64,000 nt of DNA from Herbiconiux sp. SALV-R1 (GTDB lineage Bacteria > Actinomycetota > Actinomycetes > Actinomycetales > Microbacteriaceae), in contig NZ_CP053344.1 in NCBI RefSeq assembly GCF_013113715.1, positions 1,178,001-1,242,000 of the forward strand. Direction: 5' to 3'. Of the stretch, positions 1-64,000 are shown piece by piece. Below the pieces are notes generated by a model that ran no database searches, was not told the DNA's origin, and saw nothing but the letters and a program-made list of their open reading frames with translations. Every line of letters begins with the position of its first letter. The first letter of the stretch is position 1. A program made the translations under genes and the position numbers.

Positions 1-24
1 TCCCGCCGTGGGGAGTACGCCGGG

Positions 25-237
25 ATGATCGAGTACACGCAAGGTCATTTCGTCGTCGCCGGCCCGACCGGGCGCCGGCTCGGCAGCTACAGCGACCTCG
101 CGCAGGCCATGGCCGTCGCCGAGCAGGGCGCGCGGCACTCCCGCCTCACCGAGACGCTGCTCTCGAACGTCGCCCTCGCGAGCGCCGTCATGGCCCTTTC
201 GGTCGCCGGAGTCAGTCTCTCGATGATCGCTGCGTGA
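25..237 (+). CDS. small hypothetical protein with one hydrophobic C-terminal segment
   Basis: A 70-residue reading frame whose last 25 or so residues are hydrophobic (alanine, valine, leucine, serine) and could form one membrane helix. The first 40 residues are polar and contain two glycine-rich turns. A GGGGAG stretch lies about ten bases before the ATG, which is a weak spacing for a ribosome binding site. The 3' end overlaps the 3' end of the convergent LssY-type gene by 26 bases. I do not recognise the family. It may be real because of codon bias and the purine-rich leader, but short frames are common in this GC-rich DNA. Confidence 0.5.
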   Translation: MIEYTQGHFVVAGPTGRRLGSYSDLAQAMAVAEQGARHSRLTETLLSNVALASAVMALSVAGVSLSMIAA

Positions 238-1666
238 CGGGTTCCCTCGCGCCTGCGGCGGCTGCCGCGTCGCGCGCGGCCCGTCCGCGCCGCTTCTCGC
301 GGGGCCGTCTGGCGTAGTCCCTCGCCCGGCTGCTCGACAGCGCGATGAGGATGAGGATGTCGAGCGAGAGCCCGATGAGGTTCGTTCCGAGAGTGATCTG
401 CACCCGGCCGTCGAGGTGGTCGATCGCGACGATGACGATGTTGATCGCGCTGAACGTCATGACCAGGATGCGCGCAACGTTGCTGCCGAGGAACACGAAG
501 AGTCCGAACAGGAACTCCGCGATGCCGAAGGCGATCGCGCCCGCGACGAGGATCCACAGGGTGAGGTCGCGATCGACCTCCGCCGGCAGCTCGGAGCCGG
601 TGTCGAGCTGGATGGCGTCGCGCACCGCCGTCCAGTCGAGCAGCACGGCGGCGACGAGGAGGACGGGCACGAAGGCCCGCAGCAGCACGACCACGCCGCC
701 GAAGACCGTGGGGCCGGGCCGGCGCACCACCTTCGACGCCCGCGGCTCGATGCCCGCCACGTCGTGGTGCGGGGTGGGGACGACGACGCTCACCTCGGCG
801 CGGCCCGCCGCCGACGGCGTCACCCGCCGCAGGTCGATCACCGGCAGGTCGCCGTCGGTGACGATCGCGTCGCCGCCGCCGTTGCGCGAGTGGTAGCCGG
901 TGGCGAAGTCCTTCAGAACCCGCACACCCACCGCGGCGTCGGCGGCCTGCACCGTCTGCACGATGTGGTCGCGCTCGACGTCGGTGTTCTCGTCGATCTT
1001 GTGCGTGATCTGCAGCGTGAACAGCGAGAAGCCCACCGCTCGGTCGTAGGTGCCCGCCGCCAGCCAGTCGGTCTGGTGGCCGCCCGGCAGCAGCCAGCCC
1101 TCGGGGCAGCGCCAGAAGCGCACGTGGTGGCGCTTGGCCGGGTTGCCCTTCACCTCCTGCTGGTAGGCGAAGTCCTGGTTGCGGCCGAACAGCATGAGCG
1201 GGCTCACCGGGGCCTCGTCGTAGCTGCGCCGCAGCAGCGTCGACGTGACGATGCGCCAACCGCTGCGGAGCGACAGGTCGTCGGCCCTCGTCCATCCCGC
1301 GGCGAGCATCGCCGTGTGCAGCTGCTCCTCGCTGCCGAGGAGCCCGAGGTTCACCGGGTCGCCGAGCAGGCCGTCGCTCGTGCGGGTGCGCCCGATGAAG
1401 TAGTTCGGAACGTAGATGTTGGTGAGGATGCGGTGCAGGCGCGGCAGGGCGATGTACGCCACGAGCACCCAGAACAGCAGGTAGAACCAGATCTGCGCCC
1501 AGCCCGAGGCGAAGCCCTCGGTGAGCACGAGGTAGGCCAGCCACACCGAGGCCGCACCGGCGACCACGAAGAACACGTTGTCGAGCACGGCGTTGACGGA
1601 GAATCTTCGGCGTCGTCGCGGGGCGTGGCGCACCGAGCGATCGGCCTCCGTCAGCGTGTCGGGCAT
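212..1666 (-). CDS. LssY C-terminal domain membrane protein
   Basis: A 484-residue protein with about two membrane helices near the N-terminus (residues ~25-75), a soluble middle part, and several hydrophobic segments in the last third before an arginine-rich tail. The middle part (residues ~85-270) has the features of the LssY C-terminal domain: a tyrosine/arginine-rich start after the second helix, a segment running SDGLLGDPVN, and a histidine-rich KRHHVRFW stretch. The function of the domain is not established; in Legionella LssY it is attached to a PAP2 phosphatase, which is missing here. The ATG at 1666 is preferred over further upstream in-frame starts because those lie inside the methyltransferase gene, which ends 29 bases away. 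The C-terminus is arginine/alanine-rich and may be cytoplasmic. Confidence 0.8.
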   Translation of the reverse strand: MPDTLTEADRSVRHAPRRRRRFSVNAVLDNVFFVVAGAASVWLAYLVLTEGFASGWAQIWFYLLFWVLVAYIALPRLHRILTNIYVPNYFIGRTRTSDGLLGDPVNLGLLGSEEQLHTAMLAAGWTRADDLSLRSGWRIVTSTLLRRSYDEAPVSPLMLFGRNQDFAYQQEVKGNPAKRHHVRFWRCPEGWLLPGGHQTDWLAAGTYDRAVGFSLFTLQITHKIDENTDVERDHIVQTVQAADAAVGVRVLKDFATGYHSRNGGGDAIVTDGDLPVIDLRRVTPSAAGRAEVSVVVPTPHHDVAGIEPRASKVVRRPGPTVFGGVVVLLRAFVPVLLVAAVLLDWTAVRDAIQLDTGSELPAEVDRDLTLWILVAGAIAFGIAEFLFGLFVFLGSNVARILVMTFSAINIVIVAIDHLDGRVQITLGTNLIGLSLDILILIALSSSRARDYARRPREKRRGRAARDAAAAAGAREPVTQRSSRD

Positions 1667-1695
1667 GGACACAGGGTATCGCTCGCGCTCGCCGC

Positions 1696-2442
1696 TCAGA
1701 CCCTGGCCAGCGTGACCCTCGTCACGTAGGGGAGCTCGTAGCTCTCGCGGCCCGCCAGCTGCGGATGGGTGTCGAGGAGCTCGTCGAGCGAGGCCAGCAG
1801 CGTCGCCCGGTCGCCCGGAGCGAGCGCGATGACGTAGCTGCGCGAGCTGACCATGGCGACGAGCTGGTCGCGGTCGAGCCGGTTCACCCACGAGAACTCG
1901 GCGTAGGCGTCGCGGCGGAGCGGGGCGGCCAGAGGTGGGCGCACGGTGTCGAACTCCTCGGCGATCGACGAGCCGATGGTACGGCTGAGCGCCGCCACCC
2001 ACTCGGTGTCCTCGTCGCGCACGTTCCACAGCAGCGCGAGCACGCCGCCCGGTCGCAGCACGCGGGCCACCTCCGAACTCGCCGCGGCCGGGTCGACCCA
2101 GTGCCAGGCCTGGGCCATCGTCACCAGATCGGCCGAGGCGGCGCCGACCGGAACGGCCTCCGCCGATCCCTCGAGCGCGATTACGCCCGGCAGTCGCGCC
2201 GCGAGCGTGTCGAGCATGGCGGCGTCGGGCTCGACGGCGGTGACGGATGCGGCACGGCCGACGAACGAGGCGGTGAGCTTGCCGGTGCCGGCCCCCAGAT
2301 CGATCACGTCGGGGAGCGCCCCCTCGTCGGTGTCGACGTGGGAGAGGATCCACTCCACGGCGTCGTCGGGGTACCCGGGCCGTCCGAGCTCGTAGGCCGC
2401 GGCCTCGGTGCCGAAGACGCGAGCGTGCTGCTGGTCTTTCAT
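1696..2442 (-). CDS. class I SAM-dependent methyltransferase
   Basis: A 248-residue protein of usual length for the class I methyltransferase fold. Motif I is visible as DLGAGTGKLT near residue 47, followed by an acidic residue at the end of strand 2 (VEPDAAM) and a motif-IV-like segment with AQAWHWVDP. The AWHW pattern resembles the UbiE/Methyltransf_11 group of small-molecule methyltransferases. The substrate cannot be told from the sequence. It is read in the same direction as mftG (40 bases upstream) and the LssY-type gene (29 bases downstream), so it may lie at the distal end of an mftR-mftG transcript. Mycofactocin can carry a methylated oligosaccharide in mycobacteria, made by a methyltransferase called MftM; whether this gene has such a role is only a thought prompted by position. 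Confidence 0.85.
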   Translation of the reverse strand: MKDQQHARVFGTEAAAYELGRPGYPDDAVEWILSHVDTDEGALPDVIDLGAGTGKLTASFVGRAASVTAVEPDAAMLDTLAARLPGVIALEGSAEAVPVGAASADLVTMAQAWHWVDPAAASSEVARVLRPGGVLALLWNVRDEDTEWVAALSRTIGSSIAEEFDTVRPPLAAPLRRDAYAEFSWVNRLDRDQLVAMVSSRSYVIALAPGDRATLLASLDELLDTHPQLAGRESYELPYVTRVTLARV

Positions 2443-2482
2443 GCCGTCAGTCTGGCACCGCAGGCTGGGCGGTGGGTGCCGG

Positions 2483-4117
2483 TCAGCGGCCGGAGCGCAT
2501 GAAGTCCGACACCCGCTCGCCCACGAGAACCGCCGTGAGGGCCGGGCCGCGGCGCGGGGCAGTGGGCACGATCGAGAGGTCGGCGATGCGCAGCCCGTCG
2601 ACCCCGTTCACCCGACCGACCCCGTCGGTCACCGCCGACGGCCCGCCGAATGCCGCGGTTCCGCAGCTGTGCAGTGCCGTGCCGAGATGGTCGAGGATCC
2701 AGGCGTCGAGCAGTTCGTCGTCGCCCACCACCGCCTCGTCGGGCAGCACCTCGGAGACGACGCCGTCGAAGGCGGGGGAGCAAAGCAGCCCCGCGGTGAG
2801 CCGCACCCCGGCGCGCAGGGCCGCACGATCACGGGCGTCGTCGAGGTAGCCGAGGTCGATGCGCGGCTCGGGTTCGCCGGTGCCCGCCACGAGACGGATG
2901 CGGCCCCGCGACCTCGAGGTCTGCAGCGCCACCAGCGCGGTCAGCCGTCGCGGCGTGCCGGGTGCTGTCGATGCAGCACCCGAGCCGGTGCCCGAGCCCG
3001 CATCCGCACCCGGGCCCGCGAGCAGCTCGGACATCGGTCGCGTGAGCGGGAGCACCTCGACCTCGTCGCCCGCCTCCCCGACCGCGGTGTTCACCACCAC
3101 CTCCATGCTCGGCACCCGCTGCTGGGGCGGCCGCGACCCGTCGAGCCACGTCACCTGCACCTGCGGGTGGTCGCTCAGCCCCCGCCCCACCCGCGGCGAG
3201 TCGACCTCGCAGGAGACGCCGGCGGCGACGAGCTCGTCGCGCGGGCCGACGCCCGAGCGCAGCAGCAGCACGGGAGTGGCGAGCGCGCCGGCCGCGAGCA
3301 CCACCTCGCGGGCGCGCACCGTCGACACGACGCCGTCGCGCACGACCTCGACCCCGACCGCCCTCGGGGTGCCCGCCCTGGAGCCTTCGCGACGCAGCAC
3401 GACCCGCCGCACGGTCGTCTCGCCGCGCAGCTCGAGGTTCGGCCGTCCGGCCGCCACGCCGACGGGCGGGAGCAGGTAGGCCAGCGCCGCGTTCCAGCGC
3501 TCGCCGTCGCGCAGGTTCATGGGCAGCGGGCCGACACCGATCGGCTGCTCGCTGTTCTTATCGGCCTCGAACGGCAGCCCAGCCGCCCGCGCGGAGCGCA
3601 CGAAGGCCGCCGCCCCCGCGGTGCCGCCCGAGCCGTCGGGGCCGATCGGTGCGCGCGTGACGGGCATGGGCCCCGAGGAGCCGTGCAGCGCATCCGTGCC
3701 GTACTGCGCATCCGTTTCCAGCCGCTCGAGCGCGGGGAGGCAGGCCTCCCGGCTCCACTCGCGGCCGCCGAGCCCCGCCCACACCTCGTGGTCGGCCCGG
3801 CGGGGCCGCACGAAGTAGCCGCCGTTGATCGTGGTCGATCCGCCGGCCACCCGTCCACGGGCGAGAGAGTAGGGCCGCCCCTCCCGCAGCGTCGCATCAT
3901 GGGCCCAGTTGAGCGGATGCCCGACGCCCGCCCCCGCGATCGTCGCCGCGTCGAGGGCGTCGGCGGGGAAGGCCGCCGCCGAGGAGGGGAACGGCCCGGC
4001 CTCGAGCACGAGCACGCGGCGCCACGGGTCTTCGCTGAGCCGCGCGGCGAGGGCGCAGCCGGCGGCTCCCGCCCCGACCACCACGACGTCCCAGACCTCG
4101 TCGCCCGGCGCGGTCAC
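2483..4117 (-). CDS. mftG: mycofactocin-associated GMC oxidoreductase MftG
   Basis: A 544-residue flavoprotein of the glucose-methanol-choline family. The FAD-binding glycine motif GAGAAGC is at residues ~16-22, followed by the GMC signature ARGRVAGGSTTINGG near residue 85 and the C-terminal GMC segment with LHSCGTAAFG, where the histidine is expected at the active site. In mycobacteria MftG links reduced mycofactocin to the respiratory chain. The start is a GTG six bases after the mftR stop codon, so both probably share a transcript running away from mftA. Proline/serine/alanine-rich loops (for example after residue 365) lengthen it a little. The context of mftR and mftA-C makes MftG the best name among GMC enzymes. 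Confidence 0.93.
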   Translation of the reverse strand: MTAPGDEVWDVVVVGAGAAGCALAARLSEDPWRRVLVLEAGPFPSSAAAFPADALDAATIAGAGVGHPLNWAHDATLREGRPYSLARGRVAGGSTTINGGYFVRPRRADHEVWAGLGGREWSREACLPALERLETDAQYGTDALHGSSGPMPVTRAPIGPDGSGGTAGAAAFVRSARAAGLPFEADKNSEQPIGVGPLPMNLRDGERWNAALAYLLPPVGVAAGRPNLELRGETTVRRVVLRREGSRAGTPRAVGVEVVRDGVVSTVRAREVVLAAGALATPVLLLRSGVGPRDELVAAGVSCEVDSPRVGRGLSDHPQVQVTWLDGSRPPQQRVPSMEVVVNTAVGEAGDEVEVLPLTRPMSELLAGPGADAGSGTGSGAASTAPGTPRRLTALVALQTSRSRGRIRLVAGTGEPEPRIDLGYLDDARDRAALRAGVRLTAGLLCSPAFDGVVSEVLPDEAVVGDDELLDAWILDHLGTALHSCGTAAFGGPSAVTDGVGRVNGVDGLRIADLSIVPTAPRRGPALTAVLVGERVSDFMRSGR

Positions 4118-4123
4118 GGCCGG

Positions 4124-4753
4124 CTACCCGTCGCCGCGGGTGGAGTCGAAGGTCGAGGCCAGCGTCGCCACCGCCTCGTGCAGCAGCTGCACGAGGTCGG
4201 CGTCGTCGTTCCTCAGCCACTGCTCGTAGGCCGAGAGGGAGACCGCGAGGTACGACCAGGCGATCGCCTGCGGGCGCAGCGACTCCTCCGGCTCGCCCGA
4301 CCGCGTGGCGACGAAGGAGGCGATCACGGCCCGCCAGGCCGCGTAGCGGAGGGTCGAGTGGGCGACCAGGGTCGGCACGTTGAGCAGCAGATCCATGCGC
4401 TGCCGGTGGTAGGGCACCTCCTCGGCCGGGAAGCGGTTGAACTCCACCACGGCGGCGTGCAGGGCGTCGACCACGGGGAGCTCGGCCGGCATGCTCGCCA
4501 GGTGCTCGCGCATGCGGTCGAGCAGGAGGTCGAAGTCACCCCACGGCAGGTCGTTCTTCGAGGGGAAGTAGCGGAACACGGTGCGCCGCCCGATGCCCGC
4601 CCGCGCCGCGATCTGGTCGATGGTGGTGGCGTCGAAGCCGTTCTCGAGGAAGAGCTGGAGGGCGATGTGGCTGAGCTCGGCACGGGTGGTCGAGGGTTGT
4701 CTGCCCACCCGCACGACGACGGTGGTGGTGGGCGTCTCCGACGCGTCGGTCAC
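4124..4753 (-). CDS. mftR: TetR-family mycofactocin regulator MftR
   Basis: A 209-residue TetR-family repressor. The helix-turn-helix covers about residues 20-65, with the typical run ATTIDQIAARAGIGRRTVF and the following YFPSKND. It is transcribed divergently from mftA, the position MftR has in mycobacteria, where it represses the mycofactocin operon and is released by long-chain acyl-CoA. The GTG at 4753 is chosen because AAGGGG lies five bases before it. The alternative ATG at 4768 has no such site, and its own codons form that ribosome binding site. The operator-like palindrome at 4770-4784 lies directly upstream, so the gene is probably autoregulated. The next gene, mftG, begins six bases after its stop. 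Confidence 0.93.
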   Translation of the reverse strand: MTDASETPTTTVVVRVGRQPSTTRAELSHIALQLFLENGFDATTIDQIAARAGIGRRTVFRYFPSKNDLPWGDFDLLLDRMREHLASMPAELPVVDALHAAVVEFNRFPAEEVPYHRQRMDLLLNVPTLVAHSTLRYAAWRAVIASFVATRSGEPEESLRPQAIAWSYLAVSLSAYEQWLRNDDADLVQLLHEAVATLASTFDSTRGDG

Positions 4754-4769
4754 GTCTGCCCCTTCCATT

Positions 4770-4784
4770 CGGCACTCGGTGTCA
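4770..4784. promoter_or_regulatory. candidate MftR operator in the mftR-mftA intergenic region
   Basis: On the minus strand the site reads TGACACCGAGTGCCG, an imperfect inverted repeat TGNCAC-CGA-GTGNC. The same core occurs on the plus strand at 11122-11136 before mftD as TGGCACCGAGTGTCA. These are the only two copies I found by reading the window. Here the site is between the divergent mftR and mftA starts and abuts the likely mftA -10 box. TetR-family repressors bind short inverted repeats in such places, so MftR is the obvious candidate protein. Binding is inferred. Confidence 0.65.
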
Positions 4785-4785
4785 T

Positions 4786-4791
4786 TAGTAT
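4786..4791 (+). promoter_or_regulatory. -10 box of the mftA promoter
   Basis: TAGTAT fits the actinobacterial TANNNT -10 pattern and sits two bases downstream of the operator-like palindrome, so a bound repressor would cover the promoter. No good -35 hexamer is visible at 17 bases upstream (TTCCAT). The predicted transcript would start near 4798 and have a leader of about 50 bases before mftA. The mftD promoter at 11138 has the equivalent TAGAAT in the same place relative to its palindrome. Confidence 0.6.
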
Positions 4792-4847
4792 CGTCTTCAT
4801 CGCCGCGATTCGACGAAGAAGACGAATACGACCATGAGGAGAATCCC

Positions 4848-4958
4848 ATGAGTGACCGTGATGTGGCCAGCACCGAGACCGTGAACGACGACGTGTCGCT
4901 CGTCGAGGACTCCCTCGTCGAAGAGGTCTCGATCGACGGAATGTGCGGCGTCTACTAG
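4848..4958 (+). CDS. mftA: mycofactocin precursor peptide MftA
   Basis: A 36-residue peptide ending in IDGMCGVY, the hallmark C-terminus of mycofactocin precursors. The first 28 residues are an acidic leader that would be held by MftB. MftC decarboxylates and crosslinks the terminal valine and tyrosine; the processed dipeptide becomes the redox cofactor core. The ATG at 4848 is preceded by GAGGAGAA at good spacing. It is followed ten bases later by mftB. Short length and this exact ending make the assignment firm. Confidence 0.97.
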   Translation: MSDRDVASTETVNDDVSLVEDSLVEEVSIDGMCGVY

Positions 4959-4968
4959 GCCGACGGCC

Positions 4969-5244
4969 ATGACCACGCCGCACCTCGACAGCGCGTGGGA
5001 CCTGCATCCGCAGGTGTCGGTGCGCCCTGAGCCCTTCGGGGCCCTGCTCTACCACTTCGGCACGCGCAAGCTCTCGTTCCTCAAAGACCGGGCCCTCCTG
5101 GCCGCGGTCGAAGAGCTCGCCGGCTCGGCGTCGCTGCGCGACGCGTTCTCCCGCGCGGGCATCGGCGACGCCGACATGCCCCGCTACCAGTCAGCCCTCG
5201 GCACGCTCGCCGTGTCGCAGATGGTGATCGAAAGGCGACCATGA
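4969..5244 (+). CDS. mftB: mycofactocin leader-binding chaperone MftB
   Basis: A 91-residue protein of the PqqD-like RRE type. The sequence has the expected LHPQVSVRPEPFGALLYHF start and a helical C-terminal half. MftB binds the MftA leader and presents it to the radical SAM enzyme MftC. Its stop codon overlaps the mftC start by four bases (ATGA), which suggests translational coupling. No strong ribosome binding site precedes its ATG, so it may be coupled to mftA translation ten bases upstream. Confidence 0.95.
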   Translation: MTTPHLDSAWDLHPQVSVRPEPFGALLYHFGTRKLSFLKDRALLAAVEELAGSASLRDAFSRAGIGDADMPRYQSALGTLAVSQMVIERRP

Positions 5245-6530
5245 CCCTCCTCGACGCACCCCGCACGCCGGCGAAACCGGGCCGGTTGGTCGATCTGTTC
5301 GAATACGGTCTCGACTCGCCGATCTGCCTCACCTGGGAGCTCACCTACGCCTGCAACCTCAGCTGCGTGCACTGCCTGTCGTCGTCGGGCCGACGCGACC
5401 CGCGCGAGCTCAGCACCGAGGAGTGCAAGGCCGTCATCGACGAGCTCGAGCGCATGCAGGTGTTCTACGTCAACATCGGCGGCGGGGAGCCCACGGTGCG
5501 CAGCGACTTCTGGGAGCTCGTCGACTACGCCACCGCCCACAAGGTGGGGGTGAAGTTCTCCACCAACGGGGTGAAGATCACGCCCGAGGTCGCGCAGAAG
5601 CTCGCGGCGAGCGACTACGTCGACGTGCAGATCTCGCTCGACGGCGCGACGGCCGAGGTGAACGACTTCGTGCGCGGCCCCGGCTCGCACGCCACCGCGA
5701 TGCGCGCGATGCAGAACATGAAGGATGCGGGGTTCACCGGGTTCAAGATCTCGGTGGTGTGCACCAGGCAGAACATCCCGCAGCTGGATGAATTCAAGGC
5801 CATCGCCGACCACTACGGGGCCCAGCTGCGCCTCACCCGCCTGCGGCCGAGCGGTCGAGGTGCCGACGTGTGGGACGAACTGCACCCGTTGCCCGCCCAG
5901 CAGCGCGAGCTCTACGACTGGCTGGTCGCGAACGGCGAAGGGGTGCTCACGGGCGACAGCTTCTTCCACCTCTCGGCGTACGGGGAAGCACTTCCGGGCC
6001 TCAACCTCTGCGGTGCAGGAAGGGTGGTGTGTCTCATCGACCCGGTCGGCGACGTGTACGCCTGTCCGTTCGCGATCCACGACGAGTTCCTCGCCGGCAA
6101 CGTGCGCGAGCCCGGCGGGTTCCAGGAGGTGTGGCGGCACTCCGAGCTGTTCACGCGCCTGCGCATCCCGCAGTCGGGTGGGGCGTGCGCATCCTGCAGC
6201 TTCTTCGACTCCTGCAAGGGCGGGTGCATGGCGGCGAAGTTCTTCACCGGTCTGCCGCTCGACGGGCCCGACCCGGAGTGCGTGCGCGGGTTCGGCGAGG
6301 AGGCGCTCGAGAAGCGCAAGGAGGCCGACAGCATCCCGAAGCCCGACGGCGACCACTCGCACTCCACCGTGCGCGGGCCGAGGCGCGACGGCAAGCCGGT
6401 GAGCAGCGGACTGATCAGCACGAAGAAGAGCCGCGCGGTGCCCATCACGCTCTCGCTCACCCGGCCCGACCGGCCGCCGGTGAGCGCCTGCGAGGAGAAC
6501 CCGCTCGCCGGTTTCCGCCCCGAGGGCTGA
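5241..6530 (+). CDS. mftC: radical SAM/SPASM mycofactocin maturase MftC
   Basis: A 429-residue radical SAM enzyme. The CxxxCxxC motif is at Cys38, Cys42 and Cys45 and would hold the SAM-binding iron-sulfur cluster. A SPASM region near residues 250-350 has the cysteines expected for auxiliary clusters (LCGAG, YACPF, CASCSFFDSCKGGC, PECV). MftC decarboxylates the C-terminal tyrosine of MftA and forms the valine-tyrosine crosslink. The last ~70 residues after the SPASM region are basic and proline-rich, in line with the tail seen in MftC proteins. The start overlaps mftB by four bases. The next gene starts 62 bases later with a strong ribosome binding site. Confidence 0.96.
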   Translation: MTLLDAPRTPAKPGRLVDLFEYGLDSPICLTWELTYACNLSCVHCLSSSGRRDPRELSTEECKAVIDELERMQVFYVNIGGGEPTVRSDFWELVDYATAHKVGVKFSTNGVKITPEVAQKLAASDYVDVQISLDGATAEVNDFVRGPGSHATAMRAMQNMKDAGFTGFKISVVCTRQNIPQLDEFKAIADHYGAQLRLTRLRPSGRGADVWDELHPLPAQQRELYDWLVANGEGVLTGDSFFHLSAYGEALPGLNLCGAGRVVCLIDPVGDVYACPFAIHDEFLAGNVREPGGFQEVWRHSELFTRLRIPQSGGACASCSFFDSCKGGCMAAKFFTGLPLDGPDPECVRGFGEEALEKRKEADSIPKPDGDHSHSTVRGPRRDGKPVSSGLISTKKSRAVPITLSLTRPDRPPVSACEENPLAGFRPEG

Positions 6531-6592
6531 GGCCGGCGGTCAGCAAGACCACGGGCCGAGACGCGGCCCGCGTGAAGTGAGAGGAGCATGCA

Positions 6593-7402
6593 ATGGGGCG
6601 TGTTGAAGGAAAGGTCGCGTTCGTCACGGGCGCCGCGCGCGGGCAGGGCCGCAGCCATGCGGTGCGACTGGCCGAGGAGGGCGCCGACATCATCGCCGTC
6701 GACCTCGCCGACCACATCCCGAACATCGACTACCCGTCGTCGACCGAGGAAGACCTCGCCGAGACCGTGCGCCAGGTCGAGGCGCTCGACCGCCGCATCA
6801 TCGCCACGAAGACGGATGTGCGCGACCGGGCCGCGATGAAGGCCGCCATCGACGAGGGCGTCGCCCAGCTCGGCAAGCTCGACATCGTGGTGGCGAACGC
6901 GGGCATCTGCGTGATCGCCGATTGGAAGGACACCTCCGAGGAGGTGTGGGACCAGACCATCGGCACCAACCTCAAGGGCGTCTGGAACACCCTCCAGCTC
7001 AGCACCCAGCACCTCATCGACAACGGCGGCGGGTCGATCATCATGACCAGCTCGGCCGCGGGCATCAAGGGCCTGCCGTTCCTCTCGGCCTACGTCACCG
7101 CGAAGCACGGCGTGGTGGGGCTCATGCGGGCGTACGCCACCGAGCTCGCCGAGTACAACATCCGCGTCAACACCATCCACCCGACAGGCGTCAACACGCC
7201 CATGGGCACCCTCGGCGGAGGCGCGTTCGGGCCGCTGCTCGAGGCGCACCCGAAGCTCGGCGGCATGCTCGCCAACCTGCTGCCGATCGAGATCACGGAG
7301 CCGGTCGACCAGTCGAACGCCGTGCTCTTCCTCGCCTCCGACGAGTCGAGGTACGTCACGAGCCTCGAGCTCACGGTCGACGCCGGCAACACCCAGTTCT
7401 AG
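6593..7402 (+). CDS. mycofactocin-coupled short-chain dehydrogenase 1
   Basis: A 269-residue short-chain dehydrogenase. The N-terminus carries the nucleotide motif TGAARGQGRSHA with the long insertion between strand 2 and helix 2 (residues ~40-65) that marks the mycofactocin-coupled subfamily (TIGR03971 type). In that group the nicotinamide is thought to stay bound and be reoxidised by mycofactocin. Catalytic Tyr167 and Lys171 are present (YVTAK). GAGAGGAG precedes the ATG. It is the first of three tandem paralogues and the most diverged near the C-terminus (it lacks the TFKLF segment seen in dehydrogenase 3). The substrate is unknown; alcohols are typical. Confidence 0.9.
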   Translation: MGRVEGKVAFVTGAARGQGRSHAVRLAEEGADIIAVDLADHIPNIDYPSSTEEDLAETVRQVEALDRRIIATKTDVRDRAAMKAAIDEGVAQLGKLDIVVANAGICVIADWKDTSEEVWDQTIGTNLKGVWNTLQLSTQHLIDNGGGSIIMTSSAAGIKGLPFLSAYVTAKHGVVGLMRAYATELAEYNIRVNTIHPTGVNTPMGTLGGGAFGPLLEAHPKLGGMLANLLPIEITEPVDQSNAVLFLASDESRYVTSLELTVDAGNTQF

Positions 7403-7418
7403 ACCCGACACGTTCACC

Positions 7419-7457
7419 GGCCCCGCCGGGGCCGCACCACACGGCCCCGCCGGGGCC
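7419..7457. repeat. two identical 15-bp GC palindromes between the first two dehydrogenases
   Basis: GGCCCCGCCGGGGCC occurs at 7419-7433 and again at 7443-7457. Each copy is a perfect inverted repeat around one central base, so each can form a very stable 7-bp hairpin, or the two can pair with each other. They lie in the 74-base gap of an otherwise continuous operon, with no T-run, so a partial attenuator or an RNA stability element is more likely than a full terminator. Confidence 0.6.
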
Positions 7458-7476
7458 CTGACGAAGGGAGCACGCG

Positions 7477-8310
7477 ATGGGGCGTGTAGAGGGAAAGGTC
7501 GCGTTCATCACGGGCGCTGCACGAGGTCAAGGGCGCAGCCACGCGCTGCGGCTCGCCCAGGAGGGCGCCGACATCATCGCCATCGACATCTGCGAGCCGG
7601 TCGCCGCGAACAACGCGCCGCCCGCCACCGAAGAAGACCTCGCCGAGACCGTGCGCCAGGTCGAGGCGCTCGACCGCCGCATCGTCGCCGCCAAAGCCGA
7701 CGTGCGCGACTTCGAGCAGCTGAAGTCGGTGCTCGACGACGGGGTCGCCCAGCTCGGGCGGCTCGACATCGTCTCGGCCAACGCCGGCATCGCCGGGTCG
7801 CCGAACCGGGCCGAAGACATTCCCGACGAGGAATGGGCCGACATGGTCGACATCAACCTCAACGGCGTGTGGCGCACGGCGAAGGCCGCCATCCCGCACC
7901 TCAAGGCCGGGGGCAACGGCGGGTCGATCATCCTCACCAGTTCCGACGCCGGCATCTTCGCCTACCCGAACATCGCGCACTACGTCTCGGCGAAGCACGG
8001 AGTGGTCGGGCTCATGCGCACCCTGGCGCTCGAATTGGCACCCGACTTCATCAGGGTGAACAGCATCCACCCCACCACCGTCGACACGCCCATGGTGCAG
8101 AACGAGGGCACGTACAAGCTGTTCCGGCCCGACCTCGAGAACCCGACGCAGAAGGACTTCGCCGACAGCGCCATCGCGATGAACGCCATCCCCATTCCGT
8201 GGGTCGACGCCGTCGACATCTCGAACGCGGTGCTCTGGCTGGCCTCCGACGAGTCGCGCTACGTCACGGGGGTCATGCTTCCCGTCGACGCCGGTGCGGC
8301 CATCAAGTGA
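7477..8310 (+). CDS. mycofactocin-coupled short-chain dehydrogenase 2
   Basis: A 277-residue paralogue of its two neighbours with the same TGAARGQGRSHA glycine motif, the long insertion after strand 2, and catalytic Tyr169 and Lys173 (YVSAK). The C-terminal part contains an insert (residues ~205-235) with a TYKLF segment typical of this subfamily. GAAGGGAG lies before the ATG. It probably uses a tightly held NAD(H) that exchanges electrons with mycofactocin. The gene ends 13 bases before the third copy. Substrate unknown. Confidence 0.92.
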   Translation: MGRVEGKVAFITGAARGQGRSHALRLAQEGADIIAIDICEPVAANNAPPATEEDLAETVRQVEALDRRIVAAKADVRDFEQLKSVLDDGVAQLGRLDIVSANAGIAGSPNRAEDIPDEEWADMVDINLNGVWRTAKAAIPHLKAGGNGGSIILTSSDAGIFAYPNIAHYVSAKHGVVGLMRTLALELAPDFIRVNSIHPTTVDTPMVQNEGTYKLFRPDLENPTQKDFADSAIAMNAIPIPWVDAVDISNAVLWLASDESRYVTGVMLPVDAGAAIK

Positions 8311-8323
8311 GGGGAGCGAGACC

Positions 8324-9166
8324 ATGGCAGGACGAGTAGAAGGCAAGGTCGCGTTCATCACGGGTGCGGCCCGCGGGCAGGGGCGCAGCCACGCGCTGCG
8401 CCTGGCCGAGGAGGGCGCCGACATCATCGCCGTCGACATCGCCGAGTCGATCCCCGGCATGGAGAAGTACTACGCCGGGGCGACCGAGGACGACCTCGCG
8501 GAGACCGTGCGGCAGATCGAGGCGCTCGACCGGCGCATCGTGGCGACGAAGGCGGATGTGCGCGACTTCGACGCCCTGAAGGCGGCAGTCGACGAGGGGG
8601 TCGCCCAGCTCGGCCACGTCGACATCGTCTCGGCCAACGCCGGCGTCTTCGCGTTCGGCGAGCAGTCGCAGCTCGTCGAAGACGCCGAGTGGGACATGGT
8701 GAACGACATCAACGCCAAGGGCGTGTGGCACACGGCGAAAGCCGTCATCCCGCACCTCATCGAGCAGGGCACCGGCGGGTCGATCGTCATCACCTCCTCC
8801 ACCGCGGGCCTCAAGGGCACACCGAACGTGGTGGCGTACACGGCCTCGAAGCACGCGGTGGTGGGCATCATGCGCACGCTGGCGTTGGAGCTGGCGCCCC
8901 ACCGCATCCGGGTCAACACCGTGCACCCCACCGGGGTGGCGACCGACATGATCCTCAACGAGGCGACGTTCAAGCTGTTCCTGCCGCACGTCGAGCATCC
9001 GAGCCGTGAGGAGGCCGCTGAGGTGTTCGCCACCACGAACGCCCTGCCCGTGCCGTGGGTGGAGCCGATCGACATCTCGAACGCCGTGCTCTACCTCGCC
9101 TCCGACGAGGCGCGCTACGTCACCGGAACCGAGCTCAAGATCGACGCCGGGTACACGGTGAAATGA
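8324..9166 (+). CDS. mycofactocin-coupled short-chain dehydrogenase 3
   Basis: A 280-residue member of the same subfamily. The glycine motif, the insertion after strand 2 and catalytic Tyr172 and Lys176 (YTASK) are in place, and the TFKLF segment lies in the C-terminal insert. The ATG at 8324 is chosen over an upstream in-frame start because AGGGGAG precedes it and the upstream option would overlap copy 2. The stop overlaps the ATPase start (ATGA), suggesting that the dehydrogenases and the ATPase/VWA pair are translated together. Copies 2 and 3 look more like each other than like copy 1. Confidence 0.92.
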   Translation: MAGRVEGKVAFITGAARGQGRSHALRLAEEGADIIAVDIAESIPGMEKYYAGATEDDLAETVRQIEALDRRIVATKADVRDFDALKAAVDEGVAQLGHVDIVSANAGVFAFGEQSQLVEDAEWDMVNDINAKGVWHTAKAVIPHLIEQGTGGSIVITSSTAGLKGTPNVVAYTASKHAVVGIMRTLALELAPHRIRVNTVHPTGVATDMILNEATFKLFLPHVEHPSREEAAEVFATTNALPVPWVEPIDISNAVLYLASDEARYVTGTELKIDAGYTVK

Positions 9167-10101
9167 CGATGGCGCACGAGTCCCTCGAGACCCTGCAGGC
9201 CACCCGCCATCGGGTCGCCGCGCATCTCGTCGGCCGCGAGCGCGAGCTGGAGCTCGCCCTCGCGGCCGTCTCGGCGGGGCGCGACCTCGTGCTCGAGGGC
9301 CCGCCGGGAACCTCGAAGACCACGATGCTGAAGGCCATCACCGAGGAGTGGGGAATTCCGCTGGTGTTCGTGGAGGGCAACGCCGACCTCACCTCGGGCA
9401 AGCTCGTCGGCCACCACAACCCGGCGCGGGTGCTGCGGGAGGACTACAGCGCCGACACCTTCGTGGCCGGACCGCTCGTCGAGGCCATGCGCCAGGGCGG
9501 GTTCCTCTACATCGAGGAGTTCAACCGCGCGCCTGAAGACACCCTGAACACCCTCCTCACCGCGATGGCCGACCGGTCGATCGAGGTGCCGCGGGTGGGG
9601 CGCGTGGAGGCGCTGCCGACCTTCCGCGTGATCGCCTCGATGAACCCGTTCGACAACGTGGGCACGACCCGGCTGTCGACGAGCGTGAGCGACCGGCTCA
9701 ACCGCATCGTCGTGGGGTATCAGGATGCGGAGGCCGAGCGGGGCATCGTCGCGCTGCGCACCGGGCTCGGGTCGGGCTCGGGCGCCGAGGCCGCGGCGCG
9801 CGTCATCCCCGACGCGGTCGCCGTCACCCGGGCGACACGTGAGCACCCGGATGTGCGGCAGGGGTCGAGCGTGCGGGGTGCCATCGATTGCGCCCTCGTC
9901 ACGCACGAACTGCTGGGGCTGAGGGGCCAGGGCGTCGATGACGAAGACGCCTACCCGGCCACCTTCTTCGACGCGATGCTGGTGTCGCTGTCGGGGCGCA
10001 TCCACGTCGACGAGGCGTCAGAGACGACCCCCGAGCGAGTGCTGCGCGAGATCTGGGAAGACCACTTCGTGCTGGAGCCGGCGCGGGCCGAGCCCGGGTG
10101 A
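9163..10101 (+). CDS. MoxR-like AAA ATPase
   Basis: A 312-residue AAA+ ATPase with Walker A GPPGTSKT at residues 46-53, a Walker B region FLYIEEFNRAP, and a sensor-like ASMNPFDN segment. MoxR-type ATPases work with VWA proteins to load metals or cofactors or to remodel oxidoreductases (MoxR for methanol dehydrogenase, CoxD, NorQ). The start overlaps the stop of dehydrogenase 3 and a VWA gene follows at once, so the pair is likely a maturation or activation factor for the mycofactocin-linked dehydrogenases. I recall similar ATPase/VWA pairs being labelled MadB/MadC in genome annotation but cannot confirm that here. Confidence 0.88.
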   Translation: MTMAHESLETLQATRHRVAAHLVGRERELELALAAVSAGRDLVLEGPPGTSKTTMLKAITEEWGIPLVFVEGNADLTSGKLVGHHNPARVLREDYSADTFVAGPLVEAMRQGGFLYIEEFNRAPEDTLNTLLTAMADRSIEVPRVGRVEALPTFRVIASMNPFDNVGTTRLSTSVSDRLNRIVVGYQDAEAERGIVALRTGLGSGSGAEAAARVIPDAVAVTRATREHPDVRQGSSVRGAIDCALVTHELLGLRGQGVDDEDAYPATFFDAMLVSLSGRIHVDEASETTPERVLREIWEDHFVLEPARAEPG

Positions 10102-10206
10102 AGAGCCGTCGAGGCCGACTCACCCGTCACCCGGCGGCGCGACGACACCCCTCGGGGGGCGAAGCCGCTGCGGCGGCGGCCGAAGCAGCTCGACGAAGAC
10201 CCCACG

Positions 10207-11094
10207 GTGTTCTCGGTGTCGGGCAACGGCGGGTCGGGGCTCGTGCTCCGGGCGCAGCCCGGGCCGGGGCGGCGGAGTGCGGCGAAGCCGCGGCCCTCGG
10301 GCTCGGGTGAGGGCTTCACCGACGACGAGGGCGCGCTCGTGCTCACCTCGGAGCTCGACGCCGCGCCCGTCGACGCGCTGGTGCGCGAGCGGGCGGCGCA
10401 GATCGCCTCACGGCTCTCGGTGCCGAAACCGCGGGCCGACGGGGCTCGCGACCGGGGGTGGGGTCAGCTGACGAGCGTGCCCTACCGGGGCGGCAGCGAC
10501 GAGATCGACCTCGACCTCACGCTGCAGATGCTCGCCGAGAAGCCGCTCCCCGAGGAGGAGGACGTGATCGTGCGCGAGCGCGTGCGCGCCCGCCGCTCGG
10601 TGGTGCTCGCGGTCGACGTCTCGGGGTCGATGAAGGGTGAGCGGGTGCGCACGGCGGCGGCGACGGTCGGGGCGCTCGCCGCCGAGCTCTCGCTCGACGC
10701 GCTCGCGGTCGTGGCGTTCTGGTCTGATGCCGCGGTGCTGCACCGGCTGGGCGACCCGGTGCGGCCGCGGGAGCTGCTCGACGAGATGCTGCGGCTGCCG
10801 GCGCGGGGGCTCACGAACGTCGCCTTTCCGCTGAAGATCGCGGCCGAGCAGCTCGCGGGAGTGCCGGAGCGCAACGCCCGCGTCGTCCTGCTCTCCGACT
10901 GCGTGCACAACGCCGGGCCCGACCCGCGGCCGTTCGCCGCGCGGCTACCCCGGCTCGATGTGCTGCTCGACACGAGCGGGGAGAAGGACGTGGAGCTGGG
11001 GCGCGAGCTCGCACGGTTCGGGAGGGGTACGTTCAGGGCCATCCGGAGCTTCCACGACGTCGCCCCGGCGCTCGGTGCGGTGTTCCGGGAGTGA
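10207..11094 (+). CDS. VWA-domain protein paired with the ATPase; start uncertain
   Basis: At least 295 residues with a von Willebrand A domain in the C-terminal two thirds. The MIDAS motif DVSGSMKG is clear near residue 137, with a TNVAFPL segment and an SDCVHN segment further on. The GTG at 10207 is the first usual start, but the frame is open back to the ATPase stop codon at 10099-10101 and the extra residues (rich in arginine, ending KQLDEDP) look coding. A coupled GTG at 10098 (GTGA overlap) is in another frame. So the true start, or a one-base frameshift near 10130, is unresolved. With the ATPase it probably forms a chaperone for metal or cofactor handling. Confidence 0.8.
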   Translation: MFSVSGNGGSGLVLRAQPGPGRRSAAKPRPSGSGEGFTDDEGALVLTSELDAAPVDALVRERAAQIASRLSVPKPRADGARDRGWGQLTSVPYRGGSDEIDLDLTLQMLAEKPLPEEEDVIVRERVRARRSVVLAVDVSGSMKGERVRTAAATVGALAAELSLDALAVVAFWSDAAVLHRLGDPVRPRELLDEMLRLPARGLTNVAFPLKIAAEQLAGVPERNARVVLLSDCVHNAGPDPRPFAARLPRLDVLLDTSGEKDVELGRELARFGRGTFRAIRSFHDVAPALGAVFRE

Positions 11095-11121
11095 GAGTGG
11101 GTGCTCGTAGGGGGTGCCTTT

Positions 11122-11136
11122 TGGCACCGAGTGTCA
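11122..11136. promoter_or_regulatory. candidate MftR operator before mftD
   Basis: TGGCACCGAGTGTCA, an inverted repeat TGNCAC-CGA-GTGNCA with one mismatch pair. It matches the site between mftR and mftA, and in both places the plus strand continues TTAG, one variable base, then AT. This suggests that mftD has its own promoter under the same control as mftA although eight genes separate them. Binding by MftR is inferred. Confidence 0.65.
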
Positions 11137-11137
11137 T

Positions 11138-11143
11138 TAGAAT
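11138..11143 (+). promoter_or_regulatory. -10 box of the mftD promoter
   Basis: TAGAAT lies one base downstream of the palindrome, matching the TAGTAT of the mftA promoter. A transcript would begin near 11150 and carry a 38-base leader with a purine-rich GGGGGAGAGTGGGAG stretch before the mftD ATG at 11188. Confidence 0.6.
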
Positions 11144-11187
11144 AGGCAGGGTTCCCGCCCGTGGCGGCGGGGGAGAGTGGGAGTTCG

Positions 11188-12522
11188 ATGGCGAACGCAT
11201 GGTTCGAGACCGTGGCCGAGGCTCAGCGCCGGGCCAAGAAGCAGCTTCCCTCCTCGGTGTACGGGGCGCTCGTCGCCGGCTCCGAGCGGGGCACGACGAT
11301 CGACGACAACATCGGCGCATTCAGCGAGCTCGGCTTCGCGCCGCACGTCGCCGGGCACAAGGCGAGCCGCGACCTCTCCACCTCAGTGATGGGGCTCGAC
11401 CTGTCGTTCCCGGTGATGATCTCGCCCACGGGCGTGCAGGCGGTGCACCCCGACGGCGAGGTCGCGGTGGCGCGGGCCGCCGCGAACCGGGGCATCTCGA
11501 TGGGGCTGTCGTCGTTCGCGTCGAAGCCGGTCGAGGAGGTCACCGCCGCGAACCCGAACACGCTCTACCAGATGTACTGGACGGGCACGCGGGAGGCGAT
11601 GATCCAGCGCATGGAGCGGGCGCGCGCCGCCGGGGCGAAGGGCCTCATCGCCACGCTCGACTGGTCGTTCTCGAACGGGCGCGACTGGGGTTCCCCGTCG
11701 ATCCCCGAGAAGCTCGACCTCAAGACCATGGTGAAGTTCGCACCCAACGTGCTGCCGCATCCGGCCTGGCTGCTGCGCTTCGCCGCGTCGCGTCGCCTTC
11801 CCGACCTCACCGCGCCCAACCTGCAGCCGCCCGGGGGCGAGGCGCCCACGTTCTTCGGCGCCTACTACGAGTGGATGCAGACCCCGCCGCCCTCGTGGGA
11901 CGACGTGCAGTGGATGCGCGAGCAGTGGGGCGGGCCGTTCATGCTGAAGGGCATCACCCGGGTCGACGACGCCCGGCGGGCCGTGGATGCGGGGGTCACC
12001 GCCATCTCGGTGTCGAACCACGGCGGCAACAACCTCGACACGACGCCGGCGACCATCCGGGTGCTGCCGTCGATCGTCTCGGCGGTGGGCGACCAGGTCG
12101 AGGTCGTGCTCGACGGCGGTGTGCGGCGCGGGGGAGACGTGGCGAAGGCGGTCGCGCTCGGTGCACGGGCCGTGATGATCGGGCGGGCGTACCTCTGGGG
12201 GCTGGCCGCGAACGGGCAGGCGGGGGTGGAGAACGTGCTCGACATCCTGCGCGGAGGGCTCGACTCGGCCGTGCTCGGCACGGGGCACGCCTCGGTGCAC
12301 GAGCTCGGGCGCGACGACCTCGCGATTCCGGTGGGCTTCGAGCGCACGCTCGGGGCGGGTGCTGAGGCCGACGGCGGGGTGGCGGGTACGGGTGCGGTCA
12401 CGTCGGCCGGCGGCGACACGGGTGCGGGCACCACGCCGCCCACTCGCGCACCGCAGAAGACCTCCCGCACCCCCTCCCGCACGGCCAAGCCCCTGGCGAA
12501 GGCCGAGGCCGAGCAGGGGTAG
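11188..12522 (+). CDS. mftD: mycofactocin system FMN dehydrogenase MftD
   Basis: A 444-residue protein of the FMN-dependent alpha-hydroxyacid dehydrogenase (LldD-like) family. The TIM-barrel signature SNHGGNNLD with its catalytic histidine and the FMN phosphate-binding segments DGGVRRGGD and GRAYLWG are present. MftD oxidatively deaminates the cyclised valine-tyrosine intermediate to give premycofactocin. The ATG at 11188 follows a strong purine-rich site; an upstream in-frame start would lie in the leader. The last ~55 residues are a low-complexity tail of alanine, glycine, threonine and proline ending in a lysine-rich stretch, beyond the usual MftD end. It is separated from the upstream VWA gene by its own promoter and followed by a 17-bp stem hairpin. 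Confidence 0.93.
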   Translation: MANAWFETVAEAQRRAKKQLPSSVYGALVAGSERGTTIDDNIGAFSELGFAPHVAGHKASRDLSTSVMGLDLSFPVMISPTGVQAVHPDGEVAVARAAANRGISMGLSSFASKPVEEVTAANPNTLYQMYWTGTREAMIQRMERARAAGAKGLIATLDWSFSNGRDWGSPSIPEKLDLKTMVKFAPNVLPHPAWLLRFAASRRLPDLTAPNLQPPGGEAPTFFGAYYEWMQTPPPSWDDVQWMREQWGGPFMLKGITRVDDARRAVDAGVTAISVSNHGGNNLDTTPATIRVLPSIVSAVGDQVEVVLDGGVRRGGDVAKAVALGARAVMIGRAYLWGLAANGQAGVENVLDILRGGLDSAVLGTGHASVHELGRDDLAIPVGFERTLGAGAEADGGVAGTGAVTSAGGDTGAGTTPPTRAPQKTSRTPSRTAKPLAKAEAEQG

Positions 12523-12553
12523 GGGAGCGCTCCGCGCCCGCCACCCACTTTCT

Positions 12554-12601
12554 TGCGGACAAAGTCCGTCCGAATCGAGTTTCTGACGGACTTTGTCCGC
12601 A
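12554..12601. repeat. 17-bp perfect inverted repeat between mftD and the cellulase gene
   Basis: The arms at 12554-12570 and 12585-12601 are perfect reverse complements around a 14-base loop. Each arm itself holds the palindrome CGGAC-AAA-GTCCG or its complement. It is AT-richer than its surroundings. It could act as a bidirectional terminator for mftD, though no T-run follows. The CAAAGT arm and the GAA-N-CGAGTTT loop resemble the element at 23807-23853, which points to a small family of intergenic palindromes. Confidence 0.75.
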
Positions 12602-12682
12602 CGAACGGTGGGGTCGGGGGAGGATGGGGGTGCGGGCGGAGCGCCCGCACGGGAAGCGGGGGTACGTGTCGTGGGGACGCCG

Positions 12683-15067
12683 ATGGAGCGCGGGGTGCGG
12701 GAGCGCCGCCGCAGCATCGCCGCCGCGCTCGTGCTCGTGCTGGCCGTCGTGGGCACCGCCACCGCCGTCTCGGTGACCTCAGCCGTGCTCACCGCACAGC
12801 GCGAAGCCGCCACGACGGCAGCCTGGGCCCCCACCGATGCCCCCGCATCCGCCGATCACCCCGGTGACGGCACCATCGAAGGCGCCGCGACGGATGCGCC
12901 CGCGGCCGTTGGTGCTCCCACCAGCACCATCGAAGGCGCCGCGATGGATGCGCCCGCGGCCGTCGGCGCTTCCGCCGACATCGTCGACGGCGAGGCGACG
13001 GATGCGCCCGCGGCCGTTGGTGCTCCCGCCGAGGGCGCGGCGGCGGATGCTGCGGGGGGCGACGGCTCCGTCGGCGACGGGGTGGTGGCGCTCACGCCGC
13101 GGCCGAAGCACTCCGGGGTGGCGGGCGATCGCACGCTCGCGCCGCCCACGGCGAGCCCCTCGGGCGGGGCGGATGCGGGCGAGACGACGACGCCGACCGA
13201 CCTGCCGGCCGCCGACCCCTCGATCACACCCGCACCCGGCACCACCCCCGCGCCCGGCACCGCCCCCGCGCCCGGCGCCACCCCCGCGCCCGCCGCCACC
13301 CCCGCGCCCGGCGCCGCCGGCGCGCCACGCGCGATCCCGGGCTGGCTGCACACCGAGGGGTCGACCATCGTCACCGAGTCCGGGGAGCCGTACGTCATCA
13401 AGGCGGTGGCGTGGTTCGGCATGGAGACGAGCAACTGCGCCCCGCACGGGTTGTGGTCGATCAGTCTGGATGCGGGGATGGCGCAGATCGCGTCGATGGG
13501 GTTCACGAGCATCCGTCTGCCGTTCTCGAACGAGTGCCTCGCCCAGACGGCGACGACCTCGATCAACGCCTCGGCGAACCCGGGCCTCGTCGACCTCACC
13601 CCGCTCGAGCTGATGGATGCGGTCGTCGCCACCGCGAAGTCGTACGGCCTGACGGTGTTGCTCGACCGGCACCGGCCCGACTCGGGGGCCCAGTCGGAGC
13701 TCTGGTACACCGATCGGTTCAGTGAGGAGACCTGGATCGCCGACTGGACCGCACTCGCCCAGCGCTACCGCGACGAGCCCGCGGTGATCGGTGTCGACCT
13801 GCACAACGAACCGCACGGGGGGGCGTGCTGGGGCTGCGGCGACCCCGCCGTCGACTGGCGTGCGGCGGCGACCCGGGCGGGCGACGCGGTGCTCGCGGTG
13901 AACCCTCGGCTGCTGATCGTGGTGGAGGGTGTGGAGCGGCAGGGCAACGGCAGCTCGACCTGGTGGGGCGGGGGCCTCGCCGACGCGGGCGACGCGCCCG
14001 TCGAGCTCTCGGTGCCGGGGCGAGTGGTGTACTCGCCGCACGACTATCCCGGATCGATCTACGCCCAGAACTGGTTCTCCTCACCCGACTACCCGGCCAA
14101 CCTGCCCGGCGTCTGGGACGCGAACTGGGGCTACCTCGCCACCAGCGGCACCGCCCCCGTGCTGCTCGGCGAGTTCGGCTCGAAGCTCGAGACCGACGCC
14201 GACCGGGCCTGGTTCGAGACCATCGTGGCGTACCTCGCGGCGAACGGAATGAGCTTCTCCTACTGGTCGTTCAACCCGAACTCCGGTGACACGGGCGGGC
14301 TCGTGCAGGACGACTGGGTGACGCCGCAGGCCGAGAAGGTGGCGGCGCTCGGTCCGTTGCTCGGGCCCGGGTCGCCGGTGGCCGTGCACTCGCCGGTGGC
14401 CGGTGACGGTGGGGCGGATGTGGGGGTGACGGATGCTCCTGCCGCCACACCCACCGAGGTACCCGGTCGCGCACCCGACTCGGTGCAGCCGTGGCTGCGG
14501 CCGACGGCGACGCCTGGGGCGACCCCGACGCCGGGGGCGGGGGCGGGTGCGGGCGGCGCGGGTGGCGCCGGAGGCTCGGACGGCGGTGGTGCGGGTGGTG
14601 CCGGCTCGGGCGGCAAGATCGGGGGCACCGCCGGACCGGGCCTGCCCGGACCGTCGAACGGCGCGACGCCTGCCACCGGCCAGCCCGCGACCCCGCGCCC
14701 GGGCGCGACGGGCGACGCCGGCGGCGGGGGCGGAGTCGGAGCCGCGGGGTCCGGCGCTCGGGCTACCGCGGGTGCCCTCTCTGCGTCGTGGACGCTCCAG
14801 AGCACGTGGGAGTCGGGTTACGTCGCCGAGCTCGCGGTGAAGAACGACGGCGGACAGACCGGCTGGACCGCCTCGTGGACCGACCCCAACGCCACCTCCG
14901 TCGTGAGCTCCTGGGGCATGAGCTGCACCGTCGCCGACGACACCGTCACCTGCACCGGCTCCCAGTGGGCCGAACTCGTCAGCCCGGGCGAAACGGTCTC
15001 CGTCGGCGTCCAAGTCGAATCCTCCACCACCCCCACCGCCCCCGCCCTCACCCTCGCCCGCCGCTGA
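12683..15067 (+). CDS. secreted GH5 cellulase with CBM2
   Basis: A 794-residue secreted enzyme. Residues ~1-40 form a basic start and a hydrophobic signal segment. Residues ~55-125 carry three near-repeats of DAPAAVGA, then a proline/alanine/threonine linker of APGTTP-like units to ~215. A GH5 catalytic domain spans ~220-560, with the acid/base Glu376 in HNEP and the nucleophile Glu497 in GEFGS. A second glycine/threonine-rich linker runs to ~700, and a cellulose-binding CBM2 domain fills the C-terminus with conserved tryptophans (SASWTL, GWTASW). It would cleave beta-1,4-glucan outside the cell. The ATG at 12683 is chosen because the signal sequence follows it. Promoter not identified. Confidence 0.93.
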   Translation: MERGVRERRRSIAAALVLVLAVVGTATAVSVTSAVLTAQREAATTAAWAPTDAPASADHPGDGTIEGAATDAPAAVGAPTSTIEGAAMDAPAAVGASADIVDGEATDAPAAVGAPAEGAAADAAGGDGSVGDGVVALTPRPKHSGVAGDRTLAPPTASPSGGADAGETTTPTDLPAADPSITPAPGTTPAPGTAPAPGATPAPAATPAPGAAGAPRAIPGWLHTEGSTIVTESGEPYVIKAVAWFGMETSNCAPHGLWSISLDAGMAQIASMGFTSIRLPFSNECLAQTATTSINASANPGLVDLTPLELMDAVVATAKSYGLTVLLDRHRPDSGAQSELWYTDRFSEETWIADWTALAQRYRDEPAVIGVDLHNEPHGGACWGCGDPAVDWRAAATRAGDAVLAVNPRLLIVVEGVERQGNGSSTWWGGGLADAGDAPVELSVPGRVVYSPHDYPGSIYAQNWFSSPDYPANLPGVWDANWGYLATSGTAPVLLGEFGSKLETDADRAWFETIVAYLAANGMSFSYWSFNPNSGDTGGLVQDDWVTPQAEKVAALGPLLGPGSPVAVHSPVAGDGGADVGVTDAPAATPTEVPGRAPDSVQPWLRPTATPGATPTPGAGAGAGGAGGAGGSDGGGAGGAGSGGKIGGTAGPGLPGPSNGATPATGQPATPRPGATGDAGGGGGVGAAGSGARATAGALSASWTLQSTWESGYVAELAVKNDGGQTGWTASWTDPNATSVVSSWGMSCTVADDTVTCTGSQWAELVSPGETVSVGVQVESSTTPTAPALTLARR

Positions 15068-15131
15068 CCCGGCGCCCTGCTTCTGTGGCGCCCGGCCTCG
15101 TGCTGCCGCAGTCGCCGGGCCCGGATGCTGG

Positions 15132-16709
15132 TCAGGCGAGTTCGGTGCTCCTCGGCCGTGCGAGCATCCGGAGTGCTGTGCGTACCACGCGGTGGCGGCC
15201 GAGGCGGGCGAGGGTCGTCTCGCCGCGGCAGAAGCGCACGAAGAAGCGGGCGCCGGGCGGGGTGCGGAGGAGGAGGTGCACCAGGGCGGGGTGCCGTTCG
15301 AAGACGGTGAGCAGGCGGGCGCCCATGAGCTGCTCGGGCTCGAGCACCGACCGCACCCTGGCCTCGTACGCCGACAGCGCTGCCTCGACGTCGCCAGCAC
15401 AGTGCTCGGCCGGTGCTGCGCCAGCGCCGACGGCCTCGCCCGAGGTCCGAGGCGTCGTCGCAGCTGCCTCGACGCCACGTTCCGCGCGCGCAGCGGCCGC
15501 GGTGCCGGCGGCCTCGCCCAGGGTTCGAGGTGCCGTCGCAGGCGACTCGACGCCACCCTCCGCGCGCGCGGCGGCGGCCGCCGCGGCGGCGGCTTCGCCC
15601 GCCCAGGTGCCGGAGCGGAGGGCGAACGAGATGCCCTCGCGGGTCCAAGGTTCGAGGAGGCCTGCGGCGTCGCCGGCGACGAGCACGCGGCCGCGGCGCA
15701 CCGGAGATCCGGCTTCGCGCCACTGGGTGAGGTGACCCGAGGAGTGCAGCACCTCGGCATGCTCGAGCCCGAGGTGCCGCCGCCAGGCGGCGAGGTAGTC
15801 GCGCGTCTCGTCGGGCGACCCCCTGCGCTGGATCACCCCCACCGTCAACGACTCCCGCTTCGGGAACACCCACGCGTAGCTGCCCGCCGCGTCACCCCAG
15901 TCGAGCCGCACCACATCGCGCCACACCGTCGCATCGTGGGGGAGCGCGATCTCGTCTTCCAGCCCCAGATCGGTGTCGCCGATGCGCACGCCGACATGCC
16001 GCCCCACCCTCCCACTGGTGCCGTCGGCCCCGATCACCACCCGAGCGGAGGCGACACCCTGCGACGTCGTCACCGTCACCAACCCGGCCCCAGCATCCGT
16101 TCGGCCGTCGGTGCGGGTGGGTGTGCGCGTCGCGGCGCGCGTATCGGCAGCGGTGGTCGCGCGCGTGCTGGCCCCGTCATCCGCTCGGCCGTCGGTGCCG
16201 GTGACCGTCGTGGGGCGGGTATCGGCGCTGGTGGTGTCGCCGGCGTGGGCAGCAGCATCCGTTCCACCAGCGGCGCCGGCGGCGGGCGGCTCGGCGGCGG
16301 GCTGGTCGATGGCCTTCACCGTGACGCCGTCGACGAAGCGGGCGCCGGCTTCGACGGCGGCGTCGACGAGTGCCTGGTCGAACTGCTGTCGGCGCACCAT
16401 GGCGAGGTACGGGCTGGGGCGGCGCAGCCGGAAGGGGCGCCCGAAGCGGTGGGTCACCAGCGTGTCGGGCACGCGCGACTCGACGGTGCGCGCGGCGGCG
16501 GGCGGCAGCAGGGCGAGCGACTCGCCGAGCAACCCGCCCCCGCAGGTCTTGTAGCGCGGGAAGCGTGCGCGGTCGACGAGCAGCACCGACGCACCGGCCG
16601 AGGCCGCGGCACGGGCGGCCGACGACCCGGCGGGGCCGGCGCCGACGACGATGACGTCCCAGACGAGGTGCTCGTTCGTCCAGCCGCGGTCTCCGGATGC
16701 TCGGCCCAT
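15132..16709 (-). CDS. geranylgeranyl-reductase-family FAD oxidoreductase with repeat insertions
   Basis: A 525-residue flavoprotein. The FAD motif GAGPAGS is at residues 23-29, and PRYKTCGGG with Cys56 is the PxxKxCGG motif of the geranylgeranyl reductase group. A GDAAGLL segment marks the second FAD contact. Such enzymes saturate isoprenoid chains of menaquinones or carotenoid-type lipids. Two insertions are odd: an alanine/threonine/arginine/aspartate-rich stretch near residues 137-220, and a tandemly duplicated 26-residue block near 375-425. Without them the length fits the family (~400). TAGCCT lies six bases before the ATG, so it is probably translated from a leaderless message. It is divergent from the MpaB-like gene with only 42 bases between the starts. 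Confidence 0.88.
   Translation of the reverse strand: MGRASGDRGWTNEHLVWDVIVVGAGPAGSSAARAAASAGASVLLVDRARFPRYKTCGGGLLGESLALLPPAAARTVESRVPDTLVTHRFGRPFRLRRPSPYLAMVRRQQFDQALVDAAVEAGARFVDGVTVKAIDQPAAEPPAAGAAGGTDAAAHAGDTTSADTRPTTVTGTDGRADDGASTRATTAADTRAATRTPTRTDGRTDAGAGLVTVTTSQGVASARVVIGADGTSGRVGRHVGVRIGDTDLGLEDEIALPHDATVWRDVVRLDWGDAAGSYAWVFPKRESLTVGVIQRRGSPDETRDYLAAWRRHLGLEHAEVLHSSGHLTQWREAGSPVRRGRVLVAGDAAGLLEPWTREGISFALRSGTWAGEAAAAAAAAARAEGGVESPATAPRTLGEAAGTAAAARAERGVEAAATTPRTSGEAVGAGAAPAEHCAGDVEAALSAYEARVRSVLEPEQLMGARLLTVFERHPALVHLLLRTPPGARFFVRFCRGETTLARLGRHRVVRTALRMLARPRSTELA
15432..15587. repeat. 78-bp tandem duplication inside the flavoprotein gene
   Basis: Two imperfect copies (15432-15509 and 15510-15587) start with GGCCTCGCC and encode matching 26-residue blocks, each with PRT and GVE segments. 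The repeat keeps the reading frame and expands a surface insertion of the reductase. Confidence 0.7.
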
Positions 16710-16751
16710 GCTCCAAGGCTACGACCTGACCCGGGTGCTACCGTCGCACCC

Positions 16752-17561
16752 ATGCCCGCCCGCCTCTCGCTCGCCGACGTCGCCCCCGAGAGCTTCCTGC
16801 TCGCCGGCGCGGGCCGCGCCATCCTGCTGCAGATCGCCCACCCGGCGGTGGGCCACGGCGTCGCGGAGCACAGCGACTTCGCCGCCCGGCCGATGAAGCG
16901 CCTCACCGCCACCCTGAGCTACATCTACGCCCTCTCGAACGGCTCCCCGGCCGACGCCCGCCTCGTGCGCGACGCCGTCGACCGCGCCCACGCCCCCGTG
17001 CGCAGCGCCCCCGGCGCTGGCGCGGACGGCGCCCCCGCCCCCGCCTACGACGCCCGCGACCCCGAGCTGCAGTTGTGGGTGGCGGCGACGCTCTACGACA
17101 CGGCGATCACGCTGTACGAGCGGGCGTTCGGGCCGCTCGACGCGGGGTCGGGCGAGCGGGTCTACCGCGAGTACGCGCTGCTCGGCACGGCGCTCCAGAT
17201 GCCCGAGGAACTGTGGCCGCGCGACCGCGCCGCATTCCTCCGCTACCGCGACGAGACGGTGGCGTCGCTGCGGGTCGACGCGACCGTGCGGGGCGTCGCC
17301 GACGCGCTGCTGCGGGCCGAGAACGCGCCGCTGTGGTTGCGGGCCGGCATGCCGCTCGCACGGTTCGTGACGATCGGTCTTCTGCCGACCCCGGTGCGCG
17401 AACAGTTCGGCTTCGACTGGGACGCCGCGCGCGAGCGCCGCCTCGACCGCCTCCTCGACACGGCGGCGCCGGTGTACCGCCTGCTGCCCACGCGCATCCG
17501 TCGGGCTCCCCAGCGGTACTACCTCGCCGCATTGCGCAGCCGGGTGGGGGTGGCGCGCTAG
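16752..17561 (+). CDS. MpaB/DUF2236 family oxygenase
   Basis: A 269-residue, mostly helical protein of the DUF2236 group, which includes the fungal oxygenase MpaB and the latex-clearing protein Lcp. The family N-terminal signature QIAHPAVGHGVAEHSDF is present; the histidines are expected near the metal or haem. Actual chemistry is unknown here. TACCGT lies seven bases before the ATG, so the message is probably leaderless. The stop codon overlaps the stop region of the convergent ABC ATPase gene by four bases. Confidence 0.85.
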   Translation: MPARLSLADVAPESFLLAGAGRAILLQIAHPAVGHGVAEHSDFAARPMKRLTATLSYIYALSNGSPADARLVRDAVDRAHAPVRSAPGAGADGAPAPAYDARDPELQLWVAATLYDTAITLYERAFGPLDAGSGERVYREYALLGTALQMPEELWPRDRAAFLRYRDETVASLRVDATVRGVADALLRAENAPLWLRAGMPLARFVTIGLLPTPVREQFGFDWDAARERRLDRLLDTAAPVYRLLPTRIRRAPQRYYLAALRSRVGVAR

Positions 17562-18490
17562 CCTGCTGCCGCTGCTGCCGCTGCTGCCGCTGCTGCCGCT
17601 GCTGCCGCTGCTGCCGCTGCTGCCGCTGCCGCCGCGCCAGCCTCCTCGTCCTCGTCGCGGCGGGCGTGGGCGAGGGAGCGGGCGCTCCAGCGGCCGTGGC
17701 GGTGCTCGATCTCGATGGGGTGGGCGAAGCACTCGGTGACGGCGGGCGTCGTGAGCACGCCGGTGGCGGATCCGAGGTGCAGGATGCGCCCACCCGCCAG
17801 CAGCGCGGCGTGCGTCGTGCTGCGGGGCAGCTCCTCGAGATGGTGGGTGACGAGCACAGACGCCAGCGAGGGGTGGGCCCGCCGCACCGCGTCGAGGGTG
17901 TCGAGCAGCTGTTCGCGGGCGGCGACGTCGAGCCCGGTCGAGGGTTCGTCGAGCAGGAGCAGCTCGGGGTCGGTCATGAGGGCGCGGGCGATGAGGGTGC
18001 GACCGCGCTCGCCCTGGGACAGGGTCGTCCACGGTTCGCCCGCCTTGCCCGACAGGCCGAGCAGCTCGACGAAGGAGTCGGCCCGCTCGAGCTCGTCGGC
18101 GCTCGGCCGGTAGTGCGGCGGCAGCTCGATCGTGCCGACGGCCCCCGTGAGCACCACGTCGCGGATCGGCAGCGCCGACGTGATCGGATGCCGCGGATTC
18201 ACATGCCCGATCGACCTCCGCAACCGCTGCAGCGCCACCCGCCCGATGCGGTGTCCGAGCACCTCGACGCGCCCCGAGGTCGGATGCTGCAACGCGCCGC
18301 ACAGGCTGAGGATCGTGCTTTTCCCCGCTCCGTTCGGCCCTATCAGCGCCCAGTGCTCCCCGGGCCGCACGACCATCGACACGCGGTCGAGGATGACCCG
18401 GCCGTGCCGCACGAAGCTCACCTCGGCGAGCTCGAGAACGGGGGCGGTGGGGGAGACGGATGCAGCGGGTGCGGGAGGGACGGAGCTCAT
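17558..18490 (-). CDS. ABC transporter ATPase with a poly-alanine tail
   Basis: A 310-residue ATPase with Walker A GPNGAGKST at 51-59, signature LSQGERGR and Walker B LLLLDEPSTGLD, followed by the switch histidine region (VLVTHH). It resembles the ModF/YlmA-type single ATPases. No membrane partner gene is nearby, so its partner, if any, is elsewhere. The C-terminus has a basic/acidic stretch (ARRDEDEE) and then more than 20 alanines, encoded by seven perfect copies of a 9-bp unit. The tail is outside the conserved fold and may vary in length. Confidence 0.9.
   Translation of the reverse strand: MSSVPPAPAASVSPTAPVLELAEVSFVRHGRVILDRVSMVVRPGEHWALIGPNGAGKSTILSLCGALQHPTSGRVEVLGHRIGRVALQRLRRSIGHVNPRHPITSALPIRDVVLTGAVGTIELPPHYRPSADELERADSFVELLGLSGKAGEPWTTLSQGERGRTLIARALMTDPELLLLDEPSTGLDVAAREQLLDTLDAVRRAHPSLASVLVTHHLEELPRSTTHAALLAGGRILHLGSATGVLTTPAVTECFAHPIEIEHRHGRWSARSLAHARRDEDEEAGAAAAAAAAAAAAAAAAAAAAAAAAG
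17563..17625. repeat. 9-bp microsatellite, seven perfect copies
   Basis: CTGCTGCCG is repeated seven times without change at 17563-17625. On the minus strand it encodes the poly-alanine tail of the ABC ATPase and lies just before its stop codon. Because the unit is a multiple of three, slippage would lengthen or shorten the tail without breaking the frame. Confidence 0.95.
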
Positions 18491-18534
18491 CCGTCCATCC
18501 TGCCGCGGGCACGACGCCGACGGTGCCTCGCCGC

Positions 18535-18540
18535 TATCGT
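18535..18540 (+). promoter_or_regulatory. -10 box of a likely leaderless promoter
   Basis: TATCGT ends seven bases before the ATG of the transglycosylase gene. The same spacing is seen at 26069 (TATCGT) and 53649 (TATCCT). With a -10 this close, transcription would start at or next to the initiation codon. Confidence 0.55.
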
Positions 18541-18547
18541 GGGAGTG

Positions 18548-19534
18548 ATGCCCCGTCGCCCTCCCACACCCGCCCGGCGGAGCGCACGGCGTGCCGCCCG
18601 GCGGCCCAGCGGTCGACGCCGCGACACTCCCTCTTCACCGGCCAGACGCCTCGCCTTCACCTCGGGCCGCGAGGGTGCGGGAATGACCGCCCGCATCGCG
18701 CTCGGCGCCCTCGTGACGGGCATGCTCGCCCTCCTGGTGTGGCTCGGTCTCGGTGCCGTGGGCGCGATGGGATCGCACGTGGTGGCGGCCGAGGGCGTGC
18801 CGCTCGTCGTGCTGCACGACCCCGCCACGGGCGCGGCGGCCGGTACGGAGGCGGGCGCGGGCAGCGCATCCGGAGCCGCCGGCGCACCCGCCGTTCCCCT
18901 TCCCGCGAGCGTGCAGGGCGAGGGCGCCGGTGCGGGTGAATCGCTGGCCGTCGCCTCCGTCTCGGCGGAGTGGGCGGCGCAGACCGCGCAGGCGACGGGC
19001 GTTCCCGTGCGCGCGCTCACCGCTTACGCGGCGGCCTCGCTGCGGCTCGCCGCCGAGCAGCCCGCCTGCGGCCTCGGCTGGAACACGCTCGCCGCCCTCG
19101 GCTGGATCGAGTCGGGCCACGGCACGCACGGCGGCTCCGCGCTCGGCGCCGACGGCCGCGCGACGCCGGGCATCTACGGGCCGAGCCTCGACGGCGGCGA
19201 CTACGCGGCGATCCCCGACTCCGACGGGGGCGCCCTCGACGGCGACGCCCGCACCGATCGCGCGGTGGGGCCGCTGCAGTTCATCCCCCAGACCTGGGCG
19301 AGCTGGGGTGTCGACGCCGACGGCGACGGCGTCGCCGACCCCCAGCAGATCGACGACGCCGCCCTCACCGCCGGCCGATACCTCTGCCACTACGGAACCC
19401 TCACCGACCCCGCGGCGTGGCGCTCCGCCGTCTTCGCCTACAACCACCTCGACAGCTACGTCGACGCGGTGGCCGCCCAGGCGAACGAGTACGCCGCCCG
19501 GGCCTCCGGGGTGCAGACGAGCAGCGATCGCTGA
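18548..19534 (+). CDS. lytic murein transglycosylase
   Basis: A 328-residue protein with an arginine-rich N-terminus, one membrane helix (residues ~46-72) and an extracytoplasmic catalytic domain of the SLT type. Glu188 in GWIESGHG is the expected catalytic acid, followed by GPLQFIPQTWASWG and an AYNHLDSYVD segment that fits the tyrosine-containing family motif. It would cut peptidoglycan glycan strands to anhydromuropeptides. An alternative ATG at 18683 would remove the basic N-terminus. The start at 18548 is favoured because of a well-placed -10 box (TATCGT) and GGGAG. Confidence 0.88.
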   Translation: MPRRPPTPARRSARRAARRPSGRRRDTPSSPARRLAFTSGREGAGMTARIALGALVTGMLALLVWLGLGAVGAMGSHVVAAEGVPLVVLHDPATGAAAGTEAGAGSASGAAGAPAVPLPASVQGEGAGAGESLAVASVSAEWAAQTAQATGVPVRALTAYAAASLRLAAEQPACGLGWNTLAALGWIESGHGTHGGSALGADGRATPGIYGPSLDGGDYAAIPDSDGGALDGDARTDRAVGPLQFIPQTWASWGVDADGDGVADPQQIDDAALTAGRYLCHYGTLTDPAAWRSAVFAYNHLDSYVDAVAAQANEYAARASGVQTSSDR

Positions 19535-19550
19535 CCCCCCCGCCCCACCC

Positions 19551-19850
19551 GGGCGGCGCGCTCGCGGCGTTGTCGTCGAAGCCGATAGCGCCGCTATCGG
19601 CGTCTCCTCCGCCTTGCGATCGCACCACCCGGGCGGCGCGGGTGTTGCGGGCGGCGCGCTCGCGGCGTTGTCGTCGAAGCCGACGGCGCTGCTGTCGGCG
19701 TCTCCTCCGCCTTGCGATCACACCACCCGGGCGGCGCGGGAAGGTTCGCGGGCGGCGTGGGAGTGTGCGGGCGGCGCGCTCGCGGGGTGGTCGAAGGCGA
19801 TAGCGGCGCTGTCGGCGTTTCCCCTGCCTTGCGTTCACACCACCTGGGCG
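19551..19850. repeat. three imperfect ~100-bp tandem repeats with internal hairpins
   Basis: The 389-base gap between the transglycosylase and the emfourin gene has no credible gene. It contains three units beginning GGGCGGCGCGCTCGCGG (19551, 19650 and 19770 approximately), each followed by a dyad and by a CTCCGCCTTGCGAT-like block. The first dyad is perfect (CCGATAGCG and CGCTATCGG around one base); the other two are degraded. GGGCGGCGCGGG spacers continue to about 19900. The convergent gene ends on both sides make a role in transcription termination possible. Confidence 0.8.
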
Positions 19851-19923
19851 GCGCGGGAAGGTTCGCGGGCGGCGCGGGGTGGTTCGTGGGAGGCGCGGGA
19901 AGCCGCGGGCGCCGTGACACCGG

Positions 19924-20280
19924 TCAGGGGGCGCGGCGGGGGGAGGCGTCTTTGACGCGGTCGACGAGTTCGGCCCAGGGGCCGGCGAGGGAGCGTTCGG
20001 GAACGGTGGCGTCACGCTCCTCGGCGGGATGCTGCGCCGGGTCGATCACGACGCGGATCGTGTAGACGAAACGGTCGGCCTCGCCCGGGGTGTCGGATGC
20101 GTCGTCGCCGGGCCACGGGCACGACTCGACGAGTGAGAGCCAGGAGTCGACCTCGGGCTCCTCCGACGCGGTGATGCTCCACGTGGGCCGCACACCGGCC
20201 ACGCCTCCGGAGCGCGCCACGGTGATGCGCAACGTCGTCTGCCGGCCGGCGCCCTCGTCGTCATCGTGCTGCTGGTTCAT
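19924..20280 (-). CDS. emfourin-type protease inhibitor
   Basis: A 118-residue soluble protein resembling emfourin, the inhibitor encoded next to protealysin-like M4 proteases. The N-terminal [13 protein letters not shown] stretch and the C-terminal LVDRV segment fit the family. It would sit in the active-site cleft of the neighbouring protease. Its ATG lies 20 bases inside the 3' end of the protease gene, so both are probably translated from one message and their amounts tied together. No signal peptide is visible, matching the lack of one on the protease. Confidence 0.85.
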
Positions 20281-21454
20281 CGCTCCTCACGCCCACGGTA
20301 CGCCATGCGCCCTCGATCGCCGAGACCTCACGCGAGTCGCCGCCGTAGCGCTCGCCCGCCGTCGCGATCGTCGCCGCGGCGAACTGCGCGAAGTCGGCGG
20401 TCGTGGTGAGGCGCGGGCCGCCCACGGTGTCGTACCAGACCGGGCCCACCGTCTCCCACGCCCGGCCGCCGAGTTCGATGGCCGCCAGCGCGAAGGCTCG
20501 ATTCGGGATGCCGGAGTTCACGTGCACGCCGCCGTTGTCGTCGGCGGTGTCGACGTAGCCCGCCATGTCGGCCGGCTGAGGGTCGCGGCCGAGCACGTCG
20601 TCGTCGTACGCGGTGCCGGGCTCGAGCATGGAGCGCAGCGCCCTGCCCTCGACGGCGTCGGTGAACAGGCCCGCTCCGATGAGCCAGTCGGCCTCACCCG
20701 CGGTCTGCCCCAGCCGGTGCTGCTCGACCAGCGCCCCGATGACGTCGGAGAACGACTCGTTGAGCGCCCCCGACTGCCCCTGGTACACCAGGCCCGCCGT
20801 GTACTGGGTCACCCCGTGGGCGAGCTCGTGGCCGATCACCGACAGCGACGCGGTGAACCGCCCGAACACCTCGCCGTCGCCGTCGCCGAACACCATGCGG
20901 TCGCCGTCCCAGAAGGCGTTGTCGTAGTCGCGGCCGTAGTGCACGGTGGCGAGCAGCGGCAGCCCCTTGCCGTCGATCGAGTCGCGGCCGAAGGCGTCGA
21001 GCAGCAGCGCGTGGGTGGCCCCGAGCCCGTCGTAGGCCTCGTCGGCCGCCGGGTCTCCCGTCGCGGGTGCCCCCTCCCGTCGCACCACACGACCGGGAAG
21101 CGTCTCGGTGCGCCCCGCGTCGTACACCGTGCGGTCGGGCCCCGGAGGGGACGCAGCAGGCTCGCCGTCGTCGCCGAGCCCGAGGTCGGGCGACGTGTCG
21201 TTGCCGGCCGCCGAGAACCGTGTCGACGCCCATGGACTCGCCGCCGGCCGCTCGGCCTCCCGCTGCCGCTCGGCACGCAACGCCGGATCGGCCGTGAGCG
21301 ACCGTCGCGCCGCCGCGGCAGCCCGTTCGAGCCCATAGGCGTCGGCGCCCGCGATGCGTTCAAGCAGATACGGCGGAACGATGGAGTGCCTCACCGTCGC
21401 TTCGCGCGGGCGCGACGGGCGGACGGGCCGGATGCGTGCGTTCAGCGAGCTCAT
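20261..21454 (-). CDS. protealysin-like M4 metallopeptidase
   Basis: A 397-residue thermolysin-family protease. The zinc motif HELAH is at residues 209-213 and the second glutamate region is NESFSDVIG. The short N-terminal propeptide holds PPYL (27-30), the mark of protealysin-like proteases, rather than a long FTP/PepSY prodomain. There is no signal peptide. The ATG at 21454 has TAGGGT six bases upstream, which suits a leaderless start. A GTG at 21394, giving a start right before HSIVPPYL, is a strong alternative. The emfourin gene overlaps its 3' end by 20 bases. Confidence 0.92.
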
Positions 21455-21610
21455 ACCCAGACCCTACGGCGACCCACCGACACTGCAACCGTCCCCGTGC
21501 CGACCCCTGCCGCACACCGGCGCGAAGCGGTCGCGCGCCCCACCGCGCCCCCCCACTGCCATGTCCGATTCCCGCTAGAGACTGTCGGTGGCCCGTGCGA
21601 TGCTCGACGC

Positions 21611-23149
21611 ATGGACTTCGAGGAGCGCTACCGCATCATCCAGTCGCGCGACCCCCGGTTCGACGGCCAGTTCATCACCGCCGTGCGCTCGACGGGAATC
21701 TACTGCCGCCCGAGCTGCCCCGCCCGCACCCCGAACCCGGCGAACGTCACCTTCTACGAGACCAGCGCCGCCGCCCATGAGGCGGGTTACCGCGCGTGCA
21801 AACGCTGCCTTCCCGAGGCCGTCCCCGGCACCCCCGCCTGGAACCTGCGCGACGACCTCTCCGGCCGCGCCATGCGCCTCATCGCCGACGGCGTGGTCGA
21901 GCGCGAGGGGGTGCACGGCCTTGCCGCCCGCCTCGGCTACTCCTCCCGTCACCTCACCCGCGTGCTCACGCAGGAGCTCGGTGCCGGCCCCCTCGCCCTC
22001 GCCCGTGCCCACCGCGCGCAGACCGCGCGCACCCTGCTCACCTCGACCGAGCTGCCGATCGGCGACATCGCGTTCGCTGCCGGTTTCGCGAGCATCCGGC
22101 AGTTCAACGACACCGTCGGAGAGGTGTTCCGCCTCACCCCGAGCGAGCTGCGCGCCCGGCAGTCGCGGCACTCGGGCGCCGCACCGGGGTCGATCGAGCT
22201 CGCCCTGCCCTACCGCGAGCCGTTCGACGCGGCAGGAGTCTTCGCCTGGCTCGCCGCACGCGCCGTGCCCGGGGTCGAGTCGGCGGGCCCCGCCCATTTC
22301 GCCCGCACCGTACTTCTGCCAGGCGGCCCCGGATGCTTCGTGGTGCGCCACCGCGCAGGCCGCCTGCTGCTCGAAGCCCGACTCGCCGCGCTGGCCGATC
22401 TTCCGGTGCTGGTGGCGCGTATCCGTCGGCTGTTCGACCTCGACGCCGACCCCGTCGCCATCGACGGAGCGCTGCGTACCGCCGGCGGAGGCGTGCTCGT
22501 GGGGAGGGTCGAGGCGGTGCCGGGCATCCGGCTGCCGGGAGCCGTCGACCCGCACGAGATGCTCGTGCGCGCCATCATCGGCCAGCAGATCTCGGTGCCG
22601 TCGGCCCGCACCCTGCTCCACCGCCTCGCCGTAGCCGCCGGCACCCCGTTCGACGCCGGGACGGGCGCCGACGCCGCAGCAGGCGACGACGTGTTCTCGT
22701 CGCTGACCCTGCTGTTCCCGACGGCGGCGCAGATCGCCGAGCATGCCGGGACGGTGCTGACGGGCCCCCGCGCCAAGATCGCTACCGTCGTCGCCGTCGC
22801 CGAGGCGCTCGCCTCGGGCGAACTCGAGCTCGGCACCGGCGACGACGCCGCACAGCAGCACGACCGCCTGGTCGCCCTGCCGGGCATCGGCGAGTGGACG
22901 GCCGGCTACCTCGCCATGCGCATCCTCGGCCGGGCCGACGTGCTGCTCACGGGTGACGTCGCCATCCGTGCCGGGGCGCGAGCGCTCGGCCTCCCCGACG
23001 CGCCCCGCGAGCTCGCGGCCTGGGCCGGAGACTTCGCGCCCTGGCGCTCCTACCTCTCCCTCCACCTCTGGCGCGCCGCCGCCGACGCCCCGCGAACCAG
23101 AACACCCTCGACACCCGCCGCCCCGCGGCGCAGCAAGGAGACCTCATGA
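21611..23149 (+). CDS. Ada regulatory domain fused to AlkA-type DNA glycosylase
   Basis: A 512-residue fusion. Residues ~1-75 form the Ada zinc/methyl-phosphotriester domain with Cys32, Cys36, Cys63 and Cys66. Residues ~85-180 form an AraC-type helix-turn-helix pair. The rest is an AlkA-type 3-methyladenine glycosylase with its N-terminal domain and a helix-hairpin-helix ending in [15 protein letters not shown] and the catalytic aspartate segment TGDVA. It would sense methylated DNA, activate the adaptive response and excise alkylated bases. The stop overlaps the ogt start (ATGA), so repair by excision and by direct transfer are made together. Confidence 0.95.
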
Positions 23150-23649
23150 CCGCCGTCATCCAGTTCCTCGACACCCCCGACGGGGCGTTCGGCATCATCG
23201 CCGACGACGAGGGCCGCGTACTCGCCTCCGGGTGGACGGGCGACCCCGCCGCCCTCCTCGCCCGCATCACCCCGGTGCTGCGCCCCGCATCCGTCGAGCC
23301 CGGCGAGGTGGGGGCCGCCGCCGAGGCCGCCCTCGCGTACTACGACGGCGAGGTGACGGCGATCGACGGGGTGCGGGTACTGCAGAGCGGAGGTGTGTTC
23401 CACCAGATGGGGTGGGATGCGCTGCGCACCATCCCCGCAGGCAGCCCGCTCAGCTACCAGCAGTTCGCCGCCGCCCTCGGGCGCCCGAGCGCGGTGCGCG
23501 CCGCCGCGAGTGCCTGTGCGCGAAACGCCCCCGCCCTGTTCGTGCCGTGCCACCGCGTGCTCCGCACCGACGGATCACTCGGCGGCTTCGCCTGGGGCAC
23601 CCCCGTCAAGCAGTCCCTCCTCGCCCGCGAGTCCCGCGCCGCCCGGTAG
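23146..23649 (+). CDS. ogt: methylated-DNA-protein cysteine methyltransferase
   Basis: A 167-residue O6-alkylguanine-DNA alkyltransferase. The acceptor Cys135 is in FVPCHRVL, preceded by the helix-turn-helix with the arginine finger region ([12 protein letters not shown]). It transfers the alkyl group from O6-methylguanine to itself in a single suicide reaction. The first ~70 residues form the variable N-terminal domain. It is translationally coupled to the Ada-AlkA fusion upstream and is followed by two tandem palindromic elements that could end the transcript. Confidence 0.94.
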
Positions 23650-23696
23650 CCCCGGCCCCGCCCCGCGCGCCCGTGCCAAGTGGGCGACACTCACGT

Positions 23697-23853
23697 TGGT
23701 CGCACTAAGTGCTCTCAAACGCGAGCTGAGGAGCACTTTGCGCGACCAATCGAGGTGGGGTGGTCGTCTCCCAGATCGCGCGGCCCGGGTTAGTCGCGCA
23801 AAGTGCTCTCAGAAGCGAGTTTGGGAGCATTTTGCGCGACCAAAACGCGGGAG
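23697..23853. repeat. two tandem palindromic elements between convergent genes
   Basis: Copy 1 (about 23697-23749) and copy 2 (about 23801-23853) each pair a left arm resembling GTCGCGCAAAGTGCTC with a right arm resembling GAGCACTTTGCGCGACC, around a 14-18 base loop. The arms contain a few mismatches. They lie between the ogt stop and the LLM-oxidoreductase stop and could work as bidirectional terminators. The design and loop resemble the inverted repeat at 12554-12601, so this looks like a dispersed element rather than chance. Confidence 0.75.
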
Positions 23854-23868
23854 CGCGCGACGCGCCGC

Positions 23869-24915
23869 TCAGGCGAGCAGCTCGCGCACGCGCGGCACCA
23901 CCTGGGTGCCGTAGAGCTCGATGCTGCGCATCAGCTCGGGGTGCCCGAGCATGCCGTTGCCGTACTTGAGGTCGAAGCGGTTGGCGCCGAGCACCTGCAG
24001 CGTCGACGCGATCTTCTGCGCCACCGTCTCCGGCGAGCCTACGTAGAGCGACCCGTGCGGCCCCGCTTCCTGCTCGAAGTGCGCGCGCCCCATCGGCGAC
24101 CACCCGCGCTCGCGCCCGATGCGGTTCATCTGCCGCTGGTAGTGCGGCCAGAGCTGCTCCCGCGCCTCCTCGTCGGTGGCGGCCACGTGCCCGGGCGAGT
24201 GCACGCCCACGGGCTGCAGCGGGATCTCGAACTGCTCAAGCGCCCGACGGTACAGGTCGGAGAACGGCGCGAACCGCGCCGGGTCGCCCCCGATCACCGC
24301 GAGCATGAGCGAGAACCCGTAGCGCGCCGCCCGCACCACCGACTCGGGGCTCCCGCCCACCCCCACCCACGTCTTCAGCAGCCCGTGCTCGACGGGCGGG
24401 TACACCGACTGGGCCTTGAGCGGAGCCCTGGTCGACCCTTCCCAGGTCACCGGATGCTGCTCCCGCACAGCCGCGAACAGGTTCAGCTTCTCGTCGAAGA
24501 GCGTCTCGTAGTCGCTCAGCTGGTAGCCGAACAGCGGGAACGACTCGGTGAACGAACCGCGCCCCAGGATGACCTCCGCCCGCCCGTTCGACAGCGCGTC
24601 GAGCGTCGAGAAGCGCTGGAACACCCGCACGGGGTCGTCGGAGCTCAGCACGGTGACCGCCGACCCGAGGTGGATGCGCGTGGTGCGCGCCGCGATCGCC
24701 GCCAGCACCACCTCGGGCGAGGTCACCGCGAAGTCGTCGCGGTGGTGCTCGCCGAGGCCGATGAAGTCGATGCCCACCTGGTCGGCGAGCTCGCCCTGCT
24801 CGACGAGGTTGCGCAGCACCTGGGCCGGGTGCAGGGGCTCGCCCGACGCATCCGCCGTCACGTCGCCGAAGGTGTCGAGCCCGAACTCGTAGTGCTCGGG
24901 GGAGTGCTCTGCCAT
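23869..24915 (-). CDS. LLM-class flavin-dependent oxidoreductase
   Basis: A 348-residue protein of the bacterial luciferase-like superfamily with a TIM-barrel pattern. The N-terminal FGLDTFGD, GEHH and the LGSAVTVLSSDDPVRVFQ stretch are typical of LLM flavoproteins that use FMN or F420. A GSPETVAQKI segment near the end is also characteristic. The substrate cannot be inferred. The ATG at 24915 has no strong ribosome site but matches the family start; longer in-frame extensions run into the intergenic promoter region. Divergent from the universal stress gene with 190 bases between, which should hold promoters for both. Confidence 0.9.
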   Translation of the reverse strand: MAEHSPEHYEFGLDTFGDVTADASGEPLHPAQVLRNLVEQGELADQVGIDFIGLGEHHRDDFAVTSPEVVLAAIAARTTRIHLGSAVTVLSSDDPVRVFQRFSTLDALSNGRAEVILGRGSFTESFPLFGYQLSDYETLFDEKLNLFAAVREQHPVTWEGSTRAPLKAQSVYPPVEHGLLKTWVGVGGSPESVVRAARYGFSLMLAVIGGDPARFAPFSDLYRRALEQFEIPLQPVGVHSPGHVAATDEEAREQLWPHYQRQMNRIGRERGWSPMGRAHFEQEAGPHGSLYVGSPETVAQKIASTLQVLGANRFDLKYGNGMLGHPELMRSIELYGTQVVPRVRELLA

Positions 24916-25105
24916 GGTGTGCCCTTCATCGTGCCGGGAGACGTCGTGCCGCACGCTCCCGCGCCGGCGGCGCAAGTCTATGCGAACGTATGAAGCTCGG
25001 AACCGGATGCGCCCCACCAGTATTCCCGAGCATCCGGCCCCGGCACGCGACCGGCTCGCTAGGCTCGTGAGCGCAGCAGTCGCGCGACGAGAGGGGCCCG
25101 GAGTC

Positions 25106-25984
25106 ATGAGCGGAACGATCCTGGTGGGGTACGACGGTTCGCCGTCGGCGTCCGTCGCCCTCGACTGGGCGCTGCGCCGGGCCGAGGCCACCGGCAGCGC
25201 CGTCGACGTGCTCTTCGTCGCCGACACCTCGTGGGACTCGGAGGCCTTCACCGCGACGCCCCTGCTGCAGAAGCAGGGCGAGGTGGTGCTCTCGAGCGCG
25301 GCGTTCCACGCCGACACGAAGGCACCGCACGTCACCGTCACCTCGCGGGTCGCCGTGGGTAACCCGGTCACCGTGCTGTGCGAGCAGGCCGAGTCGACCG
25401 GCGCCGAGCTGCTCGTCGTGGGCAGCTACCGCAAAGACCTCTACGAGCGCCTCACCACCAGCGCGGTGAGCGTGCGGGTGGCGGCGGCGTCGAAGGTGCC
25501 GGTGGCGGTCATCCCCGACCTCGCGCCGGCGCATCGCAGCGGGGTCGTCGTGGGCGTCGACGGCAGCGAGGCCTCGGCGATGCTGCTCGAGGCCGCGGTG
25601 ACGGAGGCCGCGAGACTCGGCGAGAAGGTCACCGTGGTGAGCGCCTGGACGCTCCCGCCCCTCACCCAGCCCGAGTTCGGCGTCGACTCCGAGCTCTACG
25701 ACGCCCTCGAGGAGCGTACGCAGGCAAGCGTCGCCGCGACCGTCGCGTCGCTCGAGGAATCGCGGCGCGCCGCGGGCGCCGAGCCGGTGACGATCGAGAC
25801 CTCGGTAGTGCTCGACGCTCCGGCTCCCGCGCTCATCACCGCCGCGAAGGATGCTGCACTGCTCGTCGTCGGAACCCACGGGCGGCGCGGCCTCAGCCGC
25901 TTCCTGCTCGGCTCGGTGAGCCACGACGTGCTCATCCACGCGCCGAGCCCGCTGCTCGTGCTGCGGGTCGCCGAGCGAGCGTAG
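25106..25984 (+). CDS. tandem-domain universal stress protein
   Basis: A 292-residue protein with two UspA domains. The first begins TILVGYDGSPSA; the second begins near residue 152 (GVVVGVDGSEAS) and ends with GTHGRRGLSRFLLGSVSHDVL, which fits the ATP-binding GxxGxxxxxxxxGS(V/T)S pattern. Such proteins help survival in hypoxia or starvation. GAGGGG before the ATG supports the start at 25106, and TAGGCT at 25060 could be a -10 box. Confidence 0.92.
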   Translation: MSGTILVGYDGSPSASVALDWALRRAEATGSAVDVLFVADTSWDSEAFTATPLLQKQGEVVLSSAAFHADTKAPHVTVTSRVAVGNPVTVLCEQAESTGAELLVVGSYRKDLYERLTTSAVSVRVAAASKVPVAVIPDLAPAHRSGVVVGVDGSEASAMLLEAAVTEAARLGEKVTVVSAWTLPPLTQPEFGVDSELYDALEERTQASVAATVASLEESRRAAGAEPVTIETSVVLDAPAPALITAAKDAALLVVGTHGRRGLSRFLLGSVSHDVLIHAPSPLLVLRVAERA

Positions 25985-26081
25985 GGCGCCGGGCACCGGC
26001 GGCACGTCGCGGCACGCCGCGCCGCGGCCCGCCCCCACCGCGCGGGGCGGGGTTCCAGCATCCGCCGGTATCGTGGAGCGG

Positions 26082-27101
26082 GTGTCCGACAGCCCCGCGT
26101 CCCCCACGCCCTACGAGGTGCTGGGCGTCGACCCGGGCGTAAGTGACGGCGAGCTGCGCAAGGCCTATCGCCGGCTGCTCCGCGAGACGCATCCCGACAC
26201 CGGGGGCGACGCCGCGCGCTTCGACCGCGTGCAGCGCGCCTGGGAGCGCGTCGGCACCCCCGCCGACCGCGCGGCCTACGATCGCGGGCACGGCTCGCGC
26301 TCCGTCGGCGGCGACGGCGGTGCGGCCCACTCCGCCGGCGCCTCGGGTTCCGCCTCGACCTCGGGCTCGGGCTTCGGCCCCGCGACGGGTTCGTTCCGCG
26401 CTGCCGGGCGCGCCGAGAGCTCCACGGTGCGCGCCAGGAGCTACGGCCACCCGGGCGGCCAGGAGCGCGAACGCTACCTCGAGCTGCTGCGCGAGTGGGT
26501 CGGTCGCGGCGTCACCATCGACGACCCCTACGAGCCCGCGCTGGTGCGCTCGGCGCCGCGCGAGATCAGGTCGTGGCTGGCGAAGGCGCTCGCCGAGGAG
26601 GCGACCGCCGGCCTCGTGTCGACGCTCGGCATCGGCTACACGATCTGGAACAACGTGCTCACCGGGCGCGAGCAGGGCGGCGTTCCCGAGACGATCGACC
26701 ACGTGGTGCTCGGCCCCGCGGGGCTCTTCGCCGTGCAGTCGGAGGACTGGGGCGGCGAGGTGCGCCTGCGTAAAGACGAGCTGGTGGGCGAGGTGCTGGG
26801 CCGCGGTGTCGAGCCGCTGCACGAGCTGAGCCGGGCCGCCAAGACGCTCGCGCGGTCGCTGGGTGTGAAGTTCACGGCGCTCGTGACCGTGGTTCCGGAT
26901 GCCGCACTCGACGAGCCGGCCGCCGCCGTCACGCGGGGTCGCCTCGCCGGGTCGGTCGTCGTGCGCCGCTCGCTGCTGCCGCAGCTCCTCCGCGACGGTG
27001 CCGGCGCCGGCGCGGGCGGCCGCGGCGGGGTCGACCGCACCAGCATCGACCGCGCCTTCGAGCTCCGCCCCCACCTGCAGCGCGCCATCCGCCTCGCCTG
27101 A
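26082..27101 (+). CDS. J-domain protein with nuclease-related (NERD-like) C-terminus
   Basis: A 339-residue protein. Residues ~10-66 form a DnaJ J-domain with the HPD motif at 37-39. A serine/glycine/alanine linker follows to ~115. The C-terminal half resembles a nuclease-related domain, with DHVVLGPAGLFAVQSEDWGG in the position where NERD domains place their acidic and glutamine-lysine residues. A J-domain would recruit DnaK, perhaps to the NERD module. The GTG at 26082 is taken as start because TATCGT ends seven bases earlier; a GTG at 26073 would fall inside that -10 box. Confidence 0.8.
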   Translation: MSDSPASPTPYEVLGVDPGVSDGELRKAYRRLLRETHPDTGGDAARFDRVQRAWERVGTPADRAAYDRGHGSRSVGGDGGAAHSAGASGSASTSGSGFGPATGSFRAAGRAESSTVRARSYGHPGGQERERYLELLREWVGRGVTIDDPYEPALVRSAPREIRSWLAKALAEEATAGLVSTLGIGYTIWNNVLTGREQGGVPETIDHVVLGPAGLFAVQSEDWGGEVRLRKDELVGEVLGRGVEPLHELSRAAKTLARSLGVKFTALVTVVPDAALDEPAAAVTRGRLAGSVVVRRSLLPQLLRDGAGAGAGGRGGVDRTSIDRAFELRPHLQRAIRLA

Positions 27102-27220
27102 CTCCCGGGCCCGCGCCCCCACCCCGTGCCCCGCCCCGTGCCCCCGACCCCGCCTCCGCACTTGCGGCGGGGCGGCTCGGGGGAGTCAAATGTCTCCACC
27201 ACTGTCAAAGGAGACGGATC

Positions 27221-28855
27221 ATGGCAAGGCCCACCCCACCCGCGCTCGAGATCCCCCCGCTGAGCGTCTACGAGCTCCTCTTCGCCGGGCTCGACGAAGC
27301 CGACCTCGACCGTGTCGCCCTCGTCGACGGGCCGACCGGCGACGAGACGAGCTACCGCGCCCTCGTCGCCCAGGTCGACGCGCTCGCCGGCTCCCTCGCG
27401 GCCCGTGGCCTCGCCGTCGGCGACCGCGTCGGCATCCTCTGCCCGAACATCCCGGCCTTCGCCACCGTCTTCCACGGCGTGCTGCGCGCCGGCGGCACCG
27501 CCACCACGATCAACTCGCTCTACACCGTCGCCGAGATCGCGAACCAGCTGACGAGCGCGAAGGCGACCTGGCTGTTCACCGTCTCGCCCCTGTACCCGCA
27601 GGCCCACGAGGCGGCGACCGCGGCCGGCATCCCCGACGACCGCCTCGTCGTCATCGACGGCGTCACCGGCCACCCGAGCCTCAGCGACCTGCTCTTCGAC
27701 CGGGCGGCGGCGCCCGACGTGAGCTTCGACCCCGCCACGCACCTCGCCGTGCTGCCGTACTCCTCGGGCACCACGGGGCACCCGAAGGGCGTCATGCTCA
27801 CCCACCGCAACCTGGTGGCGAACGTGCTGCAGTGCCAGGAGGTCATCCCGCTCGGCCGCGACGACCGGGTGCTCGCCGTGCTGCCGTTCTTCCACATCTA
27901 CGGCATGTCGGTGCTGCTCGACTTCGCGCTGCTGAAGCGGGCGGCGCTCGTCACCATGCCGAAGTTCGAGCTCGCCGAGTTCCTCCGCACCGTGAGCGAG
28001 GAGAAGTGCACGTGGGTGTTCATCGCGCCACCCATCGCGGTGGCGCTGGCGAAGCATCCGCTGGTCGAGGAGTACGACCTGTCGAGCGTCGAGGTGGTGT
28101 TCTCGGGCGCCGCCCCGCTCGACCGCACGCTCGCCGAGGCGGTGGCGGCGCGACTCGGATGCGTCGTCTGCCAGGGCTACGGCATGACGGAGACCAGTCC
28201 GGTCACCCACGTCATCCCGGTGAGTCGTGACGACGTCGACCGCTCGTCGATCGGGTTCGCGGTGCCGGGCACCGAGTGCCGGGTGGTCGACCCCGAGTCG
28301 GGGCACGAGGTGCGGGTGCCGAGGCGCGGGCGCGGACCGAGCGCACCCGGCGAGCTGCTCGTGCGGGGCCCTCAGGTGATGGCGGGCTACCTCGACGACG
28401 AGGAGGCGACCGCCCGCACCATCGACGCCGAGGGCTGGCTGCACACCGGCGACATCGCGACCGTCGACGCCGCGGGGGTGTTCACCATCGTCGACCGGCT
28501 GAAGGAGCTCATCAAGTACAAGGGCTATCAGGTGGCGCCGGCGGTGCTGGAGGCGGTGCTGCTGGCGCATCCGCAGATCGCCGACGCCGCGGTCATCGGT
28601 GTGCCCGACGACGACGGGCAGGAGGTGCCGAAGGCGTTCGTGGTGAGGCGAGCGGCGCCCGGAGGCCCTGACGACGCCGGCGCAGCCGTCGAGCTCGACG
28701 AGGCCGCCGTGATCGCGTGGGTGCAGGAGCGCGTGGCCCCTCACGAGAAGGTGCGGCTCGTCGAGTTCGTCGACGCCATTCCGAAGTCGACCTCGGGCAA
28801 GATCCTCCGCAAAGACCTCCGGGCGCGGGTGGGGCGCCACGCCGCGCTGACCTGA
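27221..28855 (+). CDS. acyl/aryl-CoA ligase (AMP-forming)
   Basis: A 544-residue adenylate-forming enzyme resembling 4-coumarate-CoA ligases. The P-loop YSSGTTGHPKGVM, the A4-type region QGYGMTETSPV, the hinge GDIATVDAAGVFTIVDRLKELIKYKG and the C-terminal PKSTSGKILRKDL lysine motif are all present. It would activate a carboxylic acid with ATP and transfer it to CoA. The substrate pocket suggests an aromatic or medium-chain acid, but this is not certain. AAAGGAG gives a good ribosome site. A possible promoter lies in the 119-base gap upstream. Confidence 0.92.
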   Translation: MARPTPPALEIPPLSVYELLFAGLDEADLDRVALVDGPTGDETSYRALVAQVDALAGSLAARGLAVGDRVGILCPNIPAFATVFHGVLRAGGTATTINSLYTVAEIANQLTSAKATWLFTVSPLYPQAHEAATAAGIPDDRLVVIDGVTGHPSLSDLLFDRAAAPDVSFDPATHLAVLPYSSGTTGHPKGVMLTHRNLVANVLQCQEVIPLGRDDRVLAVLPFFHIYGMSVLLDFALLKRAALVTMPKFELAEFLRTVSEEKCTWVFIAPPIAVALAKHPLVEEYDLSSVEVVFSGAAPLDRTLAEAVAARLGCVVCQGYGMTETSPVTHVIPVSRDDVDRSSIGFAVPGTECRVVDPESGHEVRVPRRGRGPSAPGELLVRGPQVMAGYLDDEEATARTIDAEGWLHTGDIATVDAAGVFTIVDRLKELIKYKGYQVAPAVLEAVLLAHPQIADAAVIGVPDDDGQEVPKAFVVRRAAPGGPDDAGAAVELDEAAVIAWVQERVAPHEKVRLVEFVDAIPKSTSGKILRKDLRARVGRHAALT

Positions 28856-28899
28856 GCGGCGGCCCGCCACACCGCAGGCTGCCGTGATAGACCGGAGGC

Positions 28900-29667
28900 A
28901 TGAGCACCGACTCCGCCTCCCCGTTCCGCGACCTCGTCGAGACCGTTCCCCTGGCCGAAGGTGCGGTCATCGAGACCCGGCGCATCCGCTACGAGGAGTC
29001 GGGCGTGCCCCTGAGCGGCCTGCTCGTGTGGGACTCCTCGCGCGGCGGCCCGCGCCCCGGCGTGCTGGTCGTGCACGACTGGATGGGGGAGGACGACTAC
29101 GTGCGCGCCCGCTGCGAGATGCTCGCGCGCCTCGGCTACGTGGCCTTCGCCGCCGACGTCTACGGCGAGGGGGTGCGCCCCGCCGACGCGGGTGAGGCGT
29201 CGGCCCTCGCCCAGCAGTACTACGCCGACCTCCCCGCTCTCCGCGCGCGGGTGCAGGCCGGGTACGACGTGCTCGCGGGCCTCGCCGAGGCCGAGGGGGA
29301 ACGTCTGGCGGTGATGGGCTACTGCTTCGGCGGCTCCGCCTCGCTCGAGTTCGCCCGCACGGGCGCGCCGCTCGCGGGTGCGGTGTCGTTCCACGGGGCG
29401 CTCGTGGTGCACGAACCCGCCGACGTCGCGTCGCTCGACGCTCCGCTGCTCGTGCTCACCGGCGCTGCCGACCCCGTCGTGCCCGACGAGACCGTCGTGG
29501 CGTTCGAGAACGAGCTACGTCAGCGGGAGGGTCTCGACTGGCAGATCGTGAGCTACAGCGACACCCCGCACGCGTTCACGCGCCCGGGCATCGAGGCCTA
29601 CCGGCCGAAGGCCGACGCGCGCAGCTGGCGGGCGATGGCCGACTTCTTCGACGAGATCTTCGCCTGA
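28900..29667 (+). CDS. dienelactone hydrolase family protein
   Basis: A 255-residue alpha/beta hydrolase. The nucleophile is Cys142 in GYCFGGSAS, the cysteine-type elbow of dienelactone hydrolases; the acid is likely in TGAADPVVPDE and the base is the histidine in DTPHAFT. Substrate unknown beyond esters or lactones. GGAGG lies just before the ATG. It follows the ligase by 44 bases and could share its transcript. Confidence 0.9.
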   Translation: MSTDSASPFRDLVETVPLAEGAVIETRRIRYEESGVPLSGLLVWDSSRGGPRPGVLVVHDWMGEDDYVRARCEMLARLGYVAFAADVYGEGVRPADAGEASALAQQYYADLPALRARVQAGYDVLAGLAEAEGERLAVMGYCFGGSASLEFARTGAPLAGAVSFHGALVVHEPADVASLDAPLLVLTGAADPVVPDETVVAFENELRQREGLDWQIVSYSDTPHAFTRPGIEAYRPKADARSWRAMADFFDEIFA

Positions 29668-29736
29668 ACCCTTTACCCTGCCGCCCCGGAGTGGCATTGT
29701 GGACGGTGTTCACATAGAGATGAGGGCGGTGCCGGG

Positions 29737-30120
29737 ATGACGCAGTTCACCGAGGGCTTCAGCGGTTTCAGCGTGCGCGACACGGATGCGGCTGCCGCCT
29801 TCTACCGCGACGTGCTCGGTCTCGAGGTGGCCGAGAACGAGATGGGCATCCTCACCATCACCCTCCCCGGCGGCGCTCCGGTGCTCGCCTACCCGAAGGG
29901 CGACGACCACGTGCCGGCGACGTTCACCGTGCTGAACTTCGTGGTTCCCGACATCGACGTCGCCGTCGACGAGTTGACGGCGGCGGGCGTGACGTTCGAG
30001 CGCTACGAGGGCATGCCGCAGGACGAGAAGGGCATCGGGCGCGGCAAGGCGGCGGGCAGGGGGCCCGACATCGCGTGGTTCACCGACCCGTCGGGCAACA
30101 TCATCGCTGTGATGGCGTAG
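29737..30120 (+). CDS. VOC-fold (glyoxalase-like) protein
   Basis: A 127-residue VOC-superfamily protein with two beta-alpha-beta-beta-beta modules: FSVRDTDAAAAFYRDVLGLEV at the start and FVVPDIDVAVDELTAAGV in the middle. The usual metal-binding residues are partly present (FTDPSGNII at the end), so it may be an enzyme or a small-molecule binding protein. The stop is only four bases from the stop of the convergent acetyltransferase gene. Confidence 0.88.
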   Translation: MTQFTEGFSGFSVRDTDAAAAFYRDVLGLEVAENEMGILTITLPGGAPVLAYPKGDDHVPATFTVLNFVVPDIDVAVDELTAAGVTFERYEGMPQDEKGIGRGKAAGRGPDIAWFTDPSGNIIAVMA

Positions 30121-30124
30121 TCGC

Positions 30125-30445
30125 TCAGAGGGAGGCGCGCAGCTCCACCGAGGCGGGCTCGACGATGTCGTCGAAGTCGTGGTGCTTCTTCACGTAGGCG
30201 TCGACGAAGGGGCAGATGCCGACGGCCTTCAGCCCGTCTTCGCGCACCGCTGAGAGGGCGCCCTTGATGAGGATGCTGCCGTAGCCCTTCCCGCCCTCGG
30301 CGGGATCGATCTCGGTGTGCAGGAACACCCGCTTGTCGTGGCGATCGGTGTAGCCGGTGAACCCCACCTCGTGCCCGTCGACCTCGAGCACGTAGCGGTG
30401 CCGCTCGGGCTGGTGCACGACCTCAGTCTCGTTGTTGTCGCTCAT
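30125..30445 (-). CDS. small GNAT-type acetyltransferase
   Basis: A 106-residue protein of the short GNAT group (YjdJ-like). The acetyl-CoA loop is visible as GGKGYGSILIKGAL, followed by the strand GICPFVDAYVKKH, a conserved ending in this group. The target is unknown. Its ATG overlaps the stop of the upstream DNA glycosylase gene by four bases, so it is probably co-translated with it. Confidence 0.88.
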   Translation of the reverse strand: MSDNNETEVVHQPERHRYVLEVDGHEVGFTGYTDRHDKRVFLHTEIDPAEGGKGYGSILIKGALSAVREDGLKAVGICPFVDAYVKKHHDFDDIVEPASVELRASL

Positions 30446-31083
30446 GTCTCCAGCGAACCACATCCGACATCCGTGAGCCAGACTCCCGAGCTGCCGCGGC
30501 GGTGGCTCGCCAGCAGGTGGGTGTCGACGATGCCCACGGCCTCCATCAGCGCGAACATCGTCGTCGGTCCGACGAAGCGGAAGCCCTTGGCCCGCAGCGT
30601 CTTCGCGAGAGCCACCGACTCGGGCGAGCTGGTGGGGATCTCGGAGAGGCGCTCGGGCCGCGGCGTGGTGTCGGGCTTGAACGACCAGACGAGACCCACG
30701 AGTCCGCCCTCGACCGTGTCGTCGTGGCGCAACGCGACTGTCGCCCGCGCGTTGGCGATGGTGGCGGTGATCTTGGCCCGGTTGCGCACGATCCGCGCAT
30801 CCGTCATCAACCGCTCGACGTCGTCGTCGGTGTAAGCGGCCACCGCATCCGGATCGAAGTCGTCGAACGCCTCCCGGAAGGCGGGGCGCTTGCGCAGGAT
30901 GGTCGCCCACGACAGGCCCGACTGGAAGCCCTCGAGGCTCACCCGCTCGAACAGGCCGCGCTCGTCGCGCACCGGCATGCCCCACTCGGTGTCGTAGTAC
31001 TGCTGCAGCAGGGGGTCGACGGATGCCCAGGCCGGCCGGGCGAGGCCGTCGGCGCCCACGATCAGCCCGGTCTCGACGTTCAC
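30442..31083 (-). CDS. tag: DNA-3-methyladenine glycosylase I
   Basis: A 213-residue Tag-type glycosylase. YYDTEWGMPVRDERGLFE near the start, GLSWATILRKR with the family tryptophan, and GFRFVGPTTMFALMEAVG are hallmarks. The zinc-binding residues expected at the ends are partly visible (the His near the C-terminus in THLL; the N-terminal cysteine is not evident). It removes 3-methyladenine from DNA. It complements the Ada-AlkA/Ogt pair 7 kb away. Possible loss of the full zinc site should be noted. Confidence 0.9.
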   Translation of the reverse strand: MNVETGLIVGADGLARPAWASVDPLLQQYYDTEWGMPVRDERGLFERVSLEGFQSGLSWATILRKRPAFREAFDDFDPDAVAAYTDDDVERLMTDARIVRNRAKITATIANARATVALRHDDTVEGGLVGLVWSFKPDTTPRPERLSEIPTSSPESVALAKTLRAKGFRFVGPTTMFALMEAVGIVDTHLLASHRRGSSGVWLTDVGCGSLET

Positions 31084-31140
31084 ATCCTCTAGTATTGGTC
31101 AGGTCGGAACCATCGGGTCACCCCAACGGAGGAATGCAGA

Positions 31141-31302
31141 ATGAACGTGCTCGCCGCCATCGGAGCCATCCTCCTGTTCCTCCTCGGCATCGTGCTGTTC
31201 GGCATCCACACCGAGGTGTGGGTGTTCTTCGGCGGCATCCTGTGCGTCTCGGCGTCGCTGTTCGTCGCGTTCTCGCTGCTGCCCACCCAGCGCCGGCACT
31301 GA
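31141..31302 (+). CDS. small two-helix membrane protein
   Basis: A 53-residue frame of two hydrophobic helices (residues ~3-20 and ~25-46) joined by a short HTEV loop and ending with a basic TQRRH. CGGAGGAA lies at good distance before the ATG at 31141. No family recognised. Length and architecture are typical of small membrane proteins often missed in annotation. Confidence 0.7.
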   Translation: MNVLAAIGAILLFLLGIVLFGIHTEVWVFFGGILCVSASLFVAFSLLPTQRRH

Positions 31303-31395
31303 GGCTGCGCCGCCCGCGGGTCGCTGACGCGGCCGGCTCTCCTGCACGCGGGCTGAGCGTTCTGCCGCAGCCGAGCCGATCGGCGGTCGCCTCAG

Positions 31396-31401
31396 TAGGT
31401 T
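31396..31401 (+). promoter_or_regulatory. -10 box of a likely leaderless promoter
   Basis: TAGGTT ends six bases before the ATG of the SQR-like gene at 31408, which leaves no room for a leader. GAGG inside the spacer could serve as a ribosome site only if transcription began earlier. Confidence 0.5.
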
Positions 31402-31407
31402 GAGGCC

Positions 31408-32628
31408 ATGACCGACGCTCGCACCGCATCCGCTCACCACCGTGTCGTCGTCGTGGGCGGCGGCAACGCCGGGCTCTCCGTGGCAGGCCGCCTGCGCCGC
31501 TACGGCGTCGACGACGTCGTCGTCGTCGAGCCGCGCGACACCCACCTCTACCAGCCGATGTTCTCGCACATCGCCGGAGGCACCGCCCCCGCCTCGCTCG
31601 CCGCGCGGCCCCAGGCCGAGGTGATGCCGAAGGGCGTGGGGTGGATCAAGGGGCGGGTGCAGAGCATCGACGCCGGTCATCGCTCGATCACCCTCGCCTC
31701 GGGTGCGACCGTCGGCTACGACCAGCTCGTGGTGTGCCCCGGCATTCAGAAGAACTGGGATGCGGTGCCCGGTCTCAGCGCCGCCATGGCATCCCCGTGG
31801 GGCGTCTCGAACTACGAGTACGAGCTCGCCCAGAAGGCCTCCGCCGTGCTGCGGCGGGTACGCAGCGGCACCGTCGTGTTCACGCAGCCCGACGGGCCCG
31901 CGTCGTGCGCAGGTGCCGCGCAGAAGCCGATGTACCTCGCCTGCGACTACTGGCGGGCGACGGGCGTTCTCGCCGACATCAAGGTGGTGCTCGTGCTGCC
32001 CACTCCGACGATGTTCGGCATGCCGCTCATCGACCGCGAGCTCGAGCGCAAGGTCGCCGAGTACGGCATCGAGGTGCGCTACGCCAGCGAACTCGTCGAG
32101 GTCGACGCCGAGGCGAAGACGGTGCGCATCGCCGCCGTCGGCGACCACTCCGCCACGGAGCGGCTGCACTACGACGTGCTGCACGCGGTGCCCCCGCAGT
32201 CGGCGCCCGACTGGCTCGCGGCCACGGGCCTGCCGCGGGCGGGGGAGCCCGGCGGCTTCGTCGAGGTCGACTCGCTCACCCTGCGTCACCCCCGGCACCC
32301 CGAGGTGTGGTCGCTCGGCGACACCGCGGGCGTCTTCGCCTCGAAGTCGGGGGGCGCCCTCCGTCAGCAGACCAAGGTGCTCGCGAAGAACCTCGTCGCC
32401 GCCCTGGAGGGCAAGGAGTTGCCCCAGAGCTACAACGGCTACTCCGTCTGCCCGTTCGTGGTGTCGCGCTCCACCGTGGTGTTCGCCGAGTTCGACGACC
32501 GCTACCGGCCGAAGCCCACCATCCCGTTCTGGAAGGGCCTCGCCCGCGAACGCCGCTCCACCTTCCTCGCCGACCGGCACGTGCTGCCCTGGGTGTACTG
32601 GCACCTGATCCTGAAGGGCCGTGCCTGA
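31408..32628 (+). CDS. sulfide:quinone-oxidoreductase-like FAD protein
   Basis: A 406-residue flavoprotein of the SQR group. The FAD motif VVGGGNAGLSVAGRL is at the start, an internal YDQLVVCPGIQ is present, and two cysteines in typical SQR positions are seen (CAGAAQKPMYLACDYW and YSVCPFVV). It would pass electrons from sulfide, or a related sulfur donor, to the quinone pool, with a C-terminal amphipathic/hydrophobic tail (LPWVYWHLIL) at the membrane. It resembles the eukaryotic/type II SQR more than the archaeal types. No sulfur-oxidation partner genes (dioxygenase, rhodanese) are near. Confidence 0.88.
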   Translation: MTDARTASAHHRVVVVGGGNAGLSVAGRLRRYGVDDVVVVEPRDTHLYQPMFSHIAGGTAPASLAARPQAEVMPKGVGWIKGRVQSIDAGHRSITLASGATVGYDQLVVCPGIQKNWDAVPGLSAAMASPWGVSNYEYELAQKASAVLRRVRSGTVVFTQPDGPASCAGAAQKPMYLACDYWRATGVLADIKVVLVLPTPTMFGMPLIDRELERKVAEYGIEVRYASELVEVDAEAKTVRIAAVGDHSATERLHYDVLHAVPPQSAPDWLAATGLPRAGEPGGFVEVDSLTLRHPRHPEVWSLGDTAGVFASKSGGALRQQTKVLAKNLVAALEGKELPQSYNGYSVCPFVVSRSTVVFAEFDDRYRPKPTIPFWKGLARERRSTFLADRHVLPWVYWHLILKGRA

Positions 32629-32671
32629 GGCGCGCGGGCGGGCCGCGCCTGAGGCGCGCCCGGCGGGCCGC
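32624..32671. repeat. 24-bp tandem duplication after the SQR-like gene
   Basis: Two copies of a CTGAGGCGCGCNNGCGGGCCGCGC-like unit follow each other and the first contains the stop codon of the SQR-like gene. The duplication ends in a GC-rich stretch without coding signs. Confidence 0.6.
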
Positions 32672-32775
32672 GCCGGGGGCCCGGGTGGCAGTTCGCGCCG
32701 ATCGCGTGAACGGTTTCCCAACATCCTGCGACAGCTACATCGGGGCCCGATGGCAGCGCTACAGTTGACGCACTT

Positions 32776-32798
32776 CCCGCGCCGCTGACGGGCGCGGG
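32776..32798. terminator. GC-rich hairpin between the SQR-like and hydrolase genes
   Basis: CCCGCGCC and GGCGCGGG pair over seven spacer bases. No T-run follows, so termination is possible but not certain. It lies 55 bases before the hydrolase start. Confidence 0.35.
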
Positions 32799-32852
32799 GC
32801 GAACACCGTCGACCGGGATGGGCCCGGTGCGACACGACCACGGAGGTGCGGA

Positions 32853-33689
32853 ATGCCGTTTGTGACCACAGACGATGGCGCGGAGATCTTCTACAAAGAC
32901 TGGGGCAGCGCCGACGCGCAGCCGATCGTGTTCCACCACGGGTGGCCGCTGTCGTCCGACGACTGGGACGCCCAGATGCTGTTCTTCCTGGGCCAGGGCT
33001 ACCGCGTGGTCGCGAGCGACCGTCGTGGTCACGGTCGCTCGTCGCAGATCGCGACCGGGCACGACATGGACCACTACGCGAGCGACGTCTCCGCCGTCGT
33101 CGAGCACCTCGACCTGCGCAACGCCATCCACATCGGCCACTCCACCGGCGGCGGCCAGGTCGCCCGCTACGTGGCGAAGTACGGCGAGCCGCAGGGGCGC
33201 GTGGCGAAGGCCGTGCTCGTCGCCGCCGTGCCGCCGCTCATGGTGAAGACCGACGCCAACCCCGAGGGCACCCCCATCGAGGTGTTCGACGGCTTCCGGT
33301 CCGCCCTCGCGGCGAATCGCGCCGAGTTCTTCCGCGCCGTGGCGGCCGGGCCGTTCTACGGCTTCAACCGCGACGGCGTCGAGGCCTCGGAGCCGGTCAT
33401 CCAGAACTGGTGGCGTCAGGGCATGACGGGCAGCGCGCTCGCGCACTACGAGGGCATCAAGGCGTTCTCCGAGACCGACCAGACCGACGACCTCAAGGCC
33501 ATCACGGTTCCGGTGCTCGTGGCTCAGGGCGACGACGACCAGGTCGTTCCCTACAAGGATGCTGCCCTCAAGCAGCACGAACTGCTCGCCAACTCGACCC
33601 TCAAGATCTACGAGGGGTACCCGCACGGCATGCTCACCACGCACGCCGACGTGCTGAACGCCGACCTGCTGGCTTTCATCAAGGAGTAG
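32853..33689 (+). CDS. alpha/beta hydrolase, non-haem chloroperoxidase/arylesterase type
   Basis: A 278-residue serine hydrolase. Ser97 in GHSTGGGQ is the nucleophile, the aspartate is in QGDDDQVVPY and the histidine in YPHGML. The pattern and length fit the perhydrolase/arylesterase group often named non-haem chloroperoxidase. It starts with VTTDDGAEIFYKDWG, the usual beginning. CGGAGG precedes the ATG. Substrate unknown. Confidence 0.93.
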   Translation: MPFVTTDDGAEIFYKDWGSADAQPIVFHHGWPLSSDDWDAQMLFFLGQGYRVVASDRRGHGRSSQIATGHDMDHYASDVSAVVEHLDLRNAIHIGHSTGGGQVARYVAKYGEPQGRVAKAVLVAAVPPLMVKTDANPEGTPIEVFDGFRSALAANRAEFFRAVAAGPFYGFNRDGVEASEPVIQNWWRQGMTGSALAHYEGIKAFSETDQTDDLKAITVPVLVAQGDDDQVVPYKDAALKQHELLANSTLKIYEGYPHGMLTTHADVLNADLLAFIKE

Positions 33690-33710
33690 CGGGAGAAGCG
33701 ACCCGCTCGC

Positions 33711-34535
33711 TCAGGCCCGCCACCACTCGTCGAAGGGGGTGGCGGGCACCGTGCGCTTGTGGCGTGTGGCGAGGAAGCGCTGCTCGATGGCCTCGGCGAC
33801 CTTGTCGGCCACCTCGCGGCCCTCGAGGTAGTCGTCGATGTCGCTGTAGGAGAGACCGAGGTTGCTCTCGTCCGTCTGTCCGGGCGTGAGGTCGAGCAGG
33901 TCGGCGGTGGGGGCCTTCTCGTAGAGCCGGGCGGGGGCCCCGAGGTGCTGCAGCAGCGCCTTGCCCTGACGCTTGCTGAGCCCGGTCAGCGGGGTGATGT
34001 CGACCCCGCCGTCGCCGTACTTGGTGAAGAACCCGGTGAGCGCCTCGGCCGCGTGATCGGTGCCCACGACGAGAAGGCCCCGTTCGCCGGCCAGGGCGTA
34101 CTGCGCCACCATGCGGGTGCGGGCCTTGACGTTGCCCTTCGCGAAGTCCGACATCGCGGTGCCGGTCGCATCCGCGTAGTCGCGCACGACGCCGTCGACC
34201 CCGTGCTCGATGTTCACCACGACGCCGGGCGCCGCGTCGATGAAGCGCAGCGCGAGCTGGGCGTCGTCTTCGTCGGCCTGCACGCGGTAGGGCATGCGCA
34301 CCGTCACGAACTCGGCCTCGACGCCTTCCTCCCGCAGTCGCTCGACGGCGAGCTGGCACAGCCGCCCGGTGAGACTCGAGTCCTGCCCTCCGCTCACCGC
34401 CAAGACGAACCCCTTGGCCCCGGTCGTCTTGAGGTAGTCGCAGAGAAACCCGACCCGGCGCTCGATCTCCGCCCCCGGGTCGATCTCAGGCTGAACGTCG
34501 AGCTCGTCGATGATGTCCTTCTGAAGCGCACGCAT
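33711..34535 (-). CDS. nadE: ammonia-dependent NAD synthetase
   Basis: A 274-residue NAD synthetase with the ATP-pyrophosphatase loop SGGQDSS near residue 50 and the conserved [11 protein letters not shown] and LTGLSKRQG stretches. There is no glutaminase domain, so ammonia is the nitrogen source. It converts nicotinate adenine dinucleotide to NAD. It starts MRALQKDII, as in the E. coli type. It converges with the hydrolase gene with 21 bases between. Confidence 0.95.
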
Positions 34536-34584
34536 ACCCCGATTATCCTCGCTTCGGGCCGCGTCGCCGACACCGATTCGCGGG

Positions 34585-36471
34585 CTAGGCGGTGCCCCGG
34601 ACGGCGGCGCGGATGCGGTCGAGGGGGAACTTGGGGGAGCGGTCGGCGTAGAGGAGGCCGTTGGTCTCCTGGCCGGTGTCGGTGAGCTGGGTGTAGCAGA
34701 AGCCGGCGAGCGGCTCGGCCGAGCCGACGGCGACGAGGATGGCGGTGACCTGCTGCTCGAACGCCTCGGTGTCGCGGGCACTGGAGTACCCCCAGTCGCC
34801 GGCGGCGCCGGTCGCGAGGCTCACCCCGCCGAACTCCGTGAGCATGATCGGGCGGTCGGCGTGCGACCGGTCGCCGACGACGAGGCGCCGCCCGGCCGGC
34901 CCGAAGCCGCCGATCATGCGGTCGAGCTCCTCGCGGTCGCCGTAGCGTCGGGTGAGCACGGCCGGGTCGGCCTCGTAGTCGTGGATGGTCATGATGTCGG
35001 AGTCGGTGTGCTCCCATCCGTCGTTCGAGATCACGGGCCGGGTGCCGTCGAGGGCGCGCGTGAGGTCGGTCACCGCGCGGCTGAACGCGCGCTGCCGCGC
35101 GTCGTGGGCGATGTGCTGCACACCCCAGCTCTCGTTGAGCGGCACCCAGGCCACGATCGACGGATGCGACTGGTCGCGTCGCAGCACGGCCGTCCACTCC
35201 GAGACCAGCGCCGTCACCGACCGCGGGTCGAAGGCGTAGGCGCTCGCCGTCTCGCCCCAGAGCATCAGCCCGAGGCGGTCGGCCCAGTAGAGGAAGCGCG
35301 GATCTTCGGCCTTCTGGTGCACGCGCGCCGCGTTGAAGCCGAGTTCGAGGATGAGCTCGACCTCGCGTCGCAGCATGCCGGCCGTCGCGGCGAGGTGCGT
35401 CGCGGGCCAGTAGTTCTGCGCGAGCACGGCCCGCAGGGTGACGGGCCGGTCGTTGAGCAGGAGCGCCCCCGCCGCCACGGTCACGCTGCGCAGACCGAGG
35501 TAGCTCGACACCGCGTCGAGGGGGTGCAGCTCCGACGCCCCGCGCACCGTGACGGTGGCGCCGATGAGCGTCGGCCGGTCGGGGCTCCAGAGCAGCTCCT
35601 CGTACTGCTGGCCGTTGAGCTGCCGGGGGATGACGAGCCGCACCGAGACCAGTTGTTGACCGAGACTCTGCACCGATGTCGAGGCGATGACGTCACCGTC
35701 GTGGCGGAGTGCCACCTCGACCGTCTCGGCGCGGCCCACGGTGCCGGAGAGCTCGATCTCGGCCTCGACGGTCGCGGTCGCGGCATCCGCTCGCCAGACG
35801 ATGTCTGCGACCGAGACCTGGGGCACCCACTCCAGCCAGACCGGCTGCCAGATGCCGGTGGTGCGGTGGTACCAGATGGCGTGCGGCTCCTCGCGCCAGT
35901 CCTGCTTGCCGCGTAGCACCGAGACGTCGTCGGGGCGATCGACGGCGCGCACCACCACGGTCACCCGGCCGTCGAGGCCCGCGCCCATGGAGTCGTCGAC
36001 GAACGACGTGATGTCGGCGTCGAAGGGGGTCTGCCCTCCGGAGTGGGTCGCCACGAGCGAACCGTTCACCCAGACGCTCGCGTCGTGGTCGACGGCCCCG
36101 AAGTGGAGGAGCACCCGCCCGCCCGCTCCCGGCACCGCGCCCGCCTCCCGCAGCTCGGCGGCGCCGAAGGTGCGCCGGTACCACGCGGCCTGGTGCAGGG
36201 CGGTGTCGCCGATTCCGGATGCGGGCGACTCGGGTGGGAACGGCACCTCAATGCTCTGCCGGAAGGGCACGTCGTCGTGCTCGTACCGCAGCTCGTCGTC
36301 CCACGCGAAGTCCCAAGCCCCCGACAGCTCGCACCACGAGGCGCGCACCAGCTGGGGTCGCGGGTAACCGACGTCGAGCGTCGTGGCGTCGGGCGGCGTC
36401 ATCCGGTCGCCCCTCTGCGACCCGGTCACGGGAGGAGCGTCGACGCCGGTGAAAGTGGTCGAGACGGTCAT
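34585..36471 (-). CDS. GH2-family glycosidase
   Basis: A 628-residue beta-glycosidase of family GH2. A sugar-binding jelly-roll domain (to ~residue 200), an immunoglobulin-like domain (~205-310) and a TIM barrel with acid/base Glu447 in PLNESW and nucleophile Glu546 in LTEFGG are visible. It has no signal peptide and lacks the C-terminal domains of large beta-galactosidases. Beta-glucuronidase, beta-mannosidase or beta-galactosidase activity is possible. The ATG overlaps the stop of the LacI-type gene, so the pair is co-translated. It probably acts inside the cell on glycosides brought in by the divergent importer. Confidence 0.9.
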
Positions 36472-37472
36472 TGCGCTGGTCCTTTCGTGCTGGCGCGGTG
36501 GGCTATCGAGAACCCGACCGTGTGCATGCCCGGCTCGGCCGGCTGGGCGAACAGGAGATCGATGGCCTTCGTGACGAGCTCGCCGGTGTGGGGTGAGACG
36601 CTGCTGAGGGCGGGGGTGGCGTACCGCCCCTCCTCGATGTCGTCGAAGCCCATCACGGCGACGTCGTCGGGAACTCTGACCCCGGCCGTGGCGAGCACGT
36701 GCATCGCACCCAGCGCGAGCAGGTCGTTGAAGGCGAAGACCGCATCGGGGCGGAGGTCTTCGCTCAGGATGGTGCGGGCCGCACGCGCACCGTCTTCGCG
36801 GTGGAAGCCGTCGACGGGGAGGATGAGCGACTCATCGACCTCGATGCCCGCCTCGTCGAGTGCCGCGCGATAGCCGGCGAGGCGCAGCACCGCCGTCTCG
36901 TTGGGCCCGTGCTGCTGCGCGCCGATGGCGACGATGCGGCGGCAGCCGAGCTCGATGAGGTGCTCGGTGGCGGCCTTGGCGGCGGCGGTGTTGTCGACGG
37001 TGACGTGCGGGAAGGCGCTGTCGCCGATGTGCTCGCCGAGCAGCACGAGCGGGGTGCTGTCGTGCCGGCCCTCGAGCTCCTTCGCCCCGAGCGCGAGGGG
37101 GCTCATGATGATGCCGTCGACCGCGGTCGCGCCGATGCCCTCGCTGATCTTGCGTTCGACGTCGGCGAGGCCGTCCGTCTGGTTCACCAGCACCGTGATG
37201 GTGCGAACCTGTGCCTCGCGCACCAGCTCGGCGGCGAGCTCGGCGAAGTAGGGCTGGCTGAGCTCGGGCACGGCGAGGGCGATCATGCCGCTGCGACCGC
37301 TCCTCAGCTGCCGGGCCGCGGCGTTCGGCCGGTACCCCACCTCGACCAGGGCGAGCTGCACCCGTTCGCGCAGCTCTGCGGTCACCCAGCCGGTGCCGTT
37401 CACCACGTTCGAGACGGTCTTGGCCGAGACCCCGACGCGATCGGCAACGTCTTTCAGTGTGGGCCGCCCCAT
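36468..37472 (-). CDS. LacI-family transcriptional regulator
   Basis: A 334-residue repressor. The N-terminal helix-turn-helix is TLKDVADRVGVSAKTVSNVVNG, followed by the hinge helix RPNAAARQLR and a periplasmic-binding-protein-like effector domain (DGIIMSPL, GFDDIEEGRYATPALSSV). It is divergent from the sugar importer and overlaps the GH2 gene by four bases. The perfect palindrome at 37572-37587 is a likely operator. The inducer is probably the sugar released by GH2 or GH1. Confidence 0.94.
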   Translation of the reverse strand: MGRPTLKDVADRVGVSAKTVSNVVNGTGWVTAELRERVQLALVEVGYRPNAAARQLRSGRSGMIALAVPELSQPYFAELAAELVREAQVRTITVLVNQTDGLADVERKISEGIGATAVDGIIMSPLALGAKELEGRHDSTPLVLLGEHIGDSAFPHVTVDNTAAAKAATEHLIELGCRRIVAIGAQQHGPNETAVLRLAGYRAALDEAGIEVDESLILPVDGFHREDGARAARTILSEDLRPDAVFAFNDLLALGAMHVLATAGVRVPDDVAVMGFDDIEEGRYATPALSSVSPHTGELVTKAIDLLFAQPAEPGMHTVGFSIAHRASTKGPAQ

Positions 37473-37540
37473 CGCCGACCTCCTTTCCCCATCGAGAGCA
37501 TTCCGACGATAACCCTCACGGTAACGCCTTGTTCAACGAT

Positions 37541-37561
37541 TACCGTTCATGTATAACGGTA
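37541..37561. promoter_or_regulatory. inverted repeat overlapping the importer promoter
   Basis: TACCGTT and AACGGTA form perfect 7-bp arms around seven bases. The TATAAC inside it (37552-37557) could be the -10 box of the importer operon, with TTGTTC about 17 bases upstream (37529-37534) as -35. A protein bound here would block the promoter. Confidence 0.55.
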
Positions 37562-37571
37562 TTCGTCGCTT

Positions 37572-37587
37572 CGTTCAACGTTGAACG
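37572..37587. promoter_or_regulatory. perfect 16-bp LacI-type operator palindrome
   Basis: CGTTCAACGTTGAACG is its own reverse complement. It has the central CG and symmetry typical of LacI-family sites and lies just downstream of the probable -10 box of the importer operon. A related half site, TTGTTCAACGAT, occurs at 37529-37540. The adjacent LacI-family regulator is the expected binder. Confidence 0.8.
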
Positions 37588-37607
37588 ACCAATCTGAGGA
37601 GAAGTCG

Positions 37608-38951
37608 ATGAAGACACAGCACCGGCGCCGTTCCCGTGAACGGGGTCTGTTCCGCACCATCCGCCCGCTCACCGCGATCGCGGCGCTCAGCATCGCGGGC
37701 CTCGCGCTCGCCGGGTGCACCGGTCAGGGCTCGGGAGGCGGGGGAGGCGACGAGACCGACGCCTCAGGCAAGGTCACGCTCGACTTCTGGAACGGGTTCA
37801 CCGGCCCCGACGGCCCCGCCCTCGAGAAGGTCATTGACGACTTCAACGCCTCGCAGGACGAGGTCGAGGTCACCGCGAACATCATGCCGTGGGACACCCT
37901 GTACCAGAAGGTGCTCACCTCGGTCGCGGGCAGCGATGGCCCCGACATCATCGCCATGTCGGCCTCGCGCATGCCGCAGTTCGCCAGCCAGGGCCTGTTC
38001 GAGGGGCTCGACGACTACTACACCGACGACGCCCACGACTCCGCAGCCCTCGCCGAGACGGCGGTCGAGGCATCCGTGTACGACGGGGTGAACTACGGGG
38101 TGCCCGTGAACTTCACGCCGATGATGATGTACTACAACAAAGACCTGTTCAGCGCCGCGGGCCTCGACCCCGAGGCCCCGCCCGCCACCTGGGACGAGCT
38201 GGCCGCGATGGTGCCGAAGCTCACCGTCGACGACAACGGCGACGGCAAGCCCGAGCAGTACGCCCTCGCCATCGCCGACCACGAGACCGTGCCCGTCATG
38301 GCATCCCTCCTTTGGGGCACGGGCGGTGGCATCACGAACGCCGACGGCACCGAGTCGACGCTCGCCGACCCGGCCTCGATCGAGGCGCTCGACTTCTGGG
38401 TGTCGCTCATCCGCGACCAGAAGGCCACGCAGATCGGCATGTCGGGCGCCGACGCCGACAAGCTGTTCCAGACCCAGAAGGCGGCGATCGAGATCGTCGG
38501 CCCGTGGATGACGACCGGGTTCGACGAGGCGGGTCTCAACTACGGTCTCGCGAAGCCCCCGGCCGGTCCGAGCGACGAGGCGGTGCTCGCCGACGTGGTG
38601 TCGATGGGTCTGCCCGCCGGCACGAGTGACGCCAAGAAGAAGGCGGCCTACGAGTTCTTCGCCTACTGGAACTCGGCCGAGGGTCAGACCACCTGGGCTG
38701 ACGGATCGGGCTTCCCGCCGAACCGAGCCGACGTCGCCGACAAGGTGACGGCGAGCCCGTACCCCGCGATCTTCGGAGCCGAAGACGTGACCAGCGTGTC
38801 GAAGACGCTCCTGCCCGGCATCGCCGCGGGCGGCCCGATCATGGAGACGATCTTCAACCCCTCGGTGCAGAAGGCCCTGAACGGTGAGGGATCGGTGCAG
38901 GACATCTTCACCGCCGCCTCCGAGCAGGTGCAGGCCGAACTCGACAAGTGA
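37608..38951 (+). CDS. ABC sugar-importer lipoprotein
   Basis: A 447-residue extracellular solute-binding protein. A basic start and hydrophobic signal segment end in the lipobox LALAGC with Cys37 as the lipid anchor. A GQGSGGGGG linker follows, then a type-1 binding fold with LDFWNGFTGPDGPALEKVIDDFN, typical of carbohydrate-binding components. It would catch an oligosaccharide or glycoside outside the cell and pass it to the two permeases downstream. GAGGAGAAG is an excellent ribosome site. No ATPase gene is in the operon; a shared MsiK-like ATPase encoded elsewhere is likely. Confidence 0.94.
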   Translation: MKTQHRRRSRERGLFRTIRPLTAIAALSIAGLALAGCTGQGSGGGGGDETDASGKVTLDFWNGFTGPDGPALEKVIDDFNASQDEVEVTANIMPWDTLYQKVLTSVAGSDGPDIIAMSASRMPQFASQGLFEGLDDYYTDDAHDSAALAETAVEASVYDGVNYGVPVNFTPMMMYYNKDLFSAAGLDPEAPPATWDELAAMVPKLTVDDNGDGKPEQYALAIADHETVPVMASLLWGTGGGITNADGTESTLADPASIEALDFWVSLIRDQKATQIGMSGADADKLFQTQKAAIEIVGPWMTTGFDEAGLNYGLAKPPAGPSDEAVLADVVSMGLPAGTSDAKKKAAYEFFAYWNSAEGQTTWADGSGFPPNRADVADKVTASPYPAIFGAEDVTSVSKTLLPGIAAGGPIMETIFNPSVQKALNGEGSVQDIFTAASEQVQAELDK

Positions 38952-39003
38952 TCCCTCGGAGGGCGGGTGCCGAGTGCATCCGCCCTCCGGAAAGGCCCCT
39001 TCC

Positions 39004-39957
39004 ATGACGACGACGTCGACAGCCGAACCCCGCGTGCGAGCCCCGCGCGCCGACACCTCCCCGCCACGACGGCGACGGATGAGCGTCACCGCCCGGCGCT
39101 CCCTCACGGCCTGGCTCTTCCTCACGCCGACCCTGCTCATCCTCATCGCCTTCACCGTCTACCCGATGGTGCAGGCGGCGTACCTGTCGTTCACCGACTA
39201 CAACCTCATCAGGGCCGCCCAGTGGGTGGGGCTCGACAACTACATCGAGCTGCTCTCTGACGACGCGTTCTGGAACGCCTTCGGCAACACGGTGCTCTAC
39301 GCCGCCGTGGTCACCCCGGTGACCGTCGTGCTCGCCTTGGCGTTCGCGCTCATGCTCAACCAGGCCTTCGTGGGTCGGGCCTTCGCCCGCACCGCCATCT
39401 TCCTGCCGTTCATCGTGTCGCTCGGCATCATCGCCATCGCCTGGGCGTTCCTGCTCGACCCGAACATCGGCCTGCTCTCGCACTGGCTGAGCCTCGTCGG
39501 CATCGTGCCCGAGCAGGGCTGGCTGAGCGACCCGCGGTACGCCATGGCCGCCGTGATGGTGGTTGGGGTGTGGAAGAACGTCGGGTTCTACATGGTGATC
39601 TACCTGGCCGGGCTGCAGTCCATCCCGGTCGACATGTACGAGGCGGCGCGACTCGACGGCGCCGGGGTGTGGCAGCGCTTCCGCAACGTCACGCTGCCGC
39701 TGTTGTCGAACCAGACGCTGCTGGTGTCGGTGCTGGCGCTCATCGCGACGCTGCAGGCCTTCGACCAGATCTACGTCATGACCCGCGGCGGGCCCTTCTT
39801 CCGCACCGAGACCCTGGTGATGCTGGTCTACCGCGAGGGCTTCCAGGAGCTCCGCTTCGGCTACGCCTCCGCGATCTCGTTCGTGCTGGTGCTGTTCGTG
39901 TTCGTGCTGTCGATGGTGCAGTTCGGCTACCTCCGACGGAAGCAGGTGACCTACTGA
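39004..39957 (+). CDS. ABC sugar-importer permease, MalF type
   Basis: A 317-residue membrane protein with six probable helices and the cytoplasmic EAA loop EAARLDGAGVWQRFRNVTLP, which docks on the ATPase. The N-terminus (~30 residues) is basic and cytoplasmic. The ATG at 39004 is chosen for being just after the binding-protein gene; the next gene overlaps its stop (TGATG). Confidence 0.94.
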   Translation: MTTTSTAEPRVRAPRADTSPPRRRRMSVTARRSLTAWLFLTPTLLILIAFTVYPMVQAAYLSFTDYNLIRAAQWVGLDNYIELLSDDAFWNAFGNTVLYAAVVTPVTVVLALAFALMLNQAFVGRAFARTAIFLPFIVSLGIIAIAWAFLLDPNIGLLSHWLSLVGIVPEQGWLSDPRYAMAAVMVVGVWKNVGFYMVIYLAGLQSIPVDMYEAARLDGAGVWQRFRNVTLPLLSNQTLLVSVLALIATLQAFDQIYVMTRGGPFFRTETLVMLVYREGFQELRFGYASAISFVLVLFVFVLSMVQFGYLRRKQVTY

Positions 39958-40856
39958 TGGCCACGACGACACTCGACCCCGCCCCGCCGCGGCGCCCGAG
40001 CGCGGCTCGCCCCGCGCCGGCGAGGAGCCGTGCCGCCAGCTCGCGCCGCGCCGCCTCGTGGCTGCTCGCGATCACCTCGATCGCCATCGGCCTGCTGATG
40101 CTGCTTCCCATCATCTGGATGCTCTTCACGGCCTTCAAACCCGAGAGCGACATCGTGAGCGCCCCGCCCACGCTCTGGCCGCGCGAGCTCACACTGGAGC
40201 ACTTCGCCGAGGTGTGGGAGCGCATCCCGTTCGCCCGCCTCTACGTCAACACCATCGTCTTCGCCGGCAGCGTCACCGTGATCTCGCTGCTGTTCGACTC
40301 GATGGCCGCCTACGCGCTCGCGCGCCTGCCGTTCAAGGGCCGCGCGGTGGTGATGGTGCTCATCCTGCTGCTGCTCATGCTGCCGTTCCAGGTGACGCTC
40401 ATCCCGCTCTACGACATGCTGAACGGCCTCGGGCTCACGAACACGCTGCCCGGACTCATCGTGCCGCGCATGACGAACGCGTTCGGCATCTTCTTCCTCA
40501 CCCAGTTCTTCCTGTCGCTGCCGAAAGACCTCGAAGAGGCGGCGCGGGTCGACGGGGCGAGCGAGTGGCGCATCTACTGGGGCATCATCCTGCCGCTGTC
40601 GCGCCCCGCGCTGCTCACGCTCGGGCTGTTCCACTTCCAGTACAACTGGAACGACCTGCTCTGGCCGCTCGTCATGTCGTCGTCGGTGGAGACCTCGACG
40701 CTGCCCGCCGGTCTCGCCCTGTTCATGGGTCAGCACGTGGTGGAGTACGGCCTGCTCATGGCCGGGTCGCTCCTCGCGATGCTGCCCGTCATCCTGTTCT
40801 TCCTCCTCATCCAGCGCAGCTTCGTGGCGGGCATCGCCACCACGGGGCTCAAGTAG
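39957..40856 (+). CDS. ABC sugar-importer permease, MalG type
   Basis: A 299-residue membrane protein with six probable helices and the EAA loop EEAARVDGASEWRIYWGIILP. It pairs with the MalF-type permease upstream to form the channel. Its ATG overlaps the upstream stop. The GH1 gene follows 15 bases later. Confidence 0.94.
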   Translation: MATTTLDPAPPRRPSAARPAPARSRAASSRRAASWLLAITSIAIGLLMLLPIIWMLFTAFKPESDIVSAPPTLWPRELTLEHFAEVWERIPFARLYVNTIVFAGSVTVISLLFDSMAAYALARLPFKGRAVVMVLILLLLMLPFQVTLIPLYDMLNGLGLTNTLPGLIVPRMTNAFGIFFLTQFFLSLPKDLEEAARVDGASEWRIYWGIILPLSRPALLTLGLFHFQYNWNDLLWPLVMSSSVETSTLPAGLALFMGQHVVEYGLLMAGSLLAMLPVILFFLLIQRSFVAGIATTGLK

Positions 40857-40871
40857 ACGAAAGGATGCCGC

Positions 40872-42104
40872 GTGAGCGACACCCCCTGGTTCCGAGACGG
40901 CCGCCTGCACTACGGGGTCGGCATCGAAGACACCTTCATTCCGCAGGAGTCCCTCGGGCACCGCAAGCTCGACGAGTACGAGCTCACCCAGCACTATGCG
41001 CGGTGGGAGGGCGACCTCGAGCTGGTCGCCGCGAGCGGTGCGGAGTTCGTGCGCTGGGGCATCCCGTGGTACCTCGTCGAGCCGCAGCCCGGTGAGTTCG
41101 ACTGGTCGTGGGTCGATCAGGTGGCCGAGAGGATGCGCGGGCTCGGCCTGCGCTGCATCGTCGACCTCATGCACTACGGCACGCCGCTGTGGCTCGAGAA
41201 CTCGTTCCTCAACGCCTCCTACCCCGAGCGGGTCGCGGCCTACGGTCGCGCGGTGGCGGAGCGCTACCGCGACGTGTTCACCGACTTCACCCCGCTCAAC
41301 GAGCCCGTGGTCAACGCGGAGTGGTGCGGTGAGAACGCGAAGTGGCCGCCCTACCTCTCGGGCCACGACGGTTTCATCAAGGTGACGATGCAGTTGGCGC
41401 GGGGGATGGTGCGCACGCAGCAGGAGATCGCGGCCGTGCATCCTGAAGCGGTCTTCGTGCACGTCGACGCCGGGTTCCTCTACCGGGGCGAGGGCCTGCC
41501 GCCGTCGTCGTCGCTGTCGCGGGAGCTGCTGGAGGAACGCCGGTTCGTGGCGCTCGACCTCGCGACCGGACGGTTCGACGAGAACTCGGCGCTGCATCCG
41601 TGGCTCACCGGGCACGGGGTGACGGAGGCGGAGCTGCAGTGGTTCCGCGACAACCCCGTCGTGCCCGACGTGATCGGCGTGAACTACTACCCGCACTTCA
41701 CCACCGGCGAGTTCGTCGACGGGGTGCTGAAGCCCGTGCACAACGACGGCGGGGGACTGCGCACCCTCATCGAGCTCTACTCGCGTCGCTACGGCCTGCC
41801 GATCGCGGTCACCGAGACCTCACTGGTCGGCACCCCCGCCGAGAAGATCGACTGGATGCGCGAATCGGCCGAGGTGCTCGCCGAACTGCGCCGAGAGGGT
41901 CACGACATCGTCGGCTTCACCTGGTTCCCGTTCTTCTCCATGGTCGACTGGCTGTACCGCTTCGACCAGCTGAAGCCCGACGACTGGATGCTGCACTTCG
42001 GCATCGTCGACCTCGTGCGAGGAGCCGACCTCGGCCTCGAGCGCGTGCGCAACGAGGCCTTCGAGGTGTACCGGGAGTTGGCGGAGGGGGCTCGCCAGGG
42101 CTGA
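40872..42104 (+). CDS. GH1-type beta-glycosidase
   Basis: A 410-residue TIM-barrel glycosidase that looks like family GH1. Glu144 in PLNEPVV is the likely acid/base and Glu315 in VTETSL the nucleophile, in place of the usual NEP and TENG patterns; the second is unusual. It is shorter than most GH1 enzymes. With the importer it would hydrolyse the transported glycoside. The GTG start at 40872 is preceded by GAAAGGATG. Classification as GH1 is probable rather than certain. Confidence 0.8.
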   Translation: MSDTPWFRDGRLHYGVGIEDTFIPQESLGHRKLDEYELTQHYARWEGDLELVAASGAEFVRWGIPWYLVEPQPGEFDWSWVDQVAERMRGLGLRCIVDLMHYGTPLWLENSFLNASYPERVAAYGRAVAERYRDVFTDFTPLNEPVVNAEWCGENAKWPPYLSGHDGFIKVTMQLARGMVRTQQEIAAVHPEAVFVHVDAGFLYRGEGLPPSSSLSRELLEERRFVALDLATGRFDENSALHPWLTGHGVTEAELQWFRDNPVVPDVIGVNYYPHFTTGEFVDGVLKPVHNDGGGLRTLIELYSRRYGLPIAVTETSLVGTPAEKIDWMRESAEVLAELRREGHDIVGFTWFPFFSMVDWLYRFDQLKPDDWMLHFGIVDLVRGADLGLERVRNEAFEVYRELAEGARQG

Positions 42105-42240
42105 CGCGGCCCGCCGGTCTGAACCAGGGCGGGAGCCGGGCGGAGGCTGCGGTTCGCGGATAGTCGCACGGGTATCGCCCACTATCGCTCGACTGGTGGT
42201 AGGCACAGAGGTACTTTCCGGACGCGAGAAAGGACTCACC

Positions 42241-42519
42241 ATGTCCGACACCCAGAACATCAGTTCAGACCCCTTCGCGAACGCCTCAGGGCCCGAGGGT
42301 CACTCCATCACCGACTGGACCGATCTCGGCCGCGAGATGTGGTCGTACCTCACCGGTCGCGGTGCCGCCGTCAACTACAGTTTCATCGACATGACCGTTG
42401 AGGTTCCGCGCGACATCGGTCCGGATGCTCCGCGGGCGACCTGGAAGCTGAACGGCACGCTGCGGGTCACCACGAGCGACGACCAGGCGGCGGGTTCCGA
42501 CCCGCATCGCGGCAGCTGA
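42241..42519 (+). CDS. small protein of unknown function before the FHA protein
   Basis: A 92-residue soluble protein starting with a serine/asparagine-rich segment, then an amphipathic stretch with WTDLGREMWSYLTGRG and a beta-rich end with TVEVPRD and ATWKLNGTLRVTT. I do not recognise the family. GAAAGGA before the ATG and the 13-base spacing to the FHA gene suggest a shared transcript and a joint function. Confidence 0.75.
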   Translation: MSDTQNISSDPFANASGPEGHSITDWTDLGREMWSYLTGRGAAVNYSFIDMTVEVPRDIGPDAPRATWKLNGTLRVTTSDDQAAGSDPHRGS

Positions 42520-42532
42520 GGGCGGCGTCGTC

Positions 42533-43462
42533 ATGGTTCGGCTCGACATCGACCTGACGTTCTCCGAGACCGAGCTCGCTGCGGGTGCGGGTGCGGGTGC
42601 GGGCGACGACGCCGCGGGCCCGGCTCCGTTCGAGGGCACCGTCACCGCGTCGGGCACCGAGGTGCGGATCGTGGTCAACGATCCGTCGCGGCTGCCCGGG
42701 AACGGGCGGCGCTCGCTGGCCGAGCTCACGGTGGTGGCCGACGCCCTCGCCGCGCGCGGCATCTCGGTGCGGCTCGACGGACCCGACGGGCCCATCCTGC
42801 AGCTCGGCGACGTGCGCTCCAGCCGGTTGCAACGGCTGGTGACGGGCTCGCCGCACATCAGGCTCGGCTCGCTCGCGGCCGTCGCGCCGCTGCTCGTGAG
42901 ACGCACGAACGGGCGCGCCCTCACCTTCCCGGTGCCTCCCACCACTCCGCTGCCGCTGGTGCCGACGGTGAACCGCTTGGTGCGCCGCCGGGTGACCACC
43001 ACCCACTACCTGCCGGGCTCGGGGCGGCCCCGGCTCATCTTCGTGATCGGCTCGGAGAACTGGGACGGCAGGCCCCCGCGCGAGTTCGACCTGCTGCCCG
43101 ACCGCACCGTGATCGGCTCGTCGCCCGACGCCGATCTTCAGCTGCCCGGGCTCGCCCCCTTCCACGCCGAGGTGCGGCACGAAGACGACGACGAGTACGT
43201 GCTCTACGACATCGAGCCCACGGGTGGCGGGCACGCGCGCGAGGACGGCCCGGTCGGCGGAAGGCCGCCCCGAGGTCGCATTCTGCGCACCGGCGCGCGG
43301 ATCGACCTCGGCGACTGGAAGCTCGCCTACTTCCGCGAGGAGTTCGCCGACCACGGCCGTCCCTACGGAGGCCGCCTCGGTGGCGAGCTCTCGCGCCAGC
43401 GCAAGCAGCCGCCGCGCGGCGGTCCGTCGCCGCTCGGCGGGCGGGTGACCGACCCGGATTAG
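42533..43462 (+). CDS. FHA-domain protein
   Basis: A 309-residue protein. The last ~130 residues form a forkhead-associated fold: FVIGSENW, RTVIGSSPDADLQLPGLAPFHAEVRHEDD holds the arginine and serine that bind phosphothreonine, followed by DIEPTGGGHARED. The first 160 residues are beta-rich with an alanine/glycine loop and no clear family. It could dock on a phosphorylated partner of a serine/threonine kinase, none of which is near. It probably works with the 92-residue protein upstream. Confidence 0.85.
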   Translation: MVRLDIDLTFSETELAAGAGAGAGDDAAGPAPFEGTVTASGTEVRIVVNDPSRLPGNGRRSLAELTVVADALAARGISVRLDGPDGPILQLGDVRSSRLQRLVTGSPHIRLGSLAAVAPLLVRRTNGRALTFPVPPTTPLPLVPTVNRLVRRRVTTTHYLPGSGRPRLIFVIGSENWDGRPPREFDLLPDRTVIGSSPDADLQLPGLAPFHAEVRHEDDDEYVLYDIEPTGGGHAREDGPVGGRPPRGRILRTGARIDLGDWKLAYFREEFADHGRPYGGRLGGELSRQRKQPPRGGPSPLGGRVTDPD

Positions 43463-43773
43463 AGCGCGGGTTGCTCGTCGGGTGGCGGGGCCGTCGACCG
43501 CCGGGCGCCACGAGTGCTCAGCGGCATAGGTCCGAGGGTGGCAACGGCCCGAGCGTGGCGGTCTTCCCGGGCGTGGTGTTGTTCCGGCGTGATGCTGTGG
43601 ACGCGTGGTGGCGAGCGGCCCGAGGGGCTGCTCGGGACGGCTCCGCGGCCTGACCGCGATCGGTCGCCGTCCCGGGACGGCGCTCTTGCGAGCCTGAATT
43701 GAGCGTGTGCGCAGCACGAGCCGTGGAGTGGGGCGAATGCGTGCTCCTCCCTGATTCCGGACGTGCGGCGACA
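43463..43773. other. 311-base intergenic region without a recognisable feature
   Basis: Between the FHA and HNH genes I see no credible gene, RNA or repeat. Short open frames on both strands lack ribosome sites and family resemblance. A dyad around GGGACGGC and its complement near 43620-43685 may form a hairpin and could end transcription of the convergent genes. Confidence 0.5.
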
Positions 43774-45459
43774 TCAGAAAGGTGGCGGCTCATCGCGGCC
43801 CGTGTAGCCCGACCTTGTCGGGTGTCGGCTCGCGCCGGAGGCCGACAAGGTGGGGAACCCGGCTGAATCGGTGGGCGCGCGCATCTCGTCGGCGTGCGGG
43901 AGGTCTGCGGTGACGCCGTGCGGGAGGGGTGGGTTGCTGAAGGAGTGGGACTCGGGGGTGGTGATGTACGTGGAACCGCGCGGGCTGAGCCAGGTGAGGG
44001 TGCGGGTGCCGTCTCGGGAGGCGAGGACTTTCCAGCCGCCCTCGTGCTTGAGGTGGTGGTGGCGGGAACAGAGGTGCGCCAGGTTGGCCGGCGTGGTTCG
44101 GCCGCCCTCGCTCCAGGCCTTGGTGTGATCGAGTTCGCAGCGGTCGGCTCGGCGACCGCATCCGGGGAAGCGACAGGTTCCGTCGAGCAGGGACAGTGCC
44201 GTGCGCACGACGGGAGAGGCGCTGTAGCGGTTCTCCGCAGCGACCGCTCCGGCTCGGTGCGCTGTCGACGCGTCTATGAACTCGGAGTCCGAACTTGCCC
44301 GGTCGACGGCATCGTGATCGCGGTGGCGACCCGCACGATCATCGGGAGACGACATCGACGGCGCGTTCCGCGATGGTGCGGCACCGGCTCGCTCACCGAG
44401 GTATGTGGGCATCGCGCCGCTCACGCGGTGGCGAGTGATGATGGTCGGGGTGCCGGGTGGTCCGGCTTGAGCTCGGAGGTGGGTCGGGGCGGCGGCGGCG
44501 AGCATCCGCGCCGGAGACGGGTCGATGGGGCCGTAGCCGTGCAGTGCTGCGGGGGAGTCGTCGGAGCCCTGCAGAGTCGCTGCAGACATCGTGACCAGGA
44601 CGGTGGGGGTGACTCTGGCGCCCTCGGCGCGGCCCAGGATGAGGTCGGTGAGCACATCGCTCCGCCGCTGCGCGTGCGTGCGGCCGTCGCCGCCGTTCGC
44701 GCTGCCGTCGCTGCCACTACCGGCGCCGTCACACCCGCCGCCGTTCGCACTGCCATCGCGGCCGCCGGAGGCGCCGTCGCCGACACGGGAGGCGCGGGCC
44801 ACCCGGTCGATGAGGTCGTCGATGGCCAGGGCGTCGAGGGCGGGCAGGTGGTGGAGGATGGTCGCCATGCCATCGCAGTCGGGGAGGAGTTCGACGTGTC
44901 GCTCCTCGAGGGCGGCGCGGGTGCGCACCACGATCGATTCGGGGTGGAGTCGTTCGCGCAGGCGCCGGGCGCGGTCGTCGAAACGGTGCGGGGGCAGCGC
45001 CTCGGCGTGCGGAAGCAGTTCGCGTTCGAACTCGCCCCGGAACTCCTCCGGCACGGTACCGGCGTGGCTGACGACGGCGCGAGCATGGGCGAAGGAGATC
45101 GAGCCGCGTTCGAGGCTCTCGAGTGTGAGGGGGAGTTCGGTCACCAGACGCTCGCTGTCGGCGAGGAGTCTGCTCGTCGCCCGCTCGCTACGCCGAGTCG
45201 CGCAGGCGACCTCGACGACCAGTCTGCGACGCGCCCATTCGCGCCCGGCTGCCGTCGCCGCGGTGCCGTCCGACCTGGCCATGTGATCGGCGAGCTCAGA
45301 CAGGGCTGCGACCTTCCTCACCCTGAGTGCCTCCGCTGCGGCGACCTCCGCATCCGACTCGATCAGCCGGCGGAGGGCAGCGTCGAATTCAGCGCCGAGG
45401 CCCTCATCCGCGTCGACCGGATGAGGCTCTGCGCGGAACGCGACATGCCTGCTGTTCAT
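43774..45459 (-). CDS. DUF222/13E12-type HNH endonuclease
   Basis: A 561-residue protein of the large actinobacterial DUF222 (13E12 repeat) family with a C-terminal HNH domain. The HNH part shows CRFPGCGRRADRCELDHTKAWSEGG, LAHLCSRHHHLKHEGGW with its zinc cysteines and the HNH histidines. The first 250 residues are helical DUF222; a low-complexity glycine/asparagine/aspartate segment (~215-250) and a serine-rich one (~370-400) interrupt it. These genes are often multi-copy and may be mobile, but no ends are seen here. Function unknown. Confidence 0.92.
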   Translation of the reverse strand: MNSRHVAFRAEPHPVDADEGLGAEFDAALRRLIESDAEVAAAEALRVRKVAALSELADHMARSDGTAATAAGREWARRRLVVEVACATRRSERATSRLLADSERLVTELPLTLESLERGSISFAHARAVVSHAGTVPEEFRGEFERELLPHAEALPPHRFDDRARRLRERLHPESIVVRTRAALEERHVELLPDCDGMATILHHLPALDALAIDDLIDRVARASRVGDGASGGRDGSANGGGCDGAGSGSDGSANGGDGRTHAQRRSDVLTDLILGRAEGARVTPTVLVTMSAATLQGSDDSPAALHGYGPIDPSPARMLAAAAPTHLRAQAGPPGTPTIITRHRVSGAMPTYLGERAGAAPSRNAPSMSSPDDRAGRHRDHDAVDRASSDSEFIDASTAHRAGAVAAENRYSASPVVRTALSLLDGTCRFPGCGRRADRCELDHTKAWSEGGRTTPANLAHLCSRHHHLKHEGGWKVLASRDGTRTLTWLSPRGSTYITTPESHSFSNPPLPHGVTADLPHADEMRAPTDSAGFPTLSASGASRHPTRSGYTGRDEPPPF

Positions 45460-45503
45460 GAGGATAAGTCAACCAGCACCCACCGACATCGGGCGCGCAT
45501 CCG

Positions 45504-45818
45504 TCAGTGCCGGCTGAGACGGCCGAGGCGATTGCCGATCGCGAACGCCGCGCCGACGGCCCCGAGTGCGGCCAGCACGAGGCCGAGCACCATGGGCCCT
45601 GTGGCGATGTGGAGTGCGCTGCCGAACACGGGCGACCCCAGCGGCACGAAGGCCGGCTGGGAGAACGATACCGATTCCGCTGGCGCGTACGCGCCGTCGA
45701 AGGTCGAGTAGGTGAACGAGAAGCCCGCTGATGCCGCCACCCACCACACCGCGATCCCCGTCGCGAACACGACGAGCGAGACGAGTCCGATGGCGTCGAT
45801 GCGGGCGATGCGGCTCAT
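45504..45818 (-). CDS. small membrane protein, two helices
   Basis: A 104-residue protein with hydrophobic helices at ~9-30 and ~70-95, separated by a 35-residue extracytoplasmic loop rich in serine, phenylalanine and proline. It ends with a basic RLGRLSRH. No family recognised. The ATG at 45818 was chosen because in-frame upstream codons lack coding bias. Divergent from the large membrane protein with a 119-base gap. Confidence 0.7.
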   Translation of the reverse strand: MSRIARIDAIGLVSLVVFATGIAVWWVAASAGFSFTYSTFDGAYAPAESVSFSQPAFVPLGSPVFGSALHIATGPMVLGLVLAALGAVGAAFAIGNRLGRLSRH

Positions 45819-45937
45819 GCACCCATCGTAGACACCTGTCGAGTTGTCGTCGACGGATGCGCGACCGCGCATTGCACGGAGGTTGCGTCGGGTACGAGAC
45901 GGCACCGGGGCGGGTTCGGCGTCGCCACACTGGAGCT

Positions 45938-48037
45938 GTGAACGAGCACCCCACACCGCCGGCGCCGCGGCCCGCGCCCGCGCGCCGCGCCCCCGCGTGG
46001 CTGCTCGAGTTCGCGCGGAGGCCGCTCCGGGTGCGGCCCGATCGCATCCCGAGGCCGCTGGCGGTGGTCGTCGTGGTGCTGTGGGCGGCGTGGATCGCGA
46101 TCGCCGTCGCGCTGCTCGTGCCTGGCGTGATCGCGCCGTTCGGCGACGACCCCTTCGGGGCCGACTCGTTCCGCGCCGCCACCTCGGGGGTGGGGGAGAA
46201 CTCGCGATTCCTCGTGGTGTGGAGCGTGCTGCTCGGCACGAGCGCCCTCGTCGGTGCAGCCGCCGTGGTGCTGCTGCTCCTGCGCGCCCGCCGCGGTGCG
46301 ACGGTGGGCGCAGCGTTCGTGGCGTTCGGCTCGTCGCTCGCCCCCGTGTTCTTCCTCGTGACCGCAGGTGCCTCCGGCGGCCTCGCCCTCACCCTGCTGC
46401 TCACCGCGATCGCCACCGTCCTCACGGGCGTCGCCGGCGCGCGCCTCACCGCTGCCACGGTCGCGGGCGCACGCGCACCGGCCGCCACCATCACGGGCGC
46501 ACCGGCCGCCGCGACCGCGGGCCCGCGTGCGCGTGCCAGTGCCCCCACCACGGCCACCGCCACCGCGGGGGCCGAGCGCGCGGGCGCCGGTACCGCTGCG
46601 GCCGCCGGTGGCTCGGCACCTGCAGCCGCGCGCCGCCCCCGCACCCTCCTCGTCGCCCTCGCGGGACTCGCGACCGCCGCGACCTGGGTGCCGCTGTCGC
46701 TCGACGGCTACACCAGTGCGATACCGCTGTCGCTCGTCTCCTCGTACACCGTGCTGGGGGTGAGCGCTGTCGCCGTCACGGGGTTCGTCACGCTCTCCGG
46801 GGTCGCCGCAGCGGCGGAGTCGGCGAACGCCACCGCGGGCACGCTCGACCGCCGCGCCCTCCCGCCCGCGCTCACCGCGGCGGTGCTCGCCGCGGTCGCG
46901 GTGCTCCTCGTGCTGCGCTTCGGCCCGCTCAACGAGGTGTTCGGCGAGCTCGAGTCGGAGCTCTGGAGCCTCCGCACCTGGAGCTCCTGGCCCCACGCCC
47001 TCGTGCTCGCCCTCCTCATCGTCGGCTTCGCGCTGCGCTCGACCCGTCGCCCCTACGCCTCGCGGGGCCAGCGCGCCGTCACCGTCATCGTCACGCTCGC
47101 CGCAGGCCTGTCGAACCTGGTGCTCGTCGGCGCCGCCGTCATGCTCTTCGTCGTGCTCCTCGTCACGGGCACCATCACCGACCCTTCGTCGCACCTCGGC
47201 TGGATCCATCTCGCCGGTCTCGTCGTCGTGCTCTGCCTCCTCCCTCTCGCGGTGCTCCCGCGCTTCCGCGGCACGACCGGCCGGGTCGGCGCCGTCGTCG
47301 GCCTCGTCTACCTCGTGCCGATGACCCTCAGTCTCACCCTGCAGCTGCGCGACACCGACGTACCGGCGTTCTGGGCATCGCCCACGCAGGTGGTGGTGCT
47401 GCTCGTCGCCCTGGTCGTGGTCGCCTTCGTCGCCGGAGAGCTGCGCCGCGCCAGGGGCCTCGCCCCGCTCCTCGACCGCGGCATGCTCCTCCGCCTTGCG
47501 GTCATCCCGGTGGCAGCCATCCACGCGGGCGAGCTGCTGCCGGCCGTCTGGTCAGACGCCCTCGACCGCCCGCTCGTCGTCATCCTGTCGCTCGCGGCAT
47601 TCCTCTTTCTCAGCCCTGCTCCGGTGACGGATGCGCGCACCACCGCCCGCAGACTCGTCGCCGCCAGCACGCTGCAGCTGGCCATCCTCGGCACCTTCGC
47701 CACCACGCTCGTGCTCGACTACGACGCCGAGATGTTCACCGTCGTCGCCGTGATCTGGCTCGCCGTGCCGGTGAGCGCGGTGCTCGTCTGCCGCGTGCTG
47801 CCGACCGCCGGCCCCCGCGCGGCAGCACTGGCAGGGCCGTCGGCGCCGGTCGCAGCGGCTGCGCCGCCCGCGACCCTGCCCTCAGCTCCTCGCGAGCACG
47901 ACTTTGCCGATACTCTGCCCCGACTCCACGACGCCGTGGGCCTCGCGCAGCCCGGCGGCGTCGATCGGCGTGATGACCCGGGTGACCGTGCTGCGCACCG
48001 CCCCGGAGTCGACGAGCTCGGCCACCGAGTCGAGTAG
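45938..48037 (+). CDS. large multi-pass membrane protein of unknown function
   Basis: A 699-residue protein with about 16 hydrophobic helices. The N-terminus is proline/arginine-rich and cytoplasmic. A low-complexity alanine/threonine/glycine insert (residues ~165-225) lies between helices. I see no transporter or enzyme motif. The start is a GTG preceded by TGGAG. The last 52 codons overlap, antisense, the 3' end of the quinone-oxidoreductase-like gene, and that stretch looks less hydrophobic and out of character, so the true C-terminus may be shorter in the ancestor and extended here by loss of a stop. Confidence 0.75.
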   Translation: MNEHPTPPAPRPAPARRAPAWLLEFARRPLRVRPDRIPRPLAVVVVVLWAAWIAIAVALLVPGVIAPFGDDPFGADSFRAATSGVGENSRFLVVWSVLLGTSALVGAAAVVLLLLRARRGATVGAAFVAFGSSLAPVFFLVTAGASGGLALTLLLTAIATVLTGVAGARLTAATVAGARAPAATITGAPAAATAGPRARASAPTTATATAGAERAGAGTAAAAGGSAPAAARRPRTLLVALAGLATAATWVPLSLDGYTSAIPLSLVSSYTVLGVSAVAVTGFVTLSGVAAAAESANATAGTLDRRALPPALTAAVLAAVAVLLVLRFGPLNEVFGELESELWSLRTWSSWPHALVLALLIVGFALRSTRRPYASRGQRAVTVIVTLAAGLSNLVLVGAAVMLFVVLLVTGTITDPSSHLGWIHLAGLVVVLCLLPLAVLPRFRGTTGRVGAVVGLVYLVPMTLSLTLQLRDTDVPAFWASPTQVVVLLVALVVVAFVAGELRRARGLAPLLDRGMLLRLAVIPVAAIHAGELLPAVWSDALDRPLVVILSLAAFLFLSPAPVTDARTTARRLVAASTLQLAILGTFATTLVLDYDAEMFTVVAVIWLAVPVSAVLVCRVLPTAGPRAAALAGPSAPVAAAAPPATLPSAPREHDFADTLPRLHDAVGLAQPGGVDRRDDPGDRAAHRPGVDELGHRVE

Positions 48038-48934
48038 GCGGTGCTGCTCGATCTGGTCTGCGGTGCCGAAGGTCGATCTGGCGAACATGTACTCCCACGA
48101 GAACGACAGCGCCTTGGGCTTCAGCGCTCCGACGTCGAGCCCGGTCGGGTCGTCGATCGCGACGATGCGCCCGAACGGCTTGAGCACCTCGACGAACAGC
48201 TCGAGGTTCTCGCGCGTGCGCTGCGTGCTGAACACCCAGTCGACGCCGTCGGGCGCGATCGACGCCAGTTGCGCCGCGAGGTCGCCGCTGTGGTCGACGA
48301 CGTGATCGGCGCCGAGCTCCCGTACCCACGAGACCGTCTCGGGCCGCGACGCGGTGGCGACGACAGTCACCCCCGTGATCACCTTCGCCAGCTGCACGAC
48401 CATCGACCCGACCCCACCGGCCGCGCCGAGCACGAGCAGCGTGCCCCGGGAGTCGCGCCCCAGCCCGAGCTGGTCGACGAGCCCTTCCCATGCCGTGATG
48501 CTCGTGAGCGGCAACGCAGCGGCCTCGGCAAACGACAGCGTGCGGGGCTTCGTCCCCACGATGCGCTCGTCGACCGCGTGGTACTCCGCATCCGTGCCCT
48601 GGCGCACGACGCTGCCGGCGTAGAACACCTCGTCGCCGACCGCGAACAGCGTCACCTCGGAGCCCACGGCCACGACCGTTCCCGCCGCGTCGTACCCGAG
48701 CACCCCGCCGCCTTCGGGAGGGGTCGCGGAGGCACGTCGCTTGACGTCGACCGGGTTCACCGACACGGCCTCGACCCGCACCAGCAGGTCGCGCGGCCCC
48801 GGCTCGGGCACCGCGATCTCGACGTCGACGAAGGCATCGGATGCGCTGAGCGGCCCCGCCGCAGGGTAGACGACAGCGCGCATGGTCGACGGCACCGCAG
48901 CACCCGTCGCCCCCGGCACCTCCGCGCCCATCAC
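47882..48934 (-). CDS. MDR-family quinone oxidoreductase-like protein
   Basis: A 350-residue medium-chain dehydrogenase/reductase. VSVNPVDVKRR, GYDAAGTVVAVGSEV and the NADPH-binding GAAGGVGSMVVQLAK are characteristic of the zinc-free quinone oxidoreductases annotated as zinc-binding alcohol dehydrogenase family. The catalytic zinc ligands are lacking. The GTG-ATG start overlaps the stop of the YdeI-like gene. The last 52 codons overlap the membrane-protein gene on the other strand. Confidence 0.92.
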   Translation of the reverse strand: MMGAEVPGATGAAVPSTMRAVVYPAAGPLSASDAFVDVEIAVPEPGPRDLLVRVEAVSVNPVDVKRRASATPPEGGGVLGYDAAGTVVAVGSEVTLFAVGDEVFYAGSVVRQGTDAEYHAVDERIVGTKPRTLSFAEAAALPLTSITAWEGLVDQLGLGRDSRGTLLVLGAAGGVGSMVVQLAKVITGVTVVATASRPETVSWVRELGADHVVDHSGDLAAQLASIAPDGVDWVFSTQRTRENLELFVEVLKPFGRIVAIDDPTGLDVGALKPKALSFSWEYMFARSTFGTADQIEQHRLLDSVAELVDSGAVRSTVTRVITPIDAAGLREAHGVVESGQSIGKVVLARS

Positions 48935-49368
48935 GCCACCAGCTCCGCGAGCGCCTTCTCGATGCGCCGCTGCCTCGTGGCCTCGGCCTTCGCCCCCTCC
49001 ACCGAGAGCACGATGCGCCGCTTGTTGCTGTAGGACAGCGCGGCGAACGCTGCGGCAGCATCCGCATCGCCCGCCAGGGCCTCGGCGAGGTCGGCGGGCA
49101 CCTCTACCTCGCGCGGCTCCTCGTCGACCTGCACGTCGACCTCGACCGTGTCGCCGGCGGCGACACCGGCCCCGGCGCGGTTCTCGGCGCTCAGCGCGAT
49201 GAGGAAGCGTCCCGTGTAGAACACGATCGAGCTGCGGTAGCTGTAGTCGCCGATGGTCACCACCACCGGGATGCGCTTGCCGCGGTCGAGCGCCTCGACG
49301 ACGCTCTCGGGCACCGGGATGCCCGTGTTGTTCTTACCGCTCGCGAGGATCGTCGCCTGGAACTTCAT
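48931..49368 (-). CDS. YdeI/OmdA-type protein with DUF1905 domain
   Basis: A 145-residue protein: residues ~1-85 are a DUF1905 beta-barrel (FQATILASGKNNTGIPVPE), and the last 55 are the bacteriocin-protection YdeI/OmpD-associated segment (ALAGDADAAAAFAALSYSNKRRIV). Exact role unknown. It is in a row with the MDR gene downstream (overlap) and 78 bases after the diiron gene, so it may or may not belong to the lipid cluster. Confidence 0.9.
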   Translation of the reverse strand: MKFQATILASGKNNTGIPVPESVVEALDRGKRIPVVVTIGDYSYRSSIVFYTGRFLIALSAENRAGAGVAAGDTVEVDVQVDEEPREVEVPADLAEALAGDADAAAAFAALSYSNKRRIVLSVEGAKAEATRQRRIEKALAELVA

Positions 49369-49446
49369 ACGCCCAGTATGGACGACACGACCGACACCCG
49401 GGCAGCGCTTTCACGAACCGCCACGTCGCGCCCGGTGCGGACGAGC

Positions 49447-50241
49447 TCAGGCGGCGATGCCCCGCGCGTCGAGCGAGTCCTGCACGATCGTGAGGCCCGA
49501 CAGCCCCGGCATCTTGGCGATGTGGGCGTCGATCTTCGCGGCCTCCTTGCGGCCCTCCGGCCCGCCCATGATGTGCCCCATCACGTGCTTGACCTCCTCG
49601 TCGCTCATGATCGTGGAACCGACGGGGCCCCAGAAGTTCTTGAGCGCGAAGCGGGCGAAGACCTGGGCCTTCTTGCTCTTCTCCAGCCGCTCCCTGGCCT
49701 GCGTGGCGTAGAAGGCGACGTGACGTGACTCCTGCTTGGCGATGCGCTTGAGCAGTTCGGCGAGCACGGGGTGCTTCTCGAGGGCGGCGAGCCGGTTGTA
49801 GGCGGCGACGGCCGACCACTCGTTCGCGGCACCCCAGATCATGTGCACGGCGATGAACCCCGAGCCCACGATGTTGCCGAGCAGCGACTGCTTCACCGGG
49901 TCGAGCCGGTCTTTCCAGCCGAGCTTCAGACGGGTGGCTTTGAGCTCGTCGAAGTCGACGATCACGTCGTGCTCGGCGAGCACGGCGGCCAGGGCCTCGC
50001 CGTGCCAGAACTCCTCGCGGTTCCACATGGTCATGAAGGCGGTGACGTCTTCGTCCTTGTGCGAGGGGGTGACCAGCATGTCGCGGAGGTAGCAGACGGT
50101 GTGGTACTCGACGTCGCACATGTAGCGGAGGCTGCGCAGCGTGCCCTCGGGCAGCGGCTCGTCGCGGAAGACGGAGAAGTCGAGGTCTTGCCAGGCGACC
50201 TTGGTGGAGGTCTCGGTGTACTTGTCGATGTCGAATGCCAT
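49447..50241 (-). CDS. ferritin-like diiron protein with acyl-ACP-desaturase-type ligands
   Basis: A 264-residue helical protein. The six ligands of a desaturase-type diiron centre can be read off: Glu45; Glu77 and His80 (EEFWHGEA); Glu141; Glu171 and His174 (ESRHVAFY). This is the E, ExxH, E, ExxH order of soluble stearoyl-ACP desaturases. It is shorter than plant-type desaturases and may oxidise a lipid-linked chain. It sits 14 bases after the acyl reductase/HAD gene in the leftward arm of the ether-lipid cluster, with a degenerate paralogue two genes upstream. Possible activities: chain desaturation, or formation of a vinyl ether. Neither is shown. No strong ribosome site precedes its ATG. 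Confidence 0.82.
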   Translation of the reverse strand: MAFDIDKYTETSTKVAWQDLDFSVFRDEPLPEGTLRSLRYMCDVEYHTVCYLRDMLVTPSHKDEDVTAFMTMWNREEFWHGEALAAVLAEHDVIVDFDELKATRLKLGWKDRLDPVKQSLLGNIVGSGFIAVHMIWGAANEWSAVAAYNRLAALEKHPVLAELLKRIAKQESRHVAFYATQARERLEKSKKAQVFARFALKNFWGPVGSTIMSDEEVKHVMGHIMGGPEGRKEAAKIDAHIAKMPGLSGLTIVQDSLDARGIAA

Positions 50242-50255
50242 GAGAGTCTCGGTCG

Positions 50256-52625
50256 TCAGCGCGGGTCGCTGCCGCTCGACCGACCTCCTTCCTCGGATGC
50301 CTCGGGTTCGGCGGGCTTGTGCTTGTCGCTCAGCACCGCCAGGTTAGCGGGGAGCACCTGACGATCGGATGAGCGTCTGGTCCAGTCCTCGACCGTCCAC
50401 TTGGTGCGCTGGGCGTGCCGGTAGAGCTCGGTGTCGGGGTTCACCACGGTGGCGTTGCCCACCAGTTGCAGCCAGGCCACGTCGGCGAGCGAGTCGCCGT
50501 AGCCGTACGACTGGGTGAGGTTCGCCCCGTGCTTGTCGGCGTACTCGCGCAGCCACGCGGCGCGGGCCTCGTCGACCAGCGGGGGAGTGGCGAGGTAGCC
50601 GGTCATCACGCCCTTCGAGGCGTGCATCTCGCCGGCGACGATCTCGTCGAAGTACGGGGCGAACGGCTCGGCCGCCGAGCGGGTGGCGCCGGTGACGAGA
50701 ACCGTGCGATGACCTGCCGCGCGGTGCTGCGCGACCCGGTCGAGCGCATCCGGAATCGCCCGCCCGAGCATCGCCGCACCGAACTGGCCCTTCACGAGGC
50801 GCTGCAGCTCGTCGACGCGGATGCCGCGGTATCGGCGCACCAGCGTGCGGATGAACTCGCCCCGGTCGCGGTGGTCGACCCGCAGGTACTTCGGCACGTT
50901 GAGCATGAGCGAGGCGAACTCCTGCGGCCACTGCGCCTTCGGGATGAGCGCGAGGCGCACCCAGAGGTACTGCTCGACCAGGTTCGACTCCACCACGGTG
51001 CCCTCGAAGTCGAACACCGCGAGCACGTCGCTGCGCACGGGCAGCGCACGCTTGGCGCGGGCGCGGCCGGCCGGGCGGTTGGCGTAGGCCTTGGTGAGCC
51101 CGGTGATCGAGGGGAAGTGCGTGTTCTGGAAGTAGTCGTGCCAGTCGATGTCGACGACGTCGAAGCCGCGGTCGGCCTTGAGCTCGGCCGGGATGGAGTT
51201 GTGCAGCGCCAGCGCGTTGCGGTCGTCGAAGATGAGCTCGGTCTGCACGTAGGCGCGGTAGAGCTCGGCGAAGTAGCGCAGCTGCTGGAGGCCCCGCTGG
51301 CGCTGGTGGAGGGTCTGCGTCCAGGCCCGGGTGCGGGTGGTGGAGGGCATGCGCGCCACCGCGCTGTCGGCGGCGTCGGCGAGACGCTCCTGCAGGCGGA
51401 GCGTGCGCTCGACCGAGCGACCGCCCGGGAAGCGCCACGAAGGCACCTGGATGGGGCCGTCGTCGTGCGGCATGGGGTTCTTGGTGAAGAACTCCTTGAC
51501 GTTCTCGTACATGGAGTGGAAGGGCAGCGGGTTCCGCGCGCCCGAGACCACCTGGTAGTAGTTCGGCTCGTCGACGGGCGCCGGGGTGACCGCGGCGGCG
51601 AGGATGGCGTTCACCACGAAGTCGACCGGGATGACGTCGAGGATGGAGTCGGGAACACCCGGGAACTCGGGGAGCTGCCCGCGGCCGTAGGCCATGATGA
51701 GCGGGTCGGCGACCTTGAAGCCGTCGAGCCAGCCCGGCACCGGGTGGCGCAGCGCGCTCTCGATGATCGAGGGGCGCACGATCGACAGGCGGTGCCCCGC
51801 GGTGCCCCACAGCTCCTCGGCTGCGCGCTCGGCGAAGGCCTTGGTGAGGGTGTAGACGTCAGTCCAGCCGAGCGACTCGGCACGGATGCGGCCGTGCTCG
51901 ACCAGTCGCTTGGTGACCCATTCGATGCGGGCCGCCTCCGCATCCTGAGCGACGGCCTGCGGGCCCACCTTGCCGAGCTTCGAGCGCGACTCGGCGAGCA
52001 GCTTCTTCAGCACCTCGGGCTGGCGCGAGGCCATCTCGACGCGGCGGCGGGCCGACTTCGCGGCGGCGTTCTCGGCGCGCCAGTCGATCTCGTGGGCGAG
52101 CGGGGCCTCGAGCGAGACGCCCTTGCGCATGCCCGCGACGTAGGCGGTGGAGACGTGCACGACGTGCGGGTCGCTGCCGGAGGCGAGGAGGGCTCCGTAG
52201 ATGCCGGTGGCGCCGTCGACGTTGGTCTGGAAGGCCTCGTCGATGGGCGGGTCGAAGGAGACCGTGGAGGCGGAGTGGATGACTACGTCGATGTCACCGG
52301 GCAGCTCGCCCGGGTTCGCGAGGTCGCCCTGGATGACGCTGAGACGTTCGCGCACCGCGCGCTCGACCTCCGCCTCACCGACCGTCTCGCGCCAGGTCTT
52401 GAACACGGGCTTCTTCAGCAGCGTCTGCAGGCGAGCCTCACCCGTGGTGCGCGACTTCGGCCTGATGAGGAGCGAGACTCGCGTGTCGGGGTGGGTGGAG
52501 AGCAGGCGCTCGAGGACGGCCTGGCCCACGAAGCCGGTGCCGCCGGTGAGCAGCACGTGCGAGGAGCCGAGGGTGAAGTCGGGGTTCGCGGGCTGCGTCT
52601 CGGTGCTCGGGGTGGTCTCGGTCAT
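50256..52625 (-). CDS. fatty acyl reductase fused to a HAD-type phosphatase
   Basis: A 789-residue fusion. Residues ~20-480 are an NAD(P)-dependent fatty acyl-CoA reductase: TGGTGFVG at 27-34, VSTAYVAG, and the catalytic tyrosine-lysine in VYTLTKAF. Residues ~530-750 form a HAD phosphatase: motif I is DFEGT with Asp539 and a Glu at 541 instead of the usual second Asp, then TGAT, a lysine in SKG and GYGDSLAD. The first half would give a fatty alcohol. The HAD part could remove a phosphate from a lipid precursor. The start overlaps the upstream paralogue gene by four bases and the intact diiron gene follows after 14 bases, so all three are one unit. Confidence 0.9.
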   Translation of the reverse strand: MTETTPSTETQPANPDFTLGSSHVLLTGGTGFVGQAVLERLLSTHPDTRVSLLIRPKSRTTGEARLQTLLKKPVFKTWRETVGEAEVERAVRERLSVIQGDLANPGELPGDIDVVIHSASTVSFDPPIDEAFQTNVDGATGIYGALLASGSDPHVVHVSTAYVAGMRKGVSLEAPLAHEIDWRAENAAAKSARRRVEMASRQPEVLKKLLAESRSKLGKVGPQAVAQDAEAARIEWVTKRLVEHGRIRAESLGWTDVYTLTKAFAERAAEELWGTAGHRLSIVRPSIIESALRHPVPGWLDGFKVADPLIMAYGRGQLPEFPGVPDSILDVIPVDFVVNAILAAAVTPAPVDEPNYYQVVSGARNPLPFHSMYENVKEFFTKNPMPHDDGPIQVPSWRFPGGRSVERTLRLQERLADAADSAVARMPSTTRTRAWTQTLHQRQRGLQQLRYFAELYRAYVQTELIFDDRNALALHNSIPAELKADRGFDVVDIDWHDYFQNTHFPSITGLTKAYANRPAGRARAKRALPVRSDVLAVFDFEGTVVESNLVEQYLWVRLALIPKAQWPQEFASLMLNVPKYLRVDHRDRGEFIRTLVRRYRGIRVDELQRLVKGQFGAAMLGRAIPDALDRVAQHRAAGHRTVLVTGATRSAAEPFAPYFDEIVAGEMHASKGVMTGYLATPPLVDEARAAWLREYADKHGANLTQSYGYGDSLADVAWLQLVGNATVVNPDTELYRHAQRTKWTVEDWTRRSSDRQVLPANLAVLSDKHKPAEPEASEEGGRSSGSDPR

Positions 52626-53554
52626 CCGTGCGTTCTGCCTTCTGTGGGGGTCGTGGTGGAGGGTTTCGCCGCACCCGGTCGGAGAGCGTGCACGACGCCC
52701 GCCGCGCGGCGGCCGAGCCGCCTGGCGAAGGCGCCCGCCCGGCCCGCCGGGTCGAGTGCCGTCGACCTGGCGTCTCGCACGAGGTGCAGGGGGTCGAGGC
52801 CGGGGAGCTCGCGCACCCTGGTGTCGACCTCCTCGGCGAGGGAGGCGTCGAAGAGGTGTTCGTAGAAGAAGCGGGTCTCGGATGCCGCGAGGCTCGAGGC
52901 GCCGATCGGCCACTGGATGCGGGGGAGGCCACGCCGGGCGAGCGCTCGCGCCCCCTTCGACTCGCCGAGCCGGCGCTCGGAGTCGGCCTCGACGAACTCG
53001 CGGTGCCTCGCCTTCACCGTCTGCACGCGTTCGAGCAGAGCGAGGAGGGCCGGATGCGGGTCGGACTCCGCCAGGCGTCGGTACGCGGCCTCGGTGATCC
53101 ATTCGTCGACCCCCACCGAGGTGAGATGGAGGGCGATGACGTCGGTGCCGATGGAGTTCGCGCGGAACGACTCGACGATGGGGGTCGCGCGCTCGGCGAC
53201 CTCGAGCAGGAAGGAGCGCACCCGGGGCAGCTCCTGCGTGGTGAGGAGGTCGTGGCCGTGGGCGGTGACGATCTGCTCGAAGGCGTCGGCGATCCAGTAC
53301 TTCTCGAAGGCCCAGGTGGTGAGGAAGGCGGTGACCCGCGCATCCTTGTGCGTGGGGGTGACGAGCACGTTGCGGAGGTAGGTCATGGTCGAGCGCTCGA
53401 GCTCGCGGGCGTAGGCCAGCAGCCGCACCGTCTCGGGGCGCAGCGGAGTCGCCGTGAGGGCGTCGAAGTCGATCTCGGAGCGGTGGCTGCCGACTGCCGT
53501 GCGAGCGAAGTCGCGCACGTCGAACCGGGCCCCTGCAGGCTCGTCGACGTTCAT
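52622..53554 (-). CDS. degenerate ferritin-like paralogue of the diiron protein
   Basis: A 310-residue protein that aligns well with the diiron protein downstream (shared LVTPTHKD, EWITEAAYRRLA, ARH). Of six metal ligands, three are changed: the positions of Glu77, His80 and Glu171 are Lys85, Ile88 and Lys181, while Glu53, Glu151 and His184 are kept. So a standard diiron centre is unlikely. It has an extra C-terminal tail of ~40 basic residues. It may be a regulatory or partner subunit of the intact protein. The ATG at 53554 follows GGAGAG and is the first gene of the leftward arm. An upstream in-frame start would overlap the promoter. Confidence 0.8.
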   Translation of the reverse strand: MNVDEPAGARFDVRDFARTAVGSHRSEIDFDALTATPLRPETVRLLAYARELERSTMTYLRNVLVTPTHKDARVTAFLTTWAFEKYWIADAFEQIVTAHGHDLLTTQELPRVRSFLLEVAERATPIVESFRANSIGTDVIALHLTSVGVDEWITEAAYRRLAESDPHPALLALLERVQTVKARHREFVEADSERRLGESKGARALARRGLPRIQWPIGASSLAASETRFFYEHLFDASLAEEVDTRVRELPGLDPLHLVRDARSTALDPAGRAGAFARRLGRRAAGVVHALRPGAAKPSTTTPTEGRTHG

Positions 53555-53628
53555 CGTGTGCTCTCCGGACAAACGCGGGTCCCTTCGCGGCGCGGCGTAC
53601 AAGGTGGGTGTGTGAGTGCGCTCGTCTG

Positions 53629-53649
53629 ACGCTACGCACTCCGTAGCGT
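53629..53649. promoter_or_regulatory. 21-bp inverted repeat between the two arms of the lipid cluster
   Basis: ACGCTACG and CGTAGCGT are perfect reverse complements around the five bases CACTC. The last base of the repeat is the first of the likely -10 box of the rightward arm (TATCCT, 53649-53654), and the repeat also lies in the leftward promoter region. This is the size and symmetry of a TetR-family operator. One of the two TetR genes 3.4-4.8 kb away is a possible binder. Confidence 0.75.
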
Positions 53650-53654
53650 ATCCT
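53649..53654 (+). promoter_or_regulatory. -10 box of the rightward lipid arm
   Basis: TATCCT ends seven bases before the ATG of the dehydrogenase at 53662, the spacing of leaderless promoters seen elsewhere in the window. It overlaps the end of the inverted repeat, so a bound repressor would block it. Confidence 0.6.
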
Positions 53655-53661
53655 AAGCATC

Positions 53662-54504
53662 ATGGTGACGGCTCTGGTGACCGGTGGCACGTCCGGGATC
53701 GGCGCCTCGTTCGCGCGGGCCCTGGCGCTGCGCGGATACGACCTCGTGCTCGTGGCACGCGACGAGAAGCGACTCGGCGAGATGGCCGACGAACTGCGGG
53801 CGGAGGGCGTCTCGAGCGTCGAGACGATCTCGGCCGACCTCTCGGTGCGCGCCGACATCGACCGGGTCGCCGAGCGGCTCGAGAGCACCGAGAGCCCCAT
53901 CGACTTCCTGGTGAACAACGCGGGCTTCGGCATCCACGGCTCGCTGCTCGAGCGCGACGTGAGCATCCACGAGCGGGCCCTCGACGTGATGTGCCTCGCC
54001 GTGCTCGTGCTGGGCGGCGCCGCAGGGCGGTCGATGAAGGCCAGGCGCCGCGGCACCATCCTCAACGTCTCGAGCGTGGCGGGCACGATCGCCACCGGCA
54101 ACTACTCCGCGGTCAAGGCCTGGACCACCGCCTACACCGAGGGTCTCGCCGTCGAGCTCAAGGGCACGGGCGTGCAGGTGTCGGCGGTGCTGCCCGGCTG
54201 GGTGCGCACCGAGTTCCACGAGCGGGCCGGCATCCGCACCCGCTCCATCCCGAACGTGCTCTGGCTCGACGCCGACGACCTCGTCGCCGAGGCCCTCCAC
54301 GACGTCGCGCGCGGCGCGGTGCTCTCGGTTCCCAGCAAGCGCTTCAAGGTGCTCTTCTTCTTCACCCGGCATCTGCCGCGCCGGGTCATCCGGTACATCT
54401 CGGGGCGCATCTCCTCGAGCCGCAACAAACCGGCCGAACCCTCGGCCGCGAACACAGGATCGGGGTCGGGAGTGCAGCAGTCGTCAGCGGAGGTGAAGCG
54501 GTGA
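53662..54504 (+). CDS. short-chain dehydrogenase of the ether-lipid cluster
   Basis: A 280-residue short-chain dehydrogenase with TGGTSGIGASFA at the N-terminus, VNNAGFG near residue 88, and the catalytic serine, tyrosine and lysine (NVSSVAGT; NYSAVKAW). The C-terminal FFFTRHLPRRVIRYI resembles the membrane-associated end of acyl-DHAP reductase-like proteins and the 17-beta-HSD type. By context it would reduce the ketone of alkyl-DHAP to alkyl-glycerol-3-phosphate. Its stop overlaps the acyltransferase start by four bases. The start codon is probably leaderless. Confidence 0.88.
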   Translation: MVTALVTGGTSGIGASFARALALRGYDLVLVARDEKRLGEMADELRAEGVSSVETISADLSVRADIDRVAERLESTESPIDFLVNNAGFGIHGSLLERDVSIHERALDVMCLAVLVLGGAAGRSMKARRRGTILNVSSVAGTIATGNYSAVKAWTTAYTEGLAVELKGTGVQVSAVLPGWVRTEFHERAGIRTRSIPNVLWLDADDLVAEALHDVARGAVLSVPSKRFKVLFFFTRHLPRRVIRYISGRISSSRNKPAEPSAANTGSGSGVQQSSAEVKR

Positions 54505-55310
54505 GCGAGAAGCACCACGGCGAGGAGTCGCACGGCGAGGAGTCGCACGGCGAGAAGCACCACGGCCTGATCGCCCCGCCGAAAGACCGGTTCACCTCGG
54601 GCACGATGGCCGCGATGCGCTTCGTGGCCCAGCGGATGCTGCTGAAGCCGGTGGTGTGGTCGATCACCCGCGTCACCGTGCGCGGGCACGAGGCGGTCAA
54701 GGGCGTGAAGGGCGCGTTCATCGTGGTGGCGAACCACTCCAGCCACCTCGACGCCCCGCTCATCATGTGCGGCCTGCCGCGCCGTCTCGGCCGCTATCTC
54801 GCCGCCGGTGCCGCCGCCGACTACTTCTTCGACATCTGGTGGCGGCGCATCCTCACCGCCCTGTTCTTCAACGCGTTCCCCATCGACCGCACCGGCACCG
54901 CCGCCCGCCAGGGCGTGTCGAAGAAGCTGCTGGGCCGCGGGGTGCCGCTGCTGGTGTTCCCCGAGGGCACGCGCTCGAAGACCGGCGAGATGGCCTCGTT
55001 CAAGGCAGGGGCGGCCGCGCTGTCGATCTCGTGCGACGTTCCGTGCGTGCCGGTCGCGCTCGTCGGTGCGAGCCTCGCCATGCCCCGCGGCCGCAACTGG
55101 CCCATCCCCGGCCGGCCGCCCGTGGCCGTCATCTTCGGCGAGCCCATGCTCGGGCTCCCCGGCGAGACGCCCGACCAGTTCTCCGCCCGCATCCAGCGCG
55201 AGGTGCGGCGCCTCCACTCCACCGCAGCGGCCAGCGACGAGATCCCGGCGCTGCCGGTGATCGGCCAGAAGTCGTCGCAGAGCAGAACCATCTCGAAGGG
55301 AGCCGCATGA
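54501..55310 (+). CDS. PlsC-type acyltransferase with a histidine-rich N-terminus
   Basis: A 269-residue protein. Residues ~50-250 are a PlsC/LPLAT domain with the catalytic NHSSHLD (His79, Asp84) and FPEGTRSKTG near residues 153-162. In this operon it would acylate DHAP to acyl-DHAP, the substrate of the next enzyme; acylation of glycerol-3-phosphate or lysophosphatidate is the alternative. The N-terminal 22 residues contain eight histidines and many glutamates, encoded by a 15-bp repeat of 2.7 copies, which may bind metal. The GTG at 54501 overlaps the upstream stop and its own stop overlaps the next ATG. Confidence 0.9.
   Translation: MSEKHHGEESHGEESHGEKHHGLIAPPKDRFTSGTMAAMRFVAQRMLLKPVVWSITRVTVRGHEAVKGVKGAFIVVANHSSHLDAPLIMCGLPRRLGRYLAAGAAADYFFDIWWRRILTALFFNAFPIDRTGTAARQGVSKKLLGRGVPLLVFPEGTRSKTGEMASFKAGAAALSISCDVPCVPVALVGASLAMPRGRNWPIPGRPPVAVIFGEPMLGLPGETPDQFSARIQREVRRLHSTAAASDEIPALPVIGQKSSQSRTISKGAA
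54516..54557. repeat. 15-bp repeat encoding the histidine-rich start of the acyltransferase
   Basis: CACGGCGAGGAGTCG is repeated at 54516-54530 and 54531-54545 and partly again from 54546. The unit keeps frame and encodes HGEES, giving the metal-binding-like N-terminus. Confidence 0.8.
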
Positions 55311-57046
55311 CCGACGTCAAGCACATGAAGTGGTGGGGCTGGGGCCTCGAGGGCGTCGGCTTCCACCACGAGGACAAGCCCGCCTTCGCGCCGTTCGTGA
55401 AGAAGGCGGTGGCGCTCGACCTCTCGGTGCCGCCGGAGGCGCCGATCTCCTTCGACCAGCTCACCGTCGCGCCGCCGCGCCTGTCGCCGGCGTTCGAGGC
55501 CGAGCTCGTCGCCATCGTCGGCGAGGACAACGCGCACACCACCGACGAGTCGCGCGTGGTGCACGCCTACGGCAAGTCGATCCGCGACCTGCTGCGCATC
55601 CGCCGCAACGAGATCGCACGGGTTCCCGACATCGTGGTGTACCCGGGCGACGAGTGGGACGTGCAGCAGATCGTCGACGCCGCCGTCGCCGCGAACGCCG
55701 TCATCATCCCGTTCGGCGGGGGCTCGAACATCGCCGGCAGCCTCGAGCCGCTGGCCGACGAGACGCGCACGGTCGTGTCGCTCGACCTCGGGCGCCTGAA
55801 CCGCGTGCTCGACATCGACGAGGGCTCGGGCCTCGCGCGCATCCAGGCGGGAACCCAGGGCCCTGACATGGAGGAGCAGCTGAACGCCAAGGGCTGGACG
55901 ATGGGGCACTTCCCCGACTCGTTCACCCACTCGACGCTCGGCGGCTGGGTGGCCACCCGCTCCTCCGGCATGCAGAGCGACAAGTACGGCGACATCGCCG
56001 ACATCACCCGGGGCCTCCGCATGGTGCGCCCCGGCGAGATCGTCGAGCTGCGGCCGCTGCCGTCGACCTCGACGGGGCCGTCGGTGCGCGAGATGATCAT
56101 CGGCTCGGAGGGGCGCCTCGGCGTCATCACCGAGGTCACCGTGCAGGTGCACCGCCAGCCCGCGGTGCGCGAGGTGCAGGCCTACTTCTTCCCGAACTGG
56201 GACGCCGGGCTCGCCGCCATGCACGAGATCTCGGAGTCGGATGCGTCGCCGTCGATCACCCGTGTCTCCGACGCCAGGGAGAGCGGCTTCTCGCTGGCCA
56301 CCCGCAAGGCGTCGAAGGGCATCTCGGGTGCTGCGCAGAACGTGCTCATGTCGGTGCTGAAGCGCCGCGGCTGGGTGCTGGAAGACATGTGCTTGTCGTT
56401 CATCGGCTACGAGGGCAGCGAGTCGCACGTGGCGTACGAGAAGAAGCTCGTCGGCGCCATCGTGAAGAAGCACGGCGGGCTCGGGGTCGGCAAGGGCCCC
56501 GGCGCGCTCTACGACCAGAAGAAGTTCGACACGCCCTACCTGCGCGACTTCCTGCTCGACCGGGGCGCCGCCGCCGACGTGTCGGAGACGGCGGCGCCGT
56601 GGTCGCGCCTGCACGAGGTGTACGACACGACGGTCGCCGCCGCGAACGCCGCCTACGACGCGCTCGGGGTGCACGGCTGGATCATGTGCCACCTCTCGCA
56701 CTCCTACCACTCGGGTGCCTGCCTCTACTTCACCTTCGCCTTCGTGTACGGCGACGACCCGATCGGTCAGTACGAGGTGGTGAAGAAGTCGATCCAGCAG
56801 GCGTTCCAGGATGCCGGCGGCACGCTCTCGCACCACCACGGCGTCGGTGTGGAGCACTCGCCGTGGATGGAGCAGGACATCTCCGCCGGCGGCGTCGCCC
56901 TCATGCAGGGGCTGTTCGACTCCGCCGACCCGAAGGGCCTGTTCAACCCGGGCAAGGTGCTCGGCACGGTGCAGCTCACGGCTGACGACGTGGCGGAGCT
57001 CGTGGCGGAGGCCCCGCGCGCCGCGGCGCCGGCGCCGGTGGAGTAG
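55307..57046 (+). CDS. alkyldihydroxyacetonephosphate synthase (AGPS family)
   Basis: A 579-residue FAD enzyme closely following the order of alkyl-DHAP synthase. Residues ~90-290 are the FAD-binding PCMH domain (IPFGGGSNIAG, GHFPDSFTHSTLGGWVATRSSGMQSDKYGDI, IMGSEGRLGVITE), and the C-terminal cap contains HSYHSGACLYFTFAF and GGTLSHHHGVG with His509-511, the signature of this family. It replaces the acyl chain of acyl-DHAP by a fatty alcohol, making the ether bond. A 45-residue N-terminal extension is present. The preceding acyltransferase and a fatty alcohol source (acyl reductase) on the other arm make the role convincing. The ATG overlaps the upstream stop. Confidence 0.93.
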   Translation: MTDVKHMKWWGWGLEGVGFHHEDKPAFAPFVKKAVALDLSVPPEAPISFDQLTVAPPRLSPAFEAELVAIVGEDNAHTTDESRVVHAYGKSIRDLLRIRRNEIARVPDIVVYPGDEWDVQQIVDAAVAANAVIIPFGGGSNIAGSLEPLADETRTVVSLDLGRLNRVLDIDEGSGLARIQAGTQGPDMEEQLNAKGWTMGHFPDSFTHSTLGGWVATRSSGMQSDKYGDIADITRGLRMVRPGEIVELRPLPSTSTGPSVREMIIGSEGRLGVITEVTVQVHRQPAVREVQAYFFPNWDAGLAAMHEISESDASPSITRVSDARESGFSLATRKASKGISGAAQNVLMSVLKRRGWVLEDMCLSFIGYEGSESHVAYEKKLVGAIVKKHGGLGVGKGPGALYDQKKFDTPYLRDFLLDRGAAADVSETAAPWSRLHEVYDTTVAAANAAYDALGVHGWIMCHLSHSYHSGACLYFTFAFVYGDDPIGQYEVVKKSIQQAFQDAGGTLSHHHGVGVEHSPWMEQDISAGGVALMQGLFDSADPKGLFNPGKVLGTVQLTADDVAELVAEAPRAAAPAPVE

Positions 57047-57050
57047 GGAG

Positions 57051-57662
57051 CTACTCAGCCGGCGGGGTGAGGGCGGGCCAGAGCAGCGTGAGCAGCCGGT
57101 CGGCCCACTCCTCGTCGGGCTCGCCGCCGCGGATGACGTGGCCGACCGCCGCACCCAGCAGCACGCTCACGGTGAGCTTCACGTCGAGGCCCTGACGCAG
57201 GTCGCCGCGCGCCACCGCCTCGTCGAGGAACGCGACGAGCTGGTGGCTGCGGTGCCTGATCATCACCCGCAGCTGCTCGGTGAACTGCCCGTCGTCGTCG
57301 ATCAGGATGGCGGCGACCGTCCCGCGCCCCACGATGTCCTGCACCCTCACCCGTGCCGCGCCCAGCAGCCAGTGCAGGGTGTCATAGGTCGACATGCCCT
57401 CGGGCAGCGTCACCTCGGTGGTGGCGGCGTCGATGGCGGCGACGATGAGGGCGTCGCGGTCGGCGTAGCGCCGGTAGATCGTCGTCTTCGCGACTCCGGA
57501 TGCTGCGGCCACCGCCTCCACGTTCACCCCGGCCGGCCCGCGGTCGCGCAGCAGCTGCAGGGTCGCGGCCACGATGCGCTCGTCGGCGCCGGGTCTGTCC
57601 TCCGCGGGCCTGTCCTCCGCCCCGTCGGGGTGATCGGCATCGTGCACGGACATGCTGCCCAT
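57051..57662 (-). CDS. TetR-family regulator downstream of the lipid cluster
   Basis: A 203-residue TetR-family protein. The helix-turn-helix is VNVEAVAAASGVAKTTIYRRYADRDAL at residues ~37-65. It faces the alkyl-DHAP synthase gene tail to tail with four bases between. It is a possible repressor of the cluster, because no other regulator lies closer. The ATG at 57662 or one at 57653 may be the start; ribosome sites are poor for both. Ligand unknown. Confidence 0.88.
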   Translation of the reverse strand: MGSMSVHDADHPDGAEDRPAEDRPGADERIVAATLQLLRDRGPAGVNVEAVAAASGVAKTTIYRRYADRDALIVAAIDAATTEVTLPEGMSTYDTLHWLLGAARVRVQDIVGRGTVAAILIDDDGQFTEQLRVMIRHRSHQLVAFLDEAVARGDLRQGLDVKLTVSVLLGAAVGHVIRGGEPDEEWADRLLTLLWPALTPPAE

Positions 57663-57700
57663 TATGCCGGGTGCGCCACGGCGTGTCCGGAGGCCCCGGT

Positions 57701-57790
57701 CGGGCTGTGCCCGGCCGACGCTACCCGACTGTCAGAGCCCGCAGCCGGGCTGGGCCCGGCCGACGCTACCCGCTCGTCAGAGCCCGCGGT
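57701..57790. repeat. 45-bp tandem duplication at the end of the second TetR gene
   Basis: Two copies, 57701-57745 and 57746-57790, with few differences. The right copy contains the last codons and stop of the second TetR gene (Arg-Gly-Leu-stop), and the left copy carries an echo of the same codons in the intergenic region. Confidence 0.85.
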
Positions 57791-58418
57791 CGACCATGTC
57801 GAGCAGCCGCTCGGTGGCGAAGTCGACCATGCGGTCGTCGAGGCCGCGCAACGGGCCGTCGATGACGAGCATCCCGAGCCCGTGAACGGTCGCCCAGGCC
57901 AGGAACTCCGCGTTCTGCCGCCGCTCGGGCGGCAGCAGGCCCGCCTCCACCAGCCGGTCGAGTGCGAGGCCCACCTGCTGGAACGGGGTGAGCCCCGCGC
58001 GACCCGCCTTCTCGGGCATCGTCGCGCGGCGCAGGTCGTCGGGAACGGTGAACGCGGTGCGGAAGAGCCCGGGCTCCTCCCGGGCGAAGCCGATGTAGCC
58101 GAGGCCGACCGCGCGCAACGTCATGCGCGCATCCTGTTCGGCGTCGCCCGAGGGCGGATGCGCGTCGAACTCGGCTTGGATGCGATCGGCCGAGAGGCCG
58201 AGGCAGACGTCGGAGACGGCCTGCAGCAGCGCGTCGCGATCGGCGAAGTGGCGGTAGGCGGCGTTGGGCGACACGCCGGCCCGCCGGGTCGCCTCCCGCA
58301 GCACCACGGCGGCCGGGCCGCCCTCGCGGGCCATCTCGACCGCCACCTCGATGAGCGCCTCGCGCAGGTCGCCGTGGCGGTACGTGCTGCGTGGGCCCGG
58401 CGTGCGGTCGTCGCTCAT
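57777..58418 (-). CDS. second TetR-family regulator
   Basis: A 213-residue TetR-family protein. The helix-turn-helix is VVLREATRRAGVSPNAAYRHFADRDAL, residues ~35-65, followed by a TetR_C ligand domain with hydrophobic residues. The ATG at 58418 starts after an inverted repeat (58486-58506) that is probably its own operator. It reads in the same direction as the first TetR gene, 115 bases apart. Its target, apart from itself, is not clear. Confidence 0.9.
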   Translation of the reverse strand: MSDDRTPGPRSTYRHGDLREALIEVAVEMAREGGPAAVVLREATRRAGVSPNAAYRHFADRDALLQAVSDVCLGLSADRIQAEFDAHPPSGDAEQDARMTLRAVGLGYIGFAREEPGLFRTAFTVPDDLRRATMPEKAGRAGLTPFQQVGLALDRLVEAGLLPPERRQNAEFLAWATVHGLGMLVIDGPLRGLDDRMVDFATERLLDMVDRGL

Positions 58419-58485
58419 GGGCGCCTCGGGTTCTGACGGGGGACGGGGGCGGCGCTCGCCCGTCGCGAGACGGCGGGGAGTCGTG

Positions 58486-58506
58486 TGGACAGTGTACACA
58501 TGTCCA
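58486..58506. promoter_or_regulatory. inverted repeat upstream of the second TetR gene
   Basis: TGGACA and TGTCCA flank nine bases that contain the palindrome GTGTACAC. It is about 70 bases upstream of the TetR ATG. Size and symmetry fit a TetR-family operator for autoregulation. Confidence 0.6.
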
Positions 58507-58575
58507 TGACGATGCATGCGTTCTGACCCGCGGAGGGCGCCGCTTGCCGCCACCGGCACCTCGCCCCGGCGGGGC

Positions 58576-60735
58576 TCACTGGGCGTCGGCGATGGCGTTC
58601 AGCACCAGCACGGCGGAGTCGTTCGCGCCGATGGCGTACTCGTTCGTCTCGTCCTCGGCGCACAGCTGGCCGGTGGCGATCTCCTCGATCTCGTCGACCA
58701 GCGACCGCACCGAACGCAGCTCACCCTGGAGCGTCGCCGCCGAGACGTTGCGCGAGGCCTGCAGCTCGGTGAGGGAGTCGCTCAGCTGCTCGCGGTCGGC
58801 GAGGGCGATGGCGGCGTCGGAGAGGGCGCGGTCGCGCTCGTCGGCGAGCACGCCGATCTCGCTGCGTGCGTCGGCCAGCTCGCGCTCGAGCGCCGCGATG
58901 TCGGGGGAGGTGGCGCTCGCCGCGCCGTTCGGGCCCTGAGCGCTCGCCGCTTCGCGGGCTTCCGCGAGCTCGTGCTCGAGCTCGGCGACGCGGGCTCGCG
59001 CCTCGAGCAGCTCGAGGTCGCCGCCGAAGGCCTCGGGGTCGGCGGCCGCGCCGGCCGATCGCTCGCGCTCGAGCTCGGCGACGCGGGCTCGGGCCGCCTC
59101 GAGCTCGGCCGGGTCGCCCGCCGACGCGAGGGCATCGGCGAGCTCCGACTCGAGCTGGGCCACCCGGGCCTCGGCCGCGTCGAGCGCCGTCGTGTCTGCG
59201 GCGGCGCGGTGCGCCTCGGCGAGTTCGATCTCGAGTTCGGCGACGCGGGCTGCCGCGGCCGCCTCGGCGGCCTCGCCCCCGCCCACCGACTCGCTGGCGC
59301 CGAGTCGCGCCTCGGCGAGTTCCGCCTCGAGCACGGCGACCCTGGCCTCCGCCTCCTCGAGTGCCGCGGTGTCGGAGGCCGCGGCCCGCGCCTCGGCGAG
59401 CTCGGCCTCCAGCTCGGCCACCCGGGCGTCGTGGGCCGCCTCGGCCTCCTGGGCCGCGCCGAGCTCGCTCTCGAGCTCGGCGACGCGGGTGCGGGCGGCG
59501 GTGAGCGCGTCATCGCCGTCGGCGGCCTCGGCGGCCTCGGCGGTGATGGCGGCGAGGGCTGCGGCGTGCTCGGCGCGCAGCTGATCGCTGCGGGCGTCGC
59601 TGTCGGCGAGGGCCGCGCGGTGCTCGGCGCCGAGCTGCTCGGCGAGCTGCTCCCGCTCGGCGAGGGCGGCGAGGTGGTCGGACTCGAGCTGGGCGCGCTC
59701 GGCGGCGAGCCGCTCGATCTCGCTCTGCGACGCCTGGCGCTGCTCCTCGGCGGCGGCGGCGGCCGCGCTCCGCAGCTGGTCGACCTCGGCGGCATGGGCG
59801 GCCTGCAGCTGCTCGATCTCGGCGGCGTGGGCGGCGCGCAGCTGCTCCAGCTCAGCCGCGTGCGAGGCCTGGAGCTGTTCATCGTGGGCGCGCAGCGCAT
59901 CCGATTCGCTGGCGTGCCCGGCCCGCAGCTGCTCGGTCTCGGTCTGGTGGGCAAACCGCAGCTCGTCGAGCTGGGTCTGGTGGGCGGTCGACATCTGCTC
60001 GAGCTGGGCCGCGTGCGAGGCGGAGAGCTGCTCGAGCTGGGCCGCGTGCGAGCTGGAGAGCTGCTCGAGCTGGGCCGCGTGGGCGGCGTGCAGCCCGGCG
60101 ACCTGGTTCTCGTAGCCCGCAACGGTGGCCTGCTGCTCCTGGGTGAGCCGGGTCGTGGTGTCGGCGAGCTGGGTCTGCAGCGCTCCGGTCTCGGCGGCCA
60201 GCTGGGCGGTGAGCGCGCCGGTCTGTGCGGCGAGTTCCGCCTGCATCCGTGCCGTCTCGTCGGCGAGCTGCGCGCGCAGGGCGTTGGTCTCGCCGATCAG
60301 GCGTTCGTGAAGGGCGGCGAGCTCGGCCTCGCGCTGCGCGAGGGTCGCCGCGGTCGAGTCGAGGCGCGCCTGGGTGTCTTCGTAGCGGGCGGTCATCTCG
60401 GTGAGGCGGTCGCGGGTGGCGGCGAGCTCGCGCTCGGCGTCGAGGCGGGCGGTGTCGCGCAGGCGCCGGTCGTCGATGACGAGACCGAGCTGCGAGCGGA
60501 TGATCTCGAGCGGGTCGTCGTCGCCCTCCACCTCTTCGGCGGGGACGATCTCGGGCGCCTCGTAGGCGGGGTGCGCGGTGGGGTCGATGAAGTGGTGACG
60601 GTACAGCTCGTCGACGATCGCCTCGTAGCGCTCGCGGAACTCGGGGGTGCCGATCTTGAGCGAGGCGCCCACGAAGGCCAGCGCGGTGCGGTCGCGCCGG
60701 CTCAGGGTGTATTCGGTCGTGGTGGCGTCGGACAT
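58576..60735 (-). CDS. long coiled-coil protein with hendecad repeats
   Basis: A 719-residue, acidic, alanine/glutamate-rich protein. The first ~85 residues are globular (TALAFVGASLKIGTPEFRERYEAIVDELYRHHFID). Residues ~90-640 are an almost continuous coiled coil. One part consists of about ten 11-residue repeats like SHAAQLEQLSA, AHQTETEQLRA, AHAAEIEQLQA. Another has ~25-35 residue repeats with ARVAELEAELAEA. The last ~80 residues are again non-repetitive. No membrane segment. Such length suggests a cytoskeletal or cell-pole scaffold or a structural chromosome protein; no family match is certain. TAACCT (60801-60796, minus strand) may be its -10 box. Confidence 0.85.
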   Translation of the reverse strand: MSDATTTEYTLSRRDRTALAFVGASLKIGTPEFRERYEAIVDELYRHHFIDPTAHPAYEAPEIVPAEEVEGDDDPLEIIRSQLGLVIDDRRLRDTARLDAERELAATRDRLTEMTARYEDTQARLDSTAATLAQREAELAALHERLIGETNALRAQLADETARMQAELAAQTGALTAQLAAETGALQTQLADTTTRLTQEQQATVAGYENQVAGLHAAHAAQLEQLSSSHAAQLEQLSASHAAQLEQMSTAHQTQLDELRFAHQTETEQLRAGHASESDALRAHDEQLQASHAAELEQLRAAHAAEIEQLQAAHAAEVDQLRSAAAAAAEEQRQASQSEIERLAAERAQLESDHLAALAEREQLAEQLGAEHRAALADSDARSDQLRAEHAAALAAITAEAAEAADGDDALTAARTRVAELESELGAAQEAEAAHDARVAELEAELAEARAAASDTAALEEAEARVAVLEAELAEARLGASESVGGGEAAEAAAAARVAELEIELAEAHRAAADTTALDAAEARVAQLESELADALASAGDPAELEAARARVAELERERSAGAAADPEAFGGDLELLEARARVAELEHELAEAREAASAQGPNGAASATSPDIAALERELADARSEIGVLADERDRALSDAAIALADREQLSDSLTELQASRNVSAATLQGELRSVRSLVDEIEEIATGQLCAEDETNEYAIGANDSAVLVLNAIADAQ

Positions 60736-60858
60736 GATGCTCCTACTGGCCTCGCGGGTGGGGGGCTGCCGCTGTCGTCGCGGCTCGTCGCATCAAGGTT
60801 AGTCGCCTCGCGGGCGGGAACGGTCAGGGTTCTCGCAAGCTCGGTCGACAGGCGTCGT

Positions 60859-61284
60859 TCAGGGCTCCCGGGTGCCGCGCAGGCGCTCGATCTCGCGTCG
60901 GTCGCGCTTGGTGGGCCGCCCCGCACCGCGGTCGCGCACCGGCACGAAGGCCACCGCCTCGCGCGGCGGGGGCGGGGGAGTGAGGTCGACGAAGCACTCG
61001 GCGGCGGCCACCGCGGAACCCCGCTTGGTGGCGAGGGCGCGCACGGTGAGGATGCGGTCGAAACCCGAGATGCGCGCCCGCACCTCGTCGCCGGGGCGCA
61101 CGGTCTGCGCGGCCTTCGCCGTCGTGCCGTTGAGCTTGACGTGCCCGGCCCGGCACGCCGTGGTGGCGGCCGAGCGGGTCTTGTACACGCGCACGGCCCA
61201 GAGCCAGCTGTCGAGGCGCACGCCGGTGGGCGCGTTCGCGCCGGGGGCCGCGTTCGCGTTCGACTTGTTCACACCCGGGGCCAT
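60859..61284 (-). CDS. S4-domain RNA-binding protein, Hsp15 type
   Basis: A 141-residue protein with an S4 RNA-binding domain (RLDSWLWAVRVYKTRSAATTACRAGHVKLNGTTAKAA) near residues 20-60, a beta-rich rest and a basic C-terminus (GRPTKRDRREIERLRG). The layout is that of Hsp15, which rescues stalled large ribosomal subunits. The ATG at 61284 is taken because upstream in-frame codons run into the divergent helicase promoter. A GTG four codons later is an alternative. Confidence 0.88.
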   Translation of the reverse strand: MAPGVNKSNANAAPGANAPTGVRLDSWLWAVRVYKTRSAATTACRAGHVKLNGTTAKAAQTVRPGDEVRARISGFDRILTVRALATKRGSAVAAAECFVDLTPPPPPREAVAFVPVRDRGAGRPTKRDRREIERLRGTREP

Positions 61285-61347
61285 CTCGAAAGTCTTCCAC
61301 AGCCTGGGCTGCAGAGTCGGGCGAGACGGATGCGCGCCTAGGCTGAT

Positions 61348-63888
61348 GTGGTGCCCCTCACCGCTGTCTCCTCCCCGCCCGCGATGCCCTCGCCCTTCGA
61401 CCCCGACGAGGCGTACGAGGCGTTCGCGAGCTGGGCGGCCGAGCGCGGTACACCGCTCTACCCCGCTCAAGACGAGTCGCTGGTGGCCATCGTGTCGGGG
61501 GAGAACGTCATCCTCTCCACCCCCACCGGCACGGGCAAGTCGCTCGTGGCGGTCGCGGCGCACGCGGTCGCGCTGGCGAAGGGGGAGCGCAGCTACTACA
61601 CCGCACCCATCAAGGCCCTCGTGTCGGAGAAGTTCTTCGACCTGGTCGAGATCTTCGGCGCCGCGAACGTGGGAATGGTCACGGGCGACTCGTCGGTGAA
61701 CCCCGAGGCGCCGATCGTCTGCGCCACCGCCGAGATCCTCGCCAACCTCGCTCTGCGGCACGGGCCGGAGACCCCCGTGGGCCAGGTCGTGATGGACGAG
61801 TTCCACTTCTACGCCGAGGCCGATCGCGGGTGGGCCTGGCAGACGCCGCTGCTCACCCTGCCGCGCGCCCAGTTCGTGCTCATGTCGGCGACGCTCGGCG
61901 ACGTCGACTGGCTCGCCACCGACCTCTCCCGTCGTACCGGCCGGGAGACCACCGTCATCACGGGGGTCTCCCGCCCGGTGCCGCTCAGCTACAGCTACGC
62001 CACCACGCCCATCCAGGAGACCGTGGAGGAGCTGCTGCAGACGCATCGCGCGCCGGTGTACATCGTGCACTTCAGCCAGCTGGCCGCCGTCGAGCGGGCG
62101 CAGGCGCTGTCGAGCATCTCGGTGGCCAGCCGGGCGCAGCGCGACGAGATCGCCGAGCTGATCGGCCCGTTCCGGTTCACCACCGCCTTCGGCAAGACGC
62201 TGTCGCGGCTCATCAGGATGGGCATCGGGGTGCACCACGCGGGAATGCTGCCGAAGTACCGCAGGCTCGTCGAGCGGCTGGCGCAGCGCGGTCTGCTGCG
62301 GGTCATCTGCGGCACCGACACGCTGGGTGTGGGCATCAACGTGCCCATCCGCACCGTGCTCCTCTCGGCCCTCACCAAGTTCGACGGCACCCGCATGCGG
62401 CAGCTCACAGCGCGCGAGTTCCACCAGATCGCCGGCCGGGCGGGTCGGGCCGGCTTCGACACGGCGGGCACCGTCGTGGTGCAGGCGCCCGAGCACGAGA
62501 CCGAGAACCTCAAGGCGCTCGCGAAGCTCGGCGACGACCCGAAGAAGCGGCGCAAGTTCGTGCGCAAGAAGGCGCCGGAGGGGTTCGTGTCGTGGGGCGA
62601 GCCGAGCTTCGAGAAGCTCATCGCCGCCCAACCCGAGAAGCTCACCTCGCAGTTCCGCGTCACGCACGCGATGGTGCTCAACACCATCGCCAGAGGCGGC
62701 GACGTGGTGGCGAACATGCGCGCGCTGCTCGAAGACAACCACGAGCCCCGCGCCCGCCAGCGCGAGCTGCTGCGCCAGGCGCTCGCCATCTACCGCACGC
62801 TCCGCACCGCGGGGGTGGTCGAGCAGGTCACCGACGCCACCACCAGGCAGACCGTCATCAGGCTCACCGTCGACCTGCAGCCGAACTTCGCCCTCAACCA
62901 GCCGCTGTCGCCGTTCGCCCTCGCGGTGTACGAGCTGCTCGACGAGGAGTCGCCCGTCTTCGCGCTCGACGTGGTGTCGGTCACCGAGGCCATCCTCGAC
63001 GATCCGCGGCCGGTGCTCTCGGCGCAGCAGTTCGTGGCGCGGGGCGAGGCGGTCGCGGCGATGAAGGCCGAGGGGCTCGACTACGACCAGCGCATGGAGC
63101 TGCTCGACGAGGTCACCCACCCGAAGCCGCTGGAGGGCCTCCTCGGCGAGGCCTTCGCCACCTACCGCGCGTCGCAGCCGTGGATCGGCGACTTCGACAT
63201 CTCGCCGAAGTCGGTCGTGCGCGACATGTACGAGCGGGCGATGTCGTTCGGCGAGTACATCGCGTTCTACCGTCTCGCCCGGTCGGAGGGCTTGGTGCTG
63301 CGCTACCTCTCCGACGCCTACCGCACCCTGCGCTCCACGGTGCCCGACGAGCTGAAGAGCGACGACCTGGTCGACCTCATCGAGTGGCTCGGCGAGCTGG
63401 TGCGCCAGACCGACTCCAGCGTGCTCGACGAGTGGGAGGCCCTGGTCGACCCCGAGGCGGTCGCCGCGGCCGCCGAGCACGAGGAGGAGGCGCCCATCGT
63501 GCCGCCGGCCCCGAAGCTGCTCACGTCGAACCCCCGGGCGTTCCGCATCCTGGTGCGCAACGAGCTGTTCCGCCGGGTGACCCTCGCCGCCCGCGAGGCG
63601 TGGGAGGAGCTCGGCGAGCTCGATGCCGCTTCGGGGTTCGGAGCCGATCGCTGGGCAACGGCGATGGACGCGTACTACGACATGCACGACTCCCTCGGCA
63701 TCGGCCCGCACGCGCGCAGCGGCGCCCTCCTCATCCTCGAGGAGGAGCCCGCCGTCTGGCGCGCCCGCCAGATCTTCGACGACCCCGCCGGTGACCACGA
63801 CTGGGGCATCGCCGCCGAGATCGACCTCGCCGCCTCCAACGACGCGGGCGCCGCGGTCGTCCGCATCCTCGCCGTCGACCAGCTCTGA
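61348..63888 (+). CDS. Ski2-like DExH helicase with DUF3516
   Basis: An 846-residue helicase. Motif I is TPTGTGKS near residue 57, motif II is DEFH, motif III MSAT, and motif VI HQIAGRAGRAG. The C-terminal 350 residues are DUF3516. It resembles RNA helicases of the Ski2/Mtr4 class that are conserved in actinobacteria, and a role in RNA turnover is likely but not established. The gene starts with GTG at 61348 or 61351; TAGGCT (61339-61344) lies just before, so the message is probably leaderless. An ATG at 61384 is another possibility. Confidence 0.93.
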   Translation: MVPLTAVSSPPAMPSPFDPDEAYEAFASWAAERGTPLYPAQDESLVAIVSGENVILSTPTGTGKSLVAVAAHAVALAKGERSYYTAPIKALVSEKFFDLVEIFGAANVGMVTGDSSVNPEAPIVCATAEILANLALRHGPETPVGQVVMDEFHFYAEADRGWAWQTPLLTLPRAQFVLMSATLGDVDWLATDLSRRTGRETTVITGVSRPVPLSYSYATTPIQETVEELLQTHRAPVYIVHFSQLAAVERAQALSSISVASRAQRDEIAELIGPFRFTTAFGKTLSRLIRMGIGVHHAGMLPKYRRLVERLAQRGLLRVICGTDTLGVGINVPIRTVLLSALTKFDGTRMRQLTAREFHQIAGRAGRAGFDTAGTVVVQAPEHETENLKALAKLGDDPKKRRKFVRKKAPEGFVSWGEPSFEKLIAAQPEKLTSQFRVTHAMVLNTIARGGDVVANMRALLEDNHEPRARQRELLRQALAIYRTLRTAGVVEQVTDATTRQTVIRLTVDLQPNFALNQPLSPFALAVYELLDEESPVFALDVVSVTEAILDDPRPVLSAQQFVARGEAVAAMKAEGLDYDQRMELLDEVTHPKPLEGLLGEAFATYRASQPWIGDFDISPKSVVRDMYERAMSFGEYIAFYRLARSEGLVLRYLSDAYRTLRSTVPDELKSDDLVDLIEWLGELVRQTDSSVLDEWEALVDPEAVAAAAEHEEEAPIVPPAPKLLTSNPRAFRILVRNELFRRVTLAAREAWEELGELDAASGFGADRWATAMDAYYDMHDSLGIGPHARSGALLILEEEPAVWRARQIFDDPAGDHDWGIAAEIDLAASNDAGAAVVRILAVDQL

Positions 63889-64000
63889 CCTGCCCGGGTG
63901 GCGGGTGAGCGGATGACCTACCCGGGTGGCGGGTCGGCGGGCTGACTTGCCCGGGTGGCGCGTCAGCGGATGACCTGCCGCGTGCCGGCTCAGCGGGCGA
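63886..64000. repeat. 28-29-bp tandem repeats at the window edge
   Basis: Starting at the helicase stop codon, four imperfect units of TGACCTGCCCGGGTGGCG type follow each other with 28-29 base period up to the end of the window. The first unit contains the stop codon. Nothing coding is visible; the array may go on beyond the window. Confidence 0.75.

Follow-up and report, generated by a model that had tools for sequence, protein, structure and literature searches.

The window, a stretch of 64,000 nucleotides from Herbiconiux sp. SALV-R1, carries two divergent operons (positions 49447-57046), SDR-PlsC-AGPS on the plus strand and D2-FAR/HAD-D1 on the minus strand, and the sequences of these six genes argue strongly for ether-lipid synthesis. 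We give an even chance to the proposal that the unit is an oxygen-compatible pathway of the animal and myxobacterial type, in which the diiron protein D1 most likely forms the vinyl ether. Every part of the divergent cluster named in the initial annotation was found in its place (Table 1). The genes are tightly packed: D2/FAR, SDR/PlsC and PlsC/AGPS each overlap by 4 bases and the end of FAR/HAD lies 14 bases from the start of D1. Chance open reading frames were excluded by conserved motifs and gene order. Among the named loci, which were brought in by D1 (best 80 of 285 matches, a gene being counted as present at 40% identity or more), 63 of the 80 carry all six genes together, and the cluster is therefore more than a chance assembly.

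Table 1. Features of the ether-lipid unit and its surroundings (window coordinates)
Feature	Position	Strand	Basis
D1, soluble six-ligand diiron protein, candidate oxygen-dependent desaturase	49447..50241	-	ligands, modelled fold, Foldseek
Fatty acyl reductase (FAR; NAD_binding_4, Sterile) fused to HAD-IB domain	50256..52625	-	Pfam, 7eoz match, Tyr/Lys
D2, D1 paralogue, metal site replaced	52622..53554	-	residue alignment; no Pfam match
Divergent promoter region	53555..53661		gap between D2 and SDR starts
Perfect palindrome ACGCTACG-N5-CGTAGCGT, probable TetR operator	53629..53649		within divergent promoter
SDR short-chain dehydrogenase, probable acyl/alkyl-DHAP reductase	53662..54504	+	adh_short E 5e-39; Tyr/Lys
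PlsC-type acyltransferase with GTG start codon, probably a DHAP acyltransferase	54501..55310	+	PF01553 E 5e-23; HX4D
AGPS, alkyl-DHAP synthase	55307..57046	+	2uuu and 4bby matches; SHHH
TetR-family regulator, transcribed convergently to AGPS, probable repressor of the unit	57051..57662	-	PF00440 and PF16859; occurs with palindrome

By its sequence the AGPS product is clearly an alkyl-DHAP synthase. It matches the solved enzymes 2uuu (E 2.3e-117) and 4bby (E 2.9e-86), the Dictyostelium and guinea pig enzymes respectively, and the SHHHGVG motif previously pointed out was located in it. The SHHH residues align with the motif of both structures and are kept in 69/69 homologues; this count and those below for FAR, SDR, PlsC and D1 concern fetched loci from L045 on, some of them from one genome, and only homologues of 40% identity with good coverage. 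The flavoprotein superfamily is broad and glycolate-oxidase models match AGPS too, so that another FAD oxidase could be imagined, making no ether lipid and accompanied by genes of fatty-alcohol or wax-ester metabolism. We regard this as highly improbable, since the next oxidase scores only 6.5e-23, the SHHHGVG motif is kept and AGPS overlaps PlsC, which itself overlaps SDR; the reading of AGPS as a glycolate oxidase or wax-ester gene was rejected on the match scores. FAR is matched by PF07993 (NAD_binding_4, E 1.7e-49) and by structure 7eoz (E 4e-50). Conservation is complete for its Tyr-x3-Lys (73/73 homologues), for the Tyr/Lys of SDR (72/72) and for the HX4D of PlsC (75/75). Thus the proposed route through FAR, AGPS, an acyltransferase and a ketone reductase is well backed by sequence and conservation.

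All six diiron ligands of D1 are kept in 109/109 homologues. Its structure model (pLDDT 85.5) was compared by Foldseek, and the predicted fold appears nearest to acyl-ACP desaturases: the best matches were 1za0 and plant acyl-ACP desaturases, at a best E of only 6.5e-4 and with modest similarity (rmsd 8 to 10), R2lox and RNR R2 folds being close behind. The match of the window's D1 to PF03405 is weak, at 20.7 bits under the Pfam cut-off of 22.7; relatives likewise matched weakly in 29/29 cases (best E 1.1e-5). NCBIfam gave no name for D1 or D2, and comparison with a viral fold library gave no lead. The view that a single one of the two ferritin-like proteins is intact held: D2 lacks the six-ligand diiron site, the replacement being mainly lysine. 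Position E77 holds K in 81/82 sequences, H80 is replaced by I, V, L, M or F in 82/82 and E171 by K or R in 80/82, and a Pfam search of D2 returned no match. An obligate D1/D2 pair was discarded, as a D2 profile run against 11 genomes matched nothing but D1 itself in 9 of them (six Jiangella, Haloactinopolyspora, Actinopolymorpha and the L115 MAG).

In the route we propose, FAR would supply a fatty alcohol, PlsC would acylate DHAP and AGPS would exchange the acyl group of acyl-DHAP for the fatty alcohol; SDR would then reduce the ketone and ordinary phospholipid enzymes would complete the lipid. As a soluble diiron oxidase whose scaffold resembles that of acyl-ACP desaturases, D1 would draw on O2 to dehydrogenate the alkyl chain at C1'/C2' and give the vinyl ether, thus doing the job done elsewhere by CarF/PEDS1, an unrelated membrane protein. 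D2 may act as a metal-free partner of D1 where present, and both operons are probably under the control of a TetR repressor bound at the central palindrome. The analysis itself shows gene content, motifs, predicted folds, conservation, association and the lack of a match to CarF or the PlsA marker; every one of these reactions, and above all that of D1, is inferred.

A genome search for CarF homologues had been called for beforehand. The CarF family (PF10520, Lipid_desat) had no match in the strain's own genome nor in any of the 199 family genomes (0/199), while the same search, as a control, responded in 18/396 genomes of the phylum; this supports the earlier suggestion of a route independent of CarF. 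The PlsA marker PF09989 had no match in 6/6 genomes (the strain's own, three Subtercola, Agreia bicolorata and Jiangella muralis) and was matched in 4/14 controls. On these two negative searches, a CarF-family or PlsA-marker gene at another place in the genome was rejected. D1 is a good candidate for plasmalogen formation free of CarF and PlsA in aerobic bacteria of this group. CarF adjoining AGPS was rejected as a rule: among eight fetched PF10520 stretches only L177 has AGPS and FAR alongside. L177 is a contig of just 6 kb and was possibly assigned to the wrong bin.

Known systems resemble the unit to different degrees. The Myxococcus xanthus genes MXAN_1676-1674 and elbA-E, taken together with CarF, have AGPS, FAR-like, acyltransferase, NAD-dependent reductase and HAD parts in common with it, and both systems are aerobic with branched chains, according to the part of PMC9131029 available. 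The window's unit differs in having two ferritin-like proteins in place of a CarF-family match, in the fusion of FAR to HAD and not to an acyltransferase, and in its divergent operons with a TetR site. The animal peroxisomal pathway (FAR1, GNPAT, AGPS, alkyl-DHAP reductase, PEDS1) uses equal enzyme types for the alkyl ether, but PEDS1/CarF is a membrane histidine-motif protein whereas D1 is, by its motifs, of the soluble carboxylate-bridged type. Acyl-ACP desaturases (DesA2 1za0, castor desaturase) share the six-ligand pattern with D1 and appear nearest to it in predicted fold; unlike them, D1 falls under the PF03405 cut-off and is surrounded by ether-lipid genes. Anaerobic plasmalogen synthesis by PlsA/PlsR would yield the same product class if the window's unit makes vinyl ethers, but it reduces diacyl lipids without O2, and its marker was not found here. 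Aerobic bacterial plasmalogens are described as a myxobacterial exception, and reports of CarF concern myxobacteria, Alphaproteobacteria and a few Leptospira (PMC9131029, as excerpted).

The proposal that the intact diiron protein makes the vinyl ether stood in part: association and the elimination of the CarF family and PlsA marker speak for it, and D1 without AGPS/FAR, AGPS units that lack D1 and remote relatives of D1 standing alone speak against it. Across the 199 family genomes, 53 had both close D1 and AGPS, 6 had D1 only, 2 had AGPS only and 138 had neither, a co-occurrence inflated by kinship of the genomes. Both genes are present and unlinked in 6/6 Jiangella genomes, and they co-occur unlinked in Naasia and one further genome. 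Conversely, Agromyces allii, A. terreus, Leifsonia flava and Leifsonia sp. Leaf264 have D1 and D2 but no AGPS or FAR at E 1e-30, Haloactinopolyspora and the L115 MAG have D1 and FAR without AGPS, and distant D1 relatives (37-55% identity) stand alone in 10 loci. AGPS units without D1 occurred in three genomes (G101, G237, G423), and 13 genomes from a single genus encode AGPS at 59-61% and lack D1. The unit could give saturated alkyl ethers, with D1 (and D2) modifying the fatty chain as a desaturase of acyl-ACP/CoA, a hydroxylase or some similar oxidase, and another enzyme forming the vinyl ether in Subtercola. The modelled fold of D1, its occurrence in the four Agromyces and Leifsonia genomes and the 10 lone loci favor such a role, which we consider possible, though less likely than not: close D1 tracks the AGPS/FAR genes even when unlinked, and the dimethylacetal chains of Subtercola are saturated, with a-15:1 a trace at most (partial text of PMC5945732).

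The statement that Subtercola contains dimethylacetals was borne out in print, S. boreus, S. vilae and S. lobariae having saturated iso/anteiso dimethylacetals at about 29, 22 and 21% (table sums; PMC5945732, same portion). Genomes of all three species carry the unit, those of S. boreus being from strains other than the analysed type strain. Between FAR/HAD and D1, 8/8 Subtercola loci examined (L074, L075, L076, L078, L080, L081, L082, L101) carry a LarA homologue together with a second PlsC. Some of these loci belong to species reported to have dimethylacetals, and both genes recur in Labedella units; Ni-insertion and LarE-like genes lie nearby in the L115 MAG. In Subtercola-like strains the vinyl ether might thus depend on these two extra genes and not on D1. 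This is improbable, as Agreia (weakly) and a Frigoribacterium strain have dimethylacetals in the published extracts, and their units gave no LarA match in the stretches examined.

Returning to D1 as the vinyl-ether enzyme, we tentatively propose, at somewhat below even chances, a wider reading: a plasmanyl 1'-desaturase built on a soluble diiron scaffold of the ferritin-like type, of independent origin from CarF/PEDS1, with a lysine-filled, metal-free D2 partner in Microbacteriaceae, which would account for aerobic actinobacterial dimethylacetals and belong to a pathway that moves between orders as one unit. One Streptomyces linear megaplasmid has all six genes arranged as in the window. If D1 is the desaturase, oxygen-dependent vinyl-ether formation would have two or more separate origins, and a small soluble enzyme would be available for this reaction. 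Among the matches listed from open-licence literature, seen as excerpts, none linked such diiron proteins to plasmalogens. The excerpts found contained no lipid analysis of SALV-R1. They mentioned no dimethylacetals for Herbiconiux, and Salinibacterium metalliresistens, considered here through its published lipids, is reported to have ordinary branched acids that add up to about 94%; both points weigh against the proposal for D1. The unit offers a concrete gene set for the dimethylacetal chemistry of aerobic actinobacteria such as Subtercola and Kineococcus. For the latter, an aerobic actinobacterium, dimethylacetals are reported and a 'C14:0 2-OH' peak is argued to be possibly a misread dimethylacetal (PMC7472656, in the section available), an argument that the unit fits.

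The gene arrangement, described in the initial annotation as a candidate divergon of ether-lipid genes, was borne out in the sequence: a gap of 107 bases separates two operons that run away from each other. Rightward, the SDR/PlsC and PlsC/AGPS overlaps are of 4 bases each; leftward, the D2 gene overlaps the FAR/HAD gene by 4 bases and D1 follows after 14 bases. AGPS matched solved alkyl-DHAP synthases with E values of 2.3e-117 (2uuu) and 2.9e-86 (4bby), the next oxidase reaching 6.5e-23, and it has kept SHHHGVG. FAR matched a fatty acyl-CoA reductase of solved structure (E 4.4e-50), and PlsC and SDR carry their own motifs. The HAD-IB domain forms the C-terminal end of the FAR protein; of 78 aligned homologues, 73 have Glu, 3 Gln and 2 Asp at the position of its second catalytic aspartate, so that phosphatase activity is uncertain. 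By their sequences AGPS, FAR, PlsC and SDR are the kinds of enzyme that make ether lipids from DHAP; from this we infer the assignment to single steps, and the unit very probably encodes an ether-lipid pathway.

Coordinates of the unit, its surroundings and comparable loci
Feature	Position	Strand	Description
D1	49447-50241	-	six-ligand diiron protein
FAR/HAD	50256-52625	-	fatty acyl reductase fused to HAD-IB domain
D2	52622-53554	-	D1 paralogue, metal site replaced
Divergent gap	53555-53661		
Palindrome	53629-53649		within the gap
SDR	53662-54504	+	
PlsC	54501-55310	+	
AGPS	55307-57046	+	alkyl-DHAP synthase
TetR gene	57051-57662	-	convergent with AGPS
Repeat protein	58576-60735	-	719 aa
Streptomyces unit (locus L179)	NZ_CP109481.1 1064753-1085541		six genes
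LarA/second PlsC loci	L075:7564-9099		also L034, L038, L039, L057, L074, L076, L078, L080-L082, L101, L115, L130, L131, L148

Lipid records exist for several carriers and for some other actinobacteria. Saturated, mostly iso/anteiso dimethylacetals, the sign of vinyl ethers, are listed for Subtercola vilae, S. frigoramans, S. boreus and S. lobariae, with row sums without traces of about 22, 26.5, 29 and 21%, respectively (PMC5945732), and we found the unit in the genomes of S. vilae (the same strain), S. boreus (other strains) and S. lobariae. For Agreia, which carries the unit in four loci (L102, L104, L105, L112), the same paper gives 4% or less in the text versus 'not detected' in the table (PMC5945732). 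Frigoribacterium adelgis D8 is described with C14:0 2OH and an anteiso-15:0 aldehyde/dimethylacetal (PMC12823222), and the unit occurs in two Frigoribacterium MAGs (L090, L094); in aerobic Kineococcus a peak named C14:0 2OH was anteiso-15:0 dimethylacetal by GC-MS (PMC7472656). A possible counter-case is Salinibacterium metalliresistens, described with about 94% in three branched acids (PMC10713820). Likewise, the passages considered on Herbiconiux make no mention of dimethylacetals (PMC10011130).

Which enzyme would introduce the vinyl ether? A search for CarF homologues had been proposed in the initial annotation, which suggested that the desaturation may be independent of CarF, and its outcome agrees with that view: neither the strain's genome nor any of 199 Microbacteriaceae genomes (apparently including S. 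vilae) gave a PF10520 match, while the same search was positive in 18 of 396 phylum genomes, all in two other families. Likewise the search for PF09989, the PlsA marker, was negative for the strain itself, three Subtercola genomes, Agreia bicolorata and Jiangella muralis, and positive in 4 of 14 control genomes. Given both absences, S. vilae probably forms its vinyl ether with a different enzyme; within the unit, the one O2-activating candidate that was recognised is D1. Loci considered for the CarF family of the phylum were L167-L178; on the short contig L177 the gene adjoins AGPS and a FAR gene.

The diiron ligands of D1 were present in 109/109 aligned sequences. Its predicted structure (pLDDT 85.5) was closest to acyl-ACP desaturases by Foldseek (DesA2, 1za0, E 6.5e-4), the plant enzymes giving TM-scores of at most 0.65 on the query. 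With R2lox and RNR R2 close behind and high rmsd values, the modelled fold does not identify the reaction. PF03405 was weakly matched by 29/29 relatives (best E 1.1e-5), the window D1 falling below the cut-off (20.7 versus 22.7 bits). D1 is proposed tentatively as a vinyl-ether desaturase, an assignment that we regard as possible but somewhat doubtful.

An hhalign probability of 100 marks D2 as a homologue of D1, and in a tree of 104 D1 and 78 D2 every D2 fell into a single clade (support 1.0). Among 82 sequences, E77 was changed to Lys in 81, H80 to an aliphatic residue or Phe in 82 and E171 to Lys/Arg in 80; D2 is unable to bind metal in the usual diiron site. No strong match was found for the D2 model (pLDDT 89.7); the weak ones were to R2lox and acyl-ACP desaturases (best E 6.4e-3), with a class Ie RNR R2 (8bt3) also among them. 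We take the replacement of metal-site glutamates by Lys or Lys/Arg to resemble that of the metal-free class Ie RNR R2 proteins.

D1 was detected in 64 of the 199 family genomes at E 0.001, with 59 close orthologues; close AGPS and FAR/HAD occurred in 55 and 56. Close D1 and AGPS were found together in 53 genomes, D1 without AGPS in 6 (including G107, where the contig ends), AGPS without D1 in 2 (including G113, a fragmented assembly with D2 still present) and neither in 138, counts from genomes so akin that a Fisher value cannot be read as a fair probability. Co-occurrence without linkage says more: D1 lies apart from AGPS and FAR in 6/6 Jiangella genomes and in Naasia (gene order read in three Jiangella and Naasia), as well as in G442, from another family of the same order. 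In G442, D2 and D1 adjoin at one site and a FAR/SDR/PlsC/AGPS divergon lies at another (L160, L165). In the class beyond the family, close AGPS accompanied close D1 in 18 of 20 genomes; close D1 was missing in 15 of 33 with close AGPS, 13 of them from one genus, and L163, the one such locus inspected, held AGPS without other unit genes. The unit is present in Phytoactinopolyspora halotolerans and rearranged in P. alkaliphila. The only D1 match among 72,556 plasmid records came from Streptomyces sp. NBC_01450, on a linear plasmid of 2.35 Mb, where the whole unit in the same arrangement points to block transfer.

Other genomes make it less certain that the AGPS product is the sole substrate of D1. 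Agromyces allii, A. terreus, Leifsonia flava and Leifsonia sp. Leaf264 have D1 and D2, with no AGPS/FAR at E 1e-30; Haloactinopolyspora and a MAG (L115) have D1 and FAR without AGPS, a LarA homologue and PlsC accompanying FAR/HAD as in Subtercola and Labedella; distant D1 (37 to 55% identity) occurred without other unit genes in 10 stretches; and AGPS units of G101, G237 and G423 lack D1. The LarA (lactate racemase, PF09861) homologue and second PlsC lie within the unit of Subtercola and Labedella and, in some loci of Jiangellales type, next to FAR/HAD or D1; in L115, genes for a Ni-insertion protein and a LarE-like protein are nearby.

The palindrome of the divergent gap is perfect and has no other perfect match within the window. 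Among 64 named loci with measurable gap (from the best 80 of 285 D1 matches), its core (at most 1 mismatch) was found in 28/28 with the convergent TetR gene adjoining AGPS and in 2/36 others, both ending at a contig edge before the TetR position. This co-occurrence makes the TetR protein the likely regulator in TetR-carrying genera; Subtercola and Agreia loci are without the site. Beyond the TetR genes, the repeat protein has long Ala/Glu/Gln-rich coiled-coil-like repeats.
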